Shown in pieces: positions 1-39,586 of a stretch of 39,586 nt of DNA. Made by a program: the position numbers and the translations under genes. The notes below the pieces were generated by a model. It saw only the letters and a list, made by a program, of their open reading frames with translations, made no database searches and was not told where the DNA came from. The number at the start of each line of letters is the position of its first letter. The stretch's first letter is position 1. Location: NCBI GenBank assembly GCA_003576845.1, contig QEVJ01000047.1:1-39586 (forward strand), in the 5' to 3' direction. The DNA is from Planctomycetota bacterium. Its GTDB lineage: Bacteria > Planctomycetota > Planctomycetia > Pirellulales > PLA5.

Positions 1-183
1 CCAACCACAAACCACCGGGGAAGGGGCCGCCGCGCCCGCATTTCATCCCGACGCCACGCACGACGCTCAAACGCTCAATTCATATCGAGGGTGAATAAGG
101 CCGGGTTAAGCGAATGTCGGAATGTCTCGCCAGTTCCTGAGCGGGCCTGTCCTGAGTTTTGTGTCAACCAGTTTTCGGCCTCC

Positions 184-426
184 TCAGCAAAACTCGTGGA
201 TGAAATTCGGCTCTGGTAGGGCAGCGAGGCTGTGGAATAGGGCGACTTCTAGGACTTCCGTGTTGCGGAAGCCGTAGGATTTTCTCGACGTCAATTTGGC
301 CTTGTTGTTGAAACCTTCGACGACGCCGGATGAAATCTCGCCGTGGGCGCGGAACCAGTTGAGTAGCAGTTCGCGGTGAGCGCGCAGCGAAGCCGCGACT
401 TTCTTCATTGGTTCAAGCCGCGAGCG
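184..426 (-). pseudogene. ISL3-family transposase, C-terminal fragment
   Basis: Only the last ~80 residues of an ISL3-type DDE transposase remain. What is seen: the reading contains RAHRELLLNWFRAHGEISSG, then VEGFNNKAKL and a SYGFR motif, and ends in a PEPxxxHxFC-like tail (LPEPNFIHEFC). Together these are the characteristic end of ISL3 transposases, where the Glu of VEGFNNK is the last catalytic acid. A full ISL3 transposase is about 400 residues, so the N-terminal helix-turn-helix, zinc-binding and first catalytic regions are absent. Upstream (higher coordinates) the reading runs into an IS110 fragment in another frame. The gene cannot make an active enzyme. Bases 1-183 beyond the stop show no gene and may hold the outer end of the element. 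Confidence 0.8.
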
Positions 427-751
427 CATCGCCCGGATCGTCTTTCGGACCGCTCGGCGCGAACGCTTCGCGATATTTCGCCAACTGTTTTGGATTGATC
501 GGAAACAACACCAGACCGACGTACTTCATCAACGCATAAGCCAGCGGCCCACGCGAAATCTCCATGCATACCGCCACCGGCCGCTTGCCGAATCGCGCTC
601 GCAATGCGGCGACCCAAGCGTCGATCTCCTCGGCCTGTTGCGGCACCGTCGTCCGCTCGGGCTCATCCTGGCCGGGAAGCAACAAGCACACGGCGTGTTC
701 CTCGTCGGCCCAATCGATGCCCACGAACGCGGCAAAGGGACAAGTTTTCAT
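413..751 (-). pseudogene. IS110-family transposase, N-terminal fragment
   Basis: This is the first ~112 residues of an IS110-type (DEDD) transposase. The ATG at 751 has a GGAGGATCGA-like ribosome site just upstream, so the original start is intact. Seen: an early GIDWADEEHAVCLL strand carrying the first catalytic Asp, a CMEISRGPLAYAL helix with the expected Glu, then FPINPKQLAKYREA and the acidic SGPKDDPGDALA segment. The protein stops immediately after this, where the family normally continues for another ~200-300 residues including the Ser-containing Tnp_20 domain. The break lies at the junction with the ISL3 fragment. Active transposition is not expected. Confidence 0.85.
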
Positions 752-1460
752 CTTCGATCCTCCTTTACGCGAAACATGACCAGCGAAAACACAACGCATG
801 ACACGCTCGCTTTGGCCGCGCGAAAGTCTTATAGTGGAGACGTCCAGCGTCTGCATCTGAGTGATTCGTCAGGTGGCCAAAGCGCGCCGCGTGCGTGCGA
901 AACTCTACGTGGATCGTCCAAACGATCGGTCAGGCAATTCGTCACGCACGCGCCGCGTGTCACTTGCGAAGATACCGCGCCGCGCACCGATAGTGGTTCG
1001 CCGAAACGCACCGTTCGCGTCGCTCCGCTGCCAAGTCCGTAAGAAGCCAAGTTTCGCCCCATCGCCCGCGCGCAGGCCTCTAACCGCGGCCAGCCCCATC
1101 GCCAGGCACGCGAAGTGCCGCTCGGGCCTGCCCGCTGAGACCTGCGGGGACTGGACGACCTATAAGGTCAGGCACTCCCGTGCCTGGCGGAGCCCTCGAT
1201 TGACTATCCAGCAAACGGCGCGCGATAAAGTAAACGTTATGCAACGGCGCCATCGCCGATCAAACGAGAAGCATTCGGCGAAGAACGTCCGACGGCACTG
1301 TCGTCAGGCACAGGCGTGTTCGACCTACATTGTGAGCCACCGCGATCGTCCGGCGAGGAACGGGTTCCGATCGACTGGGCCGCTCTACGGATTCTAAACC
1401 GCGATGCTGCCGAGCAGCGCTGTTTTGCTTATAGAAGTGGGACGGAACTTTCGTCCCCGA
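752..1460. other. Gene-poor stretch downstream of the transposon remnant
   Basis: No convincing gene is seen here. The open readings in this stretch are rich in Arg, Ser and Thr and look like shadows of GC-rich DNA. It probably holds the outer end of the IS110 remnant (near 830-856) and two copies of the GTCAGGCAC-type repeat (1168-1187 and about 1303-1330). Confidence 0.5.
1168..1187. repeat. GTCAGGCAC palindromic repeat, copy 1
   Basis: CAGGCAC-TCCC-GTGCCTG forms a perfect 7-bp stem with a 4-base loop. Related copies are at 9729-9750 (perfect 9-bp arms) and, in degenerate form, at about 1303 and 9858. The copies lie only in intergenic DNA, as expected for a dispersed REP-like element. Confidence 0.6.
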
Positions 1461-1991
1461 TTACAGCCGCAAGAATGACAGGCTGACCTGCATCAGCCGA
1501 TCTTCTAGCATCACCGCCTCAGTGTCGCTGTTCTCGAACGTCGCGCACAAGAACGACAGCCCGCGCGCGTAGGCGATGTGATACCCCTTGCCGACGATGA
1601 CGGAGGGCACGGTGATGTGCGTGAATCCCCAGGGCGTTCCGGCGAGTTGCGACTTGATGCCGCCGACGACGATGTTGGTCAATTCGCCGACGCCGTCGAC
1701 GACCAGCGAAGTGAGGCCGCCGAACTTCTCTTGCAACAGCCCTTCGACCGCCCGAATCGCGAATCGCTCGGAAAGGTTCACGGTAATGAAGCCGGACACG
1801 CGACCGTGAACGCCGATCAGTCCCGTGATCAGCCCGCTGTCGTGACCCGGCACGGCCGAGAGTCCGACGCACTTCGCGGCAATTTCGCACATTCCGAGGC
1901 CGTTGCCCACGGCGGTCAACGTCGCTTTGGTTAGGTCCGTATCGGCGATCGCTGCGAGCGGCGACTCAGGTTCGGCGACGGCGACGGACAT
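1461..1991 (-). CDS. CheX-like chemotaxis phosphatase-family protein
   Basis: A 176-residue cytoplasmic protein of the CheC/CheX/FliY fold. Known for the family: these proteins dephosphorylate response regulators such as CheY, using a conserved Glu and Asn (ExxN) on a long helix. Seen: one such helix, VDGVGELTNIVVGGIKSQL (about residues 110-128), has the E-x-x-N pair, followed by the usual HITVPSVIVGKGY strand; the N-terminal half has a GLIGVHGRVSGFITVNL sheet. The ATG at 1991 is preferred over an upstream start because GAGG lies 7 bases before it. No flagellar or chemotaxis genes are nearby, so it may act on a non-chemotaxis receiver. Family assignment is good; partner unknown. Confidence 0.8.
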   Translation of the reverse strand: MSVAVAEPESPLAAIADTDLTKATLTAVGNGLGMCEIAAKCVGLSAVPGHDSGLITGLIGVHGRVSGFITVNLSERFAIRAVEGLLQEKFGGLTSLVVDGVGELTNIVVGGIKSQLAGTPWGFTHITVPSVIVGKGYHIAYARGLSFLCATFENSDTEAVMLEDRLMQVSLSFLRL

Positions 1992-2284
1992 GTGGAATCC
2001 TCGATTCGTGGGGCGGCAAGGGCGGCCGCGATGTCGAACGCATCGCCTTCGGAAGCACGCAGCAGGACGTGAAGACACCGGCCAGGGATATATACGTCGC
2101 GGTCGACCGAAGGTTCCGCCGGCGACGAAGATCGGGAGCCGCCGGCGAATGGAGTCGACTTCCGCACGCCTTCTTCGACAGAACCGCTACGACCGCACCC
2201 GCTAGCCGCGACGGCGCGGCGGCGCAATAATCGGCGACGGGTCGAACGTTCTCCAGGCCAACACCGCCTCGCGCTTGCAATCAC

Positions 2285-3331
2285 GTGGCTCGATCCCTAC
2301 ACGCTTTGGACTATCTGAACGCGCCCGGCAAGCATCCGCCGGCGGCCGTTTGCGTCGCTTTCGGCGACGAGCCGTTTCTGCGGCGGCTGGTCGTCGACGC
2401 TATCGCCGGGCAGGTTCTCGGCAATGATGATGCCGAATTCGGGCTCGCCCGTTTCGACGGAAGCTCGGCTGAGTGGCGATCCGTTCACGACGAGCTGTCG
2501 ACGCTGGCCATGTTCGGCGGCGGTCGGCGGCTGGTTGTCGTCGACGACGCCGACGAGTTCGTCACTCGTTTTCGTCCGCAACTCGAAGACTACGTCGCCA
2601 AGCCCCGATCGAACGGTGTGTTGCTGCTTTGCCCCAAGACCTGGGCGGCGAACACGCGGCTCTACAAGGCCGTCGACCAGTCGGGCCTGCAAGTGGAATG
2701 CAAACCGCCAACCGAAGGCCGCATCGTAAAGTTCCTCGTCGACCGCGCGAAAAAGGTTCACGGCACGGCGCTTCCCGTCGCCGCGGCCGAAGCGCTGGTC
2801 GAAATGGTCGGGCCGGAACTCGGCTTGCTCGACCAGCAGGTTGCCACGCTCGCGCTGATCGCCGGCAAGGGCGAACCGATTACCGAAGACCTAGTTCAGC
2901 AGCACGTCGGTTCGTGGCGCGCCAAGACGGCCTGGGAAATGCTCGACGCGGCCGCCGAGGGCAATGCCCGCGCCGCGCTGGAACAACTCGAACGCCTCCT
3001 CGCGGCCGGCGAACATCCGATTTCGATTCTCGCCCAAATCTCGTCGACGCTCCGCCGGTTCGCCGCCGCGACGCGCTACATCCAACAAGCCGAACGCGCC
3101 GGCCGCCGCCCTAATCTCCGCGAAGCGCTCGAGCAGGCGGGCTTCAAGAGCTTCACGCTCGGCAAGGCGGAACAGCAACTCAAGAAGATCGGCCGCCGCC
3201 GCGCCGCCGCGCTGTATCAAGTGCTCCTCGATGCCGACTTGGCGCTCAAAGGCCAAAGCTCGGCGCCCGCCAAAGCCCGCCTCGTTCTCGAACGCCTGCT
3301 AACCCGCGACGTAGCGGGAGTGGCCGGGTAA
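2285..3331 (+). CDS. holA: DNA polymerase III subunit delta
   Basis: The delta subunit opens the beta sliding clamp as part of the clamp-loader complex at the replication fork. The 348-residue length matches the family (about 330-350). Seen: an N-terminal AAA+-like fold without a Walker A lysine loop (AVCVAFGDEPFLRRLVVDAI), the RRLVVVDDADEFV strand (around residues 79-91), a middle lid-like domain with LVEMVGPELGLLDQQVATLAL, and the C-terminal collar helices ISILAQISSTLRRFAAA and LDADLALKGQS. The LDADxxLKG motif near the C-terminus is diagnostic. Translation starts at a GTG. It stands alone between a divergent gene and a convergent one; the commonly linked leuS/lptE genes are not present. Confidence 0.92.
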   Translation: MARSLHALDYLNAPGKHPPAAVCVAFGDEPFLRRLVVDAIAGQVLGNDDAEFGLARFDGSSAEWRSVHDELSTLAMFGGGRRLVVVDDADEFVTRFRPQLEDYVAKPRSNGVLLLCPKTWAANTRLYKAVDQSGLQVECKPPTEGRIVKFLVDRAKKVHGTALPVAAAEALVEMVGPELGLLDQQVATLALIAGKGEPITEDLVQQHVGSWRAKTAWEMLDAAAEGNARAALEQLERLLAAGEHPISILAQISSTLRRFAAATRYIQQAERAGRRPNLREALEQAGFKSFTLGKAEQQLKKIGRRRAAALYQVLLDADLALKGQSSAPAKARLVLERLLTRDVAGVAG

Positions 3332-3337
3332 GGAAAT

Positions 3338-3405
3338 GGGCAGAGGGAAGTTGTCAGAGTGAGTTGGGCAGAGAGAACTGGGCAGAGTGATGTGGGCAGT
3401 GGCCG
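3338..3405. repeat. Degenerate tandem repeat of GGGCAGAG words
   Basis: Just after holA the sequence repeats GGGCAGAG or a close variant five times, at irregular spacing of about 13-17 bases (GGGCAGAGGGAAGT, GTCAGAGTGAGT, GGGCAGAGAGAACT, GGGCAGAGTGATGT, GGGCAGTGG). It lies between two convergent genes. Confidence 0.55.
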
Positions 3406-3433
3406 GCATGCGTTCGGCCAGAACGCGGACGAG

Positions 3434-4963
3434 TCACGACGCGGTCCCGTCGCGACATAGGCGGCGCGTTCGCGTGCGTCGGTTTCGTCGCAAAACGCAA
3501 GCCACCGCGGTTGATGCGAGCAGCACCGCACCGCTCGGTTCCGGAACTGGGTCGACGAACTGCGGCAGATCAGCTCGCAGAGAAAATATCTGCGTGGCAA
3601 AGAGTGTTCGCCCCATTGCGTCGCCGCCCACCGGGCTGGTCGATCCATCGGTGTAGACGTCGACGAGCCCGCCGCCGACGTCGGCGATGCTGAAATCGTT
3701 GTCGATCCCCAAAAGCAGCGAATAACCCCCGTCGGCAAGTTGTGGGCCGATCGCCACCGCTTCGATGCGCTCCGGTATCTCGCGGCCCAGCGCGACCAAC
3801 TCGGCTTGCAGGTCGAGGAAGAGCGCCTTGGCGGCCGGAACCACGCCCCCGGGCAGCGCGTTCGTGCCGGCCAGGCTCAGCGAGCTAACATCGGTCGCGC
3901 CGCTCAGGTCGATCTGATACAAGCGTTTCGCCCCCACGGTCAAATCGGTAACGTCGCCGCTGAGAATCGTCTCCGGATTCACGCCGCGCGTGTCGCGTTC
4001 CATCACCAGGAACTCGTGGTCGTTGATTGCCACGATCGAACTGACGCCGAGTTGACGGCCTTGCTGATTGGCGGTGAAGTCGTTGACCGTACCCGCGATG
4101 CGGGCGTTGATCGCGGCGATGTCTTCGAGTTGATAGATGAACTCGCCCGTGCTCGCGCCCGTGGCGACGTCGAACCGCACGATTCGCACGTTGCGGCTGC
4201 GGCGGCCTTGGTTGCCGTTGCCCTCCTCGGCGAGCGGATCCTGCATTATGGCGAGCATCGTCGAACCGTCCGGGGCGATCGCCAGGCCCTCGAAGCCGCG
4301 ATTGTCTTGCCGGCCCGAGACCAGCGCCGGCGCGGTGTTGCGCTCGGCGACGTAGTTCTGTTCGCCGGACGAATCGAGCGGCGCGAATCGCGCCGGCACG
4401 TCGAACGCCCGCACGAAGCGAGCTTCGGTAACGCCGCCGATCGAAACCGGCGCAAACTCGTAGACCGAGGGACCGTACTCATCCGCCACGTAGAAGTTGC
4501 GATTCGGCGCGAGCACGATCGCCTCGGGATCGAAGCTCAAGCCGAGCACTGAAGCATCGCCGTTGAGCGCCAGTGGCGTGCGGCCGTCGAAGGTTGCGCC
4601 GCCGTCGGCCGTCTTGAAGAGAATGGTCTGCAGCAATTGAAAGTTGCTCGCCGCCCCCGTCGTCGGGCCGACATCCAGGCGAAACTGCTGAATCTTCGGC
4701 ACATACGCCAGCGAACCGCCGCCCGGTCCGCGGTCCGTTACGCCGAAGTACGTGTCGGTCGCGCGGTCATAGGCCACATCCGAGAGAAACCCGGCGAGCC
4801 GATTGGCGGCCGGCGTGGAACCAGGCGGCGACAAGTCGGCCAACTCCGCCGGAACCGCCAACACATCGACCAGACTCACCGCCCCGCTCGCCTCGGCCGG
4901 AAACGACACGATGCACGCGACCAGATGCAGAAAAACCAAACCGACAAACGAACGACAAGCCAT
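3434..4963 (-). CDS. Secreted phytase-like esterase with PEP-CTERM anchor
   Basis: A 509-residue exported protein of the 'esterase-like activity of phytase' beta-propeller family. Seen: an N-terminal signal peptide (basic start, hydrophobic FVGLVFLHLVACIV, cleavage near AEASG), then propeller-type repeats with FLSDVAYDRATDTYFGVTDR, FDPEAIVLAPNRNFYVADEY, NRGFEGLAIAPDGSTMLAI and VAIGPQLADGGYSLLLGIDN. The C-terminus has the sorting signal: a VPEPSG motif, a short hydrophobic segment (AVLLASTAVACVL) and a basic tail (RRNRRTRTRR). PEP-CTERM signals direct cleavage and surface attachment by an exosortase, which is not in this window. The substrate is unknown; phytase activity itself is not implied. 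The ATG at 4963 follows a CAGGAAT ribosome site. Convergent with holA. Confidence 0.85.
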   Translation of the reverse strand: MACRSFVGLVFLHLVACIVSFPAEASGAVSLVDVLAVPAELADLSPPGSTPAANRLAGFLSDVAYDRATDTYFGVTDRGPGGGSLAYVPKIQQFRLDVGPTTGAASNFQLLQTILFKTADGGATFDGRTPLALNGDASVLGLSFDPEAIVLAPNRNFYVADEYGPSVYEFAPVSIGGVTEARFVRAFDVPARFAPLDSSGEQNYVAERNTAPALVSGRQDNRGFEGLAIAPDGSTMLAIMQDPLAEEGNGNQGRRSRNVRIVRFDVATGASTGEFIYQLEDIAAINARIAGTVNDFTANQQGRQLGVSSIVAINDHEFLVMERDTRGVNPETILSGDVTDLTVGAKRLYQIDLSGATDVSSLSLAGTNALPGGVVPAAKALFLDLQAELVALGREIPERIEAVAIGPQLADGGYSLLLGIDNDFSIADVGGGLVDVYTDGSTSPVGGDAMGRTLFATQIFSLRADLPQFVDPVPEPSGAVLLASTAVACVLRRNRRTRTRRLCRDGTAS

Positions 4964-5080
4964 GAAGATTCCTGATCAGGTAGAGCGGCGGCCCGAAGTG
5001 TCGCCATGTGGGCCGCGATCGGCGTAATGGCACTCTACCCATGATGCTTGCCGCCCGTGCCCGTGTCCAGCAAATGCGCG

Positions 5081-5614
5081 TTACCGCCCGCGAATGATGG
5101 CGAGCAGCGTTTCGATCTGCGGCCGACCGGCGGGACCGTTGGCGACGTGGTGCAACCGCACGATGCCTTGCGGGTCGACGATCACGTCGCCGCCGAGTTG
5201 GTGTGTGTCACCGGTCGGCATCCGCACACGACCGCCGCGGAGGATCAGTTTCAAGTACAGCCAAATGACGCGCGGCCCGATCAAATCGCGCCATCGCGCT
5301 GCTTCCATGCCATAGGCCCGGTACAGCGAGCGATCGGCATCGACCACGATCGGCCACGGCAGCCCAGTTTCGGCGACGTAGGCGCGCGCGATCGGCGGCG
5401 ACTCGAACGTAACCACGAGCACGTCCGCGCCGAGCGAGGCCAGTTCCGATTCTCGTTCGCGCAACTGCACGAAATGATCGCGACACGGCAGTCAGGCCAG
5501 ATGCCGGTGAAAGACCAAGAGCAGCCACCGGCCGGTGTAGTCGGACAAACGGTGGATCGTGCCGGCCGTATCGGCGAGGGCGAAGTCGACGGCTTTCTGG
5601 CTGACACGGGACAT
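5081..5614 (-). CDS. Probable selenoprotein, peroxiredoxin-like (AhpC-TSA_2/SelL type), UxxC active site
   Basis: Read from the ATG at 5614, the frame stays open to 5081 apart from a single TGA at 5494-5492 (codon 41). With that codon read as selenocysteine, the product is 177 residues with a continuous thioredoxin fold: FALADTAGTIHRLSDYTG, then WLLLVFHRHLA-U-LPC-RDHFVQL, then GADVLVVTFESP, ETGLPWPIVVDADRSLYRAYG, LGGDVIVDPQGIVRLHH and a C-terminal helix. In this family the position is the first Cys of a CxxC active site, as in HxxCPFCRExxxxL, and the second Cys is present (C44). The related SelL proteins carry UxxU. Homology lies on both sides of the TGA without frame change, and a SECIS-like hairpin lies 19-36 bases after it. 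Expected role: thiol or peroxide reduction in the cytoplasm. The alternative is a nonsense mutation that happens to fall on the catalytic Cys codon. No selA, selB, selC or selD is in the window. Confidence 0.82.
5456..5473 (-). promoter_or_regulatory. Candidate bacterial SECIS hairpin
   Basis: On the minus-strand transcript, UUCGUGC and GCGCGAA pair over 7 bp (one U-G wobble) around the tetraloop AGUU. The loop begins 26 bases after the UGA and has G as its second base. This fits the published bacterial SECIS pattern (apical loop about 16-37 bases after UGA, G in the first two loop positions). It lies within the coding frame, as bacterial SECIS elements do. Confidence 0.65.
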
Positions 5615-5765
5615 GGCAGGCGGGCGACTGTAAAGCTGTAGCGATGCGGCAAGCTGTGCCGCGACGATTGCGTTTATCGGACATCCCTATTCTAGGCAAG
5701 GTCAAGCGCCGCCGCTGCCGGCGACGAAGACAACTTCGGGCGTTAAGAGGCACGTTGTTGGCGCT

Positions 5766-7226
5766 ATGGCCGATTCAACTTCGAATTCGATGGGCGGGAC
5801 GACGAAGCGCCGCGGCGTTTCGTCGCTCTCGGCGTTTGTCGTGGTGGCCACGGCGGTGTTTGCGGCGCTCGGGATTGCACTGGTCGAACGCGAAACCGTG
5901 TTCGAGGCGGCCGTAGCGATTCGCGTCGTTTCGACGCCGGCGACTGGGCCGATCACGAAGCTTTCGCAGCGCGAAATTCGAGCCGCGCTGTTCGGACTGT
6001 TCGATGCTACGCCGCAGGACGAACTCGACAAGCACTCGCCGGCCGGGGCGGCGGAGGCGGGAACGGACGTGCCGGCGGCGGGCGAGATCGACGGATCTAG
6101 TATCGCAGCGACGCGCGATCGAAACATGTGCCTGGTTGCGATACGCTCGGGCGACGGGCAACAGTTGGCGGAGCGGCTCAACGACGCCGCGCGGCGCTTC
6201 GTCGAGTTGCGAAACGCGGCCGCGGCGGCGAGCGTCGAGGCGGAACTCGAAACGTTTCGCCAGCGGACAACCACGCGGCGCGAAGAGCGCGACGCGGCGG
6301 CACGAACACTTGCGGAATTGGAAGGGCACGGCGACCCCCAGACGCAAGGTTCTCCCGGCGCGGAAGCGAACGCGGCGAAAGCACGCGAGGTCGCGCCAAG
6401 CCGGACCCAAGAAAACGGACGGGCGCTCAATCCGCAATGGGTTCTGTTGCGCGACGAAGTATCATTGCTCGAAGGTAAGCTCGCGGAGCTACGGGGCCGG
6501 TTTACCGAACAGCATCCCGAGGTGCAACACGCGGCGGCGGCGCTCGTGGAACGGACCGCGCAGTTCAAGACGAAGCCGCAATATGCCGACGGCGGACAAC
6601 CGTTGGGTGACACGAGCTTGATGCCCGCCGAGAACGCGGCGTCGCCCGATCCGCCGGTCGCGCCGCCGTACGCCAAAAGCGCCGTGGAGACAATCCGCGA
6701 ACACGTTCCCGTCCAAGAGGCGCGCGACAAGCTGGCCGAGGCCGATGCGGCCCTCAACGGCGCATGGACGGCGGAGAAGGCCGCGACGCAGCGGCAGATC
6801 GAACTGGCGGCCAACGGCCCGTGGCGATTCGAGCCGGCGGAAACGGTTCGGGCTATAGCCGGCGGCACGACCCGAGCGCCGTGGCTGGCGATCTTCGGCG
6901 TCGCACTCGGTGCGGGTCTCGCGGCGTCGATGCTCGCCCGCGGAATCGCGCCCCTAATCGGATCGCCGGAAGACGCGGTCGCGGCGCTTGGCGTGCGCGT
7001 GGTGGGCATCGTGCGAACGGACGATCCGCTCGCGCCGCCGCCCGCCGACCCGGGCGTCGTCTCCGCCCGGTGGCTCGTGCGCGCCGGCGTCGCCTCGCTC
7101 GCAACGATCGCCGCAGTCGCCGCGCTGGCGGCGAACGTCAACGAAATCGGCGTCGAGGAAATACACCGCGAGCCCACGCTCCTGCTAAGCGTATCGCGCG
7201 ACTGGCTCGTACAACGGCTGGGATAA
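5766..7226 (+). CDS. Wzz/GumC-like membrane protein with periplasmic coiled coil
   Basis: A 486-residue inner-membrane protein resembling polysaccharide chain-length determinants and export co-polymerases. Seen: a first membrane segment at about residues 22-43, a periplasmic region with Ala/Glu/Arg-rich coiled coils (about 135-180 and 215-265), the motif RGRFTEQHPEVQ (about 242-254) that matches the R-[YF]-x-x-x-HP[DE]V signature of Wzz/GumC proteins, then two further membrane segments at about 368-393 and 438-457. A normal Wzz has one C-terminal membrane segment, so the second and the ~60-residue cytoplasmic stretch between them are unusual. There is no fused BY-kinase domain and no glycan genes next to it. 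The family call is by motif and topology; the role in exopolysaccharide assembly is inferred. Confidence 0.6.
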   Translation: MADSTSNSMGGTTKRRGVSSLSAFVVVATAVFAALGIALVERETVFEAAVAIRVVSTPATGPITKLSQREIRAALFGLFDATPQDELDKHSPAGAAEAGTDVPAAGEIDGSSIAATRDRNMCLVAIRSGDGQQLAERLNDAARRFVELRNAAAAASVEAELETFRQRTTTRREERDAAARTLAELEGHGDPQTQGSPGAEANAAKAREVAPSRTQENGRALNPQWVLLRDEVSLLEGKLAELRGRFTEQHPEVQHAAAALVERTAQFKTKPQYADGGQPLGDTSLMPAENAASPDPPVAPPYAKSAVETIREHVPVQEARDKLAEADAALNGAWTAEKAATQRQIELAANGPWRFEPAETVRAIAGGTTRAPWLAIFGVALGAGLAASMLARGIAPLIGSPEDAVAALGVRVVGIVRTDDPLAPPPADPGVVSARWLVRAGVASLATIAAVAALAANVNEIGVEEIHREPTLLLSVSRDWLVQRLG

Positions 7227-7642
7227 GTCGATCGCAAACCAAGACTCTCGATCGCTTCATTTCGATCTTTGACGTTGCTTCGACCCTTCTGTCGCGACGC
7301 TTTTTTCGTGCTTTCGCTCGTTCGCATTTTCGCAATGCGGCACATTGCTTTGGAGGAAGCGCGGCTGAATCTGCGCCGGATGTTGGCGGGATTGGACGGC
7401 GAGGGCGAGAGTTCAAGGAGGGAAGGTGCAAATCTGAGACGGCGGCCGGTGCGAGGCGGTCGACCACGGATTATCGAGCGCTGGCGAAGCCTGTGCCACC
7501 GGCCGCCATGCAGCGGCTTGGAGGATCTCTGAGGCTCTAGGTAACAACCTGCTCTCGGCCGCGCTAATGGTATTGTTGGCCGCGGTCGCCAACGCGAACC
7601 CACTCGCGGTTAGAGGACAAGGCGATTGCACGGCGCTTTTCG
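7227..7642. other. Intergenic stretch, no supported gene
   Basis: Short open readings on both strands have no recognisable domains and no ribosome site. It has a T-rich patch near 7256-7335. I see no clear promoter or repeat here. Confidence 0.4.
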
Positions 7643-8344
7643 ATGCCGCGCGCCGCAATGAGCTCCCAGAATCAGGTGCAATCCCTGGACCGCATTCGTG
7701 AAACTTGGGTGCGGAGATGCACTACCTGGGCCATAGGAACCGCGCAGGAATGGAGAGGGCGTTGCCGAAAGTCCATCCAAAAGGGCCTCACCCCGATCGA
7801 CGCTGAGCCAGGCCAGAACCCTAACGTCGCGCTGCCGTTTAGCGCCTACATCGCCATGTCGCAACAACAACCCGATATCCGCGAGCAAGTGGAAGTCGAC
7901 CTATTCTGGGCCATCGTCCAGGAGACGAACTTCGGCGACGCCAAGACGGTGCTAAAGTTCTCCATCTCGGATGGCGAGTGGAAGGCGTTCTACGTGTTCG
8001 AAGAGTCAATCTCTCCGGTTGCGCAGCGGAACTTCGGTCTGGCGCGCGCGAATACCCCGTTGTTTCGAATGTCGCTCCGGGACGTGGGCTTGGGCGCGCT
8101 TCCCAGCGTGGTAAGGCCATCGACTCCTCGACGGGTGGATGATTTCGTGCTTCGTCCGGGACCGGCTCGAGCAAACCTTCGAAGATTCGACCGGGGTTCC
8201 GTGGTCCGCCTGCTGCTGGCAGTAGAAGTGGCCAAGAACCAATTTGAGCAGTGGCCGATGTTCCTGAAACCGCCAAGGGGAAGCGTGCTTCCGGCGCGTT
8301 TGGAGTTGGGGTGGGTACACTTCGATAAACTAGAGTTGCTATAA
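7643..8344 (+). CDS. Hypothetical protein, possibly frame-disrupted
   Basis: An open reading of 233 residues with no recognised domain. The middle part (about residues 70-135, with IREQVEVDLFWAIVQETNFGD and FSISDGEWKAFYVFEE) has normal codon use for this genome and looks like real protein. The first ~60 residues use AGA, AGG and TGC codons and look unnatural. The end (after about residue 150) is rich in Arg and Pro. A neighbouring plus-strand frame near 8131-8223 gives WMISCFVRDRLEQTFED before a stop, which looks more protein-like than the main frame there. This suggests a decayed gene with frameshifts. Start uncertain; function unknown. Confidence 0.35.
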   Translation: MPRAAMSSQNQVQSLDRIRETWVRRCTTWAIGTAQEWRGRCRKSIQKGLTPIDAEPGQNPNVALPFSAYIAMSQQQPDIREQVEVDLFWAIVQETNFGDAKTVLKFSISDGEWKAFYVFEESISPVAQRNFGLARANTPLFRMSLRDVGLGALPSVVRPSTPRRVDDFVLRPGPARANLRRFDRGSVVRLLLAVEVAKNQFEQWPMFLKPPRGSVLPARLELGWVHFDKLELL

Positions 8345-8411
8345 GCGACCCGCGCGGATCGACAAGCGCCGCCGGTGACGGGCGGCCAATAGAATTACCG
8401 CAGAATCGACC

Positions 8412-9704
8412 TCACAACCGCCGCGCCGCCAGAATCGTCAAATCATCCGGCGGGTGATCGCCCTCGTAGTGCTTGCTGACTTCGGCGCCGATGTGGTCGG
8501 TTAGCGCTTCGCAGTCGACGTGGGCGTTCTGGCGGATAAGCTTCTTGAGACGCGGGAGGCCGAATTGGTCGCCGGCGGGGTCCGTGGCTTCGACGATGCC
8601 GTCCGTGCAGAAGAAGAGGAGATCGCCGGGCTGTAGGACGAGCGGCGGGAGTTTCTCGAACACCGGCTCGTCGAGGACGCCCAGCGGCAAGCCCGTCGCG
8701 TCGAGCGAGACGAACCGGTCTTCAGCGGGCGAGTAGAGCAGCGCGGGACCGTGGCCGGCGTTGCTGTAGTGGACTTCGTGCGTTTGGGCGTTGAGCGCGG
8801 CGAGGATGATCGTGATGAATCGCTCGGTGCGAAGGTCGGCGGCGAGCGACCGACCCAAGAGCGTGAGCAAGTCGATCGTCGACCAGTGTTCGAGCATCAG
8901 CGCGCGGAGCGCGGCGCGGACGGAAGCCATGATGAGGCTCGGGCCGAGTCCGTGGCCGCTGACGTCGGCCATGACGAGCCCCCAGCGGCCGTCGCCGAGT
9001 TGGACGACATCGCAATAGTCGCCGCCGACCGCTTCGTTGGGAAACCACCACGTGGCGAGATCGTAGCCTGCGATCTTGGGCATTGCGTCGGGCATGAACG
9101 ATCGCTGGACTTCGCGGGCGATGTTGAGCGACGCCTGCACGACGTGTTGCCGGCGGATTTCCTCGACCAGCCGTGCGCGGTCGATCGCGACGGCCGCGTG
9201 CTGGGCGAACGCGGCCAGGAGCGACTCGTCGGCGGCGTCGAACGGACCGTGGCGATTGTTCAACAGTTGCAGCACGCCCAAGAGCGAGCCGTCGCTGGCG
9301 GAAATGAGCGGCGCGGCGAGGATGTTACGCGTGTGGAAGCCGGTCCGCTGGTCGAACGCGGGGTTCCAACGCGGATCGGCGTGCGGAAGGGGAACGTTCG
9401 CCATTTTTCGCGAGCGGGCGACGTCGCCGGTGATGCCTTGGCTCGCCGGGCGGCGGATTTCGTCGATTTCGAGTTCCGTGACGACCGACGTGTAGAGTTC
9501 GTCGGTTTCCGCGTCGTATTGGTAGAGGCTCGCCCGTTCGCAGTCGACGGCCAGGCAAGCCTGTTCGTTGATCTTCTCGAGAATCTTGTGGAGATCGACC
9601 TCGGCGGCAAGGGCTTGCGTTACGTCCAGCACGCGCAGCAGGCCGTCGACGTGTCGGGCGAGATCGCCATTCGCGGCGGCGGCAAGTTGCGGCTGGTAGT
9701 TCAT
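8412..9704 (-). CDS. GAF-domain PP2C/SpoIIE-type serine phosphatase (RsbU-like)
   Basis: A 430-residue signalling protein. Seen: a short N-terminal helix, a GAF sensor domain (about residues 30-190; ILAAPLISASDGSLLGVLQLLN is its typical core), a linker helix with IAREVQRSFMPD, and a SpoIIE/PPM phosphatase domain (about 215-430). The metal-binding acids are all present: GGDYCDVV, MADVSGHG, FCTDGIVEA and PPDDLTIL. Family members dephosphorylate anti-sigma-factor antagonists in partner-switching systems that control stress responses. No STAS antagonist or anti-sigma kinase is adjacent, so the partner is elsewhere. The ATG at 9704 is chosen because the longer GTG start at 9737 lies inside a palindromic repeat. 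Confidence 0.88.
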   Translation of the reverse strand: MNYQPQLAAAANGDLARHVDGLLRVLDVTQALAAEVDLHKILEKINEQACLAVDCERASLYQYDAETDELYTSVVTELEIDEIRRPASQGITGDVARSRKMANVPLPHADPRWNPAFDQRTGFHTRNILAAPLISASDGSLLGVLQLLNNRHGPFDAADESLLAAFAQHAAVAIDRARLVEEIRRQHVVQASLNIAREVQRSFMPDAMPKIAGYDLATWWFPNEAVGGDYCDVVQLGDGRWGLVMADVSGHGLGPSLIMASVRAALRALMLEHWSTIDLLTLLGRSLAADLRTERFITIILAALNAQTHEVHYSNAGHGPALLYSPAEDRFVSLDATGLPLGVLDEPVFEKLPPLVLQPGDLLFFCTDGIVEATDPAGDQFGLPRLKKLIRQNAHVDCEALTDHIGAEVSKHYEGDHPPDDLTILAARRL

Positions 9705-9728
9705 GCAGCGTGCGTTTTTGAAGCGTAG

Positions 9729-9750
9729 GTCAGGCACCTCTGTGCCTGAC
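9729..9750. repeat. GTCAGGCAC palindromic repeat, copy 2 (perfect)
   Basis: GTCAGGCAC-CTCT-GTGCCTGAC is a perfect 9-bp inverted repeat with a 4-base loop, directly upstream of the SpoIIE phosphatase. A degenerate copy starting GTCAGGCACAGGGGTGACTGAAC-like lies at 9858-9880. Confidence 0.65.
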
Positions 9751-9912
9751 GGCGGCGCGTAAGATTCTGGATAGTGATTGGTCGGTTAAGGCGAGAATTC
9801 GGCGTTTGCTGATCTTTCTCCCGACGGCGTTTGGTGGTTGGGACTATCGGCGGTTCCGTCAGGCACAGGGGTGACTGAACTACGATCGGCCGTCGCGTAT
9901 CGGTTCAGTATA

Positions 9913-10782
9913 TCACGGCGATTGCGTTCGTTCAGGGAGCCAATCGTCCGCGACGAAGCGGCGGAGCAACATGCGGAGCGAGCGGGCGAACGCGGCGAGC
10001 GTGCGGTCGTCGGCATCGCCGAACTCGATGCCGCGCCACGTGACGGTGATCGGCCAGCCGTGCTGCGCGGATGCGGCGTTGAGCCGAGCCATGACGCGGA
10101 CCGCCCAAAACAGACCGAATGCGTCGCGGAAATCGAGCCAGAGCCGCTCGGTCGAGTTTGCGGATCGGGCGGGGTTTTCTTGCAAGCGGCGAGCTACCAG
10201 CGCGAGGAGGACCGGGATGAGGGCATTCGGCGGGAAGGCCGGCAAAGCGACGCTTGCAAGCGGCGTGTAGGGCGCGATGAGCGTGAGTTGTGCGGCGCAG
10301 GCAGCAATCGCGGCCCAACGGAAACGCGTGGCGAACCAGTTGACGGCGCCCATCGAGGCGACGACGAGCATGAGCGTGCCCTGCGCGGCGTGGACCGCGA
10401 TTTCGCCGCCGAGGAGGAGATACGATCTCGCCGCGGGGACGAGGAGAATCGCCCAGAACGACAGCACGACCCATTGCCAAGCGCGATCTTGCGGACGCTT
10501 CGCGCCGAGCACCGCGATCGTCGGGCAGAGAGCGAGCACCGCAGCGGCGTAACGGGCGGCGGCCGCCCAAGCGGGAAGCGGCGACAATGGCCCCTGGTCG
10601 CGAGTCGCGAGCCAAACGGCGATCTCGATGCAGCCGACGGCGGTAACGGCGGCGAACGACCAGGTCCAGGCGGCGGCGAGCGTCGTTTCAAGGACGCGCG
10701 TGCGCCCTCGCAGCAGCATCGCGAGCGCGAGCGCGAACACGACGAGCTGCAGCGAGAACGCAACGGTCGACAGCGGCTGCAC
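9913..10782 (-). CDS. Conserved-looking multi-pass membrane protein
   Basis: An integral membrane protein of about 289 residues and unknown function. Seen: six to seven hydrophobic segments, including STVAFSLQLVVFALALAMLL, WTWSFAAVTAVGCIEIAVWL, YAAAVLALCPTIAVLG, WVVLSFWAILLVPA and VPALIPVLLALVA-like stretches. A cytoplasmic C-terminal tail of ~75 residues follows, with LWLDFRDAFGLFWAVRVMARLN and WPITVTWRGIEFGD. The frame stays open up to 10917, but that extension encodes IHNS repeats made by the AATTCACAATTC repeat cluster, so it is unlikely to be protein. The GTG at 10782 just before the first membrane segment is the best start, though not supported by a clear ribosome site. No catalytic motif was recognised. 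Confidence 0.6.
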   Translation of the reverse strand: MQPLSTVAFSLQLVVFALALAMLLRGRTRVLETTLAAAWTWSFAAVTAVGCIEIAVWLATRDQGPLSPLPAWAAAARYAAAVLALCPTIAVLGAKRPQDRAWQWVVLSFWAILLVPAARSYLLLGGEIAVHAAQGTLMLVVASMGAVNWFATRFRWAAIAACAAQLTLIAPYTPLASVALPAFPPNALIPVLLALVARRLQENPARSANSTERLWLDFRDAFGLFWAVRVMARLNAASAQHGWPITVTWRGIEFGDADDRTLAAFARSLRMLLRRFVADDWLPERTQSP

Positions 10783-10845
10783 TTTGGTGCTCGGCGACGG
10801 GCGGAGTTGGTTGCTCGCAACGACAAGGCGTGCGGCGATCGTGGA

Positions 10846-10965
10846 ATTGTGAATGGAAAATCGTGAGTTGTGAATGGTGAATGGGCGAAGCGTAGCTACG
10901 CATTTGCCATCAAGCACTCATTCGCAATTCACAATTCACCATTTTCGATTCACAATTCTCTTTCT
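10846..10965. repeat. AATTCACAATTC-type repeat cluster
   Basis: Words such as GTGAATGG, TTGTGAATGG and AATTGTGAATGG occupy the left side, and their complements CAATTCACAATTCACC and GATTCACAATTC the right side. They form imperfect inverted arms around about 10900. The same words recur at 16000-16115 and, in altered form, at 19783-19878 and 11751-11775. Confidence 0.6.
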
Positions 10966-10976
10966 TCGCGGGGGCG

Positions 10977-11759
10977 TCACGTTCCGAAATGCTGCCCAAA
11001 GCTTTGTTTGAGCGCCTCGACGCCGCGGCGAAGCGCGAGGATGTCGTTGCCGATGCTGAGCATTCGGCAGCCATGCTCGACGGCGCGGGCGGCAAACTTG
11101 TCGTCGGGCACGACCGCGCCCCACGTCTTCCCCTGGTTGCGACAGGCGGTGCCGACTTGGGCGATCGCTTCCCAGAGTCTCTCGTGGTGAAACTGGCCGA
11201 CGACACCGAGCGTGAGCGACAGGTCGGCCGGGCCGACAAAGAGCATGTCGACGCCGGATAGCGCGGCGATCTTGTCGGCCGCGGCCACCGCGGCGGGGCT
11301 TTCGATCTGAATCGCGACGAGGTGCTCGCGATTCGCGCCGGCGACGAATTGGGCGGGCGGCTTGTGGGTGTAGTCGGCATCGCGACCGGAGGTGTTGATG
11401 CCGCGGACGCCTTCGGGATGAAACTTCGCCCAGCGAACGAACTGCTCGGCTTCGGCAAGCGAGTGAATCTGAGCGGCCATGACTCCGCCCGCTCCGGCTT
11501 CGAGGTTCTGCGTCACTTGCGAATAGCCGGTCGGAGCCATGCGGACGAAGCAATCGAGCGAGTTCGCCCGGGCGGCGAGGGCGAACGTTACGATCTGGTC
11601 GTAGGTGACGGCCGCGTGTTCCTGGTCGATCCAGAATCCGTCATAGCCGCCGGCGAGGGCGAACATTTCGATGACGAGCGGGTGCGGGATTCGCCCGGCA
11701 CAAAAAACACGGACAAGCTCGCCAGCGGCGAGGCGGGTTTTGAGCGTGGGATTCGGCAT
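10977..11759 (-). CDS. HpcH/HpaI-type aldolase/citrate lyase family protein
   Basis: A 260-residue class II (divalent-metal) pyruvate aldolase of the kind that cleaves 2-dehydro-3-deoxyglucarate or 4-hydroxy-2-oxo-heptanedioate to pyruvate and an aldehyde. Seen: an N-terminal (beta/alpha)8 start, FWIDQEHAAVTYDQI (about 43-57) with the catalytic His48, LVAIQIESPAAV with the metal-binding Glu, and DMLFVGPADLSLTLG with the metal-binding Asp. The length fits the family (about 250-270). Translation is placed at the ATG at 11759; the longer reading to 11954 crosses a hairpin and a repeat. The exact substrate cannot be read from the sequence. Neighbours do not form a sugar-acid pathway. Confidence 0.85.
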   Translation of the reverse strand: MPNPTLKTRLAAGELVRVFCAGRIPHPLVIEMFALAGGYDGFWIDQEHAAVTYDQIVTFALAARANSLDCFVRMAPTGYSQVTQNLEAGAGGVMAAQIHSLAEAEQFVRWAKFHPEGVRGINTSGRDADYTHKPPAQFVAGANREHLVAIQIESPAAVAAADKIAALSGVDMLFVGPADLSLTLGVVGQFHHERLWEAIAQVGTACRNQGKTWGAVVPDDKFAARAVEHGCRMLSIGNDILALRRGVEALKQSFGQHFGT

Positions 11760-11990
11760 TCGGCATTCAGGATTCGGGGTACTTATCCCCCCGGTGAACA
11801 CACCGGGAGCGATCAACCCGCCATCATAAATCCGTGGCCAATCCCGCGGTATGGCCCGATGTGTGTCGCGCGGAGTCGTTTTTCGCGGGCGGCCAGCACG
11901 AACATCCTGCCAGCACCGGCGAAACCGTGCTGTAAACCATGTACGGGAAACCACTTGCGATTTTTTCGATTTTTTCGCGAACCTCGGCTC
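11760..11990. other. Intergenic region upstream of the aldolase
   Basis: It holds a short GATTCGGCATTCGGCATTC-like repeat (11751-11775) and a perfect hairpin CCCGGTG-AACA-CACCGGG at 11790-11807. Otherwise I see no gene. It should carry the aldolase promoter on the minus strand. Confidence 0.5.
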
Positions 11991-11996
11991 TATAAT
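11991..11996 (+). promoter_or_regulatory. Candidate -10 box TATAAT
   Basis: A perfect TATAAT follows a T-rich stretch (TTTTTTCG repeated at 11961-11976), with no good -35 at 17 bases. It sits 244 bases before the small gene at 12240 and just ahead of a structured region, so it could drive a long leader RNA. Confidence 0.4.
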
Positions 11997-12004
11997 TGGT
12001 CTCT

Positions 12005-12239
12005 AACGGGTATCGCGGGTCATAGATTGGCCGAGGCTGGCGTTGTTGGCATTGCCAGCACGCGAAAGCGTGCTTGACTTCGGGCCGGACGCTTGCGAAC
12101 CTTGTGAGACAGAGATTTTGCATCGGCCTCGCTTCGGGCTCGTTACCCGGCAGCGGGACGGCCGATGAAAACGTAGGGATAGTTTCCAGTTCAGCGTTCC
12201 TCTTTTACTCCGACCGCGCACACGCGCAGGGAGCCTCCA
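12005..12239 (+). ncRNA. Candidate structured leader RNA
   Basis: About 235 bases follow the TATAAT without a gene and contain several stable hairpins. GCTGGC (12036-12041) pairs with GCCAGC (12054-12059). AGCACGC-GAAA-GCGTGCT (12057-12074) has a GNRA tetraloop and overlaps the previous helix, so the two are mutually exclusive. CATCGGCC (12121-12128) pairs with GGCCGATG (12160-12167) around an inner structured loop. The leader ends in AGGGAGCC, seven bases before the ATG at 12240. It matches no riboswitch class that I recognise. Confidence 0.35.
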
Positions 12240-12545
12240 ATGCGTAATTCGATCAACAACCGCAGCCGCTTCGTCGTCTTTGGCAACCGCCAGGGCAACG
12301 TCGTCGTCGCCGGTCGCGATCATTTGCGCTCCCTGGGCGATGCGCATCTACTCGTGTCCCGGCTTAAGGCCAAATCGTGCGCGAAGCGCTCGTCATGTAC
12401 GACGGGCACATCGTATTGCACGCCCATGGCCGCGGCGGCATACGCTGCCCGTGAAGCCGAGGCGACGCGCGCGGGGATTCCCTCGCGGCAGTGGCGCTTG
12501 CAACCGATGCGCCGCCTGCCGCAGCCGCCGTGCAGTCGTAGCTAA
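12240..12545 (+). CDS. Small hypothetical protein, apparently frameshifted
   Basis: The ATG at 12240 has a strong ribosome site (AGGGAGCC, 7-base spacing), so translation here is likely. The open frame gives 101 residues. The first ~43 (RFVVFGNRQGNVVVAGRDHL, then DAHLLVSRLK) look like real protein. After that the frame turns into Cys/Ser/Thr/Arg-rich shadow-like sequence. One frame back, from 12368 to the TGA at 12454, the DNA reads GQIVREALVMYDGHIVLHAH then GRGGIRCP. A single-base loss near 12368 would therefore have changed a ~71-residue protein into the 101-residue reading. No domain was recognised. It lies upstream of the ECF sigma factor in the same direction. Confidence 0.45.
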   Translation: MRNSINNRSRFVVFGNRQGNVVVAGRDHLRSLGDAHLLVSRLKAKSCAKRSSCTTGTSYCTPMAAAAYAAREAEATRAGIPSRQWRLQPMRRLPQPPCSRS

Positions 12546-12547
12546 GC

Positions 12548-12591
12548 GATTCCAAGTTGGAATCCACGTAGGACGGACTTCAAGTCCGTCC
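12548..12591. repeat. Two adjacent perfect palindromes (planctomycete-type repeat)
   Basis: GATTCCAA-G-TTGGAATC (12548-12564) and GGACGGACTT-C-AAGTCCGTCC (12571-12591) stand side by side just after the stop codon of the small gene. Minus-strand readings of the second one give RGTDLKSV, a chance translation common in this group. They may also act as a transcription end for the small gene. Confidence 0.6.
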
Positions 12592-12765
12592 CACGAAGCA
12601 CGACGACGGCCGACCCGGCGCCGGGCGGTCGAGACGGCGCACCCCTTGGCCGCGCACTGCGGCTAAGCGTGCATTCCGCTCGACGCAGCCCGCGAAATGC
12701 CAGGTCGCTTCGCGTCCGCGTTCGTTCGCTCCCCACATACACGAGATTTTCCGTCGGAGTCCGTC

Positions 12766-13359
12766 ATGTCCGCCTTGTTGGAAGAAGACATCAATACCCT
12801 CGACCTCGCCCGGACCACGGCCGAGTTGGTCGAGGCCGCGCAAATGGGCGACCGGGAAGCGTTCGGCGAGTTGTTCGAGCGCTACGAGAACACCGTGTAC
12901 AACGTCGGTCTGCGGCGGTTGGGCGATCACGGCGAAGCGCAGGAGCTTTGCCAGGAAGTGTTCGTCCAGGCGCTGTTGAAGATCGGCCAGTTGCGCACGC
13001 CGGACGCGTTCGCCGGCTGGATCGTGTCGATCACGCACCGGATGGCCATTAACCGTGCCGTGCGGCGGCGGCCGGTCGCGCCGGCCGAGAACGAGACGAT
13101 CGAAACCGTGTACGTCGAGAACCGGACGCCGCTCGTCAACGTCCTCGATCGCGAGCGGGCGCGGCAAGTGCGGGCCGGTCTCGATCGGCTCGGTCAGCTC
13201 GATCGGGACACGCTCGTGGCGTTCTACGTCGACGGCCAGTCGCTCGTGGAAATGAGCACCGCGTTCCGGTCGCCGATCGGCACGATCAAGCGGCGGCTCC
13301 ACGTCGCGCGGAAGCGGCTCAAGCAGCAGCTCGAGGACGTGGAAGCGGCGGCGGTTTAG
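12766..13359 (+). CDS. ECF-type RNA polymerase sigma factor
   Basis: A 197-residue extracytoplasmic-function sigma factor that directs RNA polymerase to a specific set of promoters. Seen: region 2 (about residues 22-95) with AQMGDREAFGELFERYENTV, ELCQEVFVQALLKIGQLRTP and AFAGWIVSITHRMAINR, a variable linker, and region 4 (about 140-190) with LGQLDRDTLVAFYVDGQSL and the helix-turn-helix SPIGTIKRRLHVARKRLKQQL. The ATG at 12766 follows GGAG by 7 bases. No anti-sigma factor with a zinc or membrane domain follows; the next gene on the strand is a secreted protein 324 bases away. The regulon is unknown. Confidence 0.9.
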   Translation: MSALLEEDINTLDLARTTAELVEAAQMGDREAFGELFERYENTVYNVGLRRLGDHGEAQELCQEVFVQALLKIGQLRTPDAFAGWIVSITHRMAINRAVRRRPVAPAENETIETVYVENRTPLVNVLDRERARQVRAGLDRLGQLDRDTLVAFYVDGQSLVEMSTAFRSPIGTIKRRLHVARKRLKQQLEDVEAAAV

Positions 13360-13683
13360 GGCGGTCGCGATTGCGTCGTGGCTCAGTCGGGAGACCGGCC
13401 ACAACGCGCGGTTGGTAGGGCCGGTCAAAACGTGGAACCGGTCAGTAGCTGCGAGATGCCGTGTGTGTTAGGACGCGACCGGGGCGATCGGCATGGGAGC
13501 CGAATCGCCCCGGCGTGTTTCTTGCGCGGTGGTTCGGCTGGGAAACCGGCCACAACGACTGCCTGCCACGTCAAAGGATGTCGGATGTCGAATTCTTGCT
13601 GGCATCCGGGCGCCGCATCTGGTATGAAGTGGGACGCAGATCGGGTCGTCGTGAACGCAATGCTCTGATAGTGGAGCGAAGCC
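13360..13683. other. Intergenic region with hairpin and a short direct repeat
   Basis: This region after the sigma factor holds a direct repeat (GGGAGACCGGCCACAACG at 13389 region and GGGAAACCGGCCACAACG at 13540 region) and the strong hairpin at 13479-13513. No gene is supported. Confidence 0.5.
13479..13513. terminator. Strong terminator-like hairpin after the sigma factor
   Basis: CCGGGGCGATCGGC and GCCG-A-ATCGCCCCGG pair over 14 bp with a single bulged A and the loop ATGGGA. The following bases (CGTGTTTCTTG) have only a weak T run, so this may end transcription poorly or act as an mRNA 3' stabiliser. Confidence 0.45.
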
Positions 13684-14385
13684 ATGCGATCGAGCGGGCG
13701 CGAACGGGTTGCCGCGGCGGCGATGGTCGCGGTGTTGTCGGCCGTGACTGCCGTCGCGAACGGGCAGCAGGGATTCACCGCCGGCGTCGGGTTGTCCGGC
13801 GGCGACTCGCGGGCGATGTTCGACTTGTTCGGTTCGCAGGGAAGCGGGCGCGGGCCGGGAATGATGAGTTCGAGCGTGACCACGCTCGATGGACGCACCG
13901 GGTACTTCGCCGCCGGTTCGCTCGTGCCGTTCGTGACGGGCGTCGTGCCGGTCGTGGGCGAAGAGCGGCGAATTCTTTCGTCGGGACGTCTCGGGCCGCC
14001 GTTTGGGCCGCCGATGAGCAATCTGGCGGATCGGATCGCGCGGCTGGAAAGCCAGGGCGAGACGCTCGGCACACGACGCACAAGGCCCGCTGCGGTCGCA
14101 CCCGCGCAAGGCGACGATGTGGCGCCGCCCAAGTTGCCGGCGGACGATGCGAGCACGGCGGTTCCAGCGGTCGACAGCATTGCGGCCATTCGCCGAGCGC
14201 GGCAGGCGGAAAAGGAAGCGGCGTTTCGCGCAGCGGCGGAACATTTCGACCGAGGCGCGGGGGCGGAGCGCGAAGGAAAGGCGGCGCTGGCTGCGTATCA
14301 CTATAAAATCGCCCAGCGCGACGGCGACGACGCGACGCGCAAGCGGGCGAGCGAACGCCTGGCGAAACTGCCGGCGCGGAAATAG
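13684..14385 (+). CDS. Secreted hypothetical protein
   Basis: A 233-residue protein with a signal peptide (RERVAAAAMVAVLSAVTAVANG, cleavage near residue 27). The N-terminal half is Gly/Ser-rich with GFTAGVGLSGGDSRAMFDLF and repeated VVPVV segments. The C-terminal ~70 residues form an Ala/Arg/Glu-rich helix: SIAAIRRARQAEKEAAFRAA, then a stretch ending in AALAAYHYKIAQRDGDD, which resembles a tetratricopeptide-like single helix-turn-helix. A GGAG site lies 8 bases before the ATG. Function is unknown; it appears exported to the periplasm. It is convergent with the cardiolipin synthase. Confidence 0.65.
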   Translation: MRSSGRERVAAAAMVAVLSAVTAVANGQQGFTAGVGLSGGDSRAMFDLFGSQGSGRGPGMMSSSVTTLDGRTGYFAAGSLVPFVTGVVPVVGEERRILSSGRLGPPFGPPMSNLADRIARLESQGETLGTRRTRPAAVAPAQGDDVAPPKLPADDASTAVPAVDSIAAIRRARQAEKEAAFRAAAEHFDRGAGAEREGKAALAAYHYKIAQRDGDDATRKRASERLAKLPARK

Positions 14386-14438
14386 AGCGCGGCGCGCGTC
14401 TCGGACCTCCGCGCCTGCATTCCCCGCCTCCCGACGGC

Positions 14439-15953
14439 TCACATCATCGGGCTGAAGAGGTGCGCGGCGGCTTCCGTGAGCTTGGTCCAGTGGGTGCGGT
14501 TGGCCATTTCTTCACCGGTAATCTCGCGGCTCGATTTCAGGTCGCGGTGGAAGACTTCGGCCAAGCGGGCCGCGAGCGACCGGCTTTCGACGAAGCACGT
14601 CGCTTCGAAGTTGAGCTTGAAGCTGCGAAGGTCCATGTTCGCGCTGCCGACGACGCTCACGTCGTCGTCGATGACGAGCGACTTGGAATGCAAGATCGCC
14701 GGCTGGTATTCGTACAGCCGCACGCCGGCGTGGAGCAGCGTCGTGTAGTACGACCGGGCGGCCAGACGCACGAGCGGCGCGTCCGTTTTCGCGGGCAATA
14801 GAATCCGCACGTCAACGCCAAGATACACGGCGGTCCGGAGGGCCGTCACGATCGACGGGTCGGGAATGAAATAGGGCGTCGTGATGTAGATGCGCTTGCG
14901 GGCGTGGGTGAGACTGATGAACAGCGCGTCGTGGAGGCTGTTGTTCATCGTGTGGGGTCCGCTGGCGACGATGGCGCAGGTCGCGTCGGCCGACATCGTT
15001 TCGGCGGATATCCAATCGCCGGCGAACTCGGAAAGCGGGGCGCGCCCGCCGGCAAGCGCGTCTTCGCGCCAACGGCCGAAATAGCGGGTGTTGGTGATGT
15101 CTTCTCCCGAGGCGAAGTACCAGTCGTCGACGAACACTTCCTGCAACTGATCGACGGCCGGTCCGCGGATGGCGATGGCCATATCGCGCCAGCCGCGGGT
15201 GTATTCGTCGCCGACGTTTAGCCCGCCGAGGATTCCAATCCGGCCGTCGGCGACGACGATCTTGCGGTGATTGCGGAAGTTAAGGGCGGGGCTGCGGGTG
15301 AAGTACCTGGGAGGAAGGAAGAGCGCGACTTTGCCGCCCGCTTCGCGGAGCGGGTCCATTAGACGCCCGCCGACCTTCGGCGCGCCGAACGCATCGCACA
15401 ACAGCCGCACGTCGACGCCGGCGGCGGCTTTCTCGGCGAGCAGGTCGCGGAACCTCCGGCCCCTCGCGTCGTCGTTCCAGATGTAGAACAACAGATGCAC
15501 GTGGTCGCGCGCATCGCGGATGACGGCTTCCATGGCCCGAAAGAACTCATCGCCGTCGTTGAGCAGGCGGACGCGATTTCCGTCGGTCGATGGGAACACC
15601 CACGACGCTTCTTCCTTCGGCAGCTTGAGCGGCAACGCGCCGACGAAGTTGGCGGGCGGAGCCTTGTCGACCTCGCCGCGGACGTCGCGAAGCGAGCGCC
15701 ACACATGGGCCGAGGCTTTGCGGCGGCGGCGGCGCTTGCGCGCAAGGTGCTTGCGCCCCAGCGCCCACCAGAAGAACAAGCCGACGGGCGGCATCGCGAA
15801 CAGCGCGAGAATCCAGGCCAGAGCGGCGTAGGGAAGCCCTTCGCGTTCGACCAGCACCGAAGGCACGCTGAGCAGCACGAATAAGTACGAGACGACGAGC
15901 AGAACGTCCCACCAACTCGGCGACCAGGAAAGCGAGGAAAAGAATTCGGCCAT
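14439..15953 (-). CDS. cls: Cardiolipin synthase (phospholipase D family)
   Basis: A 504-residue inner-membrane enzyme that joins two phosphatidylglycerol molecules into cardiolipin and glycerol. Seen: two N-terminal membrane segments (about residues 16-34 and 42-65), a basic stretch (KHLARKRRRRRK), and two phospholipase D domains, each with an HxKxxxxD motif: NHRKIVVADGRIGILGG near residue 228 and LHSKSLVIDDDVSVVGSANM near residue 419. The length (about 480-510) matches ClsA-type enzymes. The ATG at 15953 places the first membrane helix at the usual distance. It is divergent from nothing close and follows the efflux operon on the same strand. Confidence 0.9.
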   Translation of the reverse strand: MAEFFSSLSWSPSWWDVLLVVSYLFVLLSVPSVLVEREGLPYAALAWILALFAMPPVGLFFWWALGRKHLARKRRRRRKASAHVWRSLRDVRGEVDKAPPANFVGALPLKLPKEEASWVFPSTDGNRVRLLNDGDEFFRAMEAVIRDARDHVHLLFYIWNDDARGRRFRDLLAEKAAAGVDVRLLCDAFGAPKVGGRLMDPLREAGGKVALFLPPRYFTRSPALNFRNHRKIVVADGRIGILGGLNVGDEYTRGWRDMAIAIRGPAVDQLQEVFVDDWYFASGEDITNTRYFGRWREDALAGGRAPLSEFAGDWISAETMSADATCAIVASGPHTMNNSLHDALFISLTHARKRIYITTPYFIPDPSIVTALRTAVYLGVDVRILLPAKTDAPLVRLAARSYYTTLLHAGVRLYEYQPAILHSKSLVIDDDVSVVGSANMDLRSFKLNFEATCFVESRSLAARLAEVFHRDLKSSREITGEEMANRTHWTKLTEAAAHLFSPMM

Positions 15954-15999
15954 GCCGCCAATTGTCGCGCGGACCGACGCGCCTGACTAGCGGCGCGAC

Positions 16000-16115
16000 G
16001 AATTGTGAATCGTAAATGGTGAATTGTGAGTGGTGAACGCGTGGAAGCAAACGAGCCACCCGCGGATCGTCGTTCATTCACAATTCACAATTCACCATTT
16101 TGCATTCACCATTTG
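16000..16115. repeat. AATTCACAATTC-type repeat cluster, second copy
   Basis: AATTGTGAATCGTAAATGG and GGTGAATTGTGAG words on the left face CATTCACAATTCACAATTC and ACCATTTTGCATTCACC words on the right, in imperfect inverted arrangement around about 16055. It fills the gap between the RND permease and the cardiolipin synthase. Confidence 0.6.
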
Positions 16116-16130
16116 CTCCTACGACCGCAA

Positions 16131-19100
16131 TTACCGCGCCACAGCGGGCCGGTGGCGCTGCCCTTCGTCGCGGTCTTCGTCGGCATCTTCGGCGGCCTCG
16201 GCGACGATGGCTTCGTCGTCTTCGGGCGCTGGCCAGCCGCCGGCGAGGGCGGCCATTTCCGGGTCCAGTGGCGCGGCCTGCGACCACAGGCCCCAGCGTA
16301 TCGCCAGCGCGTCGCGAATGTCGACGCAGAGCGTAAAGAGCGTCGGCACGAGGACCAGCGTGAACACGGTGGTAATGACCATGCCGCCCAGCAGCACGGC
16401 GCCGATGCCGCGATAGAGCTCGCTGCCCGCTCCGGGCGCGATGACCAGCGGCAAGAGGCCGATCAACCCGCCGATGGTGGTCATGAAGATCGGACGGATA
16501 CGGATGCGAACCGCTTCGATGATGCCGGCTCGGGGACTCATGCCCTCTTCGCGCATGTGGATTAGCGCTTGCTCGACGATGAGGATCGGGTTATTGACGA
16601 CGGTGCCGACGAGAATCACGAATCCCAGCATGGTGAGCGCGTCGAGCGGCTGCAGCACCCACAGGTTCAACAGCCACAACCCCACGAACCCGCCGACCGC
16701 GCCCAAGGGGACGCTCGTCATGATGACGAACGGATAAAGCCACGACTCGAACAGCGCGGCCATGAGCAGGTACGTGATGACGACGGCCAGCAGAAAGTTC
16801 ATCCGCAGCGACGTCCACGTGTCGCGGAGCTTGTCGGCGGTGCCGGAGAGGCCGATCTTGTACGTTCCCGCTTCGAGAATGCCGCTCTGTTGCATTGGCT
16901 TGACGATTTCGTTCTCGATCCGGTCCATGGCGGCTTCGAGCGGAATCTCGGGTGCGGGGCGAACCTGGATCGTGATCGCGCGGACTTGCTCGCGGCGGTT
17001 GATCTGCTCGGGGCCGCTGGAAAGCGACACGTTGGCCACGCTTCCCAGCGGAACGACGTGGCCGCTGGGCGTGGCGATTGGCAACGAAGCGACGTCTTGC
17101 GAACCGACGATGAACCGCTCGTCGCCCATGATGCGGAGGTCGATCTTCGTACCGCCGATGAAATAGTCGGTGACGTAAGCGCCGTCGACGAGGGCGTCGA
17201 CGGTCGCGCCAAGTTCGCTCGACGAAATCGCCAGATCGTCGGCGACTTCCTTGCGGCGCTCGATGTGCATTTCGGGATTGGCCAGGTCGAGGCTTGGCTT
17301 GGGGATGGCGGCGCCCTTGGTGGCCTCGGTCGAGATCATCGGATCGACCTGGCCGATGATCTGTCCGCCGAGGGCCACGAGCTTGCGGATATCCGGACCG
17401 GAGATTTCGACGTCGATCGAGCGGCCGCCGGTGAGTCCTTGCTCGAACAGGCTCGCCTGGCTGGGGAAGATCCGCATGCCCGGCACGTCAGCCGTGGCGT
17501 TGAGCAGCAGCGGAATCATCTCCTTGGCCCGCATCGGGTCGTCGGCCCGCACGCCCATGAATAGAGACTTATTCCGAACGACGAAGAAGAAGTCGGCGAT
17601 GATCGGGCCGTCGAGTTGTTTCGCGGCTTCGCTACCCGCCGCGACGTCCCAGTAAGGGCGGAGCTTGGACTCGATGCGGTCGCCGACGTCCATCAGGTGG
17701 TCCATGTTATAGCCCGGCGGGGGCTGCATGAAGCCGATCACGAGGTTGCGGTTGCCGTTGGGCAGGTATTCGACCTTGGGAAACAACAGCCACGCGAAAA
17801 TGAGCGACGCGGCAATGAATCCGGCCGCGACGACGAGGCGAAACGCGAGGCCGCGCTGCAAGCGTTCGTTGATTGCGACGACTTTGCCGACGAACCAACC
17901 GCCGAGGCGATCGGAGGGTTGCAGAACGTAAGGATCGAGGACGGTGTGGACGCGCTCCCATGCGGCCGCGATTCCGCGACGGATACGGCTCGGCTCGGCG
18001 GAAGCGCGCCGTGTCGGCTGGCCGTTCGTCCCAGGCCGGACGAACGCGATGGCGGGAACATCGCCGTTGTCGCCGTTGTCGTCGCAATCGCTCGTGAGCG
18101 CGGATTTGGCGTCGGATTCCTTGTCGGCGTCCTCGCGTCCTGGTTTCAAGAGCCGCGTGGCCATCGTCGGCACCACGGCGATCGCCACCGCCAGCGATAG
18201 CGCGACCGAAGCGCTGATCGCCAGCGCGATGTCCCGGAACAACTGCCCCGCTTCATCCTGCATGAACACGACGGGGAGGAACACGGCGAGGTTCACCACC
18301 GAAGCGTTGACGAGCGCGCCCCAAACTTCTTTCGCCCCGCGCGCCGCGGCGACGATCGGGGCCTCGCCGTTCTGGTTGCGGCGATAGATGTTCTCGAGCA
18401 TCACGATGGCGTTGTCGACCAACATGCCGACGGCGAACGCAAGTCCGCCCAGGCAGAGCACGTTGAGCGAACGCCCCATCACCCACATGGCGAGGAACGC
18501 GCCGATGGTGCTGATCAAGATGTGCAGACCGATGATGACGGTCGACCGCCCGCTGCGCAGGAACAAGAGTAGCGTGAAGAACGTGAGGATGCCGCCGGAG
18601 ACGATGTTGTCGGTGACGAGATCGATGGACGACTGGATGTACTGGGTTTCGTCGTAGACCTGTTGCAGTTGCAGCCCGCGCTGTTTGAGCACCGTCTCGT
18701 TCAATTCGTTCATTGTTTCGGTGAGGCCGGCCTGCACGTCGATGATGTTCGCGCCGACTTTGCGCATGGCGTTGAGCGCCATGCTTTTCTGGCCGAAGCG
18801 GCGGGTGAGGCTGTCGGGCTTTTTGAAACCGATTCGCACCTCTGCCACGTCGCGGACGTAAACCGGCGCCCCGTCGCGGCGGGCGAGAATCACGTTCTCG
18901 ACGTCCTCGGGCGATTCGAACTTGCCGAGCGTGCGGGTGATGATCCGCCGCTTGCCTTCCCAGAAGTCGCCGCCGGACGTGTCTTTGTTTTCGGCCCGCA
19001 GAACGCCGGCGACCTGGGCGATCGTAAGCTGCCGGGCGGCGAGCTTTTGGATGTCGACGACGACTTGCAGCTCTTCGTCTTCGCCGCCGACGACGTTCGC

Positions 19101-19778
19101 CGCCGACACGCCGGGCACCCGCTCGAACGCCGCCTCGATCGTATCCTCGGCGAAGCGGCGGAGCTTGGGAACGTCTTCGTTGGAAATGTTGAGCTCATCG
19201 AGTTCGCGAACTTCCGGGTGTTCTTGGCGAATCTTCTTGTAGCGGTAGAGGAACAGCCCTCCGCCGATCTTCTCCCGCAGCGGCACGACGATTTCGGCCA
19301 GATGCGGATGCCGCTCGACGAACGCGGCCAACTCCGCTTCGGTCGGGATGACCGGCGTGAGCATGAACCAGGCGATCGGGCGATCCGAGAGGTTCGACGT
19401 GCTGATGACCGGCTCATCGGCGTCGATCGGATATTCTCGAACCTGCGCGAGCCGCGTGTTGACGTTGACCAGCGCCTCTTGCATGTTCGTGCCGACGTCG
19501 AACTCGAGGTTGATCTCGCCCCGCGAGTCCGACGACTCGCTGCTCATTTTCGACACGCCCTCGACGTTCTTGAGCTGCTCTTCCTGCTCGTGCACGATTT
19601 CCTTTTCGACCTCGGCCGGCGTGGCGCCGGGCCAACGCGTTTCGACCGAAATCGACGGCCGCTGCACGTCCGGCGCGAGCTGGAGCGGCATCTCGAGCAG
19701 CGCAAGCACGCCGAACATGGCGACCAATATGACGCCCACGGCGACTTTGACCGGATTGCGGATAAAGTATTCGATCAT
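16131..19778 (-). CDS. RND-family efflux permease (AcrB-like)
   Basis: A 1215-residue proton-driven inner-membrane pump. Seen: the first membrane segment VKVAVGVILVAMFGVLALL, the periplasmic porter domains (RWPGATPAEVEKEIVHEQEE near residue 50), membrane segment 4 with AFAVGMLVDNAIVMLENIYR (about 440-460), and the second half with the matching segment set and DALTMLGFVILVGTVVNNPI. The usual double Asp in segment 4 is Asp-Asn here. An additional cytoplasmic linker of ~60 residues (about 535-595; KPGREDADKESDAKSALTSD and so on) sits between the two halves. The ATG at 19778 is chosen because the longer reading enters a repeat. It follows the adaptor gene with 154 bases between. Confidence 0.9.
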   Translation of the reverse strand: MIEYFIRNPVKVAVGVILVAMFGVLALLEMPLQLAPDVQRPSISVETRWPGATPAEVEKEIVHEQEEQLKNVEGVSKMSSESSDSRGEINLEFDVGTNMQEALVNVNTRLAQVREYPIDADEPVISTSNLSDRPIAWFMLTPVIPTEAELAAFVERHPHLAEIVVPLREKIGGGLFLYRYKKIRQEHPEVRELDELNISNEDVPKLRRFAEDTIEAAFERVPGVSAANVVGGEDEELQVVVDIQKLAARQLTIAQVAGVLRAENKDTSGGDFWEGKRRIITRTLGKFESPEDVENVILARRDGAPVYVRDVAEVRIGFKKPDSLTRRFGQKSMALNAMRKVGANIIDVQAGLTETMNELNETVLKQRGLQLQQVYDETQYIQSSIDLVTDNIVSGGILTFFTLLLFLRSGRSTVIIGLHILISTIGAFLAMWVMGRSLNVLCLGGLAFAVGMLVDNAIVMLENIYRRNQNGEAPIVAAARGAKEVWGALVNASVVNLAVFLPVVFMQDEAGQLFRDIALAISASVALSLAVAIAVVPTMATRLLKPGREDADKESDAKSALTSDCDDNGDNGDVPAIAFVRPGTNGQPTRRASAEPSRIRRGIAAAWERVHTVLDPYVLQPSDRLGGWFVGKVVAINERLQRGLAFRLVVAAGFIAASLIFAWLLFPKVEYLPNGNRNLVIGFMQPPPGYNMDHLMDVGDRIESKLRPYWDVAAGSEAAKQLDGPIIADFFFVVRNKSLFMGVRADDPMRAKEMIPLLLNATADVPGMRIFPSQASLFEQGLTGGRSIDVEISGPDIRKLVALGGQIIGQVDPMISTEATKGAAIPKPSLDLANPEMHIERRKEVADDLAISSSELGATVDALVDGAYVTDYFIGGTKIDLRIMGDERFIVGSQDVASLPIATPSGHVVPLGSVANVSLSSGPEQINRREQVRAITIQVRPAPEIPLEAAMDRIENEIVKPMQQSGILEAGTYKIGLSGTADKLRDTWTSLRMNFLLAVVITYLLMAALFESWLYPFVIMTSVPLGAVGGFVGLWLLNLWVLQPLDALTMLGFVILVGTVVNNPILIVEQALIHMREEGMSPRAGIIEAVRIRIRPIFMTTIGGLIGLLPLVIAPGAGSELYRGIGAVLLGGMVITTVFTLVLVPTLFTLCVDIRDALAIRWGLWSQAAPLDPEMAALAGGWPAPEDDEAIVAEAAEDADEDRDEGQRHRPAVAR

Positions 19779-19782
19779 GACG

Positions 19783-19878
19783 GTCAAAATGCAAAAGGCA
19801 AAATGAAAAATGCAGAACGCCGATTGGCTCGACACCCGCATTCGTCATTCTTCATTCTTCATTTTGCATTCTTCATTT
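19783..19878. repeat. AATGCAAAA/CATTCTTCATTTTGC repeat cluster
   Basis: AAATGCAAAAGGCAAAATGAAAAATGC-type words (about 19785-19812) face TTCATTCTTCATTTTGCATTC words (about 19850-19878) in inverted arrangement. The pattern is like the AATTCACAATTC clusters elsewhere in this window but with different words. It lies between adaptor and permease. Confidence 0.55.
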
Positions 19879-19880
19879 CC

Positions 19881-19940
19881 CCTCTAACCTCTAACCTCTA
19901 ACCTCTAACCTCTAACCTCTAACCTCTAACCTCTAACCTC
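19881..19940. repeat. Heptamer tandem array (CCTCTAA) x 8.6
   Basis: Eight perfect copies of CCTCTAA run from 19881 to 19936, followed by CCTC. The array overlaps the 3' end of the membrane-fusion protein gene: its TAG stop at 19935-19933 and the last codon lie in the repeat. Perfect identity of the copies suggests recent slippage. Confidence 0.9.
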
Positions 19941-21228
19941 CCGTCTGCTTCTGCGCCAACACGCGAACTTCCTCGCCGTCGCGGCGACGTTCGTTGCCCT
20001 CGACCACGACCGACTGGCCGACTTTCAGTTCTCCATTCTTCGCGGTCACGGCGATCACGTGCCCGACCGCTTCCCCGAGCTTGACGGGAATCGCCTTGAC
20101 GACCGACGTGCCCCCCTGCGACTCGACGATATACACGAGCGGCTCGGGACCGCCGATCACCAGCGCGTCCTTCGGCACGACCAACGCCAGCGCCGGTTCG
20201 TTCACCCTCAGGCTCACGCGGGCCGACATCCCGGCTTTGAGCAGGGGCTGACCATTCACCAGTTGATTCTCGACGCGAATTTTCACCGGCATGCTCCGCG
20301 ACCGCACGTCCGCTTGCGGGACGACGAGCGCCACCGCGCCGGCGAATTCCGCATTCGGCAGGGCGTCGACGCGAACCGATGCGGCCAGGCCGAGCGAGAC
20401 GTTCTCGACGTCGCCTTCGGGCACCATCGCCATTACGTCCACTTGTTTGAGCTCGATCACTTCGACGATCGGATCGCCCTTGTTCACCCACGCGCCGACT
20501 TCCGTGCTTTCGGCCGTCACGTAGCCGTCGTAGGGGGCGCGGATCGTGTACTTCGCCTGCATGTCGCGGAGCCGCTCGACTTCGTGCATCGCGGCCGCTT
20601 CGCGGGCCTTGGCCTGGGCGATCTGCTCGGGGCGCGGACCCGCCTCCGCCAAATCGCGGGCCGCTTTTGCCGCGGCGAAGAGTTTTTGGAGTTGGTGGGC
20701 GTTGGACATCGCTTCTTCCAACTCGCCCTCATTGGCCTGACCGCGTTTGGCGAGACCTTCCACCCGGCGGAACTTCGTCGCGGCGTATTCGGCAACCGCT
20801 TTGGCGGCGTCTTCGCGAGCAATGGCGGCGTCGAGGTCTTCCTTGCGCGTGCCGTTTTGCATTTCGGCCAGTTCTTGCTTGCGGAGTTCCCAGTTCGCCT
20901 CGGCGACGGCAACTTCCGCTTCGATGGTCTTGGTCAGCAATTGGGCGACGGGCTGCCCTGCCTTTACCGGGTCGCCTTCGTTTACGTGTAGCGTCGTTAC
21001 CCGACCATCGACCGCCGAGCCGAGCACGCTCTTGCGAAGCGGCATTACCGTGGCGACGAACGACTTGGTGACTTCGACGTTCTTTTTTGCGACAGGCGCG
21101 ACGCGGACCACCGCCGGTGGCGGCTTCGGCTGAGCCTGGGCGAGCGCCCCCGGAACATGCCAAATACCCGCCGCGGCGACCGCGGACAAGGCAATCGCAA
21201 ATCGAATCGAGATCGTTCGGGCGTACAT
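19933..21228 (-). CDS. RND efflux periplasmic adaptor (membrane-fusion protein)
   Basis: A 431-residue HlyD/AcrA-type adaptor that links the inner-membrane pump to an outer-membrane channel. Seen: a signal peptide (FAIALSAVAAAGIWHVPGALA, cleavage near residue 26), a lipoyl half-motif VDGRVTTLHVNEGDPVKAGQ, a long alpha-hairpin (about 100-210) rich in Ala/Glu/Lys, the second lipoyl half YTIRAPYDGYVTAESTEVGA, and beta-barrel and membrane-proximal domains ending in GQSVVVEGNERRRDGEE. The ATG at 21228 is preferred over a TTG at 21246. Its stop codon is supplied by a CCTCTAA repeat. It is followed by the RND permease, with a MarR gene 40 bases upstream; the outer-membrane channel gene is not in this window. 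Confidence 0.9.
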   Translation of the reverse strand: MYARTISIRFAIALSAVAAAGIWHVPGALAQAQPKPPPAVVRVAPVAKKNVEVTKSFVATVMPLRKSVLGSAVDGRVTTLHVNEGDPVKAGQPVAQLLTKTIEAEVAVAEANWELRKQELAEMQNGTRKEDLDAAIAREDAAKAVAEYAATKFRRVEGLAKRGQANEGELEEAMSNAHQLQKLFAAAKAARDLAEAGPRPEQIAQAKAREAAAMHEVERLRDMQAKYTIRAPYDGYVTAESTEVGAWVNKGDPIVEVIELKQVDVMAMVPEGDVENVSLGLAASVRVDALPNAEFAGAVALVVPQADVRSRSMPVKIRVENQLVNGQPLLKAGMSARVSLRVNEPALALVVPKDALVIGGPEPLVYIVESQGGTSVVKAIPVKLGEAVGHVIAVTAKNGELKVGQSVVVEGNERRRDGEEVRVLAQKQTGG

Positions 21229-21267
21229 AGGACTGGTTCCCGACAAGTAAGGGAGAATCCTGGGCGG

Positions 21268-21801
21268 CTACTTGGCCACCGCGGATGCTGTGTGGGCCGC
21301 AGAAGCGACACGCGAACCGTTCGCTCCGTTCGCGGAACTCGACAGCACGCGCGGCGTCGGGTCGTTCGCCTCCGCGGAGATGTTTTGGCGGACGCGCGCC
21401 AAGAGGTCGATCAGCGTTCCACGTTCCTCGTCGCTGAATCCCCGCGTCGCCATCGCCCGAACCCCTTGGGCACAGGACAAGACTTTTTCCCATTCGGGTT
21501 CGGCTTGGGGCGTGGCGCGGATGATTTTCTTGCGGCGGTCCGTGGGGCAGTCGTGGCGGCAAATCCAGCCGTTGCGCTCCATGCGGTCGAGGATGCCGAC
21601 CAGCGTCGGCGCTTCGATCGACAGCCGCTCGGCCAGGTCGGCCTGGGTGAGCTCGCCCTCGTAGGCGAGCCAACCAAGCACTTGAGCCTGCCGCCAGGTG
21701 ATGCCGGACGGCTCGATCGCGGCGTTCACCGCCCGTTCATAATCCTTGGCGGCCAGCATCAGCCAATGGCCGACGCTCTGCTGAAAATCGTGGCGGAGCA
21801 T
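21268..21801 (-). CDS. MarR-family transcriptional regulator
   Basis: A 177-residue winged-helix dimer protein that usually represses an efflux operon and is released by small aromatic or toxic ligands. Seen: an N-terminal helix (VGHWLMLAAKDYERAVNAAI), the recognition region with LTQADLAERLSIEAPTLVGI and LDRMERNGWICRHDCPTDRR, the wing (RRKKIIRATPQAE), and a C-terminal dimer helix (FSDEERGTLIDLLARVRQNI). The last ~30 residues are an Ala/Ser-rich tail. It is the first gene of the adaptor-permease operon, so it most likely controls this pump. An inverted repeat at 21817-21840 lies just upstream of its start. Confidence 0.88.
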   Translation of the reverse strand: MLRHDFQQSVGHWLMLAAKDYERAVNAAIEPSGITWRQAQVLGWLAYEGELTQADLAERLSIEAPTLVGILDRMERNGWICRHDCPTDRRKKIIRATPQAEPEWEKVLSCAQGVRAMATRGFSDEERGTLIDLLARVRQNISAEANDPTPRVLSSSANGANGSRVASAAHTASAVAK

Positions 21802-22125
21802 TTCAAATCGCGGTTGTTAGCGAATTGTTAGTGGCGCTAATTGTTTGCCAAGCCAATGATAGATTCGGCTCGAATAAGCGTCAATCCATGCATCGAGGGA
21901 TAAGCCAAATTGGCCACGCGATCCACCCGTGCGAGCGGTGTGTTTCGCACGGCCGCGTCGCAGATCCTTAGCTCGCTTGTGCAAAATCTCCTCGACGGCC
22001 GCGAAATCCGGCCATTATAATGGGGCGACGCGACGGCGAACCGCAGGTCCAACGCTCGCAACACCTTCGGCCTCAACAACGGGCGCGGATGGAATGGGCG
22101 GAATCGTCCTGCGAGGTATTCTCGG
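21802..22125. other. Divergent promoter region (MarR operon / PSCyt gene)
   Basis: This 324-base gap separates two divergent operons. It holds the MarR operator candidate at 21817-21840. No gene is supported on either strand, though the minus strand stays open for some length. Confidence 0.5.
21817..21840. promoter_or_regulatory. Candidate MarR operator
   Basis: TTAGCG-N12-CGCTAA is an inverted repeat only 16 bases upstream of the MarR start. Nearby direct TTGTTAG words (TTGTTAGCGAATTGTTAG) add to the pattern. Self-repression by MarR proteins through such sites is usual for the family; this site is an inference. Confidence 0.35.
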
Positions 22126-25100
22126 ATGAAACGGCGACCGTCGGCCCTCGTACCGCAGCTTCTCGCGACGGCGTTCGCGGCCGCATTCGCCGTTGCGGCG
22201 GCGGGAGCTTGGGAAAATTCCAGAGCAGCCGCAGAAGGCGACGACCGCACCGCCGCCGCGTCTGACCAGCCCACCGTCCCCACGCCAGAAGCCGCCGAGT
22301 TCTTCGAGAAGCAGGTTCGGCCGATTCTCGCCAACCGTTGCTACAAGTGCCACAGCGGCCAGCTCGACGAGCCGAAAGGTTCGCTGCGGGTCGATTCGCG
22401 GGCGGCCCTGCTCGCGGGCGGCGACACAGGCGCCGCGATCGTGCCCGGCAAGCCCGACGAAAGCATGCTCGTCGACGCGATCAACTATCGCGGCGACTAC
22501 GAGATGCCGCCGAAGTCGAAGTTGCCGGCCGAGGAGATTGAGGTGCTTACCCGGTGGGTGGCGATGGGCGCGCCGTGGCCTGGCGGAGACAAGCCGGTCG
22601 AAAACAGCGACGCCAAGAAGTTCGACCTCGCCGCGCGGAAGGCGGAGCATTGGGCATGGCAACCGGTCGCGGGGCAATCGCCGCCGGACGTCGCCAACGC
22701 CGCATGGACGCGCACGGCGATCGATCGGTTCTTGTTGCGGCGGCTCGAAGACGCCAGTCTCGCTCCCGCGGACGCGGCAGACAAGCCGACATTGCTGCGG
22801 CGCGTGTATTTCGACCTCGTCGGACTACCGCTGTCGCCCGAGGAAGTCGATGCGTTCGCCGCGGACGCTTCGCCCGACGCCTTCGAGCGCGTCGCCGATC
22901 GCTTGCTCGCCTCGCCGGCGTTCGGCGAACGTTGGGCGCGGCATTGGCTCGACCTCGTCCGCTACGCCGAGACCCGCGGGCACGAGTTCGACTTCGTTAT
23001 CCCTAACGCCTTCGAGTATCGCGACTACATCATCCGCGCCTTGAACGCCGACGTGCCCTATGACCATTTCGTCGCCGAGCACATCGCGGGCGATCTTGTT
23101 TCGCCGCCCCGCGTGCATCCCGTCACCGGCGGCAACGAGTCGATTCTGGGCACCGCGTTCTGGCACTTCGGTGAAGCGGTCCACTCGCCGGTCGACATCC
23201 GCAAGGACGAAACCGACCGGATCGACAACGCGATCGACGTGATGTCGAAGACGTTCTTGGCGATGACGGTTGGTTGTGCGCGGTGCCACGATCACAAGTT
23301 CGACGCGATTTCGACCCGCGACTATTACGCGCTCGCCGGCTATCTGCAAAGCGCCGAGTATCGACTCGCCGCGTTCGACACGATGGAGCACAACCACCGC
23401 ATGGCGGAGGAAATCTGGCGGCTCGACGACGAGTACCGTCCGCGGCTCGTGAAGGCGTTTGCCGACCGCGTTCGCTTCGGCGTCGAACGGACGGCCGACT
23501 ACTTGCTCGCCGCCCGCGAGGTGATTCTCGCCGGTCCCGGCGGCGAAAAGCGGCCCGCGGCCGAAGCCGTCGTGTTCGAGAACTTCGAGCGCGGCGACTA
23601 CACGAGCTGGACCGCGACCGGCAATGCGTTTGGCGAGCGCCCGCAAACGCTCAAGACGATCGCGCCGTACCAAGGCCGCATCAACGCCGTCGGCGAGTGG
23701 TTCGTCAATTCGCACAACGTCCGCCGCGGCGAGGATATCCGCCGCGGCGACGAGTACACCGGCACGCTCGCGTCGCGCGAGTTCGCCGTCGCCCACGACT
23801 ATGTGACGTTTTGGATCGGCGGCGGTGCGCACGCGGGCCGCACCTGCATGAATCTCCTCGTCGACGGCAAAGTCGTCCGCTCGACGACGGGCCGCAACAA
23901 CAACCAGATGAGCTTCGACCGCTGGGACGTCCGCGAGCTCAAAGGACGAACGGCGCGGATCGAAATCGTCGACGCGGAAACCGGCGGCTGGGGGAACATC
24001 GGCGTCGATGAGATCGTGTTTACCGATCGGCTCGACGGCCCGAACGCTGGCGCCGCCCGACCGACGCGGGCCGAAGTCGAGGCCGGCTATCGCGGCCGCA
24101 CGAGCGAAATCGCCGCGCGCCGCCGACTTTCGGCCGGCGTCTTGCTCGCCTGGGTCGTGGAACTGCTCGGCGAGCCGCCGACCGACGGCGATGCGTTATC
24201 GGCTTGGCGCGAGATCGCGCTCGATCCCGCGGCCGACGGCGCGAAGACGGCCGAGCGATTCGACGCCTGGCTGACGCGGCATCGCGTCGGCGCGGTGAGC
24301 GCGAGCGCGAGCGCGACGTCCGACGGCTCGTGCATCGTGTTCGACTACGCCACCGCTTTGCCGGAACACTGGTTGCCGGACGGTCCGCAGTTTGGCCCGC
24401 GCCCGGTTCGTCTGGGCGACGTCCGGCTCGCTAGCGACGCCAAGAATCCGCTCGCGAGCGTCGCGCGACTTGCCGCGGCCGAACGCGATCCGGCGTTCCA
24501 GGGCCAGAAACTCGTCCCCGGCGTCGAGAACGATCCGACGCGAATCGAATCGGCCGTCCGCGTCAATCGCTCGATCCGCACGCCGACCTTTGCCATCGAG
24601 TCGGGCCGCGTGTGGGCGCTCGTTCGCGGCGCGGGCAGCGGCTATGCCGTCGTCGATTCGCATCGGCTCAACAACGGACCGCTGCACGCTGCGTTGGTCC
24701 TGAATTGGGAAGCGGCGCCCGACGGCCGGCCGCAATGGATCGGCTGGGACCTTTCCGCTTACAAAGGACATCGCACGCATCTGGAACTGTCGGCCCGCGA
24801 GTCGGGCGACTTCGCCGTGATGCGGGTGGTCGATTCGTCTTCGCGGCCGGCCAATCCGCCACCGGCCGCGGAACTGGTCGCAGCACATTTCGCGGCCGGC
24901 TTTGCCTCGCCCGCGTCCGTTGAAGCATTGGCGAGAAGAACCCAGGCGGTAATCGCGGACGCGCTCGCGGCGCTCTTGGACGAGCGCGTCAGAGACGCCG
25001 AACGTGCCGAAAATCGCGCGGCCGTCGCCGATTGGCTCGTCCGTCGCGCCTTGCTGTTCGAGACCAAGGGCGACCACAACGCGGCGTTGATTTCGCTCGC

Positions 25101-26181
25101 CAAAGAGTTCGCCGATAAACGCTCGAAGCTCACCGCCAGCATCCGCCGCGAGTCGCGGGCTGCCCCGGCCATGTGGGAAGGCACGGCCGAGGATGAACAC
25201 CTGTTGATCCGCGGCAACTCGAACACGCCCGGTCCACTTGTGCGGCGGGCGTTCCTCGAAGCCATCGCCGGACCGGACCAGAAGCCGATCGAACGCGGCA
25301 GCGGGCGGCTGCAACTCGCGCGGCAAATCACCGACCGCGCCAATCCGCTGACGGCGCGGGTGATCGTCAACCGCCTCTGGCATCATTTGATGGGCCGCGG
25401 CATCGTGGCCTCGGTCGACAACTTCGGCGTGCTCGGCGAAAAGCCGACACATCCGGAGTTGCTCGATTACCTTGCCACGAGGATCGTCGACGACGGCTGG
25501 TCGCTCAAGACACAGATTCGCGGCATCGTCGGCACGAGCGCCTATCGCATGGCCAGCCGCGGCAATTTCGCAAGCGAGGCGGCCGACCCGACGAATCGTC
25601 TCTGGCATCGAGCCGAGCGCAAGCGGCTTTCCGGCGAAGCGATCCGCGACGCGATGCTCGTCGTGTCGGGCCGGTACGACGCTCGCATGTACGGCCGGAG
25701 CGTCAACGAGCATCTGACCGACTTCCTCGAAGGCCGCGGACGACCGGCAAGCGGCCCCCTCGACGGCGACGGTCGGCGAAGTGTGTATTTGAGCGTGCGG
25801 CGGAACTTCTTGTCGCCGATGATGCTCGCGTTCGACACGCCCGCGCCGGTTTCGACAGCTGGTCGGCGAAACGTGTCGAACGTACCGGCTCAGGCGCTGA
25901 TGTTGCTCAACGGGCCGTTCGTCGTCGAGGAAGCCCGCCGCTGGGCGAATCGCGAGCTGCGCGGCGCGACGGCCGCGCCGCAAGAGCGTATCGACCGGCT
26001 GTATCGCGAGGCGTTCGCCCGCCGCGCGACCGAGCAAGAAACCGCCGACGCCCTGGCGTTTCTCGAAGCCCAAGGCGAAGCCCTCGGAATCGCTGCGAAC
26101 GCACGGCCGAGCGACCCGCGCGTGTGGGCCGACTTGTGCCACGTGTTGTTCAACGTCAAAGAGTTCGTGTTCGTGAATTGA
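22126..26181 (+). CDS. PSCyt1/DUF1549/DUF1553 cytochrome-c-like protein
   Basis: A 1351-residue exported planctomycete-type protein. Seen: a signal peptide (residues ~1-37), a PSCyt1 heme domain with CYKCH at residues 72-76 and MPPKSKLP later supplying a possible Met ligand, a DUF1549 domain (about 165-440) with WTRTAIDRFLLRRLEDASLA, YFDLVGLPLSPEEVDAF and a second CARCH heme-like motif at 384-388 (VGCARCHDHKFDAIS), and a DUF1553/PSD1 domain (about 1055-1330) with NPLTARVIVNRLWHHLMG and LGEKPTHPELLDYLA. The ~600 residues between the two domains are unusually long and carry jelly-roll-like segments. Function of the family is not established; involvement in polysaccharide breakdown has been proposed. 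It is paired with the DUF1501 gene. Confidence 0.9.
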   Translation: MKRRPSALVPQLLATAFAAAFAVAAAGAWENSRAAAEGDDRTAAASDQPTVPTPEAAEFFEKQVRPILANRCYKCHSGQLDEPKGSLRVDSRAALLAGGDTGAAIVPGKPDESMLVDAINYRGDYEMPPKSKLPAEEIEVLTRWVAMGAPWPGGDKPVENSDAKKFDLAARKAEHWAWQPVAGQSPPDVANAAWTRTAIDRFLLRRLEDASLAPADAADKPTLLRRVYFDLVGLPLSPEEVDAFAADASPDAFERVADRLLASPAFGERWARHWLDLVRYAETRGHEFDFVIPNAFEYRDYIIRALNADVPYDHFVAEHIAGDLVSPPRVHPVTGGNESILGTAFWHFGEAVHSPVDIRKDETDRIDNAIDVMSKTFLAMTVGCARCHDHKFDAISTRDYYALAGYLQSAEYRLAAFDTMEHNHRMAEEIWRLDDEYRPRLVKAFADRVRFGVERTADYLLAAREVILAGPGGEKRPAAEAVVFENFERGDYTSWTATGNAFGERPQTLKTIAPYQGRINAVGEWFVNSHNVRRGEDIRRGDEYTGTLASREFAVAHDYVTFWIGGGAHAGRTCMNLLVDGKVVRSTTGRNNNQMSFDRWDVRELKGRTARIEIVDAETGGWGNIGVDEIVFTDRLDGPNAGAARPTRAEVEAGYRGRTSEIAARRRLSAGVLLAWVVELLGEPPTDGDALSAWREIALDPAADGAKTAERFDAWLTRHRVGAVSASASATSDGSCIVFDYATALPEHWLPDGPQFGPRPVRLGDVRLASDAKNPLASVARLAAAERDPAFQGQKLVPGVENDPTRIESAVRVNRSIRTPTFAIESGRVWALVRGAGSGYAVVDSHRLNNGPLHAALVLNWEAAPDGRPQWIGWDLSAYKGHRTHLELSARESGDFAVMRVVDSSSRPANPPPAAELVAAHFAAGFASPASVEALARRTQAVIADALAALLDERVRDAERAENRAAVADWLVRRALLFETKGDHNAALISLAKEFADKRSKLTASIRRESRAAPAMWEGTAEDEHLLIRGNSNTPGPLVRRAFLEAIAGPDQKPIERGSGRLQLARQITDRANPLTARVIVNRLWHHLMGRGIVASVDNFGVLGEKPTHPELLDYLATRIVDDGWSLKTQIRGIVGTSAYRMASRGNFASEAADPTNRLWHRAERKRLSGEAIRDAMLVVSGRYDARMYGRSVNEHLTDFLEGRGRPASGPLDGDGRRSVYLSVRRNFLSPMMLAFDTPAPVSTAGRRNVSNVPAQALMLLNGPFVVEEARRWANRELRGATAAPQERIDRLYREAFARRATEQETADALAFLEAQGEALGIAANARPSDPRVWADLCHVLFNVKEFVFVN

Positions 26182-26182
26182 A

Positions 26183-26268
26183 CGTAGGGTGGGTCGAGCG
26201 ATAGCGAGGCCCACCGTAGCGCGTCTCAAAAACGTGGTGGGCCTCGCTATCGCTCGACCCACCCTACG
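26183..26268. repeat. Perfect 33-bp inverted repeat between paired genes
   Basis: Left arm 26183-26215 (starts CGTAGGGTGGGTCGAGCG) and right arm 26236-26268 are exact reverse complements over 33 bases, with a 20-base loop. It begins two bases after the PSCyt stop and ends 19 bases before the DUF1501 start. Its chance translation gives VGRAIARPT, a widespread planctomycete repeat signature. Confidence 0.95.
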
Positions 26269-26287
26269 AATTGCTGAACTCTCATTC

Positions 26288-27742
26288 ATGCATTGCCACA
26301 ATTACATCGCCGCCCCCGTCACTCGCCGCGACATGCTCGCCCGCTGTGCCAGTGGCTTCGGCGCGGTTGCCCTTGCCGCGATGTTCACTGAGGAATCGCG
26401 CGCGGACGCCGAAGTCCGCCACGATCCGTTCGCGCCGAAGCCGCCGCATTTCGCCCCGCGGGCGAAGAACGTCATCTTCCTGTTCATGGACGGCGGGCCG
26501 TCGCAGGTCGACACGTTCGATCCCAAGCCGCGGCTCGATCGCGAGCACGGCAAGCCGTTCGGCGACACGATCGAGCCGACGCAGTTCAACGACAACGGTG
26601 CGACGCTCGGCTGCCCGTGGAAGTTCCGCCAATACGGCCAAAGCGGCATCCCGATAAGCGACTTATTTCCGCACGTCGCACAATGCGCCGACGATCTGGC
26701 CGTCGTGCGGTCGATGGTCTCGAACTTTTCCGAGCACACGACGGCAAATTACTTCCTGCACACCGGCTCGGGCTTGCAGGGCCGGCCGTCGATGGGCGCC
26801 TGGGCGACGTACGGCCTGGGCAGCGAATGCCGCGATTTGCCCGGCTTCATCGTCCTCAACGGCGGCACGATCCCGCCCGGCGGACTCGACAACTTCAATA
26901 GCGGCTTTCTGCCGGCCACATATCAAGGCTCGATCTTTCGTCCAACGGGAACGCCGGTGGCCAACATCCGCTCCGCCGATGCGAGCGAACGCTTGCAGCG
27001 GAACAAGCTCGCGCTGCTCGACAAACTCGATCGGCATGTCCTCGAACGCGCCGGGTCGTCCGACGCGCTCGAATCGGCGATCGCCAACTACGAAACGGCC
27101 TTTCGCATGCAAGCCGTCGTGCCGAAGCTCGTCGACTTGAGCGGCGAAACCGCGGCGACCAAGCGGATGTACGGTCTCGAAGCGGCGTTTCCGCACACGC
27201 GAACCTACGGCGCCGGGTGTTTGCTCGCGCGGCGGCTCGTCGAGCGGGGCGTGCGGTTCATCGAGCTCACTTGTCCTCCGGTCGGCGACGGCGCCGATCG
27301 CTGGGACCAGCACAGCAATCTCAAATCGGGCCACGAAGGGAACGCCCGGGCGGTCGATCAGCCGATCGCGGCGCTGCTTGCGGACCTCAAGCAGCGCGGG
27401 CTCCTCGATACGACGCTCGTGGTGTGGGCCGGCGAATTCGGCCGCACGCCATTCGCCCAAGGCAGCAACGGCCGCGACCACAATCCGTTCGGGTTCTCGG
27501 TCTGGCTAGCCGGCGGCGGGATCAAAGGCGGCACGATCTACGGCCGGACCGACGATTACGGCTACAAGGTCGTCGAAAACAAGGTCGAAATCCACGACCT
27601 GCACGCGACGATGCTGCACCTGTTGGGCCTCGACCACACGCGGACCACGTTCCGCTTCGGCGGCCGCGACATGCGGCTGACCGACGTGCACGGGCACGTC
27701 GTCGGCGATATCCTGCTGGAGCCGCCGAATGCGAAGTCTTAG
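26288..27742 (+). CDS. DUF1501 (sulfatase-like) exported protein
   Basis: A 484-residue protein of the DUF1501 family, which has the alkaline-phosphatase/sulfatase fold. Seen: a Tat signal (VTRRDMLARCASGFGAVALA, residues 12-31), FLFMDGGPSQVDTFDPKP near residue 62 with a metal-type Asp, VRSMVSNFSEHTTANYF, PSMGAWATYGLGSEC, then FIELTCPPVGDGADRWDQHS and VVWAGEFGRTPFAQGSNGRD HN (split here), and the C-terminal HDLHATMLHLLGLDHTRTTF. The usual catalytic Cys/Ser for formylglycine is not apparent, so sulfatase activity is not implied. The ATG at 26288 is preferred; the longer reading passes through the 33-bp repeat. In planctomycetes this gene nearly always accompanies a PSCyt/PSD1 gene, as here. Confidence 0.9.
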   Translation: MHCHNYIAAPVTRRDMLARCASGFGAVALAAMFTEESRADAEVRHDPFAPKPPHFAPRAKNVIFLFMDGGPSQVDTFDPKPRLDREHGKPFGDTIEPTQFNDNGATLGCPWKFRQYGQSGIPISDLFPHVAQCADDLAVVRSMVSNFSEHTTANYFLHTGSGLQGRPSMGAWATYGLGSECRDLPGFIVLNGGTIPPGGLDNFNSGFLPATYQGSIFRPTGTPVANIRSADASERLQRNKLALLDKLDRHVLERAGSSDALESAIANYETAFRMQAVVPKLVDLSGETAATKRMYGLEAAFPHTRTYGAGCLLARRLVERGVRFIELTCPPVGDGADRWDQHSNLKSGHEGNARAVDQPIAALLADLKQRGLLDTTLVVWAGEFGRTPFAQGSNGRDHNPFGFSVWLAGGGIKGGTIYGRTDDYGYKVVENKVEIHDLHATMLHLLGLDHTRTTFRFGGRDMRLTDVHGHVVGDILLEPPNAKS

Positions 27743-27765
27743 GTTTCAAGGCTCAAATAAGGCCT

Positions 27766-27933
27766 AAGCAGTAGTTTCTAGCACTTTTGGACTCGCAAAA
27801 CGCTTGAATTTGGGCGTTTTTCAATTCCCGCGAGGTTTTCGCACGACTTGCGTTACCGCCTCGAAATGCGAAAAGCTCACAAACCTCGGGATTATCGCCG
27901 TTTCGATCGTCAAAGTGCTAGAAACTACTGCAT
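27766..27933. mobile_element. MITE-like element with 20-bp perfect terminal repeats
   Basis: GCAGTAGTTTCTAGCACTTT (27768-27787) is exactly reverse-complementary to 27912-27931. The ~164-base interior has no gene but has nested palindromes (AGGTTTTCGCA facing TGCGAAAA, and CCCGCGAGG facing CCTCGGGA). TA flanks both ends (T-A then A on the left, A then T-A on the right), which would fit a TA target duplication as in IS630/Tc1-type elements. It carries no transposase, so it would be non-autonomous. Its right end lies 11 bases from the next insertion sequence. Confidence 0.7.
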
Positions 27934-27960
27934 AAGGCGTCATTAGAAATGTCCCCATAA

Positions 27961-27980
27961 TCACCTCCAACAGGAGGTGA
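27961..27980 (+). promoter_or_regulatory. Hairpin hiding the transposase ribosome site
   Basis: TCACCTCC and GGAGGTGA pair over 8 bp around the loop AACA. The right arm is the perfect Shine-Dalgarno AGGAGGTGA of the transposase gene, 4 bases before its ATG at 27985. Transcripts that enter from outside would fold this way and block translation, a control known from other insertion sequences (for example IS10 and IS200). Confidence 0.7.
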
Positions 27981-27984
27981 ATCT

Positions 27985-29145
27985 ATGGAGACGATTTCGA
28001 TGAGCGGGAAGGAACGGCGGCGGTTAGAGGTATTTTCTCGGGTGAAGGCTCGGGAGTTTTCGCTGGCCAGAGCGGCCGATCTGCTGGGGATCAGCGGTCG
28101 CCAGGCGAAGCGGATTTGGGCTCGGTATCGCGACGAAGGCGACGCCGGGTTGGTGCATCGGCTGCGGGGTCGGGCGTCGAATCGGCAACCGCAGCCCATT
28201 CGCAAGGAGCAGGCTTTGGAGTTGTATCGCGAGAAGTACGCGGGCTATGGTCCGACGCTGGCGGCGGAATGCATGGAACGCGACGACGGTCTTGCCGCGC
28301 CGACGAGCACGTTGCGCCGCTGGCTGACCTCGGCGGAACTGTGGAAGCAACAGCGTCGTCGCAAGCAGCATCGCCGGCGTCGTCCGCGGCGCGAGCATTA
28401 CGGCGAGCTCGTGCAGCTCGACGGTTCGCATCACGACTGGTTCGAGGGCCGCCGCGGTTTGGCCGTGCTGATGGTGATGATCGACGACGCGACGGGCCGC
28501 GTGTTCGCGCAGGCGAAGGGCCGCGTGGAGCGCGTCGATCGCACGTTGCAAGATCGCCTGGTGAAGGAGCTCACGCGATTGGGCATCTCGGATCTGGAGT
28601 CGGCGAATCGGCATCGCGTGGAGAGCTTCTTGCCGCGGTTCAACGCGCAGTTCGCGCGGGCTGCGGCGAAGCGGGCCGACGTGCATCGCCCTGTCGACGA
28701 TGAGCGCATGTTGCGCGTGCTTTCGATTCAAGAGGAGCGCGTGGTGATGCCGGACTGGACGTTGCGCTGGCACAACGGCTTCATGCAACTGCCGAGGGCA
28801 ACGACGGCGATCGTGCAGCCGGGCGATCGCGTCGTCGTGAGCGAGCAACTCGACGGGCGGCGGCGCGTGTTCGTCGGCGAAGTGGAGTTGCCGTGGTCGC
28901 CGTTTCGCGAGCAGTGCGCGACGCCGCCCAAAGAGCCGCGTGGCCCGACTGGATCGAGCCAAGGGCAGCGGCCCAAAGCGAATCACCCGTGGCGTGGCAA
29001 GCTGCTGGCGGCCCCACCCCCGCCCGCCGCCGCCGTGGCCGGTTCGCGTTGCTCCGCTCCGGCCGCTCTGTTCGCTACGCTCACTCCGCAGCCTGCGCTC
29101 CGCAACGCGAACCGGCCACGGCGGAATACCCAACACCCAAAGTAA
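27985..29145 (+). pseudogene. ISNCY-like transposase with internal deletion
   Basis: A 386-residue DDE transposase with a helix-turn-helix start (LARAADLLGISGRQAKRIWA), the HRLRGRASNR linker, the first acidic strand YGELVQLDGSHHDWFE, then VMIDDATGRVFA followed directly by QAKGRVERVDRTLQDRLVKE. In related transposases these last two motifs are separated by about 90-100 residues containing the second catalytic Asp (in a Y-x-D-R strand) and the HSPQAKGRVER region start. Here FA joins QAKG at about residue 176, in frame. The product therefore lacks a catalytic acid and is very likely inactive. The C-terminal ~60 residues are Pro/Arg/Ala-rich and may have been added by decay of the end. Strong Shine-Dalgarno upstream. 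Confidence 0.75.
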
Positions 29146-29410
29146 TGGGACATTTCTACTGGCGCAGAACTGGCGACATTTCTAGTGGTTGCTAACAGGC
29201 AAGGTTCGCGCGGGACGGGCGAAAGGAAGTTGGAGGGTGGTAGCGACGCTACGGGGCAGAGCGGGCGGATTTCGCTTTCCTTGGCGGATACGTGGCTGGG
29301 CGGGAGTGCTGGGGACTGGTATATCTGACGTTTCTGGGCGGATGCCTCGCAAGCGGATTCCGGTGGTCTGGCGCCTCTGCGGCGCGGCCGGATCGTTTGC
29401 GGGACGCCCA

Positions 29411-30250
29411 ATGAGGCTTGCGGCCATGCTCGATTCATCTTCGCGGTCGGGTTCAACGCGGTCGGGATTGTCGGGGCGGGCGACTTTGGAGGAGCCGCGG
29501 GATGCGTCGCCGCATGGCGTCGGAACGTCGACGGCCCCGCGACGCAAGCAACCTCGCGGCGGCACCCGCAAGGCGGTGAACCGGCTGGTCGAGGACGACC
29601 TGATTCGCCGCGTGAGCTTCGACGAGTATCGCGACAAGGTCCGCAATGTCTATGCGGGGCCGAAAGGCGCGCTGCTCGCGACGTGCAGTTTACTGTCGCT
29701 GCATTCGCCGATGGGCGAGCGGCTCTTCCGCAAGCGGAAGTTCTCTCTCGACGGCGCAAAGCGCATTCTCGACGTCGGCAGCGGCGCGGGGCAGATCGTC
29801 AAGCACCTGCTTAAGTACGCCCCCTGCGACGCGCGGATCGTTGGCATCGACTTGTCGCCCGAGATGTTGCGGCGGGCGCGGCAGCGGCTCCGCAGCGATC
29901 GCCCGGAGTTTTACTCTGCCGACCTCACGCATCTGCCGTTCGCCGACGCGACGTTCGACTGCGTCACGTGCGGGTACGTGCTCGAACACTTGCCCGATCC
30001 CCGGATGGGCTTCCGCGAGCTGTATCGCGTGATGACGCCGGGCGCGCGGATGCTGCTGCTCACGACCGAAGACAGCTTCGGCGGGGCCTGGACGAGCCGA
30101 CTGTTCTGTTGCCGGACGTACAACCGCGAAGAACTCCGCGGGATGACGCACGAATGCGGTCTGGTGTGGCATCGCGAACTGTGGTTCAGCTCCGTGCATC
30201 GGCTGCTGCGGGCGGGCGGGATTTGCGTGGAACTCGTGAAACCGGCGTAA
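29411..30250 (+). CDS. Class I SAM-dependent methyltransferase
   Basis: A 279-residue cytoplasmic methyltransferase (Methyltransf_11 type). Seen: a ~70-residue N-terminal low-complexity part (Ser/Arg/Gly-rich), a helical cap (NRLVEDDLIRRVSFDEYRDK), motif I for SAM binding at about residues 116-127 (RILDVGSGAGQIV), the acidic post-I residue in VGIDLSPEML, motif II/III FDCVTCGYVLEHLPDP, and ELYRVMTPGARMLLLTTED. The frame stays open upstream to 29189, but ATG codons at 29411 or 29426 are more plausible because the earlier part reads as shadow sequence next to an insertion sequence. The substrate cannot be told. It is convergent with the kinase gene. Confidence 0.8.
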   Translation: MRLAAMLDSSSRSGSTRSGLSGRATLEEPRDASPHGVGTSTAPRRKQPRGGTRKAVNRLVEDDLIRRVSFDEYRDKVRNVYAGPKGALLATCSLLSLHSPMGERLFRKRKFSLDGAKRILDVGSGAGQIVKHLLKYAPCDARIVGIDLSPEMLRRARQRLRSDRPEFYSADLTHLPFADATFDCVTCGYVLEHLPDPRMGFRELYRVMTPGARMLLLTTEDSFGGAWTSRLFCCRTYNREELRGMTHECGLVWHRELWFSSVHRLLRAGGICVELVKPA

Positions 30251-30315
30251 GTCATCGTCGCGGTCGGCGCTCGGTGCCGGTATCGACGCCGAATCGACTC
30301 GACGCGACTTCTTTA

Positions 30316-31863
30316 CTAACCGATTTGCGCCGCTACTTCGCGCGCCAGCAACCGAGCGACGAGTTCGCGGAGCTTGCGAATTCGCAGCGGGGCGGACATG
30401 GCGGCGCGGTGCGGTCCGCGCCGGGCGTCGGCGTGCCAGTCGCCTTGGTGTTTGCCCAACAGGAGCACGGCCGGGAGGTCGGCGGTGCGCGGATCGTCCG
30501 CTAAACGATTGAATGCGTCGACCGCCGGACGCCCGATCGCGCTGGCGTAGAACACCACCATGTCGACGCCGCCGAGACCGTTCTGCAAGTTCTGCACGGC
30601 GCGGTCCGGGTCGCTCATCAAGAGCACCTGATAGCCCGAGTCGGCGAAGGCCTGGCGAAAGACCTCCTGCATGCGGGGATGCGGTTCGACGACCATCACG
30701 GCTTTTGTGCGGGCGGCGCTTTCGGCTTGCTCGAACGACAGGGCGACCTTGCGGGCAAGCTCGCCGGCGTGGCCGTTCAAGCGGTTCGGACCAAACGACG
30801 CGGTGTTAACGGCGCTTGGGGAAAGGAGCGGCGTATCGCCGGCCGCGAGCCGATGCGCGGCGACGAGCAGATCGGCGAGCATTTCCGACGGACGCTGATA
30901 GCGGCGCTCGACCGCGAGTTGCATCGCCTTGTCGACGATGCCGGTCAGCCACGGCGGAAGTTCGGGATCGATCTCGGCGAGCGGCACGACTTCCGTGTAG
31001 CGAACGGTCGAGAGCCGCTGGATTCGGTCGGTCGTTTCCGGCATCGGCGGGCGGCCCGCGAGCATCTCGTACAGAATCGCGCCGGCGAAGTAGATGTCGC
31101 TGCGAGGGTCGTTCTTGCGGACGCCGGTCACGCGTTCGAGGCCGACGTAGTCGATCGTCCGCGCGTTGGGGCCTTCGTCCACCTTGTCAAGTTCGGCGTG
31201 ATGCGCAATTGCCGCGAGGCCGAAGTCGAGCAGCTTCGCTTCGCCGCGGCTGGTGATCATTACGTTGGCCGGGCGGAGGTCGCGATGCGAGATGCCGCGC
31301 TCCGCGGCGTAGGCCAGGCCCGCGCAGATGTCGGCCATGAGGCGGACGGCTTCGGCCGGCGCGAGCTTGTGTCGCAGCTTGAGAAACTGCCGCAGGGACC
31401 GCCCTTCGAGAAACTCCATGACGAGGTACGGCGTGTCGCCCTTGCTCGACACTTCGTAAATCGGCACGACGTTCGGATGGCGAAGCATGACGCCGACGGC
31501 GCCTTCGCGAACGAACTGGCCGGTAACCTCGGGATCGGTCGCGTAGCGTTGGCGGAGGGCCTTGATGGCGACGGCCTGGCCCGTTTCTTTGTGTTCGGCG
31601 CGGAATGCTTTGGCAAAGGCGCCGGAGCCAATCGGATAGAGGACCTTGTACTCGCCGTAGAAGAAGCCGCTGTACTCGCCGCGAAGAAGGCGGTCGATTT
31701 GATAGCTGGTGAGCAACCCGCGGCGAAGCAGGAACTGTTGAAACTCTTTAAACGAGATGGACGTGGTGCCGATTTCGGTCCAGACGGCGCGCAACTGCTG
31801 CTCGTCGAGCAGTTCGACGTCGAAAGCGCGCTTGGCCAGACGTTCCGCCGTAAGCTCGATCAT
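30316..31863 (-). CDS. Ser/Thr protein kinase fused to a degenerate receiver domain
   Basis: A 515-residue soluble kinase. Seen: an N-terminal ~70-residue helical region (FKEFQQFLLRRGLLTSYQID), a kinase domain (about 72-350) with a glycine-rich loop IGSGAFAKAF, the VAIK lysine near 99, the catalytic loop SHRDLRPANVMI near 190 (Arg in place of the usual Lys of HRDLKxxN), DFG near 213, and DIYFAGAILYEMLAGRPPMP. The C-terminus (about 384-500) folds like a receiver: KAVMVVEPHPRMQEVFRQAF and PAVLLLGK, but the phosphoacceptor Asp is replaced by Tyr near 438 (DMVVFYASAIGRP) and the acidic pair is Glu-Pro. It cannot accept phosphate in the usual way. It has no membrane segment. The ATG at 31863 is chosen over an upstream reading. 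Confidence 0.85.
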   Translation of the reverse strand: MIELTAERLAKRAFDVELLDEQQLRAVWTEIGTTSISFKEFQQFLLRRGLLTSYQIDRLLRGEYSGFFYGEYKVLYPIGSGAFAKAFRAEHKETGQAVAIKALRQRYATDPEVTGQFVREGAVGVMLRHPNVVPIYEVSSKGDTPYLVMEFLEGRSLRQFLKLRHKLAPAEAVRLMADICAGLAYAAERGISHRDLRPANVMITSRGEAKLLDFGLAAIAHHAELDKVDEGPNARTIDYVGLERVTGVRKNDPRSDIYFAGAILYEMLAGRPPMPETTDRIQRLSTVRYTEVVPLAEIDPELPPWLTGIVDKAMQLAVERRYQRPSEMLADLLVAAHRLAAGDTPLLSPSAVNTASFGPNRLNGHAGELARKVALSFEQAESAARTKAVMVVEPHPRMQEVFRQAFADSGYQVLLMSDPDRAVQNLQNGLGGVDMVVFYASAIGRPAVDAFNRLADDPRTADLPAVLLLGKHQGDWHADARRGPHRAAMSAPLRIRKLRELVARLLAREVAAQIG

Positions 31864-32175
31864 GGTGCGGCGATGCCCTTCCGTGGAGAATTCGGTTGCG
31901 CCGGCGGCTTTTGGATCGGCGCGGAATGCACACCAAGCGCGCCGACAACGGATGGACGCGCCGTCCGTGTCACTCTGCGCATGGACATGCAACCCGGGTC
32001 GCGCAGGTCCGTTAGAAGCCTCTCAAAGCATGTTCCGTAGGCATCGCCCTACGGCGACGCCAGCTTCTCGTCATTATACGCTCGCAACCCCGTCAGGAAG
32101 AGAGCCGGCCGCCGCGATTGCCGCGGCGGCCGAGGGCGTGTGTCCAGACCGATCGCGAGTGTGTACGGCGTCGGC
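31864..32175. other. Intergenic region with two hairpins
   Basis: Between the kinase and the small coiled-coil gene lie CCGTAGG-CATCGC-CCTACGG (32035-32054) and the GC-rich GGCCGCCGCG-ATTGC-CGCGGCGGCC (32107-32131). The second probably ends transcription of the small gene at 32176 on the minus strand. No gene is supported. Confidence 0.5.
32107..32131 (-). terminator. GC-rich hairpin downstream of the small gene
   Basis: A perfect 10-bp stem with a 5-base loop, 45 bases beyond the stop codon of the 94-residue protein gene. No T-run follows on the minus strand, so termination efficiency is uncertain. Confidence 0.4.
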
Positions 32176-32460
32176 TTATCCTTGCCCTTCGACCTGGCGG
32201 CGGAATTCTTCCCGTTCGCGGCGGGTGGCTTCCAGGTCGAACATCAGATACTTCATGTCAAGCCGCAATTGACTCAGAGCGTCCTGAACGAGGTTCAGAA
32301 TCCGGCGGCGGCGAAGGGTGCTTTCCTTGACTCGGTCAAAGACGGGCAGGATTGCGCGACGGTGCTCGGCCGGCAGGTTGGCGAGCAAGGTTTCCAGCTC
32401 GACCAGGTCGGCGGGGAGTTGTTCGGGTGTGGCGGCGACGTTCGGCGTGGCTTCGGTCAT
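32176..32460 (-). CDS. Small coiled-coil hypothetical protein
   Basis: A 94-residue hydrophilic protein with a high helix tendency: LPADLVELETLLANLPAEHR, then VFDRVKESTLRRRRILNLVQ, and a C-terminal coiled coil (MKYLMFDLEATRREREEFRR). The codon usage is normal for this genome. The ATG at 32460 follows CTGGAGCC by about 11 bases; an upstream start at 32607 would add an unnatural N-terminus. No domain recognised. It is upstream of the kinase on the same strand, with a hairpin between, so co-transcription is possible but not implied. Confidence 0.6.
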   Translation of the reverse strand: MTEATPNVAATPEQLPADLVELETLLANLPAEHRRAILPVFDRVKESTLRRRRILNLVQDALSQLRLDMKYLMFDLEATRREREEFRRQVEGQG

Positions 32461-32886
32461 GGTTGGTAAAGGCTCCAGGTGAGGTGATACTCGCCCTAGT
32501 CGCAGCCCGCGCGCCGCATTCGGAAACGGAGTGACGGGAAGCACACAAGTCATTGCACCATATAGCGTTGCGACGTGCCAGGGGATGGCCGGCGCGATTT
32601 TCCGCACGATGCCGATTCGCCACGCTTGGCCTGGAGTTGTTGCGCAAATCCTGTTACAGTCCGGCGTTACGTCGAATCAACGGGCCGCGGCGGTGCGTTG
32701 CCGTGGGGAAACGCCGGTGTAGCGTGCGGGCTGCGAAACGCGATTGGATAGCGACGCGTTGTCGGGCCGGCGCGGGTCACGTCGTTCGAGAATGGCAGTG
32801 GCAATCGCCGCTTGGCCTTGACCTAGAAGGTACAGGCGGGTGGGATTACGGCGCGAGCGCTCCGGACCAGGGAAGGTATCAGTCGC
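32461..32886. other. Divergent intergenic region
   Basis: Between the small coiled-coil gene and the 942-residue protein gene. Open readings here look like shadows. I see no strong promoter, repeat or RNA structure. Confidence 0.4.
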
Positions 32887-35715
32887 GTGTCTTGGCTTTG
32901 GTTACGCACTGCTGGCAGCCACCGGTTCGGGCCGTTCTTGCGATGGGCCTGTTGCGCGGTGCTTGCGCTCGCGGGACTGGGCCAAGTCGCCCTGGCTCAA
33001 TCGGCGTTTCGCGACGATCACGAATCGGGCGCTCCGGCATGGCAGCGCGGCGCGGCGGACACCCGGTATCGGCTCGAACGCCAGGCCCGCGTGCAGGATG
33101 CCGCCCGCTCGGGCGAAACGTGCGAGACGATCTCGATTGCCGCCGGGATCGGGTCGTATGTCTATTTCGCGTATCCGGTGGGACAGGCGCGGGTGATCGA
33201 CGAGTTGCGGCCGACGGTGTGGATGAAGTCGCAGCGCCAGGGTCTACAGGTTCTCGCGCGGATCGTGTTGCCGCGGACGCTCGATCCGGCGACGGGCAGC
33301 GCCGCAACGGTGCTCGTTCGTGGCGAAACGTATACGCAGGTCGGCCAGTGGCAGATGCTCGCGGTCGAGGGCCTGCCCAAGGCGCTGGATGATCAGGTGC
33401 GCGTGTTGCGGGCGCGGTTAGGACCGAAGGTCGATCCGCGCGAGGCGTATGTCGATCAGGTAGTCGTGAATCTTTACGGCGGACAGGGGCGGACGACCGT
33501 TTGGCTCGACGACTTGGACGTGGCGGGCTTCGTTGGCCGTCGGCCCGACCAGGCGAAGGCCGACGTGGTGATCACCGAACCGAAGACGGACAATACCACG
33601 GCCGGCTCCTCGCGAAAGGTCGAATTGCAGAACGACGTCCTGCTCGTCGGCGGCAAACCGTTCTTCCCGCGGGCCGTCGCGTATCGCGGCGAGCCGCTCG
33701 GCGAGTTGGCGGCGATCGGGTTCAACACGCTTTGGCTGTCGCGGCCGGCGACGGTCGAGTTCGTAGCCGACGCGCGGCGCGCAGGTTTTTGGATCGTCTG
33801 CCCGCCGCCGGATCCGTTGCCCAAAAGTATCGGCGGTGCGTACGACGGCGTGTTGGCGTGGAACCTGGGACACCATCTCTCGCTCGTCGAGCTCGACGCG
33901 GTGACGCAACTGGCCGCGCTGCTCCGCAAGCGAGACGCGCGGCAGCGACCGCTCGTGGCCCAGGCCGACAGTCAGGTGCGGGCCTACAGCCGCGTGGCTG
34001 ACGTGCTGCTCGTCGACAAACCGGTGTTGGGCACGAGCCTCGAACTGGCCGACTATGCGCGGTACGTGAGCGAGCGCCCGCAATTGGCGCGACCGGGAAC
34101 GCCGTTCTGGACCGCGGTCGATCTCGATCTCGATCCCCGCGTCGTGCATCAGATTGAATCGCTGTTGCCGGGCCGGATACGCGAGACTGCTTTCGACGCG
34201 GCGGCAGTGCGGCAAGCGACGATCGTCGGACTGTCGGCGGGCGCCCGCGGCATGCTGTTCAACACCCACGCCCGAATTGGATTGCGCGAACGGGTCGCCG
34301 ATGGATCGGCGGCGGCGCAGGCCGGCGAGCGCGACGTCGTGTCCGTTCGCGCGATGGAACTTGCCCTGCTCAATCGCGAGTTGCAACTGTGCGAACCGTG
34401 GCTCGCGGAAGGTCAGCGGGCGGCCACCGCCCGCGACCGCGATGCCCAAGCAGCGATTACGCTCATTCAGAATCGGCGCGGAAAGCTGTTGTTTGCCACG
34501 CGCGTGCTCCCGGGCGGTCAATTCGCGCCGGGCTCGCATCCCAAAGGCACGATCGCGCTCGTCGCGCCCGGTTCGCCCGAAACCGAAGATGCATTCGTGC
34601 TCTCGGCCGCGGGGTTGCGCTCGCTCGAACGGCGGCGCGTTGCAGGCGGGACGAGCCTCGTTTGGGACGGTTTCGGCGGTTGCGGAATGGCCGTCCTGTC
34701 GAGCGACACGCTGCTCATGACGAGCTTGAACCGGCAAGCGCTGACGACGGTCCGCACGACCGCCGGTTGGAAGATCGCCGTTGTTCGCCGCGCGCTCGCG
34801 GAAGCCGAAGCGAACGCGGCCCAGCTCGGCGACCTCGCGCCGGCGAATCCTCGATCCGCGCGAAGTGCTCCGGCGGGTCAGATCGACGCTGCCCAAACGC
34901 TCGACGCGGCACGGTCGGCGCTGCGCCAGGCGGAACAACGGCTTGCGGCAGGCAACGCGGCGGCCGCTTACCGCGCGGCCGAGGCCGCCGCGAGCGCCGC
35001 AGCGTTGTGGCAGCGTGCCGCTTGGGAGCAGTCGGTGCGCGGATGGCCTTCGCCCGTCGCGAGTCCGTTCGCCGTCACGCCGGCGACGCTCGTCGATCAA
35101 TCGCGGATGGCCGACCGCGTTAGCCGCGCCGTGGTCGGCCGCAATTCGCTCGCCGAGGGCGACTGCGAGAATCTGCCGGCGATGATCGACGCCGGCTGGA
35201 AGCACTGGCAGCATCGCCTGGCCGGAATCGAAACGCATGTCGAGCTTTCGCCGACCGCGCCGTTCGCGGGCCAATCGTCGTTACTGGTGTCCGCAACGGC
35301 GAGCGACCCGACGATGTCCGCGACGTTGATCGAAACGCCGCCGGTATGGGTCGTCACGGCGCCCGTTCAGTTCGGAGCGGATACGGCCGTGCGGATTCGC
35401 GGCCGCGTGCGGATCGTCAAACCGATCACTGGCAGCGTCGACGGGCTGGAGATTATCGACTCGCTTGGCGGCCCCGCTTTGGCCACGCGCATCGGCCACG
35501 CGCCCGAGTGGCAAGAGTTCGCGCTCTATCGCTTCGCGACGCGGCTCGACCAGATCACGGTCACGTTCGCCATGTCGGGCATCGGTGAAGCGTGGATCGA
35601 CAACGTGGCGATCGAACCGATGACGCTGCCGGCGGGGCAAGACGCCCCCGTGCAATTCCCCGGCGCGAGGCCACAAGCCTCGGCGGCGCTGAATGGGTTG
35701 CCGACGCGCAAGTGA
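32887..35715 (+). CDS. Large exported protein with beta-sandwich-like ends and barrel-like core
   Basis: A 942-residue protein with a signal peptide (GPFLRWACCAVLALAGLG, cleavage near VALAQ-SA, residue 38). An N-terminal jelly-roll-like domain (about 40-215) ends in TTVWLDDLDVAGF, the usual end strand of galactose-binding-like domains. A middle part (about 235-480) resembles a degenerate glycoside-hydrolase barrel: VGGKPFFPRAVAYRGEPLGE, IGFNTLWLSRPATVEFVADA. A long Ala-rich helix region (about 625-720) precedes a second jelly roll (about 755-925) with CENLPAMIDAGWKHWQHRL and EAWIDNVAIEPM. No catalytic Glu pair could be identified. Translation starts at GTG. The carbohydrate-related role is inferred from fold resemblance only. 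Confidence 0.7.
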   Translation: MSWLWLRTAGSHRFGPFLRWACCAVLALAGLGQVALAQSAFRDDHESGAPAWQRGAADTRYRLERQARVQDAARSGETCETISIAAGIGSYVYFAYPVGQARVIDELRPTVWMKSQRQGLQVLARIVLPRTLDPATGSAATVLVRGETYTQVGQWQMLAVEGLPKALDDQVRVLRARLGPKVDPREAYVDQVVVNLYGGQGRTTVWLDDLDVAGFVGRRPDQAKADVVITEPKTDNTTAGSSRKVELQNDVLLVGGKPFFPRAVAYRGEPLGELAAIGFNTLWLSRPATVEFVADARRAGFWIVCPPPDPLPKSIGGAYDGVLAWNLGHHLSLVELDAVTQLAALLRKRDARQRPLVAQADSQVRAYSRVADVLLVDKPVLGTSLELADYARYVSERPQLARPGTPFWTAVDLDLDPRVVHQIESLLPGRIRETAFDAAAVRQATIVGLSAGARGMLFNTHARIGLRERVADGSAAAQAGERDVVSVRAMELALLNRELQLCEPWLAEGQRAATARDRDAQAAITLIQNRRGKLLFATRVLPGGQFAPGSHPKGTIALVAPGSPETEDAFVLSAAGLRSLERRRVAGGTSLVWDGFGGCGMAVLSSDTLLMTSLNRQALTTVRTTAGWKIAVVRRALAEAEANAAQLGDLAPANPRSARSAPAGQIDAAQTLDAARSALRQAEQRLAAGNAAAAYRAAEAAASAAALWQRAAWEQSVRGWPSPVASPFAVTPATLVDQSRMADRVSRAVVGRNSLAEGDCENLPAMIDAGWKHWQHRLAGIETHVELSPTAPFAGQSSLLVSATASDPTMSATLIETPPVWVVTAPVQFGADTAVRIRGRVRIVKPITGSVDGLEIIDSLGGPALATRIGHAPEWQEFALYRFATRLDQITVTFAMSGIGEAWIDNVAIEPMTLPAGQDAPVQFPGARPQASAALNGLPTRK

Positions 35716-35721
35716 ACCAGG

Positions 35722-36414
35722 TCATCGCTCGATTCGCAGCATTTGGTTTCCGCCGCGTTGGAACTCATAGTCGACCGTTTCGATGCCGACCCGAAAGCCG
35801 CCTTCGCGTAGCCCTTCGACGACGGCATCGACATGCCGCGAGCGAATGCTGCCCAGTTCCAGCAGCGGGAAGATGCGCACGTCCCGAGCGACGCGACACA
35901 GTTCGGCAACGGCGGCAACGTGAAAGTCCGCGGGAAACTGCGCGCTGTAGAGAAACAAGAAGTGCGAACAGACGGCCAGGTCGAAGGCGTCGTCGCCGAA
36001 AGGCAGACTTGGTAACTCGGCGTTGATGTAGCGCCGTTCCTCGCGGCCCAAAGCGTAATCGTCGAGAAACCGCTCCATCGCCGCCATGCGCAGGCGGCCC
36101 AGCGCGTCGATGTCGGGAATGTCGGCATTCCACACGAACTCCGCGGCGTTGCGTCGCGTTTGTTCGAGCACGAGACGCAGGCTGTCGCCGATGCGACCGC
36201 GAAGCTCGGCCTTGGAGAACCGGTACATCGGATCGCATGACACGACGTTGCCCGTGCGGTTGCCTCCGCGGGCCGAAAGCTCGGCGTTGAAACTTGCCGG
36301 GCCGTCGGCACAACCGAGAATCCGCCGGCTCAAGTCCGCTTCGGAGATGGCGAACATCCGCCGATACTCGTCGAACGAACGGCCCCAGAGGACGACCTGG
36401 TCGAGCGTGAACAT
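35722..36414 (-). CDS. SAM-dependent methyltransferase-like protein, third gene of the ATPase operon
   Basis: A 230-residue protein. Seen: RILGCADGPASFNAEL (residues 31-46), a variant motif I in which GCADGPASF replaces the usual GxGxG; VSCDPMYRFSKAEL with the acidic post-I Asp; FLDDYALGREERRYINAEL; and AFDLAVCSHFLFLYSAQF, the motif IV-like core. This looks like a class I methyltransferase fold, but the substrate is unknown. It begins only 12 bases after the DUF4276 stop and on the same strand, so it is probably co-transcribed with the ATPase/DUF4276 pair. Similar stand-alone genes exist outside such contexts, so a functional link is not certain. Confidence 0.75.
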   Translation of the reverse strand: MFTLDQVVLWGRSFDEYRRMFAISEADLSRRILGCADGPASFNAELSARGGNRTGNVVSCDPMYRFSKAELRGRIGDSLRLVLEQTRRNAAEFVWNADIPDIDALGRLRMAAMERFLDDYALGREERRYINAELPSLPFGDDAFDLAVCSHFLFLYSAQFPADFHVAAVAELCRVARDVRIFPLLELGSIRSRHVDAVVEGLREGGFRVGIETVDYEFQRGGNQMLRIER

Positions 36415-36426
36415 GGTCGACCGTCG

Positions 36427-37077
36427 CTAAGCGTTTCGCTGGTCTGCACTCGGTTGACTAGTCGGCACGCAGCGCCGTTCAAGCTCGCGGCAAAGCTTGT
36501 CGAACGACGGCGAGCGTCGTCGACACAGAGCCAGATCGAACTTGGCGGTAAGTCGAGGCTGGTGGAGAGTTTCAGAATACCCAAGGCCGATCGCGCGCTG
36601 CTTGATCCATCCTTTTCCACACCGCAGTGCTTCGGGGTTTTCCGGAACCGTTTCGTTCTCGCGAAGGCGAATCATCTCGCCGAGCGACTCTGCGGCGGCG
36701 ACGAACCACGTCTCGTACTCGACGTTGGCGACCACGACAGAAACGTCGATATCGCTTTGCGCGGCTCGTGCCGTGGAAAGCAGCGCTGGGCCAAGTTGGC
36801 AGGGCAGGTCATTGTCCGCGTCAAGGAGCACGAGTACCAGCGATGGCCAGTCGGCGAATCGCTTCTCGGCTCGAAGGCTTCTCGCCGCAAATTGCACCGC
36901 GCGGCTTAGGGCGCCGTTCTTGTCGGCGGCCAAGCGGTGCCGCTTTTCTCGAATCGGGCGCAATACCTCGACGTGCTCGCCGCCGCAAACTTCGCACCAC
37001 ACCCTGCGAAGCAACTCGCGGATGGACGCGTATTCTCCGTGGCCCTCGACGATCGGCGCTACCAGGAGTCGGCTCAC
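36427..37077 (-). CDS. DUF4276 TOPRIM-like protein (OLD-type nuclease partner)
   Basis: A 216-residue protein of the DUF4276 family, related to the TOPRIM nuclease half of OLD proteins. Seen: the N-terminal strand VAPIVEGHGE (Glu11 and Glu15, the TOPRIM Glu motif), the acidic strand LVLVLLDADND (Asp86, Asp88, Asp90, the DxD motif), then VVANVEYETWFVAAAESLGE, where the family normally has a conserved E-x-W-F/L segment, and the C-terminal LTAKFDLALCRRRSPSFDKL. The start is a GTG at 37077 that overlaps the TGA of the ATPase gene by 4 bases (GTGA), which points to coupled translation. Related pairs of ATPase and TOPRIM proteins act against phages or mobile DNA. Nuclease activity is inferred. Confidence 0.85.
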   Translation of the reverse strand: MSRLLVAPIVEGHGEYASIRELLRRVWCEVCGGEHVEVLRPIREKRHRLAADKNGALSRAVQFAARSLRAEKRFADWPSLVLVLLDADNDLPCQLGPALLSTARAAQSDIDVSVVVANVEYETWFVAAAESLGEMIRLRENETVPENPEALRCGKGWIKQRAIGLGYSETLHQPRLTAKFDLALCRRRSPSFDKLCRELERRCVPTSQPSADQRNA

Positions 37078-38291
37078 ACGCTCGCCTCAAAAGCTTCGAA
37101 GCCAAAATCGAGCGTCTTCTGCCGCTCGATATCCTCTCGATCCGGCTCCAACTGGTCCATTCGCAGCAGTTCGCCGGGCGAATACAAATGGTCCTTGATG
37201 GCGTCGCGATTGAGTTCGCTTGCCCTGGCGATTAGAGTAAGACCCGCTTCCGACCGGACGACGAGCAGTTCATCCTGGTCTTGATCGAATTCGTCCAAGA
37301 GGTCGGGACTGTGCGTCGTGATGACGATCTGCGTGTTTTCGGCTGCCTCGCGCAGCGCGGACATCAGGGCTTCGGCGGCCGCGGGATGCAGCGCGGTTTC
37401 CGGTTCCTCGATTCCCGTCAATCGTATCGCGTCCTTGCGGCCGGACAGTTGCATCGAAGCCACGAGTATCCCTAATGCGCGGAGTGTGCCGTCGGACATG
37501 CTCGCGGCGTGAAACTTCCAGGGGTGCTTCGAGCCTTTTACTTGCTGGTGGAAGACGAGCGTTTCACGAGCTCCCAGCGCAACACGATCGAAGCTGGCTA
37601 CGTCCGGAACGATGACGCGCAGGTACTCTCCGATTCGTTGCTTTAACTCCGGCCGGTCGTCGTTCAATCTCGCCACGACGCTTGCAATGTTGCTCCCATC
37701 GCGGCGCAGCAATTCTCCCGCATCCGGAATCTGGTTCTCCTTCATTTGCTCCGGATTGAGGTTGTAAAACCCCATGGACAAAAGCGCATCGTAGGTCGCT
37801 CGAAACTCGGGCAAACCGGCCGCCGTAACCAGGTACAAGCGATCGGCGGATGCCGGCGGAATGTTCATTCCCAAGGATGACTTTGCTTGTCCATCGCGAA
37901 CGTAGAACTCGGCGGCCGTGCTGCCGTTACCCTTGACGATTCGGAGGCGTTCCCATTTGACGGCAAATCCGCCCTTTTCCTGGCCGGCAATCTCAAATCC
38001 GTAGTCCGCAAATTCGGCGGGAGACAGATTCAGGAACAATCGGATCTCGAAGTTGTGAGGATGTCCCGTGCTGCGGCGTCTGACCTCGTTCACGCCGCCG
38101 CGAGCGCGAATCGCATGGTCGAGCGAGGTCTGCAATCCATCCGACACAAAACGAAGCGCGTCGAGGAAATTGCTCTTGCCGGATCCGTTGCGGCCGACAA
38201 GCGCCGTAAACCGCCCCATTCGAACATCGCAGCAACCGATACTCTTGTAATTTCGAATTCGAACACGTTCTAGAAATGGTTCGCTGTGCAT
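37074..38291 (-). CDS. AAA-family ATPase (OLD/RloA-like, ABC-type head)
   Basis: A 405-residue ATPase with an ABC-type nucleotide-binding domain. Seen: an N-terminal ERVRIRNYKSIGCCDVRMGR, Walker A GRNGSGKSN at residues 33-41, a helical insertion (about 90-240), a signature-like SDGTLRALGILVASMQL, Walker B with the catalytic Glu in LTGIEEPETALHPAA near 294, and the switch His in VITTHSPDLLDEF near 324. Such ATPases hold DNA or a partner nuclease and couple ATP use to cleavage. It starts at the ATG at 38291 and overlaps the DUF4276 gene by 4 bases. Its codon use is less GC-biased at third positions than the neighbours, a possible sign of transfer. Function in defence is inferred from family context. 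Confidence 0.88.
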   Translation of the reverse strand: MHSEPFLERVRIRNYKSIGCCDVRMGRFTALVGRNGSGKSNFLDALRFVSDGLQTSLDHAIRARGGVNEVRRRSTGHPHNFEIRLFLNLSPAEFADYGFEIAGQEKGGFAVKWERLRIVKGNGSTAAEFYVRDGQAKSSLGMNIPPASADRLYLVTAAGLPEFRATYDALLSMGFYNLNPEQMKENQIPDAGELLRRDGSNIASVVARLNDDRPELKQRIGEYLRVIVPDVASFDRVALGARETLVFHQQVKGSKHPWKFHAASMSDGTLRALGILVASMQLSGRKDAIRLTGIEEPETALHPAAAEALMSALREAAENTQIVITTHSPDLLDEFDQDQDELLVVRSEAGLTLIARASELNRDAIKDHLYSPGELLRMDQLEPDREDIERQKTLDFGFEAFEASV

Positions 38292-38380
38292 CAACGTATT
38301 ACCTGTTGGCGAGAATTCACGCGATGTCGAGTCTTCATTTTAGCTCGGCCAGCTTAGCCATATAAGAAGCACGCAGCGCC

Positions 38381-39586
38381 TTACATTTTCAAGCGATTCA
38401 CCAATGATCCAAGTGACTTCGATCGCTGCCACGTCCACAGCAACCCTGCCATCGCCGCGTATCCCGCCGCGAAGTGCAAGTGCGTTTGCCCCGCTGCAAT
38501 GGCCGGCAATTCGGTCGCCGCGAACGGGTTAATGAGCGGGCTGCCGGCTAGCGGCGAGTGGATGACGCCGAACGCGGCGAGCACCGCGGCGACGGCGAAG
38601 TATCGGGCCGCGACGTCGAGCCGCTTGTCGATCAGCGACGCCAATCCCGCCGCCCACAAAAGGCTCGTCACGATGAACCCATTGGACAGCGCACGCACCG
38701 TCTGAAGTTCGCGGGCGAGGTCGGACGGCACGTTCATCGCCGTCAGCTTCGCGGCAAGCTGATCGAGGTCCGGCACGCCGGTCGCGGGGTCGATCTGCAT
38801 GCCCACGAGCCGATCGGCGAACGCCATCACGAGCACGGCCATCGCCGGCACGCACGAAAACGCGACCGCGGCATAGTGCCGCACGGGCGTGGCGTGAAAA
38901 CTCTGTGCGGTGATCTCCAGGCCGATGAAGATCAGGATGCCGAACAGGGCGCACTTGGGGAGATACACGTAGAGCAGGCCGAAGTACCCAAGGACGCCGG
39001 CCCCGCCGATGAACAGGGCCGTGGCGAGGGTATATGCCGCACGTCCGCCCATGGCTTTGTAAGCCGGATGGCCGATGTATGGCGTGGTCTGAATCACGCC
39101 GCCGCACAACGCCGCCGCCAAGGTCGCCAGCGCCTCGACGCCGACGATTGCCCGCGTGTCGTACTCGTCTCCGGCGGCCGCGGCGCTTTCGGTGCAGTCG
39201 ATGCCGCCGACCACGGTCGCCAACGCGAACGGAATGACGACCGGCAGGTATTGCAGCGAGTCGTCCATCGCCGCCAGCCACTCGAAGCGAAAGGCCGCCA
39301 GCCAACCGGTGGGCACCCAGTGGATTTCGACCTGCTCCGTTTCCGCCGGGCCAACCCCCGCCGCCAGCATTCCGTAGTAAACGACACAGCCCACGCCGAG
39401 CGCCGCCAGCGTTCCCGGAATCCGCAGCGGAAACGGCACCCGGGCAATCAGGCACGTCAAAATGACCGCCAGTGCCGCAAAGCCGGCGACCGGAAACCGG
39501 GCAATTTCCAACAGCGGCAGAAAGCTAATCAGCACGAGGGCAATCGCCGCGAGCGACCCGAGCAGCCCGGCCCGCGGCACGACACG
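38381..39586 (-). CDS. NCS2-type (AzgA/uracil-xanthine-like) permease, partial
   Basis: The reading is open to the right window edge, so the N-terminus is missing. At least 401 residues are seen. There are about ten membrane segments, and the mid-region VVGGIDCTESAAAAGDEYDT with LCGGVIQTTPYIGHPAYKAM resembles the conserved TM8-TM10 core of NCS2 nucleobase permeases (where a Glu in an E-S-x-A-A-A segment binds the base). The last segments contain LINPFAATELPAIAAGQTHL. The substrate (a purine or pyrimidine base) is inferred. The downstream end lies 89 bases from the ATPase start, on the same strand, so the two may share transcription, but the ATPase probably has its own promoter. Confidence 0.75.
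   Translation of the reverse strand, partial: RVVPRAGLLGSLAAIALVLISFLPLLEIARFPVAGFAALAVILTCLIARVPFPLRIPGTLAALGVGCVVYYGMLAAGVGPAETEQVEIHWVPTGWLAAFRFEWLAAMDDSLQYLPVVIPFALATVVGGIDCTESAAAAGDEYDTRAIVGVEALATLAAALCGGVIQTTPYIGHPAYKAMGGRAAYTLATALFIGGAGVLGYFGLLYVYLPKCALFGILIFIGLEITAQSFHATPVRHYAAVAFSCVPAMAVLVMAFADRLVGMQIDPATGVPDLDQLAAKLTAMNVPSDLARELQTVRALSNGFIVTSLLWAAGLASLIDKRLDVAARYFAVAAVLAAFGVIHSPLAGSPLINPFAATELPAIAAGQTHLHFAAGYAAMAGLLWTWQRSKSLGSLVNRLKM

Follow-up and report, generated by a model that had tools for sequence, protein, structure and literature searches.

A SelL-related thioredoxin/peroxiredoxin-fold protein of a planctomycete with a predicted selenocysteine at in-frame UGA codon 41

The locus considered here raises the question of whether a TGA triplet that interrupts an otherwise intact reading frame ends a gene or encodes an amino acid. 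The window, i.e. the whole stretch of 39,586 nucleotides that was analysed, contains on its minus strand (5614-5081) a frame of 177 codons that is interrupted by a single stop, the TGA at codon 41 (nt 5494-5492); the sequence around it reads ...RWLLLVFHRHLA*LPCRDHFVQL... (the asterisk marks the TGA). The original prediction read this frame as one thioredoxin-fold protein and a probable selenoprotein, which our analyses bear out through the Sec machinery of the genome, the conservation of the TGA, a covarying SECIS hairpin, the co-occurrence with SelB and purifying selection before and after the codon. From sequence evidence on the reading frame, column 41 with its Sec or Cys, the SECIS element, the machinery and two-sided selection, we predict with very high confidence that UGA41 is read as selenocysteine, via SelB and SECIS, in a 177-residue SelL-related selenoprotein of the thioredoxin/peroxiredoxin fold. 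The features of the gene are the following:

5081..5614, minus strand: coding sequence of the predicted SelL-related selenoprotein, 177 aa, ATG at 5614, TAA at 5083-5081, Sec codon 41, motif U41-L-P-C44 (from translation, family matches and alignment with 23 homologs)
5492..5494, minus strand: in-frame UGA, predicted selenocysteine codon 41 (15 sequences, that of the window among them, have TGA in this column, and 9 have a Cys codon)
5483..5485, minus strand: codon TGT of Cys44, the putative resolving cysteine (conservation of this column in 24 homologs: 90% or higher)

With the TGA read as a residue, the protein matches the NCBIfam family NF040769 (SelL_rel_redox) with 181.9 bits over residues 7-173 (cut-off: 120), i.e. 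over the length of the model and above its curated cut-off, as well as Pfam AhpC-TSA (PF00578, 75.5 bits) and AhpC-TSA_2 (PF13911, 55.4 bits), both above cut-off. These matches and the translation agree with the view of a single thioredoxin-fold frame from 5614. The NF040769 cut-off is exceeded by all tested orthologs, TGA homologs and CxxC homologs; we found no mention of this family in the literature searched. The protein is probably cytosolic; no export signal was seen. A standard ORF call yields only 5081-5470, a product of 129 aa with a GTG start that has lost the active site, as had been anticipated for a start near 5470. This call is what one would obtain if codon 41 were an ordinary stop and the fragment (or the protein started from GTG 5470) a pseudogene in decay or a truncated gene, and TGA is indeed a normal terminator here, ending 6 of the 10 long ORFs of the window. 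We nonetheless regard this explanation as very improbable: the protein from 5470 would be devoid of the Sec/Cys position and of the conserved F-x-R-H motif, and the comparison with homologs described below reveals in-frame conservation and purifying selection on both sides of the TGA.

Scanning genome collections and about 490 related genomes for homologs revealed that the TGA is kept at the same codon in orthologs with 76% (L059/L061), 58% (L062), 55% (L060/L030), 55% (L063), 48% (L031) and 38% (L032) identity; those close relatives that bear a name are MAGs of Planctomycetota. Each of the pairs L059/L061 and L060/L030 probably stands for a single genome that is represented twice, hence we count six independent orthologs, which span 37-76% identity to the window protein. 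The L062 genome contains two TGA copies of the gene. In the L059-type ortholog (76% protein identity) the TGA stands at the same codon although 25% of the nucleotides differ, which, together with the five further independent orthologs, is more than would be expected by chance. In the alignment of 24 sequences column 41 contains Sec in 15 and Cys in 9 (L033, L034, L064 and others) and no other residue, and it is adjoined by the invariant F35, R37 and H38; more distant family members carry TGA or Cys. The TGA thus occupies the place of the first Cys of CxxC, as originally proposed, with Cys44 kept as TGT, and the in-frame UGA aligns with the Cys or Sec of homologs, as is required of a bacterial selenoprotein. 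Compared with L059 (75% nucleotide identity), the window gene has NG86 dN/dS values of 0.22/0.62 ahead of the TGA (codons 1-40) and 0.16/0.99 after it (codons 42-177), which indicates that both parts of the frame are under purifying selection. Close relatives therefore retain the TGA followed by an intact, selected frame and not a normal stop with decayed downstream sequence; the retention of the TGA itself in at least six independent orthologs further argues against an ordinary stop. The phytase-like gene found downstream is also present in the nearest relative, and the context is not kept beyond it, so we propose no operon partner. The phage and plasmid collections contained only weak relatives of the Bcp/ResA type.

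The same comparison bears on the possibility that the TGA is a sequencing or assembly error and the true codon is TGC or TGT (Cys). A single-base error would give such a pattern in one genome, and Cys is common in distant homologs; the identical TGA, however, is found in the independently assembled L059, L060, L031, L062, L063 and L032, it tracks the presence of SelB, and it is the TGA form that carries the hairpin described below, while the Cys homologs have none at that position. We consider such an error to be still less probable than an ordinary stop.

The genome from which the window derives (7.05 Mb, 99% complete; the window is on contig 266) encodes all the components that bacterial selenoproteins require: a tRNA-Sec with the anticodon UCA (69.9 bits), SelB (365 bits), SelA (513 bits) and SelD (362 bits), so the absence of the machinery, named beforehand as an outcome that would have spoken against selenocysteine, was not observed. 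The SelD gene itself (L026; G000:C145:10145-11071, minus strand) has an in-frame TGA at the Sec/Cys position of its family (LTDYASCAG*AGK), followed by the SECIS-like hairpin CCGCACAGGTTGTGCGG; judging by its sequence, SelD would be a selenoprotein as well, and we use it as an internal control, a second gene of the selenoprotein type. The TGA could in principle be reassigned or read as an amino acid other than Sec, e.g. Trp, and such read-through would likewise keep the frame open. TGA, however, terminates other genes of the window, the homologs have Cys and never Trp in column 41, and tRNA-Sec, SelA, SelB and SelD are all present; we attach as little weight to this reading as to a sequencing error. 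Selenocysteine is also the reading with which the distribution of SelB agrees: SelB above cut-off was found in 18 of 19 TGA-form genomes vs 2 of 17 that have the Cys form only (Fisher P = 5e-7, uncorrected for relatedness). The one TGA-form genome without SelB above cut-off (G149) has SelA. G289 and G025 possess SelA and SelB above cut-off and only the Cys form of the SelL-related family among the matches listed, which indicates that organisms able to decode Sec can retain the Cys form.

Several further observations were made on the machinery. In G186 (L032:1498-3473) a selD gene with its own in-frame TGA (KGGG*ACKIG) immediately precedes the SelL-like TGA gene on the same strand. G339, G121, G473 and G477 have SelA-like proteins at about the family cut-off (255-280 bits) and no SelB above cut-off; these are possibly SelA paralogs with another role. 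The genome of the window also contains an unusually long tRNA-Cys (GCA; L010, G000:C119:34131-34222, minus strand, 92 nt), which scores 50.3 bits vs the tRNA-Sec cut-off of 47 bits, and, in G000:C198 at about 8.1-10.7 kb, clustered tRNA-like stretches with many partial matches to tRNA-Sec and tmRNA models, which may be a degenerate tRNA array of the kind described for planctomycetes (PMC4807772).

If the UGA is decoded by SelB, a SECIS element is to be expected just downstream, and it had been suggested to look for one near 5440-5500. A covarying hairpin was found at this place:

5456..5473, minus strand: predicted SECIS hairpin UUCGUGC-AGUU-GCGCGAA with AGUU as its apical loop (5466-5463), 25 nt past the UGA (from folding, covariation in 14 TGA homologs and the published bacterial SECIS model, PMC13188914)

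The published model (PMC13188914) calls for an apical loop of 3-9 nt, a stem of 4-16 bp, a G in the first two loop positions, a distance of 16-37 nt from the UGA and an MFE of at most -7.5 kcal/mol, and the 5473-5456 hairpin, with a stem of 6-7 bp and an MFE of about -8.5 to -9.6 kcal/mol, agrees with all these constraints. In single-sequence folding its energy alone is no better than that of shuffled sequences (z -0.1 to -0.6), hence the case for a SECIS element rests on position, loop and covariation. Among 14 TGA homologs, which were picked for an AG(U/G)U loop at that place or for close kinship and thus somewhat favour the structure, five of the seven stem pairs are changed on both sides, and pairing is possible in 86.7% of cells vs 72.3% after shuffling. 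The covariation score is 0.466 vs a shuffled mean of 0.210 (reached by 0/500 shuffles), and the mean contiguous stem is 5.8 bp vs 3.9 bp with arms swapped between sequences (0/10,000 permutations as good); as the sequences are related, these counts are not strict probabilities. The signal is destroyed when the partner arm is slid. The Cys homologs form only 0-3 bp at this register. The Leu codon of the loop is TTG in 12/12 TGA homologs that have Gln-Leu there and in 4/8 such Cys homologs, with TTG making up 20% of Leu codons in the ten long ORFs of the window. In the more distant TGA homologs L065, L066, L048, L051 and L057 the stem is not formed at this register, and L032 seems to use a shifted hairpin. 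A hairpin that covaries in this way is not what one would expect downstream of an ordinary stop. A covariance model of the element, searched against the genome, found convincingly only the window's own copy (E = 2e-15; next matches E ≥ 0.03, of which five were inspected and one had a TGA in a long open frame), and thus does not uncover the other members of the selenoproteome. An Rfam search of the window gave no match.

The original prediction regarded UxxC as an intermediate between CxxC and UxxU, a view that our results do not support: the Sec form common among Planctomycetota is UxxC, no UxxU form and no match with more than one in-frame TGA was present among the matches listed, and the tree of 34 sequences, in which the Sec and Cys labels cluster and three changes are needed, gives no direction. 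We speculate, with the balance about even, that Planctomycetota harbour a large, largely unannotated UxxC branch of the SelL family with its own recognisable SECIS (apex GC-AGUU-GC), and that Sec and Cys forms were interconverted in the phylum with the gain or loss of SelB. If true, the phylum would be a natural setting well suited to testing why Sec is retained.

An AlphaFold2 model built from 3 sequences (pLDDT 77.6; residues 107-139 poor) has a Trx/Prx-like fold in which residue 41 opens helix 42-53, after strand 30-36. The best structural matches of the model in the PDB are Bcp/PrxQ, peroxiredoxins, AhpE and ResA (TM-score 0.64-0.74 by query length), and the closest solved structure by profile is 9us9, a prostamide/PGF synthase (E = 1.8e-17). 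We propose that SelB-GTP-Sec-tRNA(Sec), held at the site by the hairpin 25 nt downstream, would recode UGA41, so that Sec would be inserted in place of termination; this residue would stand at the N-terminal end of the fold's first long helix. By analogy to the family, the Sec41 selenolate may attack a disulfide or peroxide substrate, and Cys44 could resolve the mixed or selenenic intermediate, giving a Sec-Cys selenenylsulfide that would then be reduced by a thioredoxin-type reductant. Fold and motif are thus consistent with Sec41 as nucleophile, Cys44 as resolving residue and an activity of a thiol peroxidase or a disulfide oxidoreductase.

Standard annotation misses or shortens such a gene, which renders a redox enzyme and its active site invisible in databases, and the present case illustrates that sequence data by themselves can lend strong support to an in-frame TGA at a catalytic Cys. 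A further gain is a clear comparison of Sec and Cys forms, the former tracking SelB, for a phylum whose selenoproteins are little described. The overall picture of selenoprotein biology is unchanged: UxxC and UxxU Prx-like selenoproteins are listed bacterial families (PMC13188914, PMC9312934, PMC2398784), SelL has been reported from fish, aquatic invertebrates and marine bacteria (PMC2397514), and planctomycetes are known to have selenoproteins and the Sec trait (PMC4807772), hence the gene is well supported as a further example of an already known kind.

Among the known systems, the protein agrees best with NF040769 (full-length match, 182 bits vs cut-off 120) and differs from it in nothing defining, with Sec instead of Cys at the first active-site position. 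With the bacterial Prx-like thiol:disulfide oxidoreductase selenoproteins (PMC13188914, PMC9312934) it shares the Prx/Trx fold, UxxC, PF00578 and a SECIS just after the UGA; this comparison covers fold, motif, family match and SECIS, and the protein best fits the SelL-related model. ResA, Bcp/PrxQ and AhpE are similar as the top fold matches of the predicted model but have about 20% identity, and the protein scores far below the cut-offs of the NCBIfam models for ResA, PrxQ and Bcp. PRXL2B/prostamide-prostaglandin F synthase (9us9), of the AhpC-TSA_2 family that the protein also matches (PF13911), is named by its depositors for prostaglandin chemistry, and such substrates have no support for the bacterial protein. 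SelL itself is similar by the NCBI family name, the Prx-like fold and Sec at the first position of the motif, but it has two Sec, two residues apart (UxxU; PMC3316567), which form a diselenide (PMC2397514), whereas the window protein has a single TGA and is thus not a fish-type SelL sensu stricto: its one predicted Sec is partnered by Cys44 (TGT).
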